Source: a virus. Taken from it: 44,999 nt of DNA. Under the pieces are notes generated by a model. The model was not told the origin of the DNA, ran no database searches, and worked only from the letters and a program-made list of their open reading frames with translations. The position numbers and the translations under genes were made by a program. Location: the IMG/VR virus record IMGVR_UViG_3300037882_002198, positions 1-44,999 of that record. The stretch is one strand, 5' to 3'. This document shows positions 1-44,999 of the stretch, piece by piece; position 1 is the stretch's first letter; each line of letters starts with the position of its first letter.

Positions 1-20
1 GGGGGATCATTATTAGGCAC
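1..20. repeat. 20-bp terminal direct repeat (circular junction)
   Basis: The first 20 bases are identical to the last 20 bases (44980-44999). A gene also reads across this junction in frame, so the repeat marks the same locus seen twice and the sequence closes into a circle or a circularly permuted linear genome. It is probably an assembly overlap and not a biological terminal repeat. Confidence 0.9.
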
Positions 21-851
21 GCCGCCCGAAGTGTATATTGCTGGATTATCTTGGAGTAAGGTGTCAGAAGTATTGTCTGTAAAAACAGTCGTTCCGTTAA
101 TGACTTCCCCAACAATATATTTTTCTTGTCCACCATTAATTGTCCTTGCAATAACAATTTTTAAGTTTGCTGTATCGTAGTTGTCGCCAACTAAATTAGT
201 TAACACTGGAATAGCTGTGACGTTGATAGTATTCACATCTGGCGAATTAATATTTAAAATCTGCACGTTTGTAACTGGACCAAAATCAATGAAATCCTGG
301 TTAAAAACAGTGTATTCATATTTATAAAAAAACGAATAAACATAAGCACCACTACCTGCCGTCCCAGCTAAACTTGGGGAAGAAGCTAAGTTTGGTAAAC
401 CTGCCGTACGAAGTTGATACGCATTTGCTGCATCTTTGTAAATCTTTACAGGCTTGTTCCAGCTCTCTGGGCTGATGATTAAATGTCTATTCCATTCCGT
501 ATGCGCCACATGTGTGTTGGCGTCAGCTAAATTAAAAGGATCATTACCAGTTGGCCCTAACAAAGTAGAATAATTTGTCGGATTTCTGTAAAATAAACGA
601 TTCCCAGAATGCACAAATAACTTAGTATTTTTTGCGTAGTTTATTAACGTCTGAACTCTTTGAGATCCTACGGGAATTTGCGGATCTGTTGTTGAATCTA
701 AAACTGTACCCGCTCTAGTTCTAAGTGATTTATTATCTAGAATTGTAAAATTACTCATGACTTCTGCGTAGTTGATTTTTCCGTTCATATACTGATCGGT
801 CATTCCACCTGAGAAGTCTTGAATATCTGCGGGCTTATATTGATAAAGCAT
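1..851 (-). CDS. Tail nozzle/tail tubular protein B-like, N-terminal part
   Basis: This is the 5' part of a gene that crosses the circular junction and continues at 44999-43557 in the same frame. The complete product has about 757 residues (277 before the shared 20 bases plus 480). The N-terminus (MLYQYKPADIQDFSGGM) is followed by a stretch (MSNFTILDNKSLRTRAGT) like the start of phage tail stabilisation and nozzle proteins (P22 gp10, T7 gp12 families), which begin by listing a ground-state fold and a GT-ending motif. T7 gp12 is 794 residues, so the length fits. It would form the distal tube below the adaptor encoded just downstream (42853-43557). The ATG overlaps the upstream stop as TAATG, indicating translational coupling. 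The family assignment rests on length, context and motif, not on a search. Confidence 0.75.
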   Translation of the reverse strand, partial: MLYQYKPADIQDFSGGMTDQYMNGKINYAEVMSNFTILDNKSLRTRAGTVLDSTTDPQIPVGSQRVQTLINYAKNTKLFVHSGNRLFYRNPTNYSTLLGPTGNDPFNLADANTHVAHTEWNRHLIISPESWNKPVKIYKDAANAYQLRTAGLPNLASSPSLAGTAGSGAYVYSFFYKYEYTVFNQDFIDFGPVTNVQILNINSPDVNTINVTAIPVLTNLVGDNYDTANLKIVIARTINGGQEKYIVGEVINGTTVFTDNTSDTLLQDNPAIYTSGGVPNNDP

Positions 852-1225
852 TAGTTAATTAAACACACTAGGGTTTGAGAAGGGTCATCAAAGTCCACAG
901 TAAACTGTGTTAGTGACGCTTTTTTGACTGTTGGGTGGACTTGAGTTCCGTCTGTTAATCGAAATGTTAAAATAACTTTGTCGTACTCTAAAGCAAGCGG
1001 CAAAGTTACAGTTTGTGTATAATGCCCACCTGCTACAAGTGCCCAATTTATTGCTGGGACAGAAACATTTGTCTTTTCTAAAAATGAAGAATTAATTGGT
1101 TTAGAATTTACACCATTATGATCATGGTCATTTAATTGTTGAAAATTTTGTTCTAATGCAGGAAATACAATATTCCCACGATCATTAGTCTGCGGTTTCT
1201 GGAACCCATAGCTTAGTGTTAACAT
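851..1225 (-). CDS. Small virion structural protein (hypothetical, tail-associated)
   Basis: A 124-residue protein. The N-terminus reads LSYGFQKPQTNDRG followed by a predicted helix ending in NDHDHNGVNSKPI. This arrangement (a short lead, a 'F.aLe.N...lndHdHdG' histidine-rich turn, then a small beta domain) is one I recognise from phage structural proteins encoded next to tail genes; a precise role is unknown. The C-terminal half is beta-rich. It overlaps the upstream lipoprotein gene by about 40 bases and ends at TAATG with the nozzle gene, so it is likely translated together with the nozzle. Confidence 0.7.
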   Translation of the reverse strand: MLTLSYGFQKPQTNDRGNIVFPALEQNFQQLNDHDHNGVNSKPINSSFLEKTNVSVPAINWALVAGGHYTQTVTLPLALEYDKVILTFRLTDGTQVHPTVKKASLTQFTVDFDDPSQTLVCLIN

Positions 1226-1529
1226 CCAATTCCTCCATGAAATTAGCAGTGTTTACTTCTGGCGGGGCTGCTTGAAGTGATTTTTCGCACTCTTTCTCAT
1301 GAGCACGTCTTATTTTTTGTACTTGATCTGGGGGGATACAAACCCAACCAGTTAATTCTTTAAGTGAAACTTCTGTCGGCTCTGAGACTTCGACAGGGCA
1401 TGATTTAGTAATCTTGCGAACTGAAGCAATATTTTCTTTAGGATAAATAAATGCTGGCGTTAATCCAATCGCATCGAATTTACACGATACTAAAATAAAA
1501 CTAGCGGCCAGTAAGAATATCGTTTTCAA
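1185..1529 (-). CDS. Phage lipoprotein, possible outer-membrane spanin
   Basis: A 114-residue protein starting at a TTG codon preceded by AGGAAAGAGC. The first 16 residues form a short hydrophobic signal peptide ending in the lipobox ILVSC, so the mature protein should be lipid-anchored at Cys16. The rest is Pro-containing with several Cys residues and a charged helix (RRAHEKECEKSL). The gene start overlaps the end of the preceding gene out of frame, as Rz/Rz1 spanin pairs often do, and the neighbours are small membrane proteins. The spanin role is inferred from this arrangement only; at 114 residues it is longer than many o-spanins. Confidence 0.65.
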   Translation of the reverse strand: MKTIFLLAASFILVSCKFDAIGLTPAFIYPKENIASVRKITKSCPVEVSEPTEVSLKELTGWVCIPPDQVQKIRRAHEKECEKSLQAAPPEVNTANFMEELDVNTKLWVPETAD

Positions 1530-1761
1530 GCTCTTTCCTTTTTTCTTTATCTATTTCTTCAACAGGTTTTTCAATTTCTTTTTTATACTCTTTTAAAGTC
1601 TTATTATCTTTTAATGTTTCCATAGTATCTTTCCAAACTACGGATAAAACTTTAAATACTTTATTTAAAATAAAGTTTACGAGCCACGCCTTAATTCCGG
1701 TGAGGCCCGCAACAAACTTAACTCCGAAACTTGCAAAAAGTTTTACGAAGTTGATCTTCAT
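1501..1761 (-). CDS. Small membrane protein, possible inner-membrane spanin
   Basis: An 86-residue protein. Residues about 8-45 are hydrophobic or amphipathic (FASFGVKFVAGLTG, then AWLVNFILNKVFKVLSVVW). The C-terminal half is strongly charged and helical (KEYKKEIEKPVEEIDKEKRKE). A membrane-proximal N-terminus with a charged helical tail, followed by an overlapping lipoprotein gene, is the layout of an i-spanin/o-spanin pair. A holin-like role is the alternative. The start ATG overlaps the stop of the upstream gene by one base. Confidence 0.55.
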   Translation of the reverse strand: MKINFVKLFASFGVKFVAGLTGIKAWLVNFILNKVFKVLSVVWKDTMETLKDNKTLKEYKKEIEKPVEEIDKEKRKELENDILTGR

Positions 1762-1964
1762 TAGATTTTCTCTAAAATGTCGATAAGAGCATTTTTTAAG
1801 GGCTCTTTTAATGCAGCAACAACTAAATCATCTACAGGTGTTGCAGATTTTTTAACGGCAACTTCTAAAGCTGGGATAGCCGCAGCGGCTACTAATTCTA
1901 AAGCCATTGCTTTACCATGCTTTTTTACGATTTCTAATGCGATTTCTTGTACTGTTTTTTCCAT
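1761..1964 (-). CDS. Hypothetical small Ala-rich helical protein
   Basis: A 67-residue protein with no recognised domain. It is almost entirely helix-forming: a charged start (EKTVQEIALEIVKKHGK), an Ala-rich middle (MALELVAAAAIPALEVAV) and a hydrophobic end. It lies in the cluster of small membrane proteins between the tail genes. The ATG at 1964 is preceded by GGAG, which supports the start. A role in the lysis cluster is possible but not shown. Confidence 0.6.
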   Translation of the reverse strand: MEKTVQEIALEIVKKHGKAMALELVAAAAIPALEVAVKKSATPVDDLVVAALKEPLKNALIDILEKI

Positions 1965-1972
1965 GTTATCTC

Positions 1973-2206
1973 CTATTGTTTTTGTGAGGTGACGCCCAAT
2001 GCGCCCTCTATTCTTGCCAGTGATTCTCTCACATCTGCTAATTGTTCTACAACCTTAGAATCTAGGCTCTCATGTTTTATCTGTAGAGCGTCAAGTTGTT
2101 TTTCTGAGTGTGATACTTTTCCTTCTAATCTAACAAGCCAAACAATTAAACCAATGAGTGCCGTAACTACTGGCCATATTGCTGATATGGTCTGAATCGC
2201 GTCCAC
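1973..2206 (-). CDS. Membrane-anchored coiled-coil protein (holin-like candidate)
   Basis: A 77-residue protein. Residues about 8-26 form one transmembrane segment (ISAIWPVVTALIGLIVWLV); the remainder is a charged amphipathic helix with heptad spacing (LEGKVSHSEKQLDAL...LADVRESLARIEGALGV). This one-span-plus-coiled-coil form resembles XhlA/hemolysin-type and other class III holin-like phage proteins. The GTG start has AGGA seven bases upstream, so the non-ATG start is credible. The role in lysis is inferred from shape and neighbours. Confidence 0.6.
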   Translation of the reverse strand: MDAIQTISAIWPVVTALIGLIVWLVRLEGKVSHSEKQLDALQIKHESLDSKVVEQLADVRESLARIEGALGVTSQKQ

Positions 2207-2207
2207 T

Positions 2208-2339
2208 TTATTTTCCTAGTAAATTTAAAGTGTCACAAACATGAAACTCTGAAGTTTCTGCTTTTAAACAATTTTTTCCGATGATTTTGTGAGAGCAACC
2301 AGTTAAAAAAACCAACGCAACCAAAATGTATTTTCCCAT
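2208..2339 (-). CDS. Tiny phage lipoprotein (43 aa)
   Basis: A 43-residue gene. The product starts MGKYILVALVFLTGC, a compact signal peptide with the lipobox LTGC at residues 12-15, leaving a mature lipopeptide of about 29 residues with two further Cys. GGGAG lies just upstream of the ATG. It overlaps the end of the upstream gene by 37 bases and its stop lies one base before the GTG of the next gene. Size and signal resemble an Rz1-like o-spanin, so this is a second candidate for that role. Confidence 0.65.
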   Translation of the reverse strand: MGKYILVALVFLTGCSHKIIGKNCLKAETSEFHVCDTLNLLGK

Positions 2340-3052
2340 AATTTCTCCCTTACTTTTTTATCGGCTTCTCTATAAAGTTCAGCCATTGGTGGAATCCCGT
2401 TATTACTAGCGGCATAATAGTTATCTATGCAGTCTAGGTAATTCGTTTTAGTGTAAAGAGCAAATGCCAGTTTGGCAACCGGAGTTGGCATGTTCAAGAC
2501 CGCATAGTACATCTTCTGTGCTGTCATGTTGTCAGAATCCCAGCTCTTTGGATCTCTATATAAAAGATAAATTAAAAATAAAAAATCTATACAAAAGACT
2601 AGTGGGTAAAGCATCCAAAAGTCGTTGTGTCTAATCCAACAAGTGAGTTCTTCTGGTTGCATAACGTCTGGACATTTCCACTTTTCATCAGGGTCATCTG
2701 TGCCCCTTAAAAAGTTTTGATTAAATCCAAATCTTTTTAATTGCAATAAATAGGTTGTATTAAATTGTGCTGATTTATAAACGCTAAGTGCAAGTCTCAT
2801 AACGCTTAGTTGGTCACGAGACAGGTTAGAAGGTCTTGAACCCCAATGACTTAAATCGTTTGTTCTTCTAAATCTGCCCCTAGAAGATTGAAGTTTATAA
2901 AACATGTCTGACGCCGTGATGACATCTTTAATTCCTACAATCCAATTTAGAAATAAATAAGTACCAACGCGCTGACATGAATCGCCAGAATCACCATCCA
3001 TTTGGACAATGATTCCGTTTTTGTAAAATGGTTTAAATGACTCATTAATCAC
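2303..3052 (-). CDS. Hypothetical protein with one hydrophobic segment
   Basis: A 249-residue protein of unrecognised family. Near the N-terminus is an acidic, Gly-rich motif (MDGDSGDSCQRVG), followed by a mostly helical protein rich in Trp and Tyr. Residues about 149-166 (LYPLVFCIDFLFLIYLLY) are hydrophobic enough for one membrane segment. The start shares a base with the stop of the upstream secreted protein. Its location between adhesin-like genes and the membrane/lipoprotein cluster does not define its role. Confidence 0.65.
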   Translation of the reverse strand: MINESFKPFYKNGIIVQMDGDSGDSCQRVGTYLFLNWIVGIKDVITASDMFYKLQSSRGRFRRTNDLSHWGSRPSNLSRDQLSVMRLALSVYKSAQFNTTYLLQLKRFGFNQNFLRGTDDPDEKWKCPDVMQPEELTCWIRHNDFWMLYPLVFCIDFLFLIYLLYRDPKSWDSDNMTAQKMYYAVLNMPTPVAKLAFALYTKTNYLDCIDNYYAASNNGIPPMAELYREADKKVREKLWENTFWLRWFF

Positions 3053-4776
3053 TATCTTATGCCATCACACTTTAGATTAACATACCCATCAAAATTAGTG
3101 CTTCCGTTGTGAACTATTACGTTAAGACTAGTAGTATTGGTGGCTTGAGTTATTGTGCAAGCTCTGGCAGAAACCCCCACGCTTGTAGCACTACAGGTGC
3201 ACGTTGGTTTTAACGACCAAATTCCAGCAAACATATTAACAAGGTAGTCCCCAGTAGAAGATCTGGTTACACTGCTAACAAAACCACTTTGCGAATCAAT
3301 AGTACAAGGTGTAGAAGTGCAGGATGTTTGTGCGGGGCCTCCGATAGATGCAAACTCACTTCTAACATTATTTAACGAGCTTGTAACAGTGCTACTTAAA
3401 AACGCAGGAATATCTTGCCTAGGTTTATAATCACCCGAAGCCCTTTGACAAAAAAGTCTAACGGGGAAATCTGTAGAGGCCGCTGTGGTTGTTATAAACG
3501 TTCGATAAACAACCTGCGTAGATGATATAGAATCTATTGTGGCGGCAGATCCATTTGTGTTTATATCCGTGACCACACTGCAATTAGGAGCTTGAGAAAA
3601 AATCAAAGAGTTAAAATTGCAAGTGTATATTGATCCCGAAGAAGAACAGTTTCCATTTATAAAATCTAAATTTTCTTTAGTTACAATTCCCGTTGCCCCT
3701 GCTGAGGTACTAAACTCATTAGCACACGCAATATCATTAGGGCATTTTGAATTTATAACAACATCTGACCCGGCTGGATAATAGTAAACTGAAATTCTAG
3801 ATCCTATAGTGTTAAATAGGCTGGCAGTCCCATTCTCCGCCTTCATCTTCAACCAAAATTCTTTATTGGTTTGGTCAGAAGTGTTGTTATACTCACAAAC
3901 AAAACTCGCTGCCGATCTTACATCAGTAACTCCAGACGTATTTCCACTTGTACCCAAGTAGCCGCAAAAATCAGCTGTAGCTATATCGCTGGAAGCGAAT
4001 GAAATTATGGACGCTGTGTTTGAAGTAGTGCTTCCAACAAAAGCCACAAAACCGCTGGCTATAATTTTGTAACGACCTTTAGGCATGTTAGGGATTCTGA
4101 AACCTATACGATTAACAGTAGGGGCTGTTAAATTTGTATATGTTGGAGAATTAACAACACTGGCGTCAACAAAAGTAGTTGATGCCGTATTGGCATTTAT
4201 CGAAGCTCCGTAATACACATCTCCAAGAAATTGAGCTTGCTTTACTGGCTCTGCGTCCGATTTATCCAATGAAAAGTTATCAAACGACCCAATCACAGAT
4301 GCCGCCGTAGATGCGACTCTTATCTTTACAGATCCAGAGCTAGGGCAAGTAAAATATAATTTAATATTTTTTTGTCCAGAACTAGAGTTTAAAGTCGCTC
4401 TAGAAAGAGCTGGAACTAATTCAACCGAAGCTCCATCAAAAACGCTTAAGTATAAATTAGAATCAGCTCCATTATAAGTCGCTGAGGCTAAACAATCTTG
4501 CCCCTGTAATCCAACCGGAACAGGAACCGCTGTAGTTTCAAAATACTGTGAAGCTGCGGAAGCCGTAAAAGTTGCCTTCTGCTTTCCAAACAACGGGGAA
4601 GATGTGCTTATCGCAAAAGTTCCGCCTGAGTTAACCCATCCCGCTTTACCATTTTCAAAGCCAGCGTTTGCAATTAAATTGTTAAGCTGGGTTTGTTGTT
4701 TTGTTGTGTCTGATATTTCTTGCGCGTTTATAAAACTTGCACAAAAAATTAAAACTAGTGTAATAAAAATTCTCAT
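3052..4776 (-). CDS. Secreted Cys-rich adhesin-like protein with Sec signal
   Basis: A 574-residue protein with a clear N-terminal signal peptide (MRIFITLVLIFCASFINAQ, probable cleavage after INA). The mature N-terminus (NLIANAGFENGKAGWVNSGG) is typical of the beta-jelly-roll carbohydrate-binding fold seen in CBM4/9-like and related domains (residues about 33-170). The rest is Ser/Thr/Asn-rich, beta-like and contains many Cys (CSATSVGVSARAC, CTSTPC), suggesting disulfides made in the periplasm. The gene is directly downstream of tail-fibre genes, so export is surprising: it may coat the host surface, act in the envelope, or reach virions after lysis. Export is well supported; carbohydrate binding is inference. 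Confidence 0.7.
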   Translation of the reverse strand: MRIFITLVLIFCASFINAQEISDTTKQQTQLNNLIANAGFENGKAGWVNSGGTFAISTSSPLFGKQKATFTASAASQYFETTAVPVPVGLQGQDCLASATYNGADSNLYLSVFDGASVELVPALSRATLNSSSGQKNIKLYFTCPSSGSVKIRVASTAASVIGSFDNFSLDKSDAEPVKQAQFLGDVYYGASINANTASTTFVDASVVNSPTYTNLTAPTVNRIGFRIPNMPKGRYKIIASGFVAFVGSTTSNTASIISFASSDIATADFCGYLGTSGNTSGVTDVRSAASFVCEYNNTSDQTNKEFWLKMKAENGTASLFNTIGSRISVYYYPAGSDVVINSKCPNDIACANEFSTSAGATGIVTKENLDFINGNCSSSGSIYTCNFNSLIFSQAPNCSVVTDINTNGSAATIDSISSTQVVYRTFITTTAASTDFPVRLFCQRASGDYKPRQDIPAFLSSTVTSSLNNVRSEFASIGGPAQTSCTSTPCTIDSQSGFVSSVTRSSTGDYLVNMFAGIWSLKPTCTCSATSVGVSARACTITQATNTTSLNVIVHNGSTNFDGYVNLKCDGIR

Positions 4777-4785
4777 TTTTTCTCC

Positions 4786-5682
4786 TTAGCCTATGACAAG
4801 CTCTGTGTTTTTATCTAAGACTGAAACATCTGCCGTAGATGTGTCAACCCCTCTTATTAACGATACTAAGATTATGTCGTTTGCTGAAACAACAACTCCA
4901 TTAATTAAACCGCTCGCGTCGGTTAGATCTAATTCTATTTTTTTATAAACCTGATCTGCTGCCGCAATAGCTGCGTTTGTAGAAGTTCTTTGGTTGGCAA
5001 CCGATGTAATAACATCCACCCCTTGTCTAATTAAAGTGGCTACCGATCTAATTAAATAATTTCCAACGGAATCACCCGCCGCTGCGGAAATTACTAATTT
5101 AACTTGCTGACCTCCACCATAAGTGTTTGGAACTTTAATTGCGGCTAACAAATTTTGAGTATCCGATGCTAGGTATTTTCTAACTGGGTTTAATGCTAAA
5201 TCTACATCTGGAAAAGGAGGGTTTACTCCATTATTCCATACGACACCGGAGCCACCCGCTCCTCCGCCTGAAATTTTCCAAATAACACCGTCATCCACGA
5301 GGATTGTTTTTTGATCTGTTAACCAAATTAGTCGGCCCGCATTTCCAGCAGCAGGTTTGCCGGCGTTTGTGTAGTTCTCTAAGTTAAAACCAAATTGACG
5401 AAGAGATGTGGCGGGACTTGCCTCAGAAGTAGCGTCGTCGGCAGCCACAAGCTGCATAACCCCATTAGCCGATCTGTGCAGTTTTAAATTATTTGCCGCT
5501 GTCCCACTTGTCCCTATAATGAGTGAATCTTCTAAAAACATTAATCTACGGATACCTGCAGTTAAATTTATTTTAGGTCGATCTGTAGTTGTATTGTGCC
5601 ATATGCGCCCAATAGGTAAAAGTGCGGGATCTGCACTTAAGTTCTCGAAACTTGCAACCTCAAGTTGTGAATATATTTTCAT
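4786..5682 (-). CDS. Tail fibre/adhesin protein
   Basis: A 298-residue beta-rich protein. The N-terminal part (LPIGRIWHNTTTDRPKINLTAGIRRLMF) and the central motif GRLIWLTDQKTILVDDG (about residue 117) recur in similar form in the neighbouring 702-residue fibre (GRLAWTTDQKKVYVDNG), showing that both belong to the same adhesin family. A Gly-rich linker (GGGAGGSG) precedes a C-terminal beta domain. It lies within the fibre module and has GGAG before the ATG. Receptor binding is inferred from this context. Confidence 0.7.
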   Translation of the reverse strand: MKIYSQLEVASFENLSADPALLPIGRIWHNTTTDRPKINLTAGIRRLMFLEDSLIIGTSGTAANNLKLHRSANGVMQLVAADDATSEASPATSLRQFGFNLENYTNAGKPAAGNAGRLIWLTDQKTILVDDGVIWKISGGGAGGSGVVWNNGVNPPFPDVDLALNPVRKYLASDTQNLLAAIKVPNTYGGGQQVKLVISAAAGDSVGNYLIRSVATLIRQGVDVITSVANQRTSTNAAIAAADQVYKKIELDLTDASGLINGVVVSANDIILVSLIRGVDTSTADVSVLDKNTELVIG

Positions 5683-5691
5683 CTTTTCTCC

Positions 5692-7800
5692 TTACTCAAT
5701 ACCAATTAAACGATAGCTTCCCGCTGGAAGCGCGCCGTTTGTAATGATCTGAACTTGCGTTGCAGATGTTTTTTTAATAGTACAAAAAATTTGCTCAAAG
5801 TCATTAGCGTTGTCATGTAACGCCCAAACCGCATTACGTGCGTCAGTAATATTAGCCGACACAGTAACAGTCTTTGTGAGCTGAACTCCATCAAAAGACT
5901 CATCGTTAATGTATTTAGCAACGCCAGCGACTTGCCAAGAAATGCCATTATCTACATAAACTTTTTTCTGATCCGTCGTCCAAGCAAGGCGTCCCGTGTT
6001 TTGTGAACTTGAACTTGGGAGCGTTGCGAACGTAAAGTTTTCTAAGCGTGCGCCCTTAAGCTCACCCTTAGTATATAAGTCTCTAAAATATCTTGTTGGA
6101 GTACCTAAGTCTGTACCCTGCCAAGTTCCAGAAAAACTTGCATTTGTAAAAGGTGTAAAGTGATCTTTAGTCTGTACAGTGCCTTTTGTAACATTTGAAG
6201 TTGATTCAAGAGTTAAATTCTCACTCGCAGCTGTTCCGCCTATAATGTTTTGACCGCCCGCTCTTCCAGCTAACATCACAAATTGTGTGTGACCGGCGTC
6301 GCCTGTAACTAATCCAGACAAGGTGTTGTGAGTAATCTCCGTATCCGGTAAAGAAGCGTTCCACTTTGTGCCATCATAAAATAAAGTCATTCCGGAAGTA
6401 GCGCCGACATTTATATCGCGGAGAGAAATCAAAGTTGGTACAGTTATTTCTAGAGTCCCATCGTTAATCGCAGAATTTAAAAATAATTTTCTAAATAAAT
6501 TAGCCGCTTTTCCTATGTCTTGTGTCGAAGTGACGGAAGGAAATATTAAATTACCAAATTCAATCTCACCTGTTCCATTTGGAATAAGAGAGATATTTCC
6601 GTTTAAGTTTGTTGTTGAAATTGTATTATTATCAAATCGTAAATTATCTATGTTAATTTGACCCGTAACAGTTACAACGCCTGTTGATGTTATCGCAAGC
6701 GTTTGCATGCTTGATAATATATCAACAATACCTGTGCCGTTTGGAGAAATTGAAATGTTTCCATTTACATTTGTAGAGCTTAACGTGTTCACAGATAAAC
6801 GTAAATTACCCCCGTCAACTTGCGAATATGTGCCTATTGCACCTGTAACATTTCCCGTAGTTAATAAATTATTTGCACCAAAATTAATCGTCGCACTTGC
6901 ACTTATTAAGCTGCCGTTGGTAAATGTAAAATCTGCTAATTGGCTATTTACGCCACCTATAATCTGACCTGTCGTTGTAATATCTGTAGCTACAAAATCA
7001 ATCGTCCCAGATCCATCAATGATTTGGCCGTCTGTAATTTCTAAAGCGCCTACTTGAAACTTTGTCGTCGCTGTAATGTTGTTTGCTGCAAAATTTCCTG
7101 TAGTAATTAAATTATCTGAACCAAAAGAAATATTTCCCGTTGAATCAGTAATTAAGCCTGTTGTGAAACTTAATGTATTAACAAGAAGGCTTGTACCAAA
7201 GATACCTGTTCTAAATTTTTCTAGCGTAGTTCCTAAATCAATTAAGTTATTCGTTGTAGGTCTAAAGTGATTAACTGTTTGAACATAACCCGTGTTATCA
7301 AATGAATTTGATTCGAGTGTAAGATTTTGATTAGTTAAATCTCCGCCAGCTATTTTTTGCCCTGCAAACATTCCTGTAATTACGTTTCCTGAAATATCCT
7401 TGTCTGATCTACCTAAACGAATAACATATTTGTCTTGAGTAATGTTATAAAAATCCGCGAGAATTGAATCTGAACCCCAATCCATATCATAAATTTTGTG
7501 CCAACTTGGAGCGCCTTCACCCTCTCTTTGTTCCCATCTATAGCTTGCTGCTTTTCCGTCGCCATCATCATGGACAACTCGATAATCATTTAAAATGTTT
7601 CCAACTAAAGGAAGTGCTGCAACAGTGGCGACCGCAGGTTTAGTCTGCGGGTAAAGTACTGCTAAAATCCAATTCATAGCTGCTTCTGGATTTGTCACAT
7701 TTGGAAGGGCTGGATTTGTAAAAGAAAATTCAGTTAACGAATGTCTATATGGATGTTGACCCTGATTAAATATCGCGTGCCTATAATGCTGTTGAAACAT
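5692..7800 (-). CDS. Long tail fibre protein with internal repeats
   Basis: A 702-residue protein, the largest fibre gene. After an N-terminal region (residues 1-130) that probably joins the tail, residues about 200-460 contain repeated blocks of about 25-40 residues ending in patterns such as ISFGSDNLITTGN, INFGANNLLTTGN and GNISISPNGTGIVDI, which look like a beta-helical or triple-stranded shaft. The C-terminal third carries a second copy of an N-terminal motif (LAGRAGGQNIIGGTAASENLTLES versus FAGQKIAGGDLTNQNLTLES) and the GRLAWTTDQKKVYVDNG motif shared with the next gene. No chaperone or autoprotease motif was seen. Confidence 0.8.
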   Translation of the reverse strand: MFQQHYRHAIFNQGQHPYRHSLTEFSFTNPALPNVTNPEAAMNWILAVLYPQTKPAVATVAALPLVGNILNDYRVVHDDGDGKAASYRWEQREGEGAPSWHKIYDMDWGSDSILADFYNITQDKYVIRLGRSDKDISGNVITGMFAGQKIAGGDLTNQNLTLESNSFDNTGYVQTVNHFRPTTNNLIDLGTTLEKFRTGIFGTSLLVNTLSFTTGLITDSTGNISFGSDNLITTGNFAANNITATTKFQVGALEITDGQIIDGSGTIDFVATDITTTGQIIGGVNSQLADFTFTNGSLISASATINFGANNLLTTGNVTGAIGTYSQVDGGNLRLSVNTLSSTNVNGNISISPNGTGIVDILSSMQTLAITSTGVVTVTGQINIDNLRFDNNTISTTNLNGNISLIPNGTGEIEFGNLIFPSVTSTQDIGKAANLFRKLFLNSAINDGTLEITVPTLISLRDINVGATSGMTLFYDGTKWNASLPDTEITHNTLSGLVTGDAGHTQFVMLAGRAGGQNIIGGTAASENLTLESTSNVTKGTVQTKDHFTPFTNASFSGTWQGTDLGTPTRYFRDLYTKGELKGARLENFTFATLPSSSSQNTGRLAWTTDQKKVYVDNGISWQVAGVAKYINDESFDGVQLTKTVTVSANITDARNAVWALHDNANDFEQIFCTIKKTSATQVQIITNGALPAGSYRLIGIE

Positions 7801-7809
7801 TTCTACTCC

Positions 7810-8055
7810 TTATGTCGTAAAGCCTGCCGCAGTATCATACGCAGACAGCCACACGCTTTCGGTCTCTTTAAGCCCTATAATTGTCGTAGATATTGGTCCC
7901 GCATAAGTATATTCGGTTCTAAGACAAGTATCATTATTTTTAGCATTATACGGGGCTTGAAATACAAACTGAGCACGACTATTTACGTCTAATTGAATAT
8001 ATGTTTTTGTCAGCTCTTGATGTAGTGTTTTTAAAACTAATTGTTTGTCGATCAT
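7810..8055 (-). CDS. Hypothetical small protein in the fibre module
   Basis: An 81-residue protein, no recognised domain. It has an N-terminal helix (IDKQLVLKTLHQELTKTYIQL) and a beta-like C-terminus. It lies between fibre genes in the same direction and starts with an ATG preceded by GAGAGG. Possibly a connector or assembly factor of the adjacent long fibre. Confidence 0.55.
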   Translation of the reverse strand: MIDKQLVLKTLHQELTKTYIQLDVNSRAQFVFQAPYNAKNNDTCLRTEYTYAGPISTTIIGLKETESVWLSAYDTAAGFTT

Positions 8056-8084
8056 TTATACCTCTCAAAATATTGTTTGCTACT

Positions 8085-8100
8085 ACTAGACTCTAGTCAA
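8085..8100 (-). promoter_or_regulatory. Palindrome and possible internal leftward promoter
   Basis: The 57-base gap between two fibre-module genes holds a perfect 13-base palindrome (ACTAGACTCTAGT, 8085-8097). On the minus strand it overlaps TTGACT (8100-8095), with AACAAT 17 bases further, a weak sigma70-like pair. It could be an internal late promoter with an operator; evidence is limited to these motifs. Confidence 0.3.
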
Positions 8101-8112
8101 TACAACTAACGG

Positions 8113-8991
8113 CTAGATTGTTAATTCTCCTATTAAGAATTGTCTAATTGTAACACCATAAGGAGTCATTGAATTAATCCAAGTATATTTACTTGCAGAA
8201 GCATACCGAGCATTTGCAGGATCATTAAAGCACGCCACGATTTCACGATTCGATTCATCAACAAAAGAATCAAACTCTTTTTTGTAATCAAATAAAAATC
8301 TGCGCCCCTCTAAAATTACAGTAGGATTAGGGAATGGTGAACCAGTCATTGCAATTGAAATCAATCCAATACAAGGCATCTGCAAATTATCAACTAAGTT
8401 TCCACGTCTAGTTTTTCCCTCTTGGATTTTTTCTAGACTATTATAAAACTTAATCCAGTGCTTAGACTCTGGACTTTCTACGCCGTTTTTATCATAGAAG
8501 TGCAAGTGCGAAGTTCTCATCACTGGAAAACCCAATGGATCTCTAGTAAATGCGTGATGTTCTGAAACGATTAAATTAGAATAACTTAAAACACCTTGAG
8601 CATTTACTGTGCAGGTCTCGTAATATTCTTCTGTGATGCATTCACCTTTTATTAAAGTAGATTTTCTGTGGAGCATTTTCTTTAATGATGTTCTAAAATC
8701 TAAATCTAGCGGAACTTCTGAAGTGTCGTAATAGTTTTTATTGGAAACAAAATCATATATTTTATAATACTTAACTGAATTATTATACTCAATATTCCAA
8801 GCACCGAAAGCTGCCTGATGTGCTGCTTTGTGCGCTTGATACTGCGCAGGTGTAACAACCGTAAAGCCAAGCTGTTCATATTGCTCTATCTGAAATTCTT
8901 CGCAAGGCAATTCCTGCCAGGGCCACGCTAATGGTATGTTTAAAGGTCGCTCTGATTCTGGACATAAATTAAAAGTTTTAAATGCTATCAT
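8113..8991 (-). CDS. Hypothetical protein in tail-fibre module
   Basis: A 292-residue protein of unrecognised family. The N-terminus (MIAFKTFNLCPESERPLNIPLAWPWQELP) is Pro/Trp-rich and is followed by a short Ala/His helix and then a mixed alpha/beta region. It overlaps the ATG of the upstream fibre gene's stop by one base, so it is coupled to it. A tail or fibre assembly role is inferred from position only. Confidence 0.6.
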   Translation of the reverse strand: MIAFKTFNLCPESERPLNIPLAWPWQELPCEEFQIEQYEQLGFTVVTPAQYQAHKAAHQAAFGAWNIEYNNSVKYYKIYDFVSNKNYYDTSEVPLDLDFRTSLKKMLHRKSTLIKGECITEEYYETCTVNAQGVLSYSNLIVSEHHAFTRDPLGFPVMRTSHLHFYDKNGVESPESKHWIKFYNSLEKIQEGKTRRGNLVDNLQMPCIGLISIAMTGSPFPNPTVILEGRRFLFDYKKEFDSFVDESNREIVACFNDPANARYASASKYTWINSMTPYGVTIRQFLIGELTI

Positions 8992-10022
8992 TAAAACTCC
9001 CTTGCAATCAGATTTGATCCGATTTGCACAGTGATAGTTTGACCATTTGTTTCTGATCTAAATTGTGGCGTGAAAGTTCCTGATACAGTGCAAACAAATA
9101 TTCCTTCAAGTTGAGCGCAGAAAGCAGAATTTACGACTGGAGTGTTTGGAGCTGTAACAACATCGGCTGATGCCGTGATAGACCCTTGATGAATGTAATC
9201 TGTTCCGTCGCCGCCTGATGGGATTGATGCAATTAGAGCAAGTGTTCCTGCCGCCCCACCACTGAGAACCGCCGTTAAAGCCATACCTGTAGCTGCTTGT
9301 CCTGATCTATATAAAATCATGGCCTCAATTCTATATCTCTTTCCTGCCGTAACTGCGAAAGCAAGGTTTGTAATATTAGTAAGAGTCACATTTGAAGCAT
9401 TTGTTAATTGTGTAGTTTGGACTAATTCTGTCCAAAGATTTATTTGTCCTTGTAATTTTCCAATAGATTCCAAAACTGTATCGGTCGGAGCTGCTTCAAT
9501 CTCTGTCGGAGTTGTCACAAGTCCTGTTAATACAGTGGATCTTGTTGTTGTTGCGAAGTCTGAAATTGTAGATGCTAATTGAGTTCCTGCGTGATTTGCT
9601 CTTTGAATAGAAAAGGCTTGAGCGCTAGCCGCACTTCCGCTGGGATCAGCCCCAACTTGAGCCGCTGTGTAATCACCATTTTGAGCTACTACGTTCCCAA
9701 TTCTACCAAAGACACTATTAACATCACTCGGACTTATTTCTAAATAAACAGACCCAGTCCAGCGATATGTTTTATTTGTATCTAGAGCTAAATATATTTT
9801 ATTCGTAACGCCTGTTGCTGGGAAAGCTGCAAGATTTGCAAACTCCAATATTTCTTCTAAAGAGTTTGGAACTCTGTTTGCTGGAATAAATCCAGAACCA
9901 TCAAGCTCACAAATCCCATTCACAGATCCTTTTTGAGCTGTGATTTCTGATTGAACAGAGGTTGTTAATCCCGATCCAGTAATTGTATTTTCTATTTGTA
10001 AATCATCTACTATTAAAGCCAT
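8991..10022 (-). CDS. Tail fibre protein with VFGRxGxVxAQNGDYTAAQVGA motif
   Basis: A 343-residue protein. Residues about 103-127 contain SVFGRIGNVVAQNGDYTAAQVGAD, a motif common in phage tail fibres, followed by a helical SAASAQAFSIQRANHAGTQ segment. Upstream is a DTNKTYRWTGSVYLEI stretch with the same pattern as the GRLxWxTDQK motifs of the other fibres. The C-terminal 130 residues (from about LWTELVQTTQL) form a beta domain likely to be the tip. This is one of four or five fibre genes in a row. Confidence 0.8.
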   Translation of the reverse strand: MALIVDDLQIENTITGSGLTTSVQSEITAQKGSVNGICELDGSGFIPANRVPNSLEEILEFANLAAFPATGVTNKIYLALDTNKTYRWTGSVYLEISPSDVNSVFGRIGNVVAQNGDYTAAQVGADPSGSAASAQAFSIQRANHAGTQLASTISDFATTTRSTVLTGLVTTPTEIEAAPTDTVLESIGKLQGQINLWTELVQTTQLTNASNVTLTNITNLAFAVTAGKRYRIEAMILYRSGQAATGMALTAVLSGGAAGTLALIASIPSGGDGTDYIHQGSITASADVVTAPNTPVVNSAFCAQLEGIFVCTVSGTFTPQFRSETNGQTITVQIGSNLIAREF

Positions 10023-10025
10023 AAA

Positions 10026-10610
10026 TTACTCCACGCTCTCGCCATGATCTATGGCAATCCATAAAACATCTTGCGATAAAGCAGCGTTTGCATTTGCGTT
10101 TATAACTACGCTTCCAACTAACTTAGTTTCAAAAGACCATGTTCTAGCGTTTCCGCCTAAAACCATAATTGAATAGTTTGTATTTGGGAAAGCTGCACTA
10201 AATGTAACAGTCGCTTTTCTTGGCGCACCTAAAAAAGATGCTGCTGAGATAACGCCTGATTTTATAATTCTTGTTCCGCTAATTCCATCTAACTTAGTTT
10301 TATCAGCCGCACTCATAAAGCCAGCTACACTTGTTGTAGCGCCTGAGTGTTGTGCACCATTACTTCCAACGTGTGATAGTGGCGCATAAGCTGCATTACC
10401 TTCAGCAGATGTTAAGTACTGTGGATGTGGATCTGGTAAAGCAACGTGAGCTGCAACAGCCGCCGTTCCTGAATATACTTCTATAACGCCTGTTTCATTT
10501 TTTGATTTTGTATATCCGTCGGCTGTATCTACAAACTCGTTTACTTTACCAGCCGCCGCGTTTGGAATACTCGCTGAAGTAACTTTTGTTTTAGTAATAA
10601 AAGAACTCAT
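10026..10610 (-). CDS. Tail fibre protein (DPHPQYLT type)
   Basis: A 194-residue protein carrying the widespread phage fibre motif DPHPQYLTSAEGNAAYAPLSHVG (residues about 60-82) followed by AGFMSAADKTKLDGI. The C-terminal 80 residues are beta-rich and resemble a small head domain. It overlaps the next upstream gene by 4 bases (ATGA), implying coupling. Confidence 0.8.
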   Translation of the reverse strand: MSSFITKTKVTSASIPNAAAGKVNEFVDTADGYTKSKNETGVIEVYSGTAAVAAHVALPDPHPQYLTSAEGNAAYAPLSHVGSNGAQHSGATTSVAGFMSAADKTKLDGISGTRIIKSGVISAASFLGAPRKATVTFSAAFPNTNYSIMVLGGNARTWSFETKLVGSVVINANANAALSQDVLWIAIDHGESVE

Positions 10611-10834
10611 AAAACCTCAAGTCTTCCATCTAATACAACAATTCCCTCAATATCCATCGGGCCAGTAATGACACTCGATTGATATAAAGGAATTGTGTAA
10701 GTTTCTAGAGCAGGGATAAAATACTTTTGATAGCCAGAACCGCTTGGTAAAAATACAGGATCAATGGTGTCTGTGCCAGACACCATTTGAGACCTTTTAC
10801 CATTTTTTAAAATAAGCGGCTTTTCGTTAGCCAT
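10607..10834 (-). CDS. Small fibre-module protein
   Basis: A 75-residue protein of unknown fold, partly beta-like (KYFIPALETYTIPLYQSSVITGPMDIEGIVVLDGRLEVL). It begins with an N-terminal basic-polar stretch resembling that of the 169-residue neighbour (both start with a short helix then GKR/GKK). Its stop overlaps the ATG of the next fibre gene. Likely structural, function unknown. Confidence 0.6.
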   Translation of the reverse strand: MANEKPLILKNGKRSQMVSGTDTIDPVFLPSGSGYQKYFIPALETYTIPLYQSSVITGPMDIEGIVVLDGRLEVL

Positions 10835-10837
10835 GTA

Positions 10838-11347
10838 TTAAGCCAAGACGATTAAATCATCTATGTCTGTGTTAATTTCTGTTGCAGAAACCGCAACCCC
10901 TACTAATTGAGAAATGGCCGCTGTTGGAAAAGTTGGAGGTGTGGCAGTTACGCCGCCCGCTGTAGCTAAAAACTGACGTGCTCCGGCTGTTAAGCCCGTA
11001 AGGTCATCATTTGCCCCTTCAAAATAAATAGTTCCATTAGCCGCATTTGCTACAGCATCTTTAACAAATCCGTGAGCTTCTCTCGAATTTGAATTGTCAG
11101 CTAAACGCACATTTGCTGTTCCGACATTGTCGTAAATATTTACGTATTTTCCAGCGCCAATTGATTCAGATGCTAAAACAATTTTTACGTCCGGGCCTAC
11201 GCCTGTAGGTAAAACCGATACATCAAGTTTTCCCGATGAGTCTAAAGCTACGATGTCGCCGTCATTCGGCGCACCTGTTGAAATTACTGTTGCTTGTACT
11301 TGTGTTTTTTTACCCGCTAATAATGCAAGATATTTTTTTGCTGCCAT
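10838..11347 (-). CDS. Structural protein, possible capsid decoration or fibre component
   Basis: A 169-residue protein. The N-terminal half carries the fibre-like motif GAPNDGDIVALDSSGKLDVSVLPTGVGPD. The second half (ASESIGAGKYVNIYDN...ARQFLATAGGVTATPPT...ISQLVGVAVSATEI) resembles the DUF2190-like small beta domains found in decoration and fibre proteins. It is near the capsid gene but separated from it by one fibre-like gene. Decoration versus fibre role cannot be settled here. Confidence 0.6.
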   Translation of the reverse strand: MAAKKYLALLAGKKTQVQATVISTGAPNDGDIVALDSSGKLDVSVLPTGVGPDVKIVLASESIGAGKYVNIYDNVGTANVRLADNSNSREAHGFVKDAVANAANGTIYFEGANDDLTGLTAGARQFLATAGGVTATPPTFPTAAISQLVGVAVSATEINTDIDDLIVLA

Positions 11348-11359
11348 TGTTTTATCTCC

Positions 11360-12241
11360 TTATAAAACGAAAGTTTCTTCTATCCTTATAAATATTTTAC
11401 CAATTCCCATAGAATGTCCAATAAATACTAAGTGACCACTAGACGGGGGTATGTCTGTGATGTTTCCATTTAACCCTAAATAAAGAGGAGTATTTACAGC
11501 CCAAAGAAAGGATGCGTCACTAAATGGTCCATACGTCACTATATTAATCGGATTCCCAAGCGTCGCTGTGTTTTTTGCTACACCTATTGTTTTACTTGTT
11601 GAATATAATAAACTGTCTGCGTATTTAACAGTCGTTGCTGAATCGGAATATACAAGTTTTGTCGCAGAAATACTTGGCTCATTTACTGTCAATACAACTT
11701 CCGTCGTCTCGAAGGGGCTATCTTGTAAGTCACCTTGCAACGTCCAAATTAATAGTCCAGTTTTTAAAAAAACCTGTTTATTTGTTGTGTTTAAGTAAAA
11801 ATCCCCCACAGATCCGAGTGTTCCGGTTGGGTTCCCAGCCCCCGTGAACCACGGCGTCCCTGAGCCACCGCCTCCGATCTGTGGGGGGACGAAAGAAAAA
11901 TCCTTTTTACTTCCGCCGTATGCTTTATTTTTATAACTGCCAGCTAAAAACCGAACACGACACGCGCCCTGTGTCGTTATATAAATATTGCTTGCGTTGA
12001 ATAAATTATAGTTAAAATAAAAATTATAATTTCCTTCAACAGATAAAAAAATGATATCTTGTGGAATAAAACTCAAGTTATGTTTAATTGGTATGTCAGT
12101 TCCACCGCTTGGGAACTCGACCTCAAAAAAACGCCAAAACCCGTCAAGAATTTGCTGCGCCTCTACTTCTCTTTTGATGCGCTCAAAATTTTCTCGCGTG
12201 TTTTGCTCTGGAATTTCTTTGATGAGTAAATCTAACTTCAA
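11360..12241 (-). CDS. Virion protein, fibre/adaptor type
   Basis: A 293-residue protein. The N-terminal helix (ENFERIKREVEAQQILDGFWRFFE) is followed by a beta region, a Gly hinge (GGGGSG), the collagen-fibre-like motif TGTLGSVGDFYLNTTNKQVFLKTG (about residues 138-161), and a C-terminal domain ending PLYLGLNGNITDIPPSSGHLVFIGHSMGIGKIFIRIEETFVL in pattern like small capsid or fibre beta domains. It is the first gene after the capsid and its hairpin. Head fibre or tail connection is possible. Confidence 0.65.
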   Translation of the reverse strand: MKLDLLIKEIPEQNTRENFERIKREVEAQQILDGFWRFFEVEFPSGGTDIPIKHNLSFIPQDIIFLSVEGNYNFYFNYNLFNASNIYITTQGACRVRFLAGSYKNKAYGGSKKDFSFVPPQIGGGGSGTPWFTGAGNPTGTLGSVGDFYLNTTNKQVFLKTGLLIWTLQGDLQDSPFETTEVVLTVNEPSISATKLVYSDSATTVKYADSLLYSTSKTIGVAKNTATLGNPINIVTYGPFSDASFLWAVNTPLYLGLNGNITDIPPSSGHLVFIGHSMGIGKIFIRIEETFVL

Positions 12242-12265
12242 TTTAACTCCGTAAGAAGAAAGAAG

Positions 12266-12285
12266 CGGGGTGATTTCTCACCCCG
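12266..12285 (-). terminator. Hairpin after capsid gene, partial terminator
   Basis: An 8-bp stem (CGGGGTGA/TCACCCCG) with a 4-base loop lies 8 bases after the capsid stop on the minus strand. It is followed by CTTCTTTCTTCTT, a poor U tract, so it probably attenuates read-through or protects the capsid mRNA end instead of ending transcription fully. Confidence 0.6.
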
Positions 12286-12292
12286 ACTTTTA

Positions 12293-13549
12293 TTAAGCAG
12301 GTATTCCGTATAAGATCCCGCACTTTGTTGGAGCGTGTAGAATAAGTTCTCCAAACGTACAAATATCTACTAAGTAGAAATATCCGTCGTCTTCACGAAC
12401 TTCATAATACTGTTTTCCATCTGGAGCAGTACGCTTTCTCATCATTTCGCCATTAGAGTAAAACTTCATAGCAGCCATATCTAAGAAAAGGATACAGTCG
12501 TCATCCATCTCTTGAATTGCTACTACTTTTAAAGTTCCCTTAACTGAAGTAATTGTGATTTCAGTCCAACCATATAAAGATGCTTTTTCAGAGTTAACAG
12601 TAACTTTGAAAGCGCCTTTTTGATCTTCAATCTGAGCCATTAAATGACCCATCCACTTAAACGACATCAAAATTGTGTTCGCGTTACCACGAGCTTTTTG
12701 ACGAATTTCGTTATAAGCAGAAAATAACTTCAACTTAATGTTCGATGAAGATACTGATGAACCATCTATGTTTAATGCTTGTAAGTATGGGTACAATAAT
12801 TTTGATTGACCATACAAAGAGGCTAAACCACCATTTGCTTGGCTTAACAACATTCCTTTTAAGTGTGAGAAACCATTAGTTTCTACTCCACCTACTAGAA
12901 CGCCATCATACCAAAACTTAGCACTGTTTGCCACTGTGTAAGCAAGTAAGTTCGCAAAAGCTCCGCCTCTTGTTAAAGAGAAAGTCACTTGATTCGTGTT
13001 TAAATTAATATTGATAACATAAACTTCGATCTGTGCCGAATCTGAGTCAATCAAGATAACTTTTTGGTCTAAGTGAAAACGCTCTACGCGATCTACTGTA
13101 AAAACACCTGTTGCATTCGACGCACTTGAAGTAGCTGTTGCTACAACTGAACCACTTAAAAGCATTTTTGACATTTGCTCTTTCATGATCATTGAAAAAT
13201 CTTCTACCTGACCTGGTAAAATCTTTAAGAATGATTTTTCATTTACTGCTCCGTCTTGCTCCATTAAATCTCTGTGCTCAAAGCGCAAAGTTCCCCATGC
13301 TTCTTTGTAATCAGTCACAGAACCACGAACGTATTTATGCTTAGATACGTCGTTAGATGAAGTTAATCCACCCATTTTAATAGATGTTGCTTGTGTACCA
13401 TAGAACGGAACTGGTAAAGTTCCACCTTTCCAGCCTGAATCGTGTTCTACATTTTGTAAAAACCAATCACGCTCGATAAGTTGTTCTTTCATTAAATCAT
13501 ATGTTAAAAATTCATTTAACATGTTTTGAAACGTACGTTTTGTTCCCAT
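12293..13549 (-). CDS. Major capsid protein (HK97 fold, possibly with P22-like insertion)
   Basis: A 418-residue protein located directly after the scaffold. The N-terminal arm is helical and charged; residues about 50-115 (KMGGLTSSNDV...GTLRFEHRDLMEQDG...MIMKEQMSKMLLSGS) match the long-helix/P-domain region of HK97-fold capsids. Residues about 135-200 (beta-rich: VATATSSASNATGVFTVDRV...QVTFSLTRGG) look like an inserted barrel, comparable to the I-domain of P22 coat. The C-terminus (REDDGYFYLVDICTFGELILHAPTKCGILYGI) fits the A-domain. P22 coat is 430 residues. The start ATG is preceded by AAGGAGAAAT. Function is inferred mainly from position, size and pattern. Confidence 0.85.
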   Translation of the reverse strand: MGTKRTFQNMLNEFLTYDLMKEQLIERDWFLQNVEHDSGWKGGTLPVPFYGTQATSIKMGGLTSSNDVSKHKYVRGSVTDYKEAWGTLRFEHRDLMEQDGAVNEKSFLKILPGQVEDFSMIMKEQMSKMLLSGSVVATATSSASNATGVFTVDRVERFHLDQKVILIDSDSAQIEVYVININLNTNQVTFSLTRGGAFANLLAYTVANSAKFWYDGVLVGGVETNGFSHLKGMLLSQANGGLASLYGQSKLLYPYLQALNIDGSSVSSSNIKLKLFSAYNEIRQKARGNANTILMSFKWMGHLMAQIEDQKGAFKVTVNSEKASLYGWTEITITSVKGTLKVVAIQEMDDDCILFLDMAAMKFYSNGEMMRKRTAPDGKQYYEVREDDGYFYLVDICTFGELILHAPTKCGILYGIPA

Positions 13550-13572
13550 TGTCTATTTCTCCTTGAAATAAA

Positions 13573-14616
13573 TTAAAATTGAGCCGCTCTTTCTTTTAAA
13601 TCTTTCATAGATTTAATTGGTGTAGAAACAGGGCTTGCGCCGCCAGCCTTAATGACTGGAATTGCAGGTTTTTGGTTAGCCGGTACAATCTGCGGATATG
13701 CAGGTTGTGCGGACGGAGTGGTAGCTTGTGGCATTACTCCTAGCTTTTGAAATTCTTGTCGAACTTGTTCAAGAACCTGAGAAATCGGAACCCGTTGTCC
13801 AGTCATTGTCTGAATTTGCTGACCTCTAGAAATTACATAATCTCTAAACGCCGCAGGGTTACCCATTCTTTCGTTGTAAAAATTAGCTTCAGCGCCAGCC
13901 ATTTGGGTAATGGATTGATCTAACATTTGCTCTGAGCGTTGTTGCTCAAAAGACGCTTGTTGCTGACGGAAATTTTCGTTTTCTTGTTGAAGTTCATACA
14001 TTCGTGAGTTTTGAACTTGTGCTTGTTCATATTGAGCGCGAGTTTCTGGAGGGGCGTCCAGTAAATCAATTTCTCTTTTTACCCATGCGAAAATTTCTTT
14101 TTTTGGAACTTTGATTTCATTAAAAAATGAACCAAAATCCTTCTGCTCAACAAAGTGAGACAGCTTGTTTAAACGAGACTCTACTCTCGAATATTCATCG
14201 AGGCGGGGCTGCGTTGTTAAAAATTTGTTTTTAAATTCATCACGGCTTTGCTCCAAGTGAGGAATCCCCATCGCTTGTTCGTGTAAACGCTTGACCTTCT
14301 TTAATGTGTCTTCGTCTTTTATGACGGAGTGAAATAAAGGGTCAATTTCGTGCTCTTTGTCCATGACCTTAAACTTAAAGTCAGGAACCCATGCAGGGGC
14401 CGCAGGCTCTACCGGAGTAGATGCCGCAATTTTTGGAGATGTTTTTCCAACTTTATCGGCTGCTTGCTTTAAGGCTTCCATTTTAGACTGAGCCGGGGCG
14501 CCAGCTTTAGGCGGTGCTGTTTCTTCAACAGGTTTCGCACTTGCTGTATCTACGAACTCGATGTTTTCGCTAGATGTGTCTAGCACTACTTCAGAATTGG
14601 TTTGTTCCAAATCCAT
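13573..14616 (-). CDS. Scaffolding protein
   Basis: A 347-residue, acidic to neutral, Gln/Ala/Pro-rich protein between portal and capsid genes. The N-terminal third is disordered-looking (Ser/Thr/Ala/Pro). Residues about 190-250 form a strongly helical, Gln-rich coiled coil (YELQQENENFRQQQASFEQQRSEQ). The C-terminus is basic (SMKDLKERAAQF), like scaffold ends that bind the capsid. P22 scaffold is 303 residues. No protease motif was seen. The ATG overlaps the portal stop region by 26 bases. Confidence 0.8.
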   Translation of the reverse strand: MDLEQTNSEVVLDTSSENIEFVDTASAKPVEETAPPKAGAPAQSKMEALKQAADKVGKTSPKIAASTPVEPAAPAWVPDFKFKVMDKEHEIDPLFHSVIKDEDTLKKVKRLHEQAMGIPHLEQSRDEFKNKFLTTQPRLDEYSRVESRLNKLSHFVEQKDFGSFFNEIKVPKKEIFAWVKREIDLLDAPPETRAQYEQAQVQNSRMYELQQENENFRQQQASFEQQRSEQMLDQSITQMAGAEANFYNERMGNPAAFRDYVISRGQQIQTMTGQRVPISQVLEQVRQEFQKLGVMPQATTPSAQPAYPQIVPANQKPAIPVIKAGGASPVSTPIKSMKDLKERAAQF

Positions 14617-16750
14617 TTGTCATTTCTCCTTGTGGTTTTGTTGCCACTGTTTGTGTTTTCCCAGAGTTCGGGTCTGTTTGATTAAACACCTGACTCTGAG
14701 GTATAAATTCTTGAGACAGACTAGCTTGTGTTGCTTGGTCCATACTCATTAAATCTTGTAAATTACTTCCCTGAACTTCAAGTTGTTTTTGTAGCCAACT
14801 AAGAGCTTCAATCGGGAATGCCATTCTTGTTGTCTTCATGCCGCCCGTAGTGTTCGGCTCTTGAACCTGAAGATCGGTTTTAATAAGAGGCCCGCCTGTC
14901 GGAATAAAACCTTGCTGCGCTCTTTGAATGGCCATCTTTTCTTGAACGTCCATTTCCTCATACTTCTGTTTAGACATCTCGAAATTTGTCTGCACTTCCG
15001 GAGGTAAAAACTGAAAATCACTCTGACGAATGCGTTTTGCTAAACGCTTTATCATGTAACTCTTGTTGTCCTCTGTACCAATCTTCGGAAACTCTCCGCG
15101 CTCTAACGCTAAAATATAATTTGTGGATAAATCGTAATCGAGCATAAGGTCAGAAAAACTTTCCTCAAAATTTCCATACGGAATATTTCTCGCTAAACGA
15201 CCAATGTCTTCTTTACCTAATTGTGCTGATGAGTACTGAAGCATGTGATTAATCGCAAGCCACTTTCCAAACATAGAGTTCACATCGTCTGTCATTGGAA
15301 TAACTTTGATTTGTGTTTTTAATTCTTGAGTCGATTTAAACTCCGGAATGTTAACTATCTCGTTTTTTCCAACCATAGGAATAATGGTTTGCTCATCATA
15401 ATATTGCTTCGCTAAACTTAAATAAGTCTGACAAACATTTTTTAAAAATCCTTCAAACTTACTTGCGTAAATCGTAAATTTCTTCTGATCCTTAACTGAT
15501 CTAAATAATAATCCATACGGATCTGCACTCTGAGTAGGTTTATTCTCCATATCCTCAGCTAAGTTAGCCACTTGATACATCTCTTGTATCTGACCATTCA
15601 TGTAATCCACATACTGCGCTCCGGCTCTACCCTCTAAAATAGTCGGGGCTTGGCCAGAATACTGAATTGCTCTCACTCCACTTGCTAATCCACCCGAACT
15701 AATCTTTGTCCCAGACTGAATCAATATTTTATCGTCTGAAGTGACCTGATGTTCTGCGATTTTACTCGCAGTTCGGTTAATTTCTATCTGATAAGGGCGT
15801 AATTGCTTGACGATTGATCTGTGGCGGGGGCTCGTTTGGATAGAGTCAAAACCCACATAATTAATCGGATATATGCCAAAAGGAAGAATATCTTCAAATA
15901 AAATACCCTCTTTTGTTGTAATATAGAAATATCCTTGTGGATAAGTCGCACAAGGTTTAAAATAATACTCAATAATTAAAACTTGACCCTTCATTGTCGT
16001 GTAATCAGAAATTGTAGCATCAAAAGTCATGTATTCATCTTTTTGACCCGGCTCTACAAACTTCTTCTTACTTTCATCATTGCCAATAAGAGCAAGTGCC
16101 TCTTCGTGAGGAATCATTTTTCGCACCCAAAGGTACGGGGAATCTTCCATTTTAGTACAATTCGCATCTCGCCCTAAATTACTTGGGAGAATTTGTTCTA
16201 TCTGTAGTTCACCTGCAAACTGCGGTTGTTTTTCGTCTGCTACAGGTTGACCCATTTCATCTGTAAGGGGTTGTTCGTTTTCATCTACAGCTTGATTGTA
16301 ACCTAGAAATTTACCTGCGTGGGGGTTCCAAAATGTTTTAACAACAGTCTCACCCATGTCGATATAATCTTTTGCCCAGTCAATAACTTTTAAATCTAAA
16401 TTTAAAGTGTCCTTAGCATACTGCCAAACAGAATTATTAAGTTCAGCACACTTTATATCTTGATTCTCTCTCTCGTTTCTTGGAGTGATCTGAACGCTTG
16501 GACTTTGATTGACTAAATTGTTTAAATAACTCTTTGTAATTTTCTGAATATGATTTTTTGTAAGTCTAATTTTTGTTTCACTCGGAACATCGCGCAAATC
16601 CCTTATTCTATTCCAGTGCTTTGAACCTTTTCCAGCATAATGATTTCCGGAAATTAACATAACATTTGATCTTTGCTCAGCATAAATTTCTTTATCTGCG
16701 CTAACGCTGTCGTGATAAATTTTATTAAGATCCGCTATCGTCTTGGCCAT
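14591..16750 (-). CDS. Portal protein (P22-like)
   Basis: A 719-residue protein, close to P22 portal (725). The N-terminal region (SNVMLISGNHYAGKGSKHWNRIRDLRDVPSETKIRLTKNHIQKITKSYLNNLVNQSPSVQITPRNE) is characteristic of P22-type portals: an N-terminal wing, then a helix leading to a strand before the acidic 'DIKCAELNNSVWQYAKD' helix. The 'Y..G..FYITT...LF.D.LPFG..P.N' segment around 280-300 forms the clip/stem approach. The C-terminal third is a long helical, Gln-rich region that could be a barrel extension. It sits between the terminase and scaffold genes and forms the dodecameric entry vertex in known homologs. Confidence 0.85.
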   Translation of the reverse strand: MAKTIADLNKIYHDSVSADKEIYAEQRSNVMLISGNHYAGKGSKHWNRIRDLRDVPSETKIRLTKNHIQKITKSYLNNLVNQSPSVQITPRNERENQDIKCAELNNSVWQYAKDTLNLDLKVIDWAKDYIDMGETVVKTFWNPHAGKFLGYNQAVDENEQPLTDEMGQPVADEKQPQFAGELQIEQILPSNLGRDANCTKMEDSPYLWVRKMIPHEEALALIGNDESKKKFVEPGQKDEYMTFDATISDYTTMKGQVLIIEYYFKPCATYPQGYFYITTKEGILFEDILPFGIYPINYVGFDSIQTSPRHRSIVKQLRPYQIEINRTASKIAEHQVTSDDKILIQSGTKISSGGLASGVRAIQYSGQAPTILEGRAGAQYVDYMNGQIQEMYQVANLAEDMENKPTQSADPYGLLFRSVKDQKKFTIYASKFEGFLKNVCQTYLSLAKQYYDEQTIIPMVGKNEIVNIPEFKSTQELKTQIKVIPMTDDVNSMFGKWLAINHMLQYSSAQLGKEDIGRLARNIPYGNFEESFSDLMLDYDLSTNYILALERGEFPKIGTEDNKSYMIKRLAKRIRQSDFQFLPPEVQTNFEMSKQKYEEMDVQEKMAIQRAQQGFIPTGGPLIKTDLQVQEPNTTGGMKTTRMAFPIEALSWLQKQLEVQGSNLQDLMSMDQATQASLSQEFIPQSQVFNQTDPNSGKTQTVATKPQGEMTNGFGTNQF

Positions 16751-17048
16751 TTTCTAACTCTCCTAATGCTAATAACTCTTCATACTTAAGCGGATCAACA
16801 ACCTTCAAATCGTCTATCATCTGTTGCTCTGATTCCTCTTGGGAAGCTTGCGACGATGAAAAATCAAATGGTAAATTGTTAACGCTTTCGTTTTCTTCAG
16901 ACTTTGGCGGTACTGAAGTAGAGTTTTTAGCCTCAATTTGTGTAGAGTTAAAAACTACTGATACGGCTCCCTTTTTTATTTCCAAAGATTGTACAGAGCC
17001 TTTGCACTCTTTTATGATTTCTAATATTTCCTTAGCTGTCAAATTCAT
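16725..17048 (-). CDS. Hypothetical acidic protein between terminase and portal
   Basis: A 107-residue protein. The N-terminal 45 residues look folded (NLTAKEILEIIKECKGSVQSLEIKKGAVSVVF); the rest is acidic and Ser/Glu-rich (EESEQQMIDDLKVVDPLKYEELLALGELENGQDD). It overlaps both neighbours (17 bases with the large terminase, 26 with the portal), so it is a translated part of the packaging operon. Its role is unknown; accessory packaging protein is possible. Confidence 0.6.
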   Translation of the reverse strand: MNLTAKEILEIIKECKGSVQSLEIKKGAVSVVFNSTQIEAKNSTSVPPKSEENESVNNLPFDFSSSQASQEESEQQMIDDLKVVDPLKYEELLALGELENGQDDSGS

Positions 17049-18642
17049 TTATTAACCCATCCCAGTCACTACACTCGTCTTCAGCCGTATAATTATATTC
17101 TTCGTCTCGACCTCGGCCTAGTACGAAATCCCTTCGCTCATCTTCTTGAGTAGGTTGTGGCTTTTTAACAGGCTCTTTTTTACGTAACTCTAAGTCAATC
17201 TCTTTTGCATCTAACGCTTCCCAATTCCACGGAATACTCATGACTGTGTATCTCAAAGCATCGCAAAAATCATCTTTTGCTACGTTCTTCGGCGTTTCCA
17301 TCTGAAGACTTACTAATTCTGTAATTAATTTTTCTAACTCAACATCTTCGTCAAAAATCTGTAGCGCACGCAATTTAAAAAGCGTGTTCATCGTAGTCGT
17401 TCCCCAGTTCTGATCTTTCTCAGCCTTGATAAAACTTTCCCCCGCTCGTGTCGCAAAGGTGTGAAAATCTTTACAATGATAATCATAAACTTGAAGAGTC
17501 ATACGAGTATTGCCCCGAACCTCTCTGTAAATATCTAATAAATCCTTAGCTGTTGTCGTCACTCCGTCCGCTCTACGCCCCTTAACCACGCGCCCAACTG
17601 TATAATCTGGACTAACAGCCACAAACACACACGCTGATGGATGTCCACTACCACCTCCGCCGTAATCCGCGCCTCCAAACCACAACCAGTCACTAGGGAT
17701 CGGGTGTTCCACGCAAACATTCAAATCTCTTCTAAAGCTGTCAAACTTTCTCCCACCAGCCATGACGAACTTTCCTAAAATACGTCTCTGCACCTCTGGA
17801 TCTTGAACTGTTAACGCTAGTTTTTTAAGTGACACTAAATCCACACACGCCTCAACTGCCGCTTGGTTTGTGGGGTCACTACACGCACGCGCCACCGCCC
17901 TGCGAACTTTCTCAAAACTCCACGGAGACTCGCTCCCGTCAATATATTCTAAACAATCAAACAACGTGACTTGCCACTTATCCGCCGTAGGGTAAAGCTC
18001 ATCGCTCCCCTTGCCTTCTAATGTTTTTCTCCACTGCTCTTGTCCTAGCGTCGCTGTAAACACCATTGACAAATATCCATCTGTCGCATTTAACCGCGCT
18101 TGAATCTCCGGCCAATGCGAAAGCGGACACTCCTCATCTAGGAAAATGCAAAATACTGTACCCGTCTGAATATCCGTCACACTCTGAGCATACGTCTTAA
18201 AAATAATCGTCACCCCACTCTTAAAATCTATACAATAAATTTTTCCATTCTTATAGTGCGCTTTCCAACCATAGACTGGGTCGTCTTTCATCTCCCCCTT
18301 TGGTAAAAATAAACTCCACTTAAGCTCAAACTCCTCCGTCGCCACATCCGCTGTCGGGTAGAAATACCAAAACACGTTGGGATCACTAATTCTCTTCGGG
18401 AATAATTCGTCCCACCTAGATTTATCTATAGCCCAGTCTATACACTTACGTATTTGGCTCGAAGACTTAGAGAGCTGATTGCCCGCCGTTAAAAAACACA
18501 TCCTATTTGTAGAAGTAAAATACTCATACGCCCACCTATACCAACGAAACCCGTAAATATGCGGAAGCCCCTCAACTAACTTTATTTTCCTCTGTAAAAG
18601 CTCAAGCTCTAATTGCTTTACTTTCTCTACACTACTTCCCAT
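17032..18642 (-). CDS. terL: Terminase large subunit
   Basis: A ~536-residue packaging motor. The N-terminal ATPase domain contains a P-loop variant (GNQLSKSS, about residues 54-61), a Walker B with catalytic Glu (IFLDEE, about 166-171) and the coupling segment (SMVFTATLGQEQWRK). The C-terminal RNase H-like nuclease shows Asp residues in WFGGADYGGGG, VYDYHC and DDFCDALRYTVM. It starts with ATG at 18642, overlapping the upstream gene by 11 bases; an upstream GTG at 18660 is in frame but has no better ribosome site. It packages DNA into the procapsid through the portal. Confidence 0.9.
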   Translation of the reverse strand: MGSSVEKVKQLELELLQRKIKLVEGLPHIYGFRWYRWAYEYFTSTNRMCFLTAGNQLSKSSSQIRKCIDWAIDKSRWDELFPKRISDPNVFWYFYPTADVATEEFELKWSLFLPKGEMKDDPVYGWKAHYKNGKIYCIDFKSGVTIIFKTYAQSVTDIQTGTVFCIFLDEECPLSHWPEIQARLNATDGYLSMVFTATLGQEQWRKTLEGKGSDELYPTADKWQVTLFDCLEYIDGSESPWSFEKVRRAVARACSDPTNQAAVEACVDLVSLKKLALTVQDPEVQRRILGKFVMAGGRKFDSFRRDLNVCVEHPIPSDWLWFGGADYGGGGSGHPSACVFVAVSPDYTVGRVVKGRRADGVTTTAKDLLDIYREVRGNTRMTLQVYDYHCKDFHTFATRAGESFIKAEKDQNWGTTTMNTLFKLRALQIFDEDVELEKLITELVSLQMETPKNVAKDDFCDALRYTVMSIPWNWEALDAKEIDLELRKKEPVKKPQPTQEDERRDFVLGRGRDEEYNYTAEDECSDWDGLINEFDS

Positions 18643-19675
18643 ACACAGTGCCGTTCCCACGCAGAGCAGTCGAAGAATCGTTATGCGCTAACACCTCAAC
18701 CTCTAAACCCTTTGCCGCCCGCTCTAACTGTTGCGACGTAGGATGCTTCGGCGCTAAACCATACTCCACTAACTTGGCCTTAACATTCTCAAGCTGCCTA
18801 TCAATCTCACTCATGGTGCTACCAATTTGTGGGGCGGGGGTCTGAGAAATATCCGCCGTCACCGAAACATTTTGATTCTGCGAAATCACCCGAGAGTCAA
18901 TTCTCTGAACAATAGCTCCCTTAAGCCGCATATCTAATAGCGCAAAAGCCTTAATGACTACGTCCGCAGCTCTTGGTAGTAAATATCCATCCTCATCCAC
19001 AACCTTCGCAGCTAATATCTCCCGCAAAGTGTTTAACCCCGCGCTATGCGCTTCCTTCAACTGCACCAAGTAATCGGAAGGCGGACAAATTATAAACGCC
19101 AACTTCTCTTGATCCTTAATAATCTTACTGGCAACATGCTCGGAACAAATCCCCGCATAAATCTTCGTAAAATACATCTTTCTTTTTGACTGCCTTGCTG
19201 ATTCATACTCCTGCCATAAACTCATCCGCAATCGGAGAAGAGTTAACGTACATTTTTTCTGAATACTCATCTTTAACTCATGCTCGTCCATCTCTAACAA
19301 ATCCGGACGCTCCGTTATTAATTGCCGAATCCTGTCACTGAACACAATAGCTTCGCTCAATAACTCTAATAACCCAAACTTTCCCTCAATGTTTTTAGTA
19401 ATGGTAGCCTTCGACCGGAGAACATCTTCCGTCTCAATCTCCAAATCATCCACCACGGGATTTAAACGGGGATCTGTCTCTACGAGCTTCACATCTGGAG
19501 CATCTAGCTCTGGATCTTCTTCCATAACCTCCGGCACAAACGAAGCAGTCTCTATTGGAAATTCTGGATAATCAGGGTCGCCAGGGAAAATGGGCTCCGG
19601 AGGTACGTAAGGGGGTTCGGGGCGGGGGGTTTTTGAATCTAATGTTTCGTCGTCGTTTAGAAACTTTTCTTCCAT
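18632..19675 (-). CDS. Terminase small subunit candidate
   Basis: A 347-residue protein encoded immediately before and overlapping the large terminase. The N-terminal 90 residues are Pro/Glu/Asp-rich and likely disordered. The middle (about 100-260) is helical and charged (LLELLSEAIVFSDRIRQLITERPDLLEMDEHELKMSIQKK; ALLDMRLKGAIVQRIDSR), consistent with a DNA-binding oligomer. The C-terminus contains a charged helix (SEIDRQLENVKAKLVEYGL). Position makes it the terminase small subunit candidate, but it is about twice the usual length (P22 gp3: 162). The chosen ATG at 19675 has GGAG seven bases upstream; an in-frame TTG at 19687 overlaps that site and was rejected. Confidence 0.65.
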   Translation of the reverse strand: MEEKFLNDDETLDSKTPRPEPPYVPPEPIFPGDPDYPEFPIETASFVPEVMEEDPELDAPDVKLVETDPRLNPVVDDLEIETEDVLRSKATITKNIEGKFGLLELLSEAIVFSDRIRQLITERPDLLEMDEHELKMSIQKKCTLTLLRLRMSLWQEYESARQSKRKMYFTKIYAGICSEHVASKIIKDQEKLAFIICPPSDYLVQLKEAHSAGLNTLREILAAKVVDEDGYLLPRAADVVIKAFALLDMRLKGAIVQRIDSRVISQNQNVSVTADISQTPAPQIGSTMSEIDRQLENVKAKLVEYGLAPKHPTSQQLERAAKGLEVEVLAHNDSSTALRGNGTVYGK

Positions 19676-19746
19676 GTTTATCTCCAAATTGGTTTATGGA
19701 CCTATGTATTAACGCGGCGCGACTAAGTGTTGCTTTTTGGGCCGGG

Positions 19747-19787
19747 TGGTATATATCTGCGGTGCATTGAACGCACATCATATACCA
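19747..19787 (-). promoter_or_regulatory. Large hairpin in the late-operon leader
   Basis: The arms TGGTATAT (19747-19754) and ATATACCA (19780-19787) pair perfectly; inside them GTGC/GCAC pair around an ATTGAA loop. Outside the arms, after one mismatch, GG/CC pairs extend the stem. It lies just downstream of the predicted late promoter, so the transcript would begin with it. It could be an RNA leader structure affecting transcript elongation or stability, or a protein site on DNA. Confidence 0.55.
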
Positions 19788-19805
19788 ACCCCCCACCGCC
19801 CCGTT

Positions 19806-19834
19806 ATCACATCCAACCTATTAGATCCTGTCAA
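19806..19834 (-). promoter_or_regulatory. Predicted leftward late promoter
   Basis: On the minus strand a perfect TTGACA (19834-19829) is followed after 17 bases by TGTGAT (19811-19806; 4 of 6 matches to the -10 consensus) with start near 19799. This would transcribe terminase, portal and the rest of the late block, giving a leader of about 120 bases with the hairpin inside. A phage factor may be needed because the -10 element is weak. Confidence 0.5.
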
Positions 19835-20016
19835 GTGTATTCAGCCATCTATTATATATTGCATCTGATACAAGACCAACCGAGCCATTCAATCACCTAT
19901 TAATAAACCCCTTATGTTTTTGCAAGCCACTTGATTCATTGGGGATTCGAATATGTAACATAATCAAACTTATCGGATAATACTGCTAAGTTGCTGATAT
20001 CATTAAGGATCGGGGT

Positions 20017-20046
20017 TTGACTGGTTGTTTTGCTTATACTTATATA
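20017..20046 (+). promoter_or_regulatory. Predicted rightward promoter for the small operon
   Basis: TTGACT (20017-20022), an 18-base spacer and TATATA (20041-20046) form a good sigma70-like promoter pointing towards the five small genes at 20333-21539. The transcript leader would be about 280 bases long and cover the AT-rich TTCAACAC repeats. Confidence 0.5.
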
Positions 20047-20124
20047 AGGACAAGGGGTTTAAATGCTATATTTGAGGCATTGACTTTGTAATATAAATAG
20101 CAGATGGGCTTGAAATATTAAAAA

Positions 20125-20243
20125 GTGTTGAAGTTTTTTGAATTGATAAAAAGTTCAACACAAATAAAAACAACAAATAAAATCAAGTAATTAAAACAAA
20201 TAAATCTCAGAATAAAACAAACACTGTAAATAAGTTCAACACT
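20125..20243. repeat. TTCAACAC repeats in AT-rich intergenic DNA
   Basis: Three copies of the octamer TTCAACAC lie in about 120 bases: inverted at 20125-20132 (GTGTTGAA), direct at 20154-20161, and direct at 20235-20242. Between them the sequence is very AT-rich with three ACAAATAAA runs (around 20160, 20174 and 20196). Repeated short motifs plus AT-rich DNA suggest a regulator-binding region or a second origin-like element. The rest of 19676-20332 holds the two promoters and the hairpin; no gene was seen there. Confidence 0.5.
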
Positions 20244-20332
20244 GAAAAAGGTCTCTAGTCTTATATAACACTAAGGCGTTTTGGCATATCGAATGCAATA
20301 CATACTTATATCAACTTAACAAAGGATAAAAA

Positions 20333-20659
20333 ATGAATAAGACAATATACAATAGAAAATTTAATTCTTTAATTAAAAATTTAGATAAAATTATAATCCC
20401 TGATTTTAAATCAGATGTTGTGTGTCTTAACGGAGTACCTGGACACGAGGGTTGTATGGGGTTTACGTACTGGTTTGGAGAACAAGAAATACAAATCATA
20501 CGTAAAGAAAATAACTCTAGTTATTACAGCTCGATTATTGGAATACATTTAGATGAAACAGATGCACTTCACTTACAGGATCAATTAGAAGTAGCCTTAA
20601 GAGACGGGTTTAAAAATATAATCATTCACTCTATAGCTAGCAAAAAAGAGATTAAGTAA
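20333..20659 (+). CDS. Hypothetical protein
   Basis: A 108-residue protein, no recognised family. It is mixed alpha/beta (KIIIPDFKSDVVCLNGVPGHEGCMGFTYWFGEQEIQIIRKENNSSYYSS...). AAAGGAT precedes the ATG. It is the first gene of a rightward operon of five small genes that overlap or abut, consistent with early host-takeover functions, though nothing in the sequence shows this directly. Confidence 0.65.
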   Translation: MNKTIYNRKFNSLIKNLDKIIIPDFKSDVVCLNGVPGHEGCMGFTYWFGEQEIQIIRKENNSSYYSSIIGIHLDETDALHLQDQLEVALRDGFKNIIIHSIASKKEIK

Positions 20660-20859
20660 TGAAAAAGAAAATAACTTATAAACTAATAGGATCAGCATCA
20701 AATGAAGCCAATATGCTTTTGCTGCTTGAAAAATTTTTCTACACGAAAATAGAAATTAAAAATAATGAGATTTACAATGGGAGTGGAAAAATAAACGGAT
20801 GTAGAGTGGTTACAAAGTCGGGTCGAGTACGTTTTGAAATGGAGGTTTTATGTTGTTAG
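20659..20859 (+). CDS. Hypothetical small protein
   Basis: A 66-residue protein, unrecognised. It is basic at the N-terminus (MKKKITYKLIGSASNEANMLLLLEKFFYTKIEIK) and ends in Cys-Cys. Its ATG shares one base with the preceding stop (TAATG), supporting translation in the operon. Confidence 0.55.
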   Translation: MKKKITYKLIGSASNEANMLLLLEKFFYTKIEIKNNEIYNGSGKINGCRVVTKSGRVRFEMEVLCC

Positions 20860-21080
20860 AATTTTCTTTAAAAAAACATTATGGCCGAGTTGATTTGTAT
20901 CCCGCTAATGAAGCTGCTAGGGCTGCTCTTGAAATTAAAAAAATGCAATACGAACCTAAAACAAGAGACCGAATTAAATGTTTATCGGTACAGGAACTAG
21001 ATGTCTTCAAGATGTTAGGTCACGAAGTAAAGGTTTTTCAGGAATATAGTATAGTTGATTTAAAAAAGGCGGCGTTATGA
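20850..21080 (+). CDS. Hypothetical small protein
   Basis: A 76-residue protein with a helix-forming middle (PANEAARAALEIKKMQYEPKTRDRIKCLSVQELDVFKMLGHEVKVFQEY). GGAGG lies just before the ATG. It overlaps the upstream gene by 10 bases and the downstream gene by 4 (ATGA). Function unknown. Confidence 0.6.
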   Translation: MLLEFSLKKHYGRVDLYPANEAARAALEIKKMQYEPKTRDRIKCLSVQELDVFKMLGHEVKVFQEYSIVDLKKAAL

Positions 21081-21274
21081 CTTTAAAACAATGCACCTGT
21101 GGAAAAAAAGTCACAACTAAAAATGCTCTATTAGTCATCAGTGTTGAGTGTTTTTGGCAAGGGGGCTTGCACTTTACTTGTCCAGCGTGCCACTCAAGCC
21201 CTGTAATTTTAAATAAAAACAGAAAAACGAAGTTTATTAAGGGTGTCTTTAAAAAAACAATATTAAGGGGGTAA
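21077..21274 (+). CDS. Small zinc-ribbon-like protein
   Basis: A 65-residue protein with CTCG near the N-terminus (residues 6-9) and CPAC about 33 residues later, the two Cys pairs of a zinc ribbon. The C-terminus is basic (KNRKTKFIKGVFKKT). The ATGA overlap with the preceding stop supports the start. Such small zinc proteins can bind nucleic acid or host RNA polymerase, but no specific target is visible. Confidence 0.6.
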   Translation: MTLKQCTCGKKVTTKNALLVISVECFWQGGLHFTCPACHSSPVILNKNRKTKFIKGVFKKTILRG

Positions 21275-21275
21275 C

Positions 21276-21539
21276 ATGTCTCAATATAAAACGGTATTAT
21301 TTTTGCTTATAACTTCAGCGGTGTTCCAAGGGTGTCAAACTTATAAGGCTCGGGTCGTGGTTCCAGCTCCAGCACTTCGTGAGGTGTTTAGAGGTGGAGC
21401 AATACAGGGCTTAGAAGATAATACAGGTCATTTTTTAGGGATGCCAAACGACTATGACCTGGTTGAACATACTTGCACCAGCAAGCCTATATTTGATTTC
21501 AGAGGTCGATACGTCAAAACATCAGTTAAATGTTGGTAA
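21276..21539 (+). CDS. Phage lipoprotein
   Basis: An 87-residue protein with a short signal peptide (KTVLFLLITSAVFQGC) and a lipobox (VFQGC) at about residues 16-20. The mature part is small, with a pair of Cys near the C-terminus. An early lipoprotein could alter the host envelope, for example against superinfection, but that is speculation. GGGGG lies just before the ATG. Confidence 0.6.
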   Translation: MSQYKTVLFLLITSAVFQGCQTYKARVVVPAPALREVFRGGAIQGLEDNTGHFLGMPNDYDLVEHTCTSKPIFDFRGRYVKTSVKCW

Positions 21540-21557
21540 CTATAATCTGTCTAACAA

Positions 21558-21587
21558 ATAAGCAGCTCAACAATCAGGGCTGCTTAT
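21558..21587. terminator. Hairpin after the small rightward operon
   Basis: A 9-bp perfect stem (ATAAGCAGC/GCTGCTTAT) with a 12-base loop lies 19 bases after the last gene. There is no U tract, so it may be a weak or factor-dependent end or an mRNA-stabilising hairpin. Confidence 0.4.
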
Positions 21588-21683
21588 AAAACTCGCATAT
21601 ATTCTTCCGCGCGCGGCCTGTTAACGCGTAGCAAGAGCCAAAATTGTCACTTTTTGCTTATTAAATATGCAAAAAACACGAAA

Positions 21684-21961
21684 GTAACCAGAAAAGTTAC
21701 CAAAGTAACTGCGACTACTTTTTGTCTAAATAGTTGATTTTATTAATAAATAGTAAAAGTTACCTAGTTACCTTGTTTTTAGGAGGATAAAGACCTCCGC
21801 CAGAAAAAAATAAAAAAATTCTAATTTATTATATATATATATATCTATATAGGGGGATATAAATATATTATTATAGGTAACTGGTAACTTATGGCGTAAC
21901 TATATGATATTATTGAACATTATTGGTTACCACTAAAGTTACCTACAGTTACCAAGTTACC
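21684..21961. other. Putative replication origin: GTTACC iterons and AT-rich core
   Basis: Nine exact GTTACC/GGTAAC hexamers occur at 21696, 21759, 21767, 21876, 21883, 21926, 21938, 21948 and 21956, with further GTAAC relatives at 21684, 21705 and 21896. They flank an AT-rich core with a TATATATATATAT run (about 21811-21870). The region lies between two convergent operons, downstream of the helicase-type ATPase gene, and carries no gene. Clustered iterons beside a meltable AT-rich segment are the classic look of an origin bound by an initiator. The alternative is a centre for a repressor or transcription control. Confidence 0.55.
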
Positions 21962-21963
21962 AC

Positions 21964-21999
21964 CAAAATAAAAACCCCCGATCCACCGGACCGAGGGTT
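21964..21999 (-). terminator. Intrinsic terminator for the primase-helicase operon
   Basis: On the minus strand a 12-bp stem (AACCCTCGGTCC/GGATCGGGGGTT, two G-U pairs) with loop GGT is followed by TTTTTATTTT. It lies 25 bases after the stop of the ATPase gene (22025) and before the iteron region, so it isolates the origin-like DNA from leftward transcription. Confidence 0.8.
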
Positions 22000-22024
22000 C
22001 AACTAACCAACCTAAGTCGCATTA

Positions 22025-23314
22025 TTAAAAAGATTCTTCCCCAACAGTAACCGAAACGACGACCCCTTTTTTGGAGTCACCATCAATCTTAGCAGCAGTT
22101 ATTTTGGCGCCATCAAGTCGCGCTAGGGATTTAACCCAAGATTTATCCCAGGCCGTGCCTTTGAAGTGTTTTTCAAGGTTTGGATTTGCATAAGGTACGA
22201 ACAATTTATCTTTAATAATTTTCATTTCAAACCCACCGAGCCATTTATTTTTAGTTTCTCTGGCTTCTTTGGATTTGATGACTTGCCTAAGGAGCATATT
22301 TTGAGTGTGAGATGGATCAAGTTTCCCTATATCAAAGGCCATGAGTCGTTCTAGGCATTGTCCGGCGTCTGAGTCATCACTAAGGCTTCCGTCGATAGAT
22401 TCGGGGGTTTTGTCTTTCCAGTATGATTTGAGTCGGGCTATGAGGCCGTAGGCGGTATCTGTGGGTTCGGAGGCGAACTTGTTGTCGGTTATGAAGAGTT
22501 CGGTGTCTTTGATTCTAGGTAGGTTTTGGAAGTCATCGGTGTCTAGGTAGGTTTTTAGTCCTCCGAGGAGGGTTCCGTATTGTTGCGCAGTACGGGAGTC
22601 GGTGAAATCTTGGAGGAGGGCTGTCATACAACGTATGTCTTGCTCCATTTTGAAGATCATAAGGGCGTTTAAGGGTCTAGAGCCTTGGTCGGTGTCTTCG
22701 CCTTGGAGCATCCACTCTTTGAGATCAAAGGCGGTTTTCGGGTTAATGACGGCTCTGATATCGGGTTCTAGTTCACTCCACTTTGAGGTGCGGTTTCGTT
22801 TCGACAGTTCGAGGACTGTGAAGCGGGTAGCGTCGGCCTCGCTGAAAGTGGGGAGGTTTATACCTGCGATAAGTCCAGAAAAACAAGCTGTATAAGACAA
22901 ATGCTTCCCCGAGGGTGTGCCCTTAACAACTTCCCCGGCACTACTAGCCAATCTAAAGAGTTTCACGATATTGTAAAAAGCTTTAGGGTCTAGGTTATTA
23001 GTGTCGATTTCATCGAGGATCACGGGAACAGCGTCATATTTTAGGCGCTGGCGGAGCCCCGCCTCTGTAGTCCCTTCCAGCAATAAAGGCACATGCGGTC
23101 TTAAGATTTCGTGAATAAGGTTAATTAAAGTAGTCTTTCCAGCCCCCGCCTCAGCGGTGATAGCAAGATGAGGTCTCCACTCTAAGAGTCCAGAGAACGG
23201 AGATACAATCATCCAACCGAGTAGGAGTTCGTGTTCGAAGGGGTGATTGAAGGCGAACTTTTGGAGGGTGGGTTTTAGGGCTGCTAGATTTGGGGTGAAG
23301 TATTTAGTTTTCAT
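22025..23314 (-). CDS. Primase-type P-loop ATPase/helicase
   Basis: A 429-residue protein. A P-loop (AEAGAGKTT, residues 54-62) is followed by Walker B with acidic pair (PVILDEID, about 97-104). The lead 'GWMIVSPFSGLLEWRPHLAIT' and the motif 'GTTEAGLRQRLKYDAVPVILDEID' match the helicase halves of phage and plasmid primase-helicases (DUF927-like), which normally follow a Toprim or AEP primase in the same chain. The primase here is a separate gene at 27526-28899. It probably unwinds DNA at the fork or origin. Its ATG overlaps the upstream stop by ATGA. Base composition looks more GC-rich than the adjacent small genes. Confidence 0.75.
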   Translation of the reverse strand: MKTKYFTPNLAALKPTLQKFAFNHPFEHELLLGWMIVSPFSGLLEWRPHLAITAEAGAGKTTLINLIHEILRPHVPLLLEGTTEAGLRQRLKYDAVPVILDEIDTNNLDPKAFYNIVKLFRLASSAGEVVKGTPSGKHLSYTACFSGLIAGINLPTFSEADATRFTVLELSKRNRTSKWSELEPDIRAVINPKTAFDLKEWMLQGEDTDQGSRPLNALMIFKMEQDIRCMTALLQDFTDSRTAQQYGTLLGGLKTYLDTDDFQNLPRIKDTELFITDNKFASEPTDTAYGLIARLKSYWKDKTPESIDGSLSDDSDAGQCLERLMAFDIGKLDPSHTQNMLLRQVIKSKEARETKNKWLGGFEMKIIKDKLFVPYANPNLEKHFKGTAWDKSWVKSLARLDGAKITAAKIDGDSKKGVVVSVTVGEESF

Positions 23315-23499
23315 TCACGCCGCCCTTTGTCCCTATCGTCAACTAACCTTAAATGGTCTAGTTTTACTTTTAGCAGCGCCGCGATTGCTTTACCCGCATC
23401 GGCTGCTGCATGTACTTTATAATTTACCGGCTCTTCACTATTTTTTAATGTTTTGATTTGGTCGTGCAAGAACGTCGCTGACGAATTTATCAAATTCAT
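23311..23499 (-). CDS. Hypothetical small protein (62 aa)
   Basis: The chosen start is the ATG at 23499, giving MNLINSSATFLHDQIKTLKN... with an Ala-rich helix (AADAGKAIAALLKVKLDHLRL) and a charged end. The stop overlaps the ATPase start as ATGA, indicating coupling. The same frame extends upstream to 23649 (112 residues), but this part overlaps a longer gene in another frame, so the shorter form is preferred. Confidence 0.55.
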   Translation of the reverse strand: MNLINSSATFLHDQIKTLKNSEEPVNYKVHAAADAGKAIAALLKVKLDHLRLVDDRDKGRRE

Positions 23500-23875
23500 C
23501 GAGTGACATATTTCCTGATTCAACTCGCTTGACGGCGGAAATAATAGCTCTATCCGGGCGGGTTTTATAGTATCTATGTCTTTGGTATTCATTAATTCGC
23601 TCTTTATTTCTTTCCCAGTGTTTTCTTCTGACTTCCCATACTCTTGCATATTCTAAAGTTCCTTTCGTTTTTTTAAGTATCTTTTTTACGTTGCTTCGGT
23701 CTTTAATTTCTTTTTTGTAGTCCGCCAAGGGTTTATGGCCTGCTTTTCTTTTACTAGCCATCTCAAGCTGTCTAACCTTTTCGGCATAATTTACACACAC
23801 CTTCCTAAGAACTTTTCTTTGGAGGCTTCTTTTTAGTTCGTATTCTTTTCTTTTGATTGGGCACTTAAAGGGCAC
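23438..23875 (-). CDS. Hypothetical basic protein with KCPxKRKEYxxK N-terminus
   Basis: A 145-residue Lys/Arg-rich protein starting with GTG. The N-terminal motif (FKCPIKRKEYELKR) is like the lead of many small phage HNH/DNA-binding proteins ('KDPEKRKEYxxK'), and HRYYKTRPDRAIISAVKRVESG is reminiscent, but no HNH Cys or His catalytic pattern was found. It overlaps the upstream gene by 11 bases. Likely binds nucleic acid; function unknown. Confidence 0.55.
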   Translation of the reverse strand: MPFKCPIKRKEYELKRSLQRKVLRKVCVNYAEKVRQLEMASKRKAGHKPLADYKKEIKDRSNVKKILKKTKGTLEYARVWEVRRKHWERNKERINEYQRHRYYKTRPDRAIISAVKRVESGNMSLDEFDKFVSDVLARPNQNIKK

Positions 23876-24035
23876 TTTTTAATTCTCTTTGTTCTTGGAG
23901 CTGCCGCATAGCAGTCCTGGTTAGTTCATTAACTATTTTATCAGCTAGTCTGTCAGCGTGTCTTGCGGCTCGGTCTTGAGCCATACCAGTTTTTACGAAG
24001 TAATCAAAAAACATAAGATACAAGTCATATCTCAT
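23865..24035 (-). CDS. Hypothetical small helical protein (56 aa)
   Basis: A 56-residue product (MRYDLYLMFFDYFVKTGMAQ...) with a long amphipathic helix rich in Ala/Arg (DRAARHADRLADKIVNELTRTAMRQLQEQREL). It overlaps the gene before (by 11) and after (by 11), which fits the overlapping style of this operon. No family recognised. Confidence 0.55.
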   Translation of the reverse strand: MRYDLYLMFFDYFVKTGMAQDRAARHADRLADKIVNELTRTAMRQLQEQRELKSAL

Positions 24036-24126
24036 GAAATAACAACTTGTCTGAATCCCTTAAGTCTGGATATTCCTGCAATAAATCAGCGACTTTTTCT
24101 TTTATTGTTAACAATGATTCTGACAT
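24025..24126 (-). CDS. Hypothetical microprotein (33 aa)
   Basis: A 33-residue acidic helical product (MSESLLTIKEKVADLLQEYP...). Its stop lies inside the start region of the next gene. The ribosome site is weak, so support comes from packing between overlapping genes and lack of alternative coding. Confidence 0.4.
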   Translation of the reverse strand: MSESLLTIKEKVADLLQEYPDLRDSDKLLFHEI

Positions 24127-24128
24127 TT

Positions 24129-24440
24129 TCATAAGTTACCTTTCAGTTTTAACGATTCAGAGTGTTCGTTCATCATTTTCATATTTAACATTCTAATTTG
24201 TGATTCTAGTTCTTTAATTTTATCTTGTGATTCTTTATAAGCTGCATATTCTATGACGTGGACATCAATGTTATTACCGCCGCCCGACAATTGAACAGGC
24301 TTTTGAGATAAAACAGCAAGAGGACTTTCTATTGAGCCGTGCATACCATCATAATATATCCAATATTCTTTCATAATGCTTCCTTTAATTCTTTCATCAT
24401 TTAATTCCCCTTTTATTTTAAGAACAATTGATTTAGTCAT
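24129..24440 (-). CDS. Hypothetical protein
   Basis: A 103-residue product with an ATGA overlap to the gene upstream. A second in-frame ATG (residue 23, MKEYWIYYDG) has AAGGA eight bases upstream and may be the real start, giving about 81 residues. The middle is beta-like (GSIESPLAVLSQKP) and the C-terminus a coiled coil (KESQDKIKELESQIRMLNMKMM). Function unknown. Confidence 0.55.
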   Translation of the reverse strand: MTKSIVLKIKGELNDERIKGSIMKEYWIYYDGMHGSIESPLAVLSQKPVQLSGGGNNIDVHVIEYAAYKESQDKIKELESQIRMLNMKMMNEHSESLKLKGNL

Positions 24441-25120
24441 TTACAAGCCCTGATCAACTCTAGAATTTTATTTGCGTGGTTCTGAAATGCTGCTGACCTT
24501 GTTGACTCTGCTGACCTTGCTGCTGACTCTGCTGACCATACTGCTGACTCTGCTGCTGACCTTGTTGACTCTGCTGACCTTGCTGCTGACTCTGCTGCTG
24601 ACTCTGCTGACCATACTGCTGACCTTGCTGCTGACCTTGCTGCTGACTCTGCTGCTGAAATTTTATCTGCATCGCATGATTCTTGAGCTTCAATCATCTG
24701 TAGTATTGCGGCTTCAACCAAATCAATCGCTTTTTTTACTTCAGGATTTTTTTCTACATTGTAAACACAAGACCTGATTGATTTTAAATTCTCATTCATT
24801 AAATATATTATAAATGGCTTTTTTATATTTTCTAAATCAGAACCTAAATTAATAGCTTCTAGAAATTGAACAGGCCACTTTTTAGCTAAATCGTTTGGTA
24901 AGTTTTCAAATATAGTGTCTTCTAGTCTTGCTAACCACTCAGGAACACCAAGCTCTGTTTCATAAGCTTTGTGATTGTCAGATTCAATCGTGCAACCAAC
25001 CGCACAACCCTTTCCGTTTTCCCAATATTTACCTTTTATAAAATTATCTGCCTTGGCATGAGCGTAAATTCTATCTAAATATTTTTTCTGGATATTTACA
25101 TCGTTGTGAAATGCTTTCAT
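24437..25120 (-). CDS. Phage protein with AAxSA repeat tail
   Basis: A 227-residue protein. The N-terminal 150 residues contain the conserved-looking blocks KYLDRIYAHAKADNFIKGKYW, GKGCAVGCT and PEWLARLEDTIFENLPN, which I recognise from many uncharacterised phage proteins. Residues about 155-212 are an Ala/Ser-rich repeat (SAAESAARSAVWSAES) followed by a short conserved end (FQNHANKILELIRACK). The repeat is encoded by nearly tandem DNA (24490-24656) with a 63-bp period and may vary in length by slippage. GGAG and AAGG sites precede the ATG. Function unknown. Confidence 0.7.
   Translation of the reverse strand: MKAFHNDVNIQKKYLDRIYAHAKADNFIKGKYWENGKGCAVGCTIESDNHKAYETELGVPEWLARLEDTIFENLPNDLAKKWPVQFLEAINLGSDLENIKKPFIIYLMNENLKSIRSCVYNVEKNPEVKKAIDLVEAAILQMIEAQESCDADKISAAESAARSAARSAVWSAESAAESAARSAESTRSAAESAVWSAESAARSAESTRSAAFQNHANKILELIRACK
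24490..24656. repeat. CTG-rich tandem repeat within a gene
   Basis: About 165 bases made of CTGCTGACC/CTGCTGACT-type units, with a clear second-order period of 63 bases (for example the same 11-base word at 24497 and 24560). It encodes the Ala/Ser repeat of the overlapping leftward gene (21 residues per long unit). Open frames on the other strand (Leu/Thr) and in another minus frame (Gln/Ser) are shadows of it. Confidence 0.85.
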
Positions 25121-25122
25121 CC

Positions 25123-25431
25123 TTATTCTCCTTTTAATTCTTTCATTATTTTGTCGGTTTTAGTTTTGGCAGCATCGGCCTCGCACATGATTGAGTAATC
25201 ATCGTAAACAGAACAGCAATTGTTTTTATCGCACAAGCCAATATCTACTGCTTGCAAAATTATTTTAGATAAAGATTTTCTCTGCATTTCAATAATCTCA
25301 ATCAACTTATCAACGGTAGCTTGATGATGAGATTCAGCGGCTCGGAATCCTTCCGCAAAGCAACTCTTGAATACAAGACCTTTTTTAAAAATCAACTCAT
25401 CTAATTTTTCATCTGTGATTTTTAGTTTCAT
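25123..25431 (-). CDS. Hypothetical protein
   Basis: A 102-residue product; the ATG at 25431 is preceded by GGAG, preferred to an in-frame upstream start at 25473. It is helical and contains several Cys (CDKNNCCSVYDDYSIMCEAD), perhaps a metal site. It overlaps the preceding 47-residue gene by ATGA. Function unknown. Confidence 0.6.
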   Translation of the reverse strand: MKLKITDEKLDELIFKKGLVFKSCFAEGFRAAESHHQATVDKLIEIIEMQRKSLSKIILQAVDIGLCDKNNCCSVYDDYSIMCEADAAKTKTDKIMKELKGE

Positions 25432-25571
25432 GATTCTCCAATAAAAAATAAGGCACTTCCTTCGCCACCCCACATATTGTCGTAGGCAAGTTGAATGCAG
25501 TTGTGTTTTGCATTAAAATATACAAATCTTAAATAATTTGAGTTAATATGTTTTCTCACACGCCACCCCAT
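25428..25571 (-). CDS. Hypothetical microprotein (47 aa)
   Basis: A 47-residue product (MGWRVRKHINSNYLRFVYFN...). It bridges the gap between two neighbours: its start overlaps the upstream gene by 16 bases and its stop overlaps the next start (ATGA). Aromatic-rich and beta-like at first, Gly-rich near the end (NMWGGEGSALFFIGES). Function unknown. Confidence 0.5.
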   Translation of the reverse strand: MGWRVRKHINSNYLRFVYFNAKHNCIQLAYDNMWGGEGSALFFIGES

Positions 25572-25882
25572 TTCTTTAAAACTTCTCTGGCTATTACTTT
25601 ATTTTCAGAATCTAAAATATAAAACTTCAAAGCCTCTTCATAATCCTTAACTTGCCATTTTAGGTCATCTGTTCGATTACATTGCACTCTTAATAAATCT
25701 TTATTACGGTCTAAGTCTTCTTTTAATTTTTCGTTCTCAGCTTTCAACTGTTCATAAACTAAATGGTCTACCAATAAAGTCGCTGCTCCAAATCCTGCGC
25801 TTATAGCATTACTGGCAGAATTAAAAATCATTTCCTCTGGAACCCAGTACGTACGAATATCTGTTGGTTTTGATGTGGTCAT
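25556..25882 (-). CDS. Hypothetical coiled-coil protein
   Basis: A 108-residue protein. The N-terminus contains a short hydrophobic stretch (SASNAISAGFGAATLLVDHLV) and residues about 43-75 form a coiled coil (EQLKAENEKLKEDLDRNKDLL). It overlaps the upstream gene by ATGA. Function unknown. Confidence 0.6.
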   Translation of the reverse strand: MTTSKPTDIRTYWVPEEMIFNSASNAISAGFGAATLLVDHLVYEQLKAENEKLKEDLDRNKDLLRVQCNRTDDLKWQVKDYEEALKFYILDSENKVIAREVLKKWGGV

Positions 25883-26082
25883 TTTAAATCCATTTCATCG
25901 GCTCTTTTGTTCAACCACTTGGCTAATTTTCTTGCTGTATTCGCATCCATTCCGCAATGAGGCCAGTGACACATTACAATCGCGTTTCGCTCTTTTATTC
26001 CCTCTTTTTCAAAAATAACTCCACGATAGCCAAATACTTTTTTATTATTTGTTAATTTTTGTCTATAAATTTTCTCTTTCAT
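25879..26082 (-). CDS. Hypothetical small protein
   Basis: A 67-residue product, basic N-terminus, with a short HWPHCGMD motif and a C-terminal helix (ANTARKLAKWLNKRADEMDL). ATGA overlap with both neighbours. The Cys/His could bind a metal, but there is no full site. Function unknown. Confidence 0.55.
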   Translation of the reverse strand: MKEKIYRQKLTNNKKVFGYRGVIFEKEGIKERNAIVMCHWPHCGMDANTARKLAKWLNKRADEMDLK

Positions 26083-26447
26083 ATCCCCTCTAGTTTCTTA
26101 GCTACGCTTGAAAGTGATTTTATTGTTTCTGTGTGAAGTCTTGAGCAATACATTGAAATCGCATTTGGAGGCATCGCCTGACCTAGTTCGTGTAGTTTGT
26201 CCATGTGAGACTTAATCACATCCAGCAACAATTTTTCAAGCGCATCTGATAATTTTTTTTGATGTTTTGCACCTGCGAGATCAGCTTCCAATTTCTTAAT
26301 CTGCTCGTGCATATCTAGTTGTACCGACATTAAAGACTTAAGTTCATTATACTCTGTGTATAACAAGCGCCAAGTATTTCGGTGCATTTTTATATCAAAT
26401 GCACCTAGAGATTCATCATTAAGTTGGTCGTGTCTTGATTTATTCAT
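26079..26447 (-). CDS. Hypothetical helical protein
   Basis: A 122-residue, mostly helical protein with a probable coiled coil (DMHEQIKKLEADLAGAKHQKKLSDALEKLLLDVI). The ATG at 26447 (MNKSRHDQ) is preferred because an earlier in-frame start at 26483 would overlap the upstream gene more; no strong ribosome site separates them. Function unknown. Confidence 0.55.
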   Translation of the reverse strand: MNKSRHDQLNDESLGAFDIKMHRNTWRLLYTEYNELKSLMSVQLDMHEQIKKLEADLAGAKHQKKLSDALEKLLLDVIKSHMDKLHELGQAMPPNAISMYCSRLHTETIKSLSSVAKKLEGI

Positions 26448-26631
26448 CTTTAACCACATAGTCGTAAACATCACAGCGATCAATATACGTTATGTTTAAA
26501 AAAGTAAAAGCTATAATCATGCCGCCCTCCTCCGTTAGTGCTGTTTCCTTCATGCCGAAAATTTTCCAGATTATTTTTTTATAAAATGGGAACTCGTGAT
26601 AGGTACGAAAATTTCTAAAATACGGTTTCAT
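26440..26631 (-). CDS. Hypothetical small protein
   Basis: A 63-residue product (MKPYFRNFRTYHEFPFYKKIIWK...), basic and aromatic at the N-terminus with a hydrophobic segment (EGGMIIAFTFLNITYI). The ATG at 26631 follows GAGG and overlaps the preceding stop (ATGA), so it is chosen over an upstream in-frame GTG at 26682. Confidence 0.55.
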   Translation of the reverse strand: MKPYFRNFRTYHEFPFYKKIIWKIFGMKETALTEEGGMIIAFTFLNITYIDRCDVYDYVVKDE

Positions 26632-26810
26632 TTTACCTCGCATATAAATTCCATGTTTTCTGTTTTGTATAAAGCGTGCCACAACCTACCAGTTGATGAA
26701 AGCTGCCAGACTCTTTCTTTTTCTGAGTGCAAATCATAATCATAGTAATCATTTTTAAAACAGTCTTCAAAGACATAGTCGTCTATAATGTCATACCAGT
26801 ATATTTTCAT
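26628..26810 (-). CDS. Hypothetical small acidic protein
   Basis: A 60-residue product rich in Tyr, Asp and Trp (WYDIIDDYVFEDCFKNDYYDYDLH), strongly acidic at the N-terminal half; such acidic phage proteins can mimic DNA, but nothing more supports this. ATGA overlaps on both sides. Confidence 0.5.
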   Translation of the reverse strand: MKIYWYDIIDDYVFEDCFKNDYYDYDLHSEKERVWQLSSTGRLWHALYKTENMEFICEVK

Positions 26811-27193
26811 TTCTTCTCATCCCAATTTGCTTCTAATTCAACACCACAAATTCTACACTCCCAGCCATCAAAAAAATCAAACCCAACCTTTCCTGCTGTA
26901 AGAACTTCAGATTGATGCATTTTTTTTAAAATATGTATTGGGATGTGTTTGCATGGCTCTCGTTTTATTTCTTCGATGAATGCAATTCTGGCTTTATGGG
27001 TTTGAAAAGCTTCGAACTTGTTGTTGTCGTGAAAGTACCAAGACGAACTTTCTTTTTTTGGAGTGGTTGAATAGGCTATAGGCCATGATTCAATCAGAGC
27101 GTTTAGTTTTCGGTTCACATAGTTGCAGTGATCAATATGAATATCAGTGCCATTTACTTTTGCAAAATCATCTGGTTTAAAAAAATCTTTCAC
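26807..27193 (-). CDS. Hypothetical protein with CxxC pair
   Basis: A 128-residue protein. The GTG at 27193 overlaps the upstream stop as GTGA and follows GGGGGT, so it is preferred to an in-frame TTG at 27211. The C-terminus has a Cys pair (WECRICGVE) and the middle a His-rich stretch (EPCKHIPIHILKKMH), perhaps a zinc site. Function unknown. Confidence 0.6.
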   Translation of the reverse strand: MKDFFKPDDFAKVNGTDIHIDHCNYVNRKLNALIESWPIAYSTTPKKESSSWYFHDNNKFEAFQTHKARIAFIEEIKREPCKHIPIHILKKMHQSEVLTAGKVGFDFFDGWECRICGVELEANWDEKK

Positions 27194-27411
27194 TTTAACC
27201 CCCGCTCCCAATCTTCTCTAATCCCGGCAGGGTCATGAGGACAGTATTTATCTAATAAGTCCCGCTGTGTTTCTTTAGAAAACAACTTTAGAAGCCCCCA
27301 CAACTCATGTTTTTCTTTGAGCCCCCGATTATAGGAATCAAGCCCTTCGGCAAACTCATAGTGCCAGTCGTGATTGGCTAATTTATTTTCAATAGATTCT
27401 TGTAATGTCAT
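27190..27411 (-). CDS. Hypothetical small protein
   Basis: A 73-residue helical, charged product (TLQESIENKLANHDWHYEFAEGLDSYNRGLKEKHELWGLLKLFS...). It is linked by ATGA/GTGA overlaps to both neighbours. Function unknown. Confidence 0.6.
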   Translation of the reverse strand: MTLQESIENKLANHDWHYEFAEGLDSYNRGLKEKHELWGLLKLFSKETQRDLLDKYCPHDPAGIREDWERGLK

Positions 27412-27518
27412 TTAAGTCTCCGTGGATAGACTGAGTTAATCAAAACCCAGAGTAAAATTATAAAAATAAAAAATTCGATATTAGATAAAACATCAATATA
27501 AGTTAAAATATTTTCCAT
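27408..27518 (-). CDS. Tiny membrane protein (36 aa)
   Basis: A 36-residue product whose middle (EFFIFIILLWVLINSVY) is one membrane helix, with a basic C-terminus (PRRLK) that would stay in the cytoplasm. AAGGA lies before the ATG and its stop overlaps the next ATG (ATGA), so it is translated. A single-span microprotein could act on host membranes or assembly; role unknown. Confidence 0.55.
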   Translation of the reverse strand: MENILTYIDVLSNIEFFIFIILLWVLINSVYPRRLK

Positions 27519-27525
27519 AAATTCC

Positions 27526-28899
27526 TTATTTAGCTGCTATTCTTGTGGTTGGATCGTAATAGAAAGCAGATTTTACATCACTTATATCTTTAACTGATTT
27601 TTTTTCCAAATGGTTTAGACTGAGTCCTTTATGTTTGATAATCTTTTCAGAGTCGTGAAAATATCCCAAGCCCCGCATTTTATTATTCTCAAAAATTCCT
27701 TGTTTTTGACACTCACGAATTAGTTTATCTTTAGCGAGTGTATAATTTACTTGGCCTTTTTCGTTAGAGTATTTCTCAGCCCAATAATGATACGAGGCGA
27801 GCTTTAACATATCGGGTTCGGTAAATTCTGAAAGAGTTATAATTTGCGGGGCTTTATTGGTCGTAAAGAAGTAGTTTTTATGATTATACCCCAGTGAGTA
27901 GATAGATGTAGGGCGGTTAATTTTAATTTCTTTAATTTGGAGGGCGACCGCAAGTAAATTTTCCAGACAGAGGAGATCATTAAAATCTGTAGGTTTTCCG
28001 GTTGTATCGAGTCCTGAAAAATTTGGTAATCCATACGCCCCGCCGTCAACTCTGGAAACAACGTGAGAGGCAACTCGGTGTCCTGTATTTTCTTGATTTG
28101 GCCTCCAACAATCGTCATCAGCACAAATGATGTATGAAAGTTTGTCGAATCGGTCATGCAAACTCCTTACTACATGTTCTATATTTGTAGCGGAAATTGC
28201 AGCAACAACAGTATATTTCTGGTCTAAAGCCAAGAAGACTGTTAGAGCTGTGGCAAAACCTTCACAAACATAAACCAGATTATCAGTAAGAACGTCGAAA
28301 GAACTATGAGTGTCAAAGAGAGGGTGAAAACATCCCTCAAGGCGTCCGCCAGTAAGGACTTGTTTTTCACCGGCCTCGGTAATTGACTGGTAATTCCAGA
28401 GTGTTCCGTCTGCCGAGTAGAAAGGTATGATAACATCTCGGCCTCCGAGTAAATTCTGTCTAAACCGGATATTCGGTTTTTGATTTCGTTCTTGGCAAAG
28501 TCCACTAAGTCCCTTTCGACGTAGATATTCGTTAGTCCAGCTATTGTTATCAGGGAGATTAATTTTTCCAAACTCTTCGGAGGCGTAGTCTTTACACTCG
28601 TTTTGTTTTCGTAGTTTTTCTTTTTGGAGTTCTTCGGTTTGTAGGTCGATTTTACTTTGTACATCTTTTAATTCTCCCTTAGTTAGTTGTTCCGCCCCGA
28701 ACCTTCCTGTAAATTTTTCTCCGGATCTGAAATTATACACAGTTAAAATAGTTACGGCTTTGTCTTTATAAGTGGTGACAGAGAAAATATAAGAGCCTTT
28801 GAAATTGTTATCTTCTAATTTATGCCACTGGCCGGAGGCTTTACCTAAATCAATAGGTGGTAGCTTATGTTCATCTATAAATTTCAAAATATCATTCAT
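27526..28899 (-). CDS. Toprim-domain DNA primase
   Basis: A 457-residue protein from the ATG at 28899, which has AGGGG just upstream; an in-frame TTG at 28983 is rejected. The Toprim catalytic region is clear: VYVCEGFATAL (conserved Glu about residue 213), SYIICADDD (about 255-263) and GKPTDFNDL (about 300). The C-terminal 90 residues (TEPDMLKLASYHYWAEKYSNEKGQVNYTLAKDKLIREC) look like the start of a primase-helicase linker. The helicase half is absent and found as a separate gene at 22025-23314, with about 4.2 kb of small genes between. No N-terminal zinc finger is visible. It should make primers for the polymerase. Confidence 0.8.
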   Translation of the reverse strand: MNDILKFIDEHKLPPIDLGKASGQWHKLEDNNFKGSYIFSVTTYKDKAVTILTVYNFRSGEKFTGRFGAEQLTKGELKDVQSKIDLQTEELQKEKLRKQNECKDYASEEFGKINLPDNNSWTNEYLRRKGLSGLCQERNQKPNIRFRQNLLGGRDVIIPFYSADGTLWNYQSITEAGEKQVLTGGRLEGCFHPLFDTHSSFDVLTDNLVYVCEGFATALTVFLALDQKYTVVAAISATNIEHVVRSLHDRFDKLSYIICADDDCWRPNQENTGHRVASHVVSRVDGGAYGLPNFSGLDTTGKPTDFNDLLCLENLLAVALQIKEIKINRPTSIYSLGYNHKNYFFTTNKAPQIITLSEFTEPDMLKLASYHYWAEKYSNEKGQVNYTLAKDKLIRECQKQGIFENNKMRGLGYFHDSEKIIKHKGLSLNHLEKKSVKDISDVKSAFYYDPTTRIAAK

Positions 28900-29004
28900 T
28901 TTATCCCCTAAAAATGGTGCTGCTAAAGAGGGTGCGCTGTATATCCCCGACAACGGGGGATAACCGTTATCATCTTTTTTCAAGATCAGTGCAGCGTTTG
29001 TTAG

Positions 29005-29140
29005 GGTTTTATTTTTTACAAGTTATGTCAAAACAAAAAACAAGTTTGCTTAAACTTTAAATAAACGCATTTAGTCAAAATATTTTATAGTTGCAACATG
29101 CGACTATATAACTTTGGATAGATATTCTTAAGGAGAACAA
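29005..29140. promoter_or_regulatory. Divergent control region with operator-like palindrome
   Basis: This gene-free stretch lies between the leftward primase and the rightward early operon. A palindrome (arms TATAGTTGCA and TGCGACTATA, 29086-29108, one G-U pair) overlaps a -10-like TATAAC (29107-29112) for rightward transcription. Leftward, TTGACA at 29031-29026 could be part of a primase promoter, but no convincing -10 was found. A second repeat, AAGTTT-GCTT-AAACTT, lies at about 29042-29057. Confidence 0.5.
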
Positions 29141-29719
29141 ATGAAAAGAATGTATATAGTTTATAGTCTAGTATGTATTATGTTAATACTTGCTGCTTGT
29201 AATTTAAAGATTGAAACGCAAAAACCCACAACCCCCGAGCCCCCGGCTCAAAAGTTAGCGTGGGACAATGAGGCGTGGAGTACTCATTTACGTTCTGAGA
29301 TTAACTCTAGACAATGGTCGAGTGATATAAAAAACCCTTGTAAAAAATTAGAACTAAAAGAGTGTTTAGCTCAAGCAATTTCAATCATGGCAAAGTATGA
29401 ATCTGGGTTTAAGCCAGAGACAAGTTATGAGGAAAGTTTTAAGGGTCAAGACGGGAAGAACATTATTAGTCGTGGTCTGTTTCAGTTGTCTATTTCATCA
29501 AGTAACCAATCAGCATATAAGTGTGGAACTAAAACAGTCGAGCAATTACATGATCCTTTATTTAACATTACTTGTATGGTTAAGATTGTTCATTACTGGG
29601 TGAATAAAGATAAAGTATTTTTTGGTGGCGAAAAATTAGGTCTTGGACGCTATCATAGTGTTGGTCGAGCAAGTAGTAAGTCAAATTTAAAAATATTAAA
29701 ATATATGGAGCAGTTCTAA
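29141..29719 (+). CDS. Lipoprotein lytic transglycosylase (SLT-like)
   Basis: A 192-residue protein with a signal peptide and lipobox (LILAAC, lipid on Cys20), then a Pro-rich linker (residues 26-37). The catalytic domain has the SLT hallmark: helix ending in a catalytic Glu (MAKYESGF, Glu87) and the motif RGLFQLS (111-117), followed by a second helix region with paired Cys. It should cleave peptidoglycan glycan strands from the periplasmic side of the outer membrane. It is the first gene of the early operon (AAGGAG before the ATG) and overlaps the next gene by one base. Unusual: an early, exported, membrane-anchored wall enzyme. Confidence 0.8.
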   Translation: MKRMYIVYSLVCIMLILAACNLKIETQKPTTPEPPAQKLAWDNEAWSTHLRSEINSRQWSSDIKNPCKKLELKECLAQAISIMAKYESGFKPETSYEESFKGQDGKNIISRGLFQLSISSSNQSAYKCGTKTVEQLHDPLFNITCMVKIVHYWVNKDKVFFGGEKLGLGRYHSVGRASSKSNLKILKYMEQF

Positions 29720-30414
29720 TGAAATGGTTAATAGAGTTTTTTAAGAATTTATTTACAACTAAGATCCCTTCTCCCATAGTACCCCCGCCTCAAAAGCGCT
29801 TGGCTAAAATGCTATCTCCGAGCGATATAAACAACATGTTAAACAGTTGGTATCAGTCTCAAGTAGGTGTAAAAGAAGTCGGCACAAATAAAGGCATAGA
29901 AGTTGAGTACTACCAAATGACTGTGGACAATAAAGCCCAAGGCGAGTCATGGTGTATGGCCTATATGCAGACGGGTCTTTTAGAGGTGTGTAAAGTTTTA
30001 TCTACATACTCTGATTTAAGTCATTTAAACGCACGTCAATTATACAAGGAAATTCCGATCTATAAATCAGAGACATGTATGTCTGTTTTTAATAAAACAG
30101 ATAAGAAGTATATTATAGATATTCCAGGGGATAATAGATTTAATCTATCTATTATAGAACACTGTTGGTTTATTCAACAGCAAACAGAAAATCCGGTCTT
30201 TGGTCATACTGGTAAGGCGCTTCGCCTGGAAGACGTGAACAAACTTCGCTTTATAACTAATGAAGGAAACACAGACGGGTCTGGGTCTAGAGAAGGAGAC
30301 GGGGTTTACAACCGGGTTCGTTTTATGCAGAATGATGCTAAGAAAAAGTTTCGTGGCTTTGTGAATGTTACACAAGCGATCTTTGACATGATTCAAAAAC
30401 AAACGAGGGGATAA
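29719..30414 (+). CDS. CHAP-like peptidoglycan hydrolase, probable endolysin
   Basis: A 231-residue protein. Residues about 35-230 form a CHAP-like (Cys/His) amidase-peptidase: GVKEVGTNKG, then catalytic Cys in WCMAYM (Cys79), catalytic His in FGHTGKAL (His163) and Asn/Glu in TNEGNTDGSGSREGDGVY (181-182). The N-terminus starts with a short amphipathic, perhaps membrane-associated segment (MKWLIEFFKNLFTT) but no lipobox. It should cut the peptide part of peptidoglycan. It lies between a transglycosylase and another Cys hydrolase; its place at the start of the early operon is unusual for an endolysin. Confidence 0.75.
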   Translation: MKWLIEFFKNLFTTKIPSPIVPPPQKRLAKMLSPSDINNMLNSWYQSQVGVKEVGTNKGIEVEYYQMTVDNKAQGESWCMAYMQTGLLEVCKVLSTYSDLSHLNARQLYKEIPIYKSETCMSVFNKTDKKYIIDIPGDNRFNLSIIEHCWFIQQQTENPVFGHTGKALRLEDVNKLRFITNEGNTDGSGSREGDGVYNRVRFMQNDAKKKFRGFVNVTQAIFDMIQKQTRG

Positions 30415-31169
30415 TGAAATCACTAAAAAGAAAATTAATATTATGGTTTATGGAAAGCACTTTATATAGAAGCATAATTATTAAAGTTGTTCCATTTATT
30501 CGTTTTAATTTTTATTACACAAAACTTCGTGGCGAGAGTTATCACGAAGGTTACGCCAAGCTCCAAGCAGGCCACATGATAGGTACGATTGATTATTCTA
30601 AGTTAACCGGGATGCTTATCCCAAAAGTAAGCGGCGGTATCTTAAGTCATGCGGCTTTATGTGTAGGCAAAAGAAATCCAGAGTTTTTACAAATAAATGG
30701 TTTAGAAAATATTAACGGAAAAGGTCTAGAAGTTGTAGAAATGACCCATTCCGATTTTACGTTTTCTGATTTTTTTGACATTGTTAAAGAATCAGAGAGA
30801 GTTATTATTTTTGACTGTATGGATTGGGACTTAGAACATAAGAAAAAAGTTATTGAAGCGGCAATATCTCTACGTAAAGCTACTTATGATGTTGAGTTTG
30901 AGTTTGGGATTTCATCACTATATTGCAGTGAACTTATTTATTTAGCAGACACTATTGCAAACAATAAAGACTATTACTTAGAGGTAGCTAACCCAAAGCC
31001 AATCATCCAAGCAAACCCCTCTGATTTAATGGGATTAGGTCGGCAGTATATTTCTCCAGATGGACTTTTGACAGCCAAGAACATTAAAGTTGTGTGGGAT
31101 TCAAAAGGCGAACTAACAGGAAAAACAGGAAGCGAAATTTCTGATATTATTTTTAAAGGAAAAGCATGA
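30414..31169 (+). CDS. Permuted NlpC/P60-type peptidase (YiiX-like)
   Basis: A 251-residue protein with the permuted papain-like order: His first (ILSHAALCVG, His79) and catalytic Cys later (SLYCSELIY, Cys171), as in YiiX/YaeF-like NlpC/P60 families (DUF830, peptidase C92). The N-terminus (LILWFMESTLYRSIIIKVVPFIRFNFYY) is hydrophobic and may anchor it. It could cleave peptidoglycan peptides or modify lipid/peptide substrates. ATGA overlap with the previous gene; third wall-enzyme candidate in a row. Confidence 0.7.
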   Translation: MKSLKRKLILWFMESTLYRSIIIKVVPFIRFNFYYTKLRGESYHEGYAKLQAGHMIGTIDYSKLTGMLIPKVSGGILSHAALCVGKRNPEFLQINGLENINGKGLEVVEMTHSDFTFSDFFDIVKESERVIIFDCMDWDLEHKKKVIEAAISLRKATYDVEFEFGISSLYCSELIYLADTIANNKDYYLEVANPKPIIQANPSDLMGLGRQYISPDGLLTAKNIKVVWDSKGELTGKTGSEISDIIFKGKA

Positions 31170-31438
31170 GCCAACTAGATATTCAAGTTGGCGGCAGCCA
31201 CTATAAAGAAATGAAAATTCAACCCATCGAATTTACCATGAAAAATAATCTTAATTTTTGCCAAGGTAATGTTATAAAATATATTACCAGATATAAAAAC
31301 AAAAACGGGATTAAAGATTTAGAAAAAGCTAAACACTATATTGATTTATTAATTGAGCTTGAGTACGGAACACAAACAAAACCAGACCTAAGTACAATAG
31401 ACCAAGCTCTAGGTTTTACAGAAAAACAATTAAAGTAA
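31166..31438 (+). CDS. DUF3310 family protein
   Basis: A 90-residue protein matching the DUF3310 phage family: GGSHYKEMKIQPIEF at the start, FCQGNVIKYITRYKNKNGIKDLEKAKHYIDLLIE in the middle. The family is common in phages beside nucleotide and replication genes and is often labelled 'nucleotide kinase' without proof. It overlaps the previous gene by ATGA and is followed by a hairpin and the HNH gene. Confidence 0.8.
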   Translation: MSQLDIQVGGSHYKEMKIQPIEFTMKNNLNFCQGNVIKYITRYKNKNGIKDLEKAKHYIDLLIELEYGTQTKPDLSTIDQALGFTEKQLK

Positions 31439-31459
31439 TTAAATAATTTTAACCGATAA

Positions 31460-31478
31460 CCCATGCTAAACACATGGG
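31460..31478 (+). promoter_or_regulatory. Hairpin covering the HNH start codon
   Basis: CCCATG (31460-31465) pairs with CATGGG (31473-31478) around a 7-base loop. The right arm contains the HNH ATG (31474), so folding would block translation. Some phage homing endonucleases use such structures to delay expression; here it is a sequence-only prediction. No ribosome binding site is visible. Confidence 0.45.
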
Positions 31479-31890
31479 CTTGCCCTTCCCTAAGTGGAAC
31501 CCCCTTTTTAACTCCTACTTTGCCGATCTAAAGGCTAGAGCTAAGAATCGGGGGATTCCATTCTCTTTAACAAAAGACGAAACCTATAATGTTATTACTC
31601 AAGATTGTTTTTATTGTGGTCAACCCCCGAGCCAAGTAACAAAAAAGAAAAGATACAAGGGTGAGTTTATTCATTCAGGTCTTGACCGAGTGTGTTCTAG
31701 ACTACCTTACTCATCAGACAATATTGTAGCGTGTTGCATAGTATGTAATGTAATGAAAAATACATTTTCATTTAGTATGTTTTTACAACAAATAAGAAGG
31801 ATAAATAAACACCATGAGAAAACTAAACATTCTAGGACAGACCTACAAGATGAAGTTTACGGACCTTTCAAAAAAAGAATTATGCGGTGA
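31474..31890 (+). CDS. HNH endonuclease-like protein
   Basis: A 138-residue protein with a small zinc-type HNH core: CFYCGQPP (Cys pair), GLDRV, then DNIVACCIVCNVMK (second Cys pair), and a basic C-terminal tail. It is likely a DNA-nicking nuclease, possibly a free-standing homing type. The last 25 codons overlap the next gene out of frame (31814-31890), suggesting insertion upstream of the metallopeptidase gene. The start lies in a hairpin without a clear ribosome site. Confidence 0.7.
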   Translation: MGLPFPKWNPLFNSYFADLKARAKNRGIPFSLTKDETYNVITQDCFYCGQPPSQVTKKKRYKGEFIHSGLDRVCSRLPYSSDNIVACCIVCNVMKNTFSFSMFLQQIRRINKHHEKTKHSRTDLQDEVYGPFKKRIMR

Positions 31891-32095
31891 TTGTTGTCCA
31901 GAGACCTTTGTTATTTATATTGATAAAAATTTAGATCCCGATTTACAGGCAAAGACAATTCTCCACGAAGTTATCCACGCCGTTTTTTTCAGAATGGGTA
32001 TTGAGAATACAACAGTTGATGAAAATATGAGAGAAATTCTTTGTGACCTTATTGCCGCAGTGATTCAAGAAAACTTTAAAATAGATTTTTCTTGA
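31814..32095 (+). CDS. HEXXH metallopeptidase-like protein
   Basis: A 93-residue protein of the ImmA/IrrE/SprT-like type: after a short lead (TFVIYIDKNLDPDLQAKTIL) there is a zinc motif HEVIH (residues 51-55), then a helix with Glu (DENMREILCDLI). The family includes small phage zinc peptidases, sometimes acting on repressor or host proteins. It overlaps the HNH gene by 77 bases. Its target is unknown. Confidence 0.7.
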   Translation: MRKLNILGQTYKMKFTDLSKKELCGDCCPETFVIYIDKNLDPDLQAKTILHEVIHAVFFRMGIENTTVDENMREILCDLIAAVIQENFKIDFS

Positions 32096-32100
32096 AACAG

Positions 32101-32119
32101 TAGTCGCAGACTGCGACTA
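32101..32119 (+). promoter_or_regulatory. Second operator-like palindrome
   Basis: TAGTCGCAGACTGCGACTA is a perfect palindrome (TAGTCGCA-GAC-TGCGACTA), sharing both arms with the palindrome at 29086-29108. It is followed by CTTTTTT and the helicase ATG. It may be an intrinsic terminator, a protein-binding site, or both. Confidence 0.6.
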
Positions 32120-32127
32120 TCTTTTTT

Positions 32128-33552
32128 ATGAAATATAAAAGAGAGCCGTGGGGACATCAGTTAAAAGCTATTGAAATTGCAAAAGAGCTCCCAGAGTATG
32201 GTCTATTCTTTGAGGTCGGCGCAGGGAAATCATTGACGGCAGTAAACATTTTACGGCATAAATATTTCCATCACTCTAGAGTTTTAAAAACTTTAATTTT
32301 TGGCCCTCCGATTGTTTTAGAAAACTGGAAACGCGAGTGGATTATTAACTCTGAAATTAGCCCTAAGAAAATTCACGTTTTATCGGGCTCCCACAAAGAC
32401 CGCTTAAAGATTTTTTTAAAACACAAAGATGAAGACGGGTGTATTTTTATTACAAACTATGAGGCTCTTTTAATGAAAGAACTTCACACGGCTCTTTTGG
32501 CTTGGAAGCCTGAAGTTATTATTTGGGATGAATTACATAAGTTAAAAGACCCTACTAGCAAGAGAACAAAACTCGCCATTCCTTTGGCTGACGTTTCGCT
32601 GTATCGACTAGGCTTAACGGGGACACCTATACTAAATAGTTTAATGGATATGTTTTCGCAGTTTCGGGTCTTAGACCTTGGCCGCACTTTTGGGAAAAAC
32701 TTTTTCGTTTTTAGGAATCGTTTTTTCTACGATAAGAACGCCGGGATGCCGGCTGGCAGACACTTTCCAGATTGGCGGCCAAGACCTAAGATTGAATCTG
32801 AGTTTAATAATATGATCTCTCAGGTTTCAATGACAGTAAAAAAAGAAGATTGTATGACACTCCCGCCTTTGGTCAAGAGTACTCTTTTTACAAAAATGAG
32901 CAGCGAACAAGAAAGATCCTATCAACAGATGAAAAAGGATTTAATTAGCTACATCGGAGATAAGGCCGCTGTCGCAAACCTTGCAATTACAAAAGCCCTT
33001 AGACTTCAGCAAATCGTGAGCGGTTTTGTAAAGCTCGACGACGGAAGTGTCCATAGATTTAAGAATAACCCCCGAGCCGACCAACTCCATGGGTTACTTG
33101 AAGAACTTACTCCAAAACATAAAGTTATTATATGGGCTGTTTTTCATGAGAATTATGTGACTATTCGAGAAGTATGTGAACGATTAAAAATTAAATACGT
33201 CGAGGTGACGGGCGCTGTTACAGATAAGCAGGGCGCAGTAGATTCTTTTAACAATGACCCTACAACCAGAGTGTTTGTTTCACACCCGCTTTCAGGTGGT
33301 ATTGGCATTAATCTGGTTGTTGCAGATATTTCTATTTTTTATTCAAGAAATTTTAGCCTAGAGCAAGACATTCAAGCAGAAGGTAGGTTTAACAGGGGCG
33401 GGTCTGAGATTCACAAAAAATTATTAAGATATGATTTAGTCACTGAAAACACAATAGATGAACAAGTTTTACAAGCATTACATAACAAACAAAACCTGAG
33501 CGACTCAGTTTTACTTAACCTAATAACAAAGGAATCTAATGAACGAATTTAA
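32128..33552 (+). CDS. SNF2-type DNA helicase/ATPase
   Basis: A 474-residue superfamily 2 protein. Motif I EVGAGKSLTAV (residues 29-39), motif II WDELHK (DELH 134-137), motif III LTGTPILN (163-170), and the C-terminal motifs HPLSGGIGINLVVADISIFYSRNFSLEQDIQAEGRFNRGGS (V and VI). This is the SNF2/RapA-like pattern; phage versions remodel DNA or complexes during replication or recombination. There is no ribosome binding site: the ATG immediately follows a hairpin and T run, so expression may be unusual. It is followed by the recombination/SSB-like genes. Confidence 0.85.
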   Translation: MKYKREPWGHQLKAIEIAKELPEYGLFFEVGAGKSLTAVNILRHKYFHHSRVLKTLIFGPPIVLENWKREWIINSEISPKKIHVLSGSHKDRLKIFLKHKDEDGCIFITNYEALLMKELHTALLAWKPEVIIWDELHKLKDPTSKRTKLAIPLADVSLYRLGLTGTPILNSLMDMFSQFRVLDLGRTFGKNFFVFRNRFFYDKNAGMPAGRHFPDWRPRPKIESEFNNMISQVSMTVKKEDCMTLPPLVKSTLFTKMSSEQERSYQQMKKDLISYIGDKAAVANLAITKALRLQQIVSGFVKLDDGSVHRFKNNPRADQLHGLLEELTPKHKVIIWAVFHENYVTIREVCERLKIKYVEVTGAVTDKQGAVDSFNNDPTTRVFVSHPLSGGIGINLVVADISIFYSRNFSLEQDIQAEGRFNRGGSEIHKKLLRYDLVTENTIDEQVLQALHNKQNLSDSVLLNLITKESNERI

Positions 33553-34000
33553 TATGGATGCGTGGTTTGATGAAGAGATCAAGCCAGATGAAGTAAGTCT
33601 TCTTAAATTTGACGGACATGTTGCAGACTACATGAAAGTCAGAAAAGAGGCAGACGCACTAGAAGAACAGTTAACTGTTCTAAATAAAAAAATGATGCTT
33701 ATGCAGTCTAGACTTATTGAGTATCTAGAAGCCCAAGGAAAAACAAGTCACGAACTTCCTGAAGGAATGGGTAGAATTACTCGTATTGAAACACAGAAAT
33801 TTAAAGCCCCCGACTCAGAGCTTCGTTTGCCTTTAGTGGATTACCTAAAAGAGACAAACCAGTATGATTCAGTTATGGCTTTTAACGCCACCAAATTTCA
33901 TTCTTGGTATAAATCAGAAAAAGAGAACAATCCTAATTTTAATTTTAACGGCGTAGAAGTTACGTCAAACAAGTATTTAAAATACACGAAAGGTAAATAA
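33539..34000 (+). CDS. Hypothetical protein, replication-linked
   Basis: A 153-residue protein. Residues about 33-66 form a coiled coil (KEADALEEQLTVLNKKMMLMQSRLIEYLEAQGK) followed by a beta-like region (RITRIETQKFKAPDSELRLP) and a short C-terminal domain. The pattern resembles small phage proteins encoded next to SSB/recombination genes. It overlaps the helicase gene by 14 bases. Function unknown. Confidence 0.6.
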   Translation: MNEFNMDAWFDEEIKPDEVSLLKFDGHVADYMKVRKEADALEEQLTVLNKKMMLMQSRLIEYLEAQGKTSHELPEGMGRITRIETQKFKAPDSELRLPLVDYLKETNQYDSVMAFNATKFHSWYKSEKENNPNFNFNGVEVTSNKYLKYTKGK

Positions 34001-34822
34001 ATGAAAAAAGAAATAACAACAAAAACACAAGGCGAAGTAGTGGTGTCTGACTTTGAAAAAGAGATGCTGCAAAATATGGAGTACTCTTCTACGGAGACTA
34101 AGGATTTATTAATTCCTAAAGTTTTATTAATGCAGGGATCAAGTGAATTTATTAAAGAAGGTGCAGACTGTAAAGTGGGCGACTTAGTAAGATCACAAAC
34201 AGCGGAAGTTTACGGGTCAGTTAGAGAGAAAGATTATAAGCCCGTTAAATTTATTCCGATCTTTATGTATAAGACATGGGTGAAACAAGAGCGCCTTCCT
34301 AATGTAAACGGCGGTAATGATAAACTTCAATGGGTAGAAACCTATGCGGTAACACCTGAGAACTCAAATCAAAAATGGGAACAAGAAGAAGTTATCGACG
34401 GACATACACGTAAATTTAAGTTAATTAAAAATATTAATTTTTATGCGCTCTTAGAAAAAGATTTTAATAATCCAATTGCTGTACCCCATGTCATAACATT
34501 CCGAGGAACGGCTGCGAGGGGCGCAGCCATTCTAGAAGATTGGTTTGCAAAATGTAAAGCGGCACAAATGGCTAAGATTATAAAAGATCCGTCAGGATGT
34601 TTAATGGTTCCGTTTGCTAAAGTTTTTGAGCTTGGGGGTAAAATGGAAAAAAATGAAGACGGCCAAACGTGGTATGTTCTAAATTCTAAGGAGTTTGCTA
34701 ACGCAGACGAAAGCCTTATTGGTACGGGTTTTACTTGGTATAAAACAGTATCTAAATCAGCACATAAAGATGTAGATATGTCAGACGAAAAAACTGCACC
34801 GGCAGAAGTGGTTCCGTTCTAA
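34001..34822 (+). CDS. Single-stranded DNA-binding-like protein
   Basis: A 273-residue protein. The N-terminus (FEKEMLQNMEYSSTETKDLLIPKVLLMQGSSEF) and central beta-rich part (RSQTAEVYGS...DYKPVKFIPIFMYKTW...) fit a phage SSB or recombination-associated fold. The C-terminal tail is acidic and ends in VVPF (DEKTAPAEVVPF), similar in chemistry to the DIPF tip of bacterial SSB that binds partner enzymes. Coding genes around it are helicase, exonuclease and polymerase. SSB role is an inference. Confidence 0.55.
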   Translation: MKKEITTKTQGEVVVSDFEKEMLQNMEYSSTETKDLLIPKVLLMQGSSEFIKEGADCKVGDLVRSQTAEVYGSVREKDYKPVKFIPIFMYKTWVKQERLPNVNGGNDKLQWVETYAVTPENSNQKWEQEEVIDGHTRKFKLIKNINFYALLEKDFNNPIAVPHVITFRGTAARGAAILEDWFAKCKAAQMAKIIKDPSGCLMVPFAKVFELGGKMEKNEDGQTWYVLNSKEFANADESLIGTGFTWYKTVSKSAHKDVDMSDEKTAPAEVVPF

Positions 34823-35541
34823 TGTTAGTCATAGGTTTGGATTTCGAAACAACGGGTCTTGACCCAAAGACCTGCGAAGTAACAGAGATCGGGGCAGTAG
34901 CTTGGGACACTGAGCTTCTAACCCCCGTCTCTTTTTTCCATAGATTTGTAAACATCAAGGGAGAAATCACGCCTGAGATTTTAGACATCACTGGAATCAC
35001 AAAAGAACTTTTAACTAAATATGGAATAGCGGAAGCTCAGGCATTTTCAGAGCTTGAGCAATACCTTTCTCAGAGTGATGTATATATTGCACAAAACTAT
35101 AAGTTTGATAAATCATTCTTAGATGCAGCTTTAGAGAGAATCAACATTCGTCAGATTGATAAGAAGTGGATTAATACAGTTACACATGTGCCGTACCCTA
35201 AGAAGTTTAAACATCGGGAATTAACTTCTTTGGCTGCATATCATGGTTTTATTAATCCGTTCCCACACAGAGCAATTACAGATGTTTTAACAATGTTAAC
35301 TGTTATGTCTCATTATGATTTTAAAAACATCTTAGAACTGAGCCAAGAGCCTGTTTTAACTCTATGGGCAAAGGTCACCTTTGCAGAGAAAGACCAAGCA
35401 AAACGCGCGGGGTTTTATTATAGTGGTGATAAAAAAGCATGGTACAAAGAAATACTTAAACGGGATTTAGAAGCAGAAACTAAAAATTGCGCAGTTCTTG
35501 GTTTTGCAATAGAGGTCATAAACAATGAAGCAAAAACCTAA
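34822..35541 (+). CDS. DnaQ-like 3'-5' exonuclease
   Basis: A 239-residue protein. ExoI: VIGLDFETTGLDP (Asp/Glu pair); ExoII: YIAQNYKFDKSFLDAAL; ExoIII: FPHRAITDVLTML (His and Asp), the DEDDh type of DNA polymerase III epsilon. The C-terminal 60 residues (TFAEKDQAKRAGFYYSGDKKAWYKEIL) form a small extra domain seen with such proteins. Its stop is overlapped by the next small gene. The polymerase nearby already has its own exonuclease, so this enzyme may serve repair, recombination or RNA/DNA degradation. Confidence 0.85.
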   Translation: MLVIGLDFETTGLDPKTCEVTEIGAVAWDTELLTPVSFFHRFVNIKGEITPEILDITGITKELLTKYGIAEAQAFSELEQYLSQSDVYIAQNYKFDKSFLDAALERINIRQIDKKWINTVTHVPYPKKFKHRELTSLAAYHGFINPFPHRAITDVLTMLTVMSHYDFKNILELSQEPVLTLWAKVTFAEKDQAKRAGFYYSGDKKAWYKEILKRDLEAETKNCAVLGFAIEVINNEAKT

Positions 35542-35680
35542 ACCTACAAAAAACATGTACGTCAGACTTACAAAAGAGAACTATAACTTTGTAGTGCGTA
35601 ATGCAAAAGAGCAGGGTCTTTCGTTAAATAAATGTTTTAATCAACTTATTAAAGCAAAAAGAGAATCACCGTGGTCGTAG
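35525..35680 (+). CDS. Ribbon-helix-helix DNA-binding protein (51 aa)
   Basis: A 51-residue product. MYVRLT is a short strand, ENYNFVVRNAKEQGL the first helix and SLNKCFNQLIKAKRE the second: the Arc/CopG ribbon-helix-helix pattern, which binds palindromic operators as dimers. It overlaps the exonuclease gene by 17 bases and the polymerase start by 10 bases. It is a good candidate for the protein that binds the TAGTYGCA palindromes. Confidence 0.65.
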   Translation: MKQKPKPTKNMYVRLTKENYNFVVRNAKEQGLSLNKCFNQLIKAKRESPWS

Positions 35681-37599
35681 CTCTAGAAAGCATAGACGCT
35701 ATCTTAAATAACTTATCGAGCGTTATTTCGCTCGATACAGAGACTACAGGGTTAAACCCGTATAAAGATAGCGAACTTTTTTCGATAATTCTAGCTGACG
35801 AAAGGGGTGAGTATTACTTTAACTTTAATAAGCATATGGATTGTTTTGGTAAACTATCAGATCACTGTTTACCTAGATCTATTATTAAAGATAAAATAAT
35901 TCCCACTATCGAAAAAGCTAGTTTGTTATTTTTAGCTAATGCTAAATTCGATATGGCTATTGTTGAAAAAGAGGGAGTTGTTAACTGGCCCCCGATTCAT
36001 GACGACATCGTAGCACATAGACTTTTAAATAACGATCTCCCAAAAGTTTCTTTAGAAATAGCGGCCACTCATTACGGCTATAAAAAATCAGAAGCCGTCG
36101 AAGAGTTTATAGAAAAACATAAACTCTATGAAATAATTCAAAATCCAGCGAGAAAGAAAAAAGAAAAAAATAAATTTTTCTACAAAGTTCCTATGGATAT
36201 TATAGTGCCGTATGCATTAACAGATGCCCGTATTACTTTTGATATTGGCCTAAAACAACGGGCTCAGTTTAAAGATTTTTTTACTGTTTATGACAGGTTT
36301 AAAACAGACAACGTAGATCCTTATGTTATGGAGTCAGAATTAATTAAAGTATTATATAAAATGGAAAAGAGGGGAATTTATGTCAACAGAGAAGAGTGTT
36401 TTAAACGAGCAGCAAATCATCAGAGAAATTACGAGCTTGAATCGCGCAAGTTCCACGATCAAACAAGATCGACACTTATTGACTCTGCTAAAGTGCTTAG
36501 CCCTGTGTTCGCTAGAGCGGGCTTCACAGCTCCAAAAACGGAAAAAGAAAATGACTCCATTTCAGATGCATGGCTTGAGTCAGTCAAACACCCCTTGGCC
36601 GATTTAGTTAGAAACTATCGACACAACTACAAATTAGCTAACACTTTTTATAAAAACTATATATGGCACATAGATCAAAACTCAGTCCTTCATGCGAACA
36701 TAAATCAATCCGGCACAAGAACAGGAAGGATGTCTTACTCAAATCCGAATTTGCAACAAATCCCCGCCTCACCTGTACGCCAGATCCTTGTTCCGCCGCA
36801 GGGATATTGTTGTGTGAGTATAGACTGGGACCAACAAGAGTATCGAATGATGTTGGACTACGCCGAGGAAATGGAGCTTATCGACGAAGTAAAGCGGGGG
36901 CTTGATGTTCACACGGCTACCGCCAATTTGACGGGTGTTACCCGTAAGGAAGCAAAGACTTTAAATTTTTTATTGTTGTACGGGGGCGGGGTAGTAAAAC
37001 TTTGTCTTGAATTATTTCCAGTGACAGCAAGCGAGCCGGAGCTTTGGTATATTTGGAAAACATATAATGACTGGCAAATGAGTGATGCAGAAAAAAACTT
37101 TAAAGTCAGTGAAGAACTCTTTAAAATAAATCTGGATTTTTTATTAAAGGCAAGCGCGCTTAGAAAACAGTACTTTTCTAAGTTGCCGAAAGTCGAAGAA
37201 TTTATTGGGCTATGTAAAAGAACAGCGTTAGCTAGGGGATATATTAATTCATGGTCAGGACGAAGACTTAATTTTAAACCAGAGTTTTGTTATAAAGCGC
37301 CGAACGCATTGATTCAAGGCGGAGCCGCTGATGTAGCAAAGTATGCTATGATTAATATTGACAAAACACTTACAAATAAATTGTCATATATGGTAGCGCA
37401 GATACATGATGAGTTTTGGTTTTACATTCACGAGACGGAATTAAGTATTACTAAAGACTTGGTGCATATTATGGAAAATACATTTCCACATAAACACTTA
37501 AGTCTGACCTCATCTGTAGAATATTCATGGGAGAATTTCTACGATTTAAAGAAACTAGAACAAGGACAGTTAATTGAAAAAACCAGAGACAAAGTTTAA
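35671..37599 (+). CDS. polA: DNA polymerase I family (family A)
   Basis: A 642-residue polymerase with GTG start. N-terminal 3'-5' exonuclease: SLDTETTGLNP (about 19-29), ANAKFDMAIVE (about 90) and YALTDARITFD (about 180; DEDDy form). Polymerase: SGTRTGRMSYSNPNLQQIP (motif around 350), motif A VSIDWDQQEYRMM, motif B RKEAKTLNFLLLYG (with the Lys and Phe/Tyr positions) and motif C VAQIHDEFW. It is the main replication polymerase; no 5'-3' exonuclease domain is present. It starts inside the ribbon-helix-helix gene's end. Confidence 0.95.
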   Translation: MVVALESIDAILNNLSSVISLDTETTGLNPYKDSELFSIILADERGEYYFNFNKHMDCFGKLSDHCLPRSIIKDKIIPTIEKASLLFLANAKFDMAIVEKEGVVNWPPIHDDIVAHRLLNNDLPKVSLEIAATHYGYKKSEAVEEFIEKHKLYEIIQNPARKKKEKNKFFYKVPMDIIVPYALTDARITFDIGLKQRAQFKDFFTVYDRFKTDNVDPYVMESELIKVLYKMEKRGIYVNREECFKRAANHQRNYELESRKFHDQTRSTLIDSAKVLSPVFARAGFTAPKTEKENDSISDAWLESVKHPLADLVRNYRHNYKLANTFYKNYIWHIDQNSVLHANINQSGTRTGRMSYSNPNLQQIPASPVRQILVPPQGYCCVSIDWDQQEYRMMLDYAEEMELIDEVKRGLDVHTATANLTGVTRKEAKTLNFLLLYGGGVVKLCLELFPVTASEPELWYIWKTYNDWQMSDAEKNFKVSEELFKINLDFLLKASALRKQYFSKLPKVEEFIGLCKRTALARGYINSWSGRRLNFKPEFCYKAPNALIQGGAADVAKYAMINIDKTLTNKLSYMVAQIHDEFWFYIHETELSITKDLVHIMENTFPHKHLSLTSSVEYSWENFYDLKKLEQGQLIEKTRDKV

Positions 37600-37879
37600 G
37601 GAAAAAGTTTTAAAGGACTTAAGTACTTTAAAAAATGTTTGGTATTTTAAAACCCAAGAAATCACGCGTCGGGGGATACCTGATTTTATATTATGCAAGA
37701 AAGGTTTTTTTGTTGCGTTTGAATTAAAGGTTGACTCGCCGATAGATGCTTTACAAGAATATAATTTACAGAAAATAAGAGAAGCCGGCGGGGAAGGTGT
37801 AGTTGTCACTCCGACAACTTGGCCACGCTTGTTTCGTTTTATCAAAACACTAGGAGACACACATGGACACGACAATTAG
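37574..37879 (+). CDS. VRR-NUC domain nuclease
   Basis: A 101-residue protein with the VRR-NUC pattern: RRGIPDFILC (Asp37), then a strand VAFELKV (Glu50, Lys52) and a Gln-rich helix ending AGGEGVVV. Small phage VRR-NUC proteins are Holliday-junction or structure-specific nucleases, so this may resolve recombination/replication intermediates. It overlaps the polymerase by 26 bases and the next gene by 17. Confidence 0.8.
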   Translation: MKKPETKFKEKVLKDLSTLKNVWYFKTQEITRRGIPDFILCKKGFFVAFELKVDSPIDALQEYNLQKIREAGGEGVVVTPTTWPRLFRFIKTLGDTHGHDN

Positions 37880-38276
37880 ATTGTCATACAAAGATATTAA
37901 TAGCAGAGCATTTACGGATTCTTTGCGCGGTTTAGTTAACCACAAATGGGCCGCTCTAACGACAGCTATGAAACTTAAGTTAATCATGGATACAGTAGAT
38001 GCAGAGTCAAAAAAAGCATTTACTATTTGGGATCATGTTATGAAAACTCAAGTGGAATTTGAGGGTGAAGGTCAAGAGAAAAAACCAAAAGACATGGAAG
38101 ATTATAAAAAGAAAGAAGACGAGTTCTTAGCGACATCTTTTACTTGCGGTAAAATCAAAAAAATTAATGTTACTGAATTATTAGGTTATAAGTTTAGTGC
38201 TGTTGATCTTACGACATTAGCACCTATTCTTATGGGTTTTGAACAATTAACTGAAGGAGAAGACAATGCCAGCTAA
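37863..38276 (+). CDS. Hypothetical protein
   Basis: A 137-residue protein, no recognised family. It is mixed helical with a Lys/Glu-rich middle (EGEGQEKKPKDMEDYKKKEDEF) and a hydrophobic C-terminal part (VDLTTLAPILMGFEQL). It is followed, with an 11-base overlap, by a lysine-rich peptide. Function unknown. Confidence 0.6.
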   Translation: MDTTIRLSYKDINSRAFTDSLRGLVNHKWAALTTAMKLKLIMDTVDAESKKAFTIWDHVMKTQVEFEGEGQEKKPKDMEDYKKKEDEFLATSFTCGKIKKINVTELLGYKFSAVDLTTLAPILMGFEQLTEGEDNAS

Positions 38277-38325
38277 AACAAAAAAGCCAGCTAAGAAAAA
38301 AGTTTCTGTAAAAAAACAGAAATAA
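38266..38325 (+). CDS. Lysine-rich micropeptide (19 aa)
   Basis: MPAKTKKPAKKKVSVKKQK: ten Lys in 19 residues, no acidic residue. A strong ribosome binding site (GAAGGAG) is seven bases before the ATG, and the gene ends just before the operon terminator. The composition resembles histone H1-like/AlgP-type tails that bind DNA or polyphosphate. It could be a DNA- or RNA-charge-neutralising peptide. Translation is likely but unproven. Confidence 0.5.
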   Translation: MPAKTKKPAKKKVSVKKQK

Positions 38326-38327
38326 TT

Positions 38328-38350
38328 AAGGGGGCTTAAAAAGCCCCTTT
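38328..38350. terminator. Bidirectional terminator between early and late blocks
   Basis: The hairpin (AAGGGGGCTT/AAGCCCCTTT, with one G-T wobble, loop AAA) lies between two convergent ends: the micropeptide (+) and the 70-residue gene (-). T runs are short on both sides. It ends early rightward and late leftward transcription. Confidence 0.65.
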
Positions 38351-38561
38351 ACATTTTGTTTGCTTTTTCTTTTAACTGCTTCATTGAAGTGATTTTTGTA
38401 CCCAGTGCTGTATCAATAGATTTTTTCTTATTAGCTAAATACTCTTGAACCTTAGCCATCTTTTCTGGATCGGCTTTAATTTCTTCAGCTTTTAATAAAC
38501 ACTCCGCACACTCTTTGATTTCGTATTCGTCGTATTCTTTTTTTTCTACTTTATCTTCCAT
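38349..38561 (-). CDS. Hypothetical small helical protein
   Basis: A 70-residue charged protein, last gene of the late block. Two Cys lie close together (CAECL) and the C-terminus is a Lys-rich helix (KITSMKQLKEKANKM). It overlaps the preceding ejection-type gene by 11 bases. Perhaps a virion accessory protein; function unknown. Confidence 0.6.
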   Translation of the reverse strand: MEDKVEKKEYDEYEIKECAECLLKAEEIKADPEKMAKVQEYLANKKKSIDTALGTKITSMKQLKEKANKM

Positions 38562-39873
38562 TTGTATCTCCTGCTTCTAATAGTATTTGTCGCCATAAAG
38601 TTTCTGGGACGTTTTTACCTAATTGATTTGCCGTAAGTCCCAGTGTTGTTCTAACAGGGCCGGCGTTTAAAGTTTTAATAGCCTGCTGAACGGCTAAAGC
38701 CCCCGGGGAAAACATTCCTACAATTCCATTTGTTTGAGTAATTGTATCTTTACGACCCTCTTTTGCAATTTCTTTTCGTAGTGGTTTTTGAGCCCCTAAA
38801 TAAGCCCCCATTTCTTGATTAATTAAATCAACTTCGTCACCTAACCCTAACTTTTTTGCGTTAAGTTGATCTACGATTTCATTCTTATATCCTTGGGAAA
38901 GTTTTTGATTTAAGTTCTGGCCCATAGAAGTAAGTCTTCCAGAGGCATCAAAAGCTGTCTGCGGTAAAGCATCATAAAGCTGTGTTTTAACATTACTTGC
39001 CGTAGCTACATCCATAGGTTTATTAGCTAAACTTAAGAAATCTAAACCCTCTGCGACCTTAGGAGACATGTAAGGATTGGAGTCTAATTTTTGTAAATAA
39101 TCCATAGCCCCAGAACTTGCCTTGCTTGGATCAATAAGAGCGTCAGGTGCTTCGGCATACTTAGCAGCACGCATTTGCCCGAGGTCATCAAGACGTTTAT
39201 TCATTTGACCTAACAAACCCTCTTGTCCTTTTAAAAACCCCATACCTTGTTTTAACATATACGGGCTGACAGCTTCGCCACCCTTTTCAATAGCTCTAGT
39301 ATCTAATGCTTTTAAACCTGATTTATAAACACTTTCCCCAGCCTTTTCTATTCCAGTAGCTAGTGGTTTTGTCGCAAGCGTAGCGCCTTTTCCTAATTTA
39401 GAAATCAGCGGCGCAGCTCCAAGTGTTAAATACGTAAGTGGATCTAAACCCACATCCGCTGCCATACCTAAAGCGCCTCTCCCTGTAAAATCCAAAGCGC
39501 CGCCTTTTTTGGCTTTAAACCATTCATCCCCCGAATCTGAATACATCATTGGAAGAATGTCCGACGTTGAACCTAATTCTGGAGTTCCTATTTTTTCTAA
39601 AATCTCACTTGAAGACGGAGTTTTACCTTTTATAACATCTGCAAAATTTACTAAGTTTTCATTTGTAAAAGGTTCCATCAAGCCAGCCGCAGCGCCCCTA
39701 CCTAAACCCGAAGTATAATCTAAAGCACGTAATCCGTAATCGACAGCCTTACTGGATAAATCCGGCGGAGTTAATCCCTCTAGCTTAAACTGAGCGTCGA
39801 TTTGTTCTTTAGTCATACCCTTAGACGAAAGTGCTTCAACAATTTTATCGTACTGGCTTGGACTTAATTCCAT
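38551..39873 (-). CDS. Candidate ejection/internal virion protein
   Basis: A 440-residue protein with an N-terminal SPSQYDKIVEALSSKGMTKEQIDAQF helix pair, a Gly/Ala-rich hydrophobic centre (GALGMAADVGLDPLTYLTLGAAPLISKLGKG, about residues 132-162), and a long helical C-terminal part. Such proteins, encoded after the tail adaptor genes, are typically stored in the virion and enter the host envelope with DNA (for example P22 gp7/16/20, T7 internal proteins). No enzymatic motif was seen. Confidence 0.6.
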   Translation of the reverse strand: MELSPSQYDKIVEALSSKGMTKEQIDAQFKLEGLTPPDLSSKAVDYGLRALDYTSGLGRGAAAGLMEPFTNENLVNFADVIKGKTPSSSEILEKIGTPELGSTSDILPMMYSDSGDEWFKAKKGGALDFTGRGALGMAADVGLDPLTYLTLGAAPLISKLGKGATLATKPLATGIEKAGESVYKSGLKALDTRAIEKGGEAVSPYMLKQGMGFLKGQEGLLGQMNKRLDDLGQMRAAKYAEAPDALIDPSKASSGAMDYLQKLDSNPYMSPKVAEGLDFLSLANKPMDVATASNVKTQLYDALPQTAFDASGRLTSMGQNLNQKLSQGYKNEIVDQLNAKKLGLGDEVDLINQEMGAYLGAQKPLRKEIAKEGRKDTITQTNGIVGMFSPGALAVQQAIKTLNAGPVRTTLGLTANQLGKNVPETLWRQILLEAGDTNGR

Positions 39874-39874
39874 T

Positions 39875-41002
39875 TTACATTCCTTTTAAAAGGTCTTTAA
39901 TTATTGACTGATTTGCCGGAGCTTGTGGTTGCTCACCTTCTTTTTTACCTGTAAATTTACTGCCGTAAATATCTTGTGTAAATTTATTTACAAGCTGGGG
40001 GTTAACCCCTAAAGCCTGATACCCTTCGCCCGTTGACTGAAGTTTTTTCTGTAAAGAATTTTGCCAAGCAACTTGGCCATCTTGAATGGCTTGCACTAAT
40101 GGAGCGATCTGAGCCACCGGCACTTTTCCACTTGGATCATTGGCAAAAGCAGCAAACTGAGCTAAATACATATCTACTGTATTTTTCTGAATACGAGCTA
40201 AATCTTGGTCTGTTAGAACACCTTTTTCACCCAACAATCTAGATGCATTTGAAAGGGCTTGCTGCACTCTTTGTGCGTTCACCATTCCATCTGCGTCCGC
40301 CGTTAGAGCAGCTTGAACCGAAGCTATGCTTGGCATAATTTCATAATAAGGTTTTACGTCTTCGCGGACTTTATTATTAAAATCACGCATTAATGTAAAA
40401 TCTTGGCCTGCAAGCATTCGTTGATTTTTCATCTGCATTTCTGCCAGTTTCATTGAATCATTTGTATTTAAGCGTGAGCCAATTTCAGAAGTAAGTGCTT
40501 TTAAGTCATCTTGCTTTTGTCCCTGTGCTCGCATTATTAAATCCATTTTTTGTTTTTCATCCATACCTTTGATGGATTGAGCTGCCGCAGTTAATTGATT
40601 TCCGCCGCCAGTCCATTTGTCTGCTAAAGCAGCCATTGGAGAAAAATCTAATCCAGGCTTCATTGCACGCAAGTCTTGTAATAATTGATCTTGCTCTGTG
40701 ATACCTTGCTCAGTCTGTGGAATTAATTGTTTATACTTAGATCTTAAATCATTCATTAAAGCGCGATCTTCTGGGCTCTGCGTAGAGCCTACAGATAATT
40801 GCTGTAAAGAAGATAAATCCACAGGTTTAATATCTTGCGCTTTATCTAGTACAACAGTTCCGCCGTCCTGAGCTTTAATTTTTTCATTAAGTTTTTTTAA
40901 TTCTTCAGGCGTCATAATAGGAGATAAAGTTTTTGTATCAACTAAAGGGCTTGGCCTACGTTGATCTGAAAATCCTAAATTTGAAAGCGTAAGCCAATCC
41001 AT
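39875..41002 (-). CDS. Candidate ejection/internal virion protein
   Basis: A 375-residue helical, Gln/Asp/Lys-rich protein with long amphipathic helices (SEIGSRLNTNDSMKLAEMQMKNQRMLAG...), without transmembrane segment. It lies between other candidate internal proteins. The likely job is an internal core or ejectosome part; this is inferred from position and composition only. Confidence 0.55.
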   Translation of the reverse strand: MDWLTLSNLGFSDQRRPSPLVDTKTLSPIMTPEELKKLNEKIKAQDGGTVVLDKAQDIKPVDLSSLQQLSVGSTQSPEDRALMNDLRSKYKQLIPQTEQGITEQDQLLQDLRAMKPGLDFSPMAALADKWTGGGNQLTAAAQSIKGMDEKQKMDLIMRAQGQKQDDLKALTSEIGSRLNTNDSMKLAEMQMKNQRMLAGQDFTLMRDFNNKVREDVKPYYEIMPSIASVQAALTADADGMVNAQRVQQALSNASRLLGEKGVLTDQDLARIQKNTVDMYLAQFAAFANDPSGKVPVAQIAPLVQAIQDGQVAWQNSLQKKLQSTGEGYQALGVNPQLVNKFTQDIYGSKFTGKKEGEQPQAPANQSIIKDLLKGM

Positions 41003-41011
41003 GAAAACTCC

Positions 41012-41521
41012 TTATAAAGGTTTTTTACCAAATGAGTAAAAATCTAAAGCACCTGGATCTTGGAATTTATTCAATCCACCCGCATAATTTTGAGAACCTA
41101 AGGTTCCTTGCGGAAGACCGAGTGCGTTTGAAGGTTGTTGACTTAAAGAAAATCCTTGCGGCGTTAAGTTGTTAGATGGCTTTGCGCTAAAGAAATCAAA
41201 CCCATCGTCACCCATCTTTTTACCAAATTCGTAACCTTGCATTCCGCCGCCTAAAGTTCCAGCCAACATGTTAGCGCTTTGGCTTTCGTTAAAATCAAAA
41301 ATTTGTGGAATCTGACCAACGCCATTTTTTCTAGCCCAAGAAACTGCGCCTGCATCCGCCGCTGCATTTCTGCTTCTAGCTGCTCTTGCGTTTAATTCTT
41401 CGTTTCTTTCGTTAGCTGCCATTGCACCTGTTAAAGCCCCCGCTGCCATTCCGCCCATTGGGCCAAATGCCGCTGTCGCTCCTAGTGTTGCTATCGGTGA
41501 TAAAGTCCCCCACATTCCCAT
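41012..41521 (-). CDS. Hydrophobic Gly/Ala-rich virion protein
   Basis: A 169-residue protein. The first 35 residues (GTLSPIATLGATAAFGPMGGMAAGALTGAMAA) are Gly/Ala-rich and membrane-active looking, followed by a charged region and an Asn/Gly-rich low-complexity tail. Similar small proteins occur among phage ejection proteins (P22 gp7-like). The role is inferred. Confidence 0.55.
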   Translation of the reverse strand: MGMWGTLSPIATLGATAAFGPMGGMAAGALTGAMAANERNEELNARAARSRNAAADAGAVSWARKNGVGQIPQIFDFNESQSANMLAGTLGGGMQGYEFGKKMGDDGFDFFSAKPSNNLTPQGFSLSQQPSNALGLPQGTLGSQNYAGGLNKFQDPGALDFYSFGKKPL

Positions 41522-41522
41522 T

Positions 41523-41933
41523 TTAAACCTCCAAAATTAGTTCTAAATATAATTTGTTTCTTACCAAGCTACATCCATTAATTATAAAACCCTGACTTAA
41601 GGCCATTTTAATCATTGGAGTATTTGTGTTCTCTATTCTCTTCCAAATAATTTTATACATATCTTTCAAATAACCAAGCATTGCTTTATAGCCTTTTAAA
41701 ACATGTACCGATTTTTCATAATTTGGATAAACTCCGCCGTGCTGAATATAGCACGTTTCACTATCCATTTCTTTAATCGTCATAAATCCGCCAACTTCTT
41801 TATCTGGCCACACAAGTAAAGTATAATCTATTTTATCTAAATGACTAGAGCGCGCTTCTCCAAAAACCACGACATGTGATTTTTCAGAAAACCGACTCCA
41901 CTCCTCAGAAGGTAAAATAGTGACTTTATACAC
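41523..41933 (-). CDS. GNAT acetyltransferase-like protein
   Basis: A 136-residue protein with the end pattern of GNAT folds: VHVLKGYKAMLGYLKDMYKIIWKRIENTNTPMIKMALSQGFIINGCSLVRNKLYLELILE, where 'N.pMi..A...GF...G' is typical. The N-terminal half (DYTLLVWPDKEVGGFMTIKEMD) contains the beta part. Podoviruses often have a GNAT-like gene next to virion internal proteins. Whether it is active or a structural relic is unknown. Confidence 0.6.
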   Translation of the reverse strand: MYKVTILPSEEWSRFSEKSHVVVFGEARSSHLDKIDYTLLVWPDKEVGGFMTIKEMDSETCYIQHGGVYPNYEKSVHVLKGYKAMLGYLKDMYKIIWKRIENTNTPMIKMALSQGFIINGCSLVRNKLYLELILEV

Positions 41934-42853
41934 TACTTACCGCCTCCGCCCCCGCCACTATTTCTCGTAGCTTCGGCCTGTTTATTAGCAGCCCACTTAT
42001 CTAAGGCCGCTTTGTAAGTATCTGTTTCATAGCCCCGGCGAGAATCTTCTTCTTTAAGAACAGTCCCTAGGTTATATTGACCTGCACTATTTGTGAGAGC
42101 GTTATTCTGAAAAGCGATTTTACCCTCGGCTGTACCGAACTCACGTAACGCGTCTCTTTTCATTAACTCATCTTGTTTCATAATATCTAAAAGCTGTCCG
42201 CCCTGTGCTCTATACGCACCTTGCTTTGACGCCATTAAATTATCTTGAGCATTCATACCTAATCTCTCACGAGACCCAGCACTAGCTCCTCCGCGCATAG
42301 CAAGATCACTTCTAGCTTTCGTCGCTGCCGCCTCAGATTGTCTAGTGGCCGCATCAATCTGATCTTGTCTTCCAAGCTCAGATTGAAGGTTTGCTGTCTG
42401 AGCATATTTACTTGGACCCGCTTCAGTCGCAAGATTTTTTAACATGGAATATCCTTCTAATTTAGAAGGATCTAAAAGCTCTGGATTATATTTATATTTA
42501 TCTGGAAGATTTCCGTTGGCATCAAGAATTGTTTTAAATTCTTTTGCAATCGGAGATCCGTCTGGATTTAAACCCTGCTCACGCATAGTTAAATCTTTAA
42601 CTCTTGTCTCTTGAGTTTTAATTTGTTGAGTAAATGGATTATACGCAGATAAATTCTGCATGTACTGACCCACTTGATCTTGAGACATGTTTGGATTTTG
42701 TTGTAAAAATGCACCTTGCTTTTCTGCAATCCAGTCCGCTTGTTTTTGATATAGAGCCGCTAGTTGATTATTTGCCATATCTGCTTGAGACATTGATTGC
42801 TCAGCTTGATTAGGTGAGTATCCTTTTCCTTGGACTTGTGTCTGTACATCCAT
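41933..42853 (-). CDS. Gln/Ala-rich virion protein, ejection candidate
   Basis: A 306-residue helical protein rich in Gln, Ala and Asn (SPNQAEQSMSQADMANNQLAALYQKQADWIAEKQG) with long charged helices and a C-terminal Gly run (GGGGGGK). It has no enzymatic motif. Its gene abuts the adaptor and the GNAT gene, and it belongs to the probable internal/ejection group. Confidence 0.55.
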   Translation of the reverse strand: MDVQTQVQGKGYSPNQAEQSMSQADMANNQLAALYQKQADWIAEKQGAFLQQNPNMSQDQVGQYMQNLSAYNPFTQQIKTQETRVKDLTMREQGLNPDGSPIAKEFKTILDANGNLPDKYKYNPELLDPSKLEGYSMLKNLATEAGPSKYAQTANLQSELGRQDQIDAATRQSEAAATKARSDLAMRGGASAGSRERLGMNAQDNLMASKQGAYRAQGGQLLDIMKQDELMKRDALREFGTAEGKIAFQNNALTNSAGQYNLGTVLKEEDSRRGYETDTYKAALDKWAANKQAEATRNSGGGGGGK

Positions 42854-43557
42854 TATGATATTTCTCCATAAATTGAAGTATCTACTTCAAGTAAATTACT
42901 ATGATTATCTGGTGTCATTTCCGTTAAAGTATCAAGCATTAATTTTTTCTCTGCCTCATAGTCGAGCTTAAAATCTGCCGAACGTGGTGAACCTTCTTTG
43001 TCATAGAGTTTCCATTTTACATACGCTTTAATAAAACTATAAAATTCAGGAATATCAACAAGTGACGCATCGTTTGTTAAATCCGTGACGTTTCTTACGT
43101 ATTTTAAAACCAGACAATTTGCAGTTGTCTCTTGGCTGATTGGATAAAATCTAATCTTTGGCCCTGTTGTAGGAGATGCGTTTTCTATGTCGTACATTAA
43201 ATACTCGCCACCACTCGGGCTTTGTTTAATGTGCTCCATAACCTCGTACTTCTTAGTCCCTTTTAATCTGTGGATTGTGTACACCTTTGACGGCGTCGAA
43301 TAAGAAAAAGCTCTAATCTTAAATCCGTAAATATCAGCGGGTAGAGACATCTCTGTCTGCCCGTTAGTTAAGGAAGCAATTTGCTCCTTTACAAAATAAT
43401 CATCTTCTAAACCTAGCTTAATAATATGTGCTCTAGCTTCTCTAACCGCATCGGTAAAGTATGCCTTAACCTCTGGTTCTTGGATGAAATCTTCCGCTTC
43501 CATATCTGCTTCTATAAGCACTTCACTTTTCAAATCCCCGTATGTACGATATACCAT
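42853..43557 (-). CDS. Head-tail adaptor/tail tubular protein A-like
   Basis: A 234-residue protein encoded directly after the nozzle gene. The N-terminal helices (YGDLKSEVLIEADMEAEDFIQEPEVKAYFTDAVREARAHI) and the C-terminal segment (IPEFYSFIKAYVKWKLYDKEGSPRSADFKLDYEAEKKLML) match the pattern of podoviral adaptor proteins (T7 gp11, P22 gp4). T7 gp11 is 196 residues. It would connect the portal to the tail nozzle. Overlaps both neighbours by one base. Confidence 0.7.
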   Translation of the reverse strand: MVYRTYGDLKSEVLIEADMEAEDFIQEPEVKAYFTDAVREARAHIIKLGLEDDYFVKEQIASLTNGQTEMSLPADIYGFKIRAFSYSTPSKVYTIHRLKGTKKYEVMEHIKQSPSGGEYLMYDIENASPTTGPKIRFYPISQETTANCLVLKYVRNVTDLTNDASLVDIPEFYSFIKAYVKWKLYDKEGSPRSADFKLDYEAEKKLMLDTLTEMTPDNHSNLLEVDTSIYGEIS

Positions 43558-44999
43558 TATGTAAGCCCTCCGCTATCTCCTTGATTAAAAGTATCATAAG
43601 ACCTTGATGTTAAAGCCCACGAAATCGAATAACCTAGTAAATTAATAATCTCATTTTTCTTGTAACCCTTAAGCTGAAATTTCCAATTTCCATCAGCTAA
43701 AGCATTATTCACATCTTCTAAAACCACAGTATCATTTGATCTACTTGTGATCTTATATCCGCGTGTATAATTATCATTCTCTAAGTAAAGAACATAATCC
43801 ACAGCTTGACTTGGCCAGTCTCCACTTGCCGCATTGACAAGTGTTGCTGTGTTGGCAGTACCATTAATAGTAACTAGCCCCGCTAAATCACTATTTAAAA
43901 TATTAGTAAAATCATTTGTCATCTCTAACTGAAGAAAATTATATCTTAAACCCTTAGCCGGAAACCTGCGATCTAACTCAATAGTGCCGCCGTAATACCA
44001 TATAAAGTCTGGGTCACCCCAAACAAAGTCCTCATCCCCCCAAGTAAAATTTCTACGCCATCTTAGTGGCGTTAATTTTCTCGAAAGTTTTCCATCGTCA
44101 TTAATAGCTGTAATAGCCATAGACATATTGGTTTCATTCTTACAACTTATTAAAACCTTGTTCGCTATTTTTCTAGCAAAGCTAGTCCCGAAATTAGAAG
44201 CCACACTTCTATATGTCCAAATAATTGATTCCTCAAACCATGTATTAATCGGCTGTCCCGGTATAATCTTTGGATCTGTAAACACGTCATAATCAAATCT
44301 TAAAACATAACCAAACTTATCTGCACGATAAAGCTCATTGTTAAAAAGCACTAAACTAGTTGGAAAAAATGTAGTTTGCCCCTGCCATAAATAAGAGGTC
44401 ATTTCGTTAGAAATACCCCAAGAAAGATCTAAAACCCATACCGCATCACACTCTTCTAAGTTTAAACCTTTAGAAGTTGTTGATGCCGTCCACACAATAC
44501 ATCTCTCAAAATCATTATACACACCCTTAACTTTTCTTTGCTGTGTGCCGAGTGTCGCTAAAAATGTTTTATATCTTTCATCTAAATGGTCTGTGACTTT
44601 TATACACTTAAAACCTTCGGTATAATAAATTCCGTCAACACCCCACCAAAATAAACCGCCTTCGGCCTGCACAAAACTCTCATGAGAAATACAGCCCGCA
44701 TGATCGGAAATTCTTCGGTGAAACATTCCACCACGACCCACTTCATCAAACGCCCCATCTATCCGGTAAATATGTTTTCTACACCCGACGATTGGAATGT
44801 CTTGGACCGATGAGAGCCCCGTGATTTCGTCCTCGAGTTCATCAAAGAAACCCTGCGGGACGCTATCTGGGTCAAGCACTTGTGATTGAAAAATTCTCGC
44901 TGGGAAAATCTCTGCGCCTGCTTTTGTGTGAGCGAAGTACGTAAATCCGTTAACTGAATGACAGTATTTTGAAAGGGGCGGGGGATCATTATTAGGCAC
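43557..44999 (-). CDS. Tail nozzle/tail tubular protein B-like, C-terminal part
   Basis: Continuation of the gene at 1-851 across the circular junction; these 480 residues follow the first 277 (the shared 20 bases are counted once). The apparent start at 44999 is an internal GTG codon of the full gene and not a start. The region is beta-rich with Trp/Phe-rich repeats (FTWGDEDFVWGDPDFIWYYGG) and several Asp/Tyr blade-like motifs typical of nozzle propellers. The full ~757-residue protein fits T7 gp12 (794). The adaptor gene overlaps its end. Confidence 0.75.
   Translation of the reverse strand: MPNNDPPPLSKYCHSVNGFTYFAHTKAGAEIFPARIFQSQVLDPDSVPQGFFDELEDEITGLSSVQDIPIVGCRKHIYRIDGAFDEVGRGGMFHRRISDHAGCISHESFVQAEGGLFWWGVDGIYYTEGFKCIKVTDHLDERYKTFLATLGTQQRKVKGVYNDFERCIVWTASTTSKGLNLEECDAVWVLDLSWGISNEMTSYLWQGQTTFFPTSLVLFNNELYRADKFGYVLRFDYDVFTDPKIIPGQPINTWFEESIIWTYRSVASNFGTSFARKIANKVLISCKNETNMSMAITAINDDGKLSRKLTPLRWRRNFTWGDEDFVWGDPDFIWYYGGTIELDRRFPAKGLRYNFLQLEMTNDFTNILNSDLAGLVTINGTANTATLVNAASGDWPSQAVDYVLYLENDNYTRGYKITSRSNDTVVLEDVNNALADGNWKFQLKGYKKNEIINLLGYSISWALTSRSYDTFNQGDSGGLT

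Follow-up and report, generated by a model that had tools for sequence, protein, structure and literature searches.

A probable phage replication origin of mirrored GTTACC hexamers directly behind an AAA+ helicase gene

Results

Replication genes of the window

The window, by which we mean the whole stretch of DNA analysed, is an entire IMG/VR record of 44,999 bp which encodes terminase, portal and tail genes and is therefore not a satellite lacking virion genes. An array of short repeats lies between two of its operons, which are convergent, directly 3' of the gene for a 429-aa helicase (22025-23314, minus strand; phrog_35358 / phrog_21086) that combines an AAA+ domain with a C-terminal winged-helix-like domain and that we propose as the initiator. 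PHROG 35358 itself carries the annotation DNA primase. The primase of the window is a separate gene (27526-28983, minus strand) for a 485-aa Toprim protein which matches phrog_2249 at 5e-43, placing it in the same primase family as P4 alpha, and which is related to the primase of Bdellovibrio phage phi1422. Primase and helicase are fused in phi1422 and most relatives, whereas in the window some small genes, together about 4 kb, stand between them. A family A DNA polymerase (35671-37599, plus strand) is presumed to extend from the origin considered below.

The AlphaFold model of the helicase (mean pLDDT 81.5) matched NrS-1, PriRep1, the SaPI5 primase-helicase, ASFV and the mpox/poxvirus E5/D5 helicases with low TM-scores (about 0.3), such that these matches place its fold and not its family; as modelled, it is a D5/SaPI-Rep-like AAA+ ring helicase by fold. 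A PDB sequence search with the helicase profile returned P-loop noise only. The C-terminal domain (residues 318-429) is modelled as three helices and a beta hairpin, and its best match is an oriT-binding accessory protein of pCW3 (E 0.02), which gives only a hint that this domain may bind DNA. The initial annotation had named the ATPase at 22025 as a possible binder of the hexamers, and it is still the best candidate for that role.

A hexamer array around the least stable DNA of the record

Nine hexamers that are exactly GTTACC or its complement GGTAAC had been noted within 21684-21961, with roughly 0.1 copies expected by chance; exact matching bears out the count, and the chance estimate is correct. 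On the plus strand GTTACC starts at 21696, 21759, 21767, 21926, 21938, 21948 and 21956, and on the minus strand at 21876 and 21883. Interspersed with these are additional GTTAC pentamers at 21684, 21705 and 21896, giving 12 cores in total. Over the entire window GTTACC occurs 16 times, which is not above chance (mean 15.6), yet nine of these copies fall in 278 bp, and the window holds no second GTTACC cluster. When the full record was simulated 150 times with an order-2 Markov model, the commonest four-letter hexamer reached 4 or 5 copies per 280 bp at most.

Only at 24490-24658, in a tandem repeat that is coding, does the window hold clearly denser hexamers, and the CAGCAG cluster found there, at 24490, was dismissed as an origin because the repeat is coding. 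The gene concerned (24437-25120, minus strand) belongs to the replication operon and specifies a 227-aa protein whose tandem repeat (24487-24658) encodes an alanine/serine/arginine-rich stretch (AARSAESAA...). Rfam and tRNA scans gave no matches.

Read in window orientation, the order of sites is − + −, then ++ (8 bp apart), a 103-bp core, −− with a half site −, and finally ++++. The left outer sites (21684-21710) comprise exact GTTAC cores at 21684 (−), 21696 (+, a full GTTACC) and 21705 (−), and are less regular than their counterparts in phi1422. The left inner pair, GTTACCtaGTTACC (21759-21772, plus strand), has an 8-bp spacing that recurs in phi1422 and most members of the family described below. 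The right inner sites, GGTAACtGGTAAC (7 bp apart) together with GTAAC at 21896 (21876-21901, minus strand), are inverted relative to the left inner pair. The right outer array (21926-21961, plus strand) contains four GTTACC copies at spacings of 12, 10 and 8 bp and lies nearest the helicase gene, with the first site of the array 64 bp beyond the stop of that gene. The suggestion that two clusters of differing orientation surround a core thus holds, with ++ on the left and −−(−) on the right.

The core itself (21773-21875) spans 103 bp of 80% A+T, and the AT-rich core of the initial annotation is likewise real. Within it, at 21815-21874, are the 60 bp with the lowest stability in the whole 45 kb (−54.8, against a mean of −76.9 and an sd of 5.4), and the TATATATA stretch falls inside them. 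It is likely that this core is the unwinding element. A small inverted repeat, GGAGG...CCTCC (21782-21799), sits within the core beside the left inner pair. Between the helicase gene and the array there is an intrinsic terminator of the leftward replication operon (21972-22000, minus strand), a 13-bp stem with a T run (z = −3.1), confirming the leftward terminator previously placed at 21964-21999. GC skew, which had been put forward as a check on the origin, was dropped as evidence because it follows the coding strand and decides nothing here.

The layout recurs behind related helicases

Relatives of the helicase were drawn from IMG/VR, GTDB genomes, phages and plasmids, with profile searches yielding 80 viral and 80 bacterial loci and then about 80 further viral loci, and a search blind to gene position picked out the strongest cluster of hexamers at each locus. 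Strong clusters lay between −60 and +500 of the helicase stop in 85 of 102 loci of the first set (6.5% expected, p 4e-83) and at the helicase 3' end in 46 of 54 loci of a second, partly overlapping set (6-7% expected, p 2e-45); the two sets share some contigs and contain close relatives, so these p values overstate independence. The core measures 60-130 bp (median 98) in 49 of the 61 non-redundant arrays, and all but one of these 49 (48/49, p 2e-13) have inverted flanking sites, with a core A+T content of 58% compared with 46% for the surroundings. Across 70 non-redundant loci the least stable 40 bp of the core has a median rank of 0.17% of the locus. The geometry of the family is one of paired sites 7-9 bp apart, an AT-rich core of about 100 bp, an inverted pair, outer sites and a 42-46 bp step, and the hexamer word varies within it (GTTACA, CGTTAC, GTAAGA, GTTAGA, GGGACA and CGTTCC being common). 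The window has the phrog_35358 helicase, the 3' array, inverted inner pairs at 7-9 bp and a core of 60-130 bp. We note that the class of phrog_35358 helicases with downstream mirror iterons is a grouping made in this analysis.

The geometry is also seen in phi1422, whose helicase is only 26% identical to that of the window. Twelve GTTACC copies occupy 300 bp around an AT-rich core, the first of them 11 bp past the primase-helicase gene. In the sense of the helicase (GTTACC as +), they read +++−, ++, an 83-bp core, −− and +−−−, which is an exact mirror. The paper describing phi1422 makes no mention of an origin at this site.

Database searches found no close relative of the window phage: an INPHARED nucleotide search with the locus gave no match, and an IMG/VR scan with the single helicase protein gave no relative. 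The initial annotation held that absence of the repeats from close relatives would refute an origin. Comparison went the opposite way, in that the same or a replaced hexamer occupies the same place with the same geometry, albeit in relatives that are not close ones. The array is missing within about 5 kb of the helicase in several phage relatives of 80-95 kb. In one group of loci, mostly 80-95 kb phages, and in five further loci, it is absent nearby or displaced by 1.8-4.5 kb, often with GGTTAC clusters. The closest DNA polymerase relative of the window and four other genomes have neither the helicase nor GTTACC pairs, and so seem to use a different initiation module.

Plasmids of Arsenophonus nasoniae

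Plasmids of Arsenophonus nasoniae, 8-12 kb in length, carry the same module; a protelomerase is annotated on most of them, and they have few genes beyond those for the helicase, an HTH protein and an Rpn nuclease. On each of them the array lies right behind the helicase gene, and the module is the only visible replicon. The layout opens with four sites set 12 bp from one another and a pair 8 bp apart; beyond the AT-rich core come a second pair and further outer sites, both inverted, with the far side slightly less regular in paPv13 and paNv_CH14. Although the helicases are about 72-76% identical to each other, their hexamers are GGTAAC in paPv15, GCTAAC in paPv13, CATTAC in paNv_CH14 and CAN18, and GGTTGT in CAN17. 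The arrays thus differ within both same-strain plasmid pairs, paPv13/paPv15 and paNv_CAN17/CAN18. Judging from these two pairs, differing hexamers in coresident plasmids may be what replicon compatibility would require.

Discussion

The initial annotation proposed 21684-21961 as an origin candidate, and comparison with relatives now strongly supports this, with initiation itself being inferred. As many phages and small linear plasmids show the same layout behind related helicases, often with another hexamer, the region is very probably where replication starts. We regard it as highly probable that it is the replication origin of the phage, with GTTACC acting as an iteron bound by the adjacent helicase (22025-23314). 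Recognition of the hexamer is probably achieved via the helicase C-terminal domain, which appears the most likely route. A partial Mantel scan for a helicase region whose divergence tracks that of the hexamer revealed no clear region.

This last result bears on the main alternative, in which the region still serves as an origin and a different small protein, from the phage or the host, recognises the hexamers and then brings in the helicase, in the manner of iteron plasmids or lambda O/P. The failure of the region-by-region test to pin hexamer specificity on the helicase would fit such a protein, as would the several small genes of no assigned function near the array and the HTH gene that is also present on the Arsenophonus plasmids. 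Against this, the array abuts the helicase gene in dozens of genomes, these relatives having been found by that gene, and a non-exhaustive search identified no other conserved neighbour. SaPI/PICI Rep and P4 alpha, moreover, bind their own iterons. We therefore consider a separate binder unlikely, whilst still giving it more weight than any of the other alternatives.

Comparison with P4 raises a second alternative, namely that the array is only the crr part of a two-site origin with the start site elsewhere. In P4 the crr iterons lie behind alpha, with the alpha terminator between the two in the same place as that of the window; they are short and inverted with 9- and 43-bp steps, the latter to be compared with 42-46 bp in the phrog_35358 family, and the phrog_2249 primase is common to the window and P4 alpha. 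P4 requires two distant sites, with ori apart from crr, whereas the window has a single GTTACC cluster, with a core less stable than any other DNA in the record, making a remote start site improbable. The P4 iterons also differ in being the 8-bp GGTGAACA, and the helicase domains appear to differ, with an hhalign probability of 15% between the window helicase and alpha.

Somewhat less probable again is a partition site, or centromere, by which an extrachromosomal prophage would be retained as cells divide. Centromeres also carry iteron-like arrays, and phi1422 and PY223 encode ParB-like proteins. However, the Arsenophonus plasmids have the array without annotated ParA/ParB, and those window proteins that were scanned include no member of the ParA/ParB family; the gene conserved beside the array encodes a helicase, and an origin requires just such a highly unstable core. 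A role as operator or in transcription control is the least credible of all, for whilst repressor operators can be repeated inverted sites, the array sits between convergent operons, neither of which has a promoter there, and promoter-like matches number one against 2.7 expected by chance.

If the region is indeed an origin read by the helicase, the arrangement of its sites suggests how it may work. The C-terminal winged-helix-like domain would seat helicase subunits on the paired sites flanking the AT-rich core, and, because the two sides are inverted, we propose that two helicase assemblies would face each other. These assemblies would melt the core, recruit the Toprim primase (27526-28983) and send out forks to either side, which the phage family A polymerase would extend. 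The inverted pairs are thus suggestive of bidirectional replication from two facing assemblies.

Amongst known systems, the closest in layout is the origin of the PICIs, which lies immediately past the 3' end of rep and has an AT-rich region between two sets of iterons; for EcCICFT073 the rep-ori segment maintains a plasmid and deletion of ori impairs this (PMC6092414). We located the EcCICFT073 origin in CFT073 as 11 GGTAGA copies in mirror order. In SaPI, EcCICFT073 and the window alike, the known or proposed origin follows a primase/helicase initiator directly, two iteron sets flank AT-rich DNA, the hexamers stand in mirror order and differ between elements, and the initiator is a ring-forming AAA+ protein by fold. 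The differences are that the present array is found in complete tailed phages and protelomerase plasmids, whereas PICIs are satellites; that the window helicase belongs to phrog_35358, a different PHROG, with only a P-loop sequence match to EcCICFT073 Rep; and that the core and pair spacing are unlike those of EcCICFT073. We class the window as probably working like a PICI pri-rep-ori or P4 crr/ori origin, and as a member of neither, its helicase family being that of neither PICIs nor P4. Contrary to what has been published, the layout is not confined to PICIs.

More distant parallels can also be drawn. At the SV40 T-antigen and papillomavirus E1 origins, two ring helicases assemble on inverted short sites near AT-rich DNA, in a different host and with a different replisome, and homology here was compared at the level of the AAA+ fold only. 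Origins of the RepA/RepE iteron plasmids share repeated initiator sites by an AT-rich region, but their iterons are direct and about 20 bp long, they include DnaA boxes, and their initiator is not a helicase. The open-access literature searched, in which absence is weak evidence, contained no description of GTTACC/GGTAAC origins and yielded no experiment on the helicase family of the window.

A broader reading is that these loci form a widespread class of origins, carried by tailed phages and by protelomerase plasmids, with a helicase family distinct from that of the PICIs and a mirror geometry that stays fixed (7-9 bp pair, a core near 100 bp, step of about 44 bp, outer sites), in which the freely swapped hexamer acts as a replicon identity code that lets sister replicons share a cell. 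The case for and against this proposal seems to us evenly balanced. To our knowledge, the origins of most tailed phages are not known, and the layout offers a sequence rule by which those across a large helicase family could be located from sequence alone. That complete phages and linear plasmids both carry it points to a sharing or exchange of replicon modules between satellites and phages, or to convergence on them. With hexamers that change while the geometry stays fixed, the switch of target by an initiator helicase and the compatibility of related replicons can both be put to direct test.

Two further groups of genomes merit mention. Some Cyanobium/Synechococcus genomes have several copies of the helicase each, many with an array, and these copies are probably integrated elements, prophages or satellites. 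Several A. nasoniae strains, at five of the loci collected, harbour multiple helicase plasmids; most of these have a protelomerase gene and some have one for a terminase small subunit, and they appear to be phage-plasmids that have undergone reduction and whose origins differ within a single cell.
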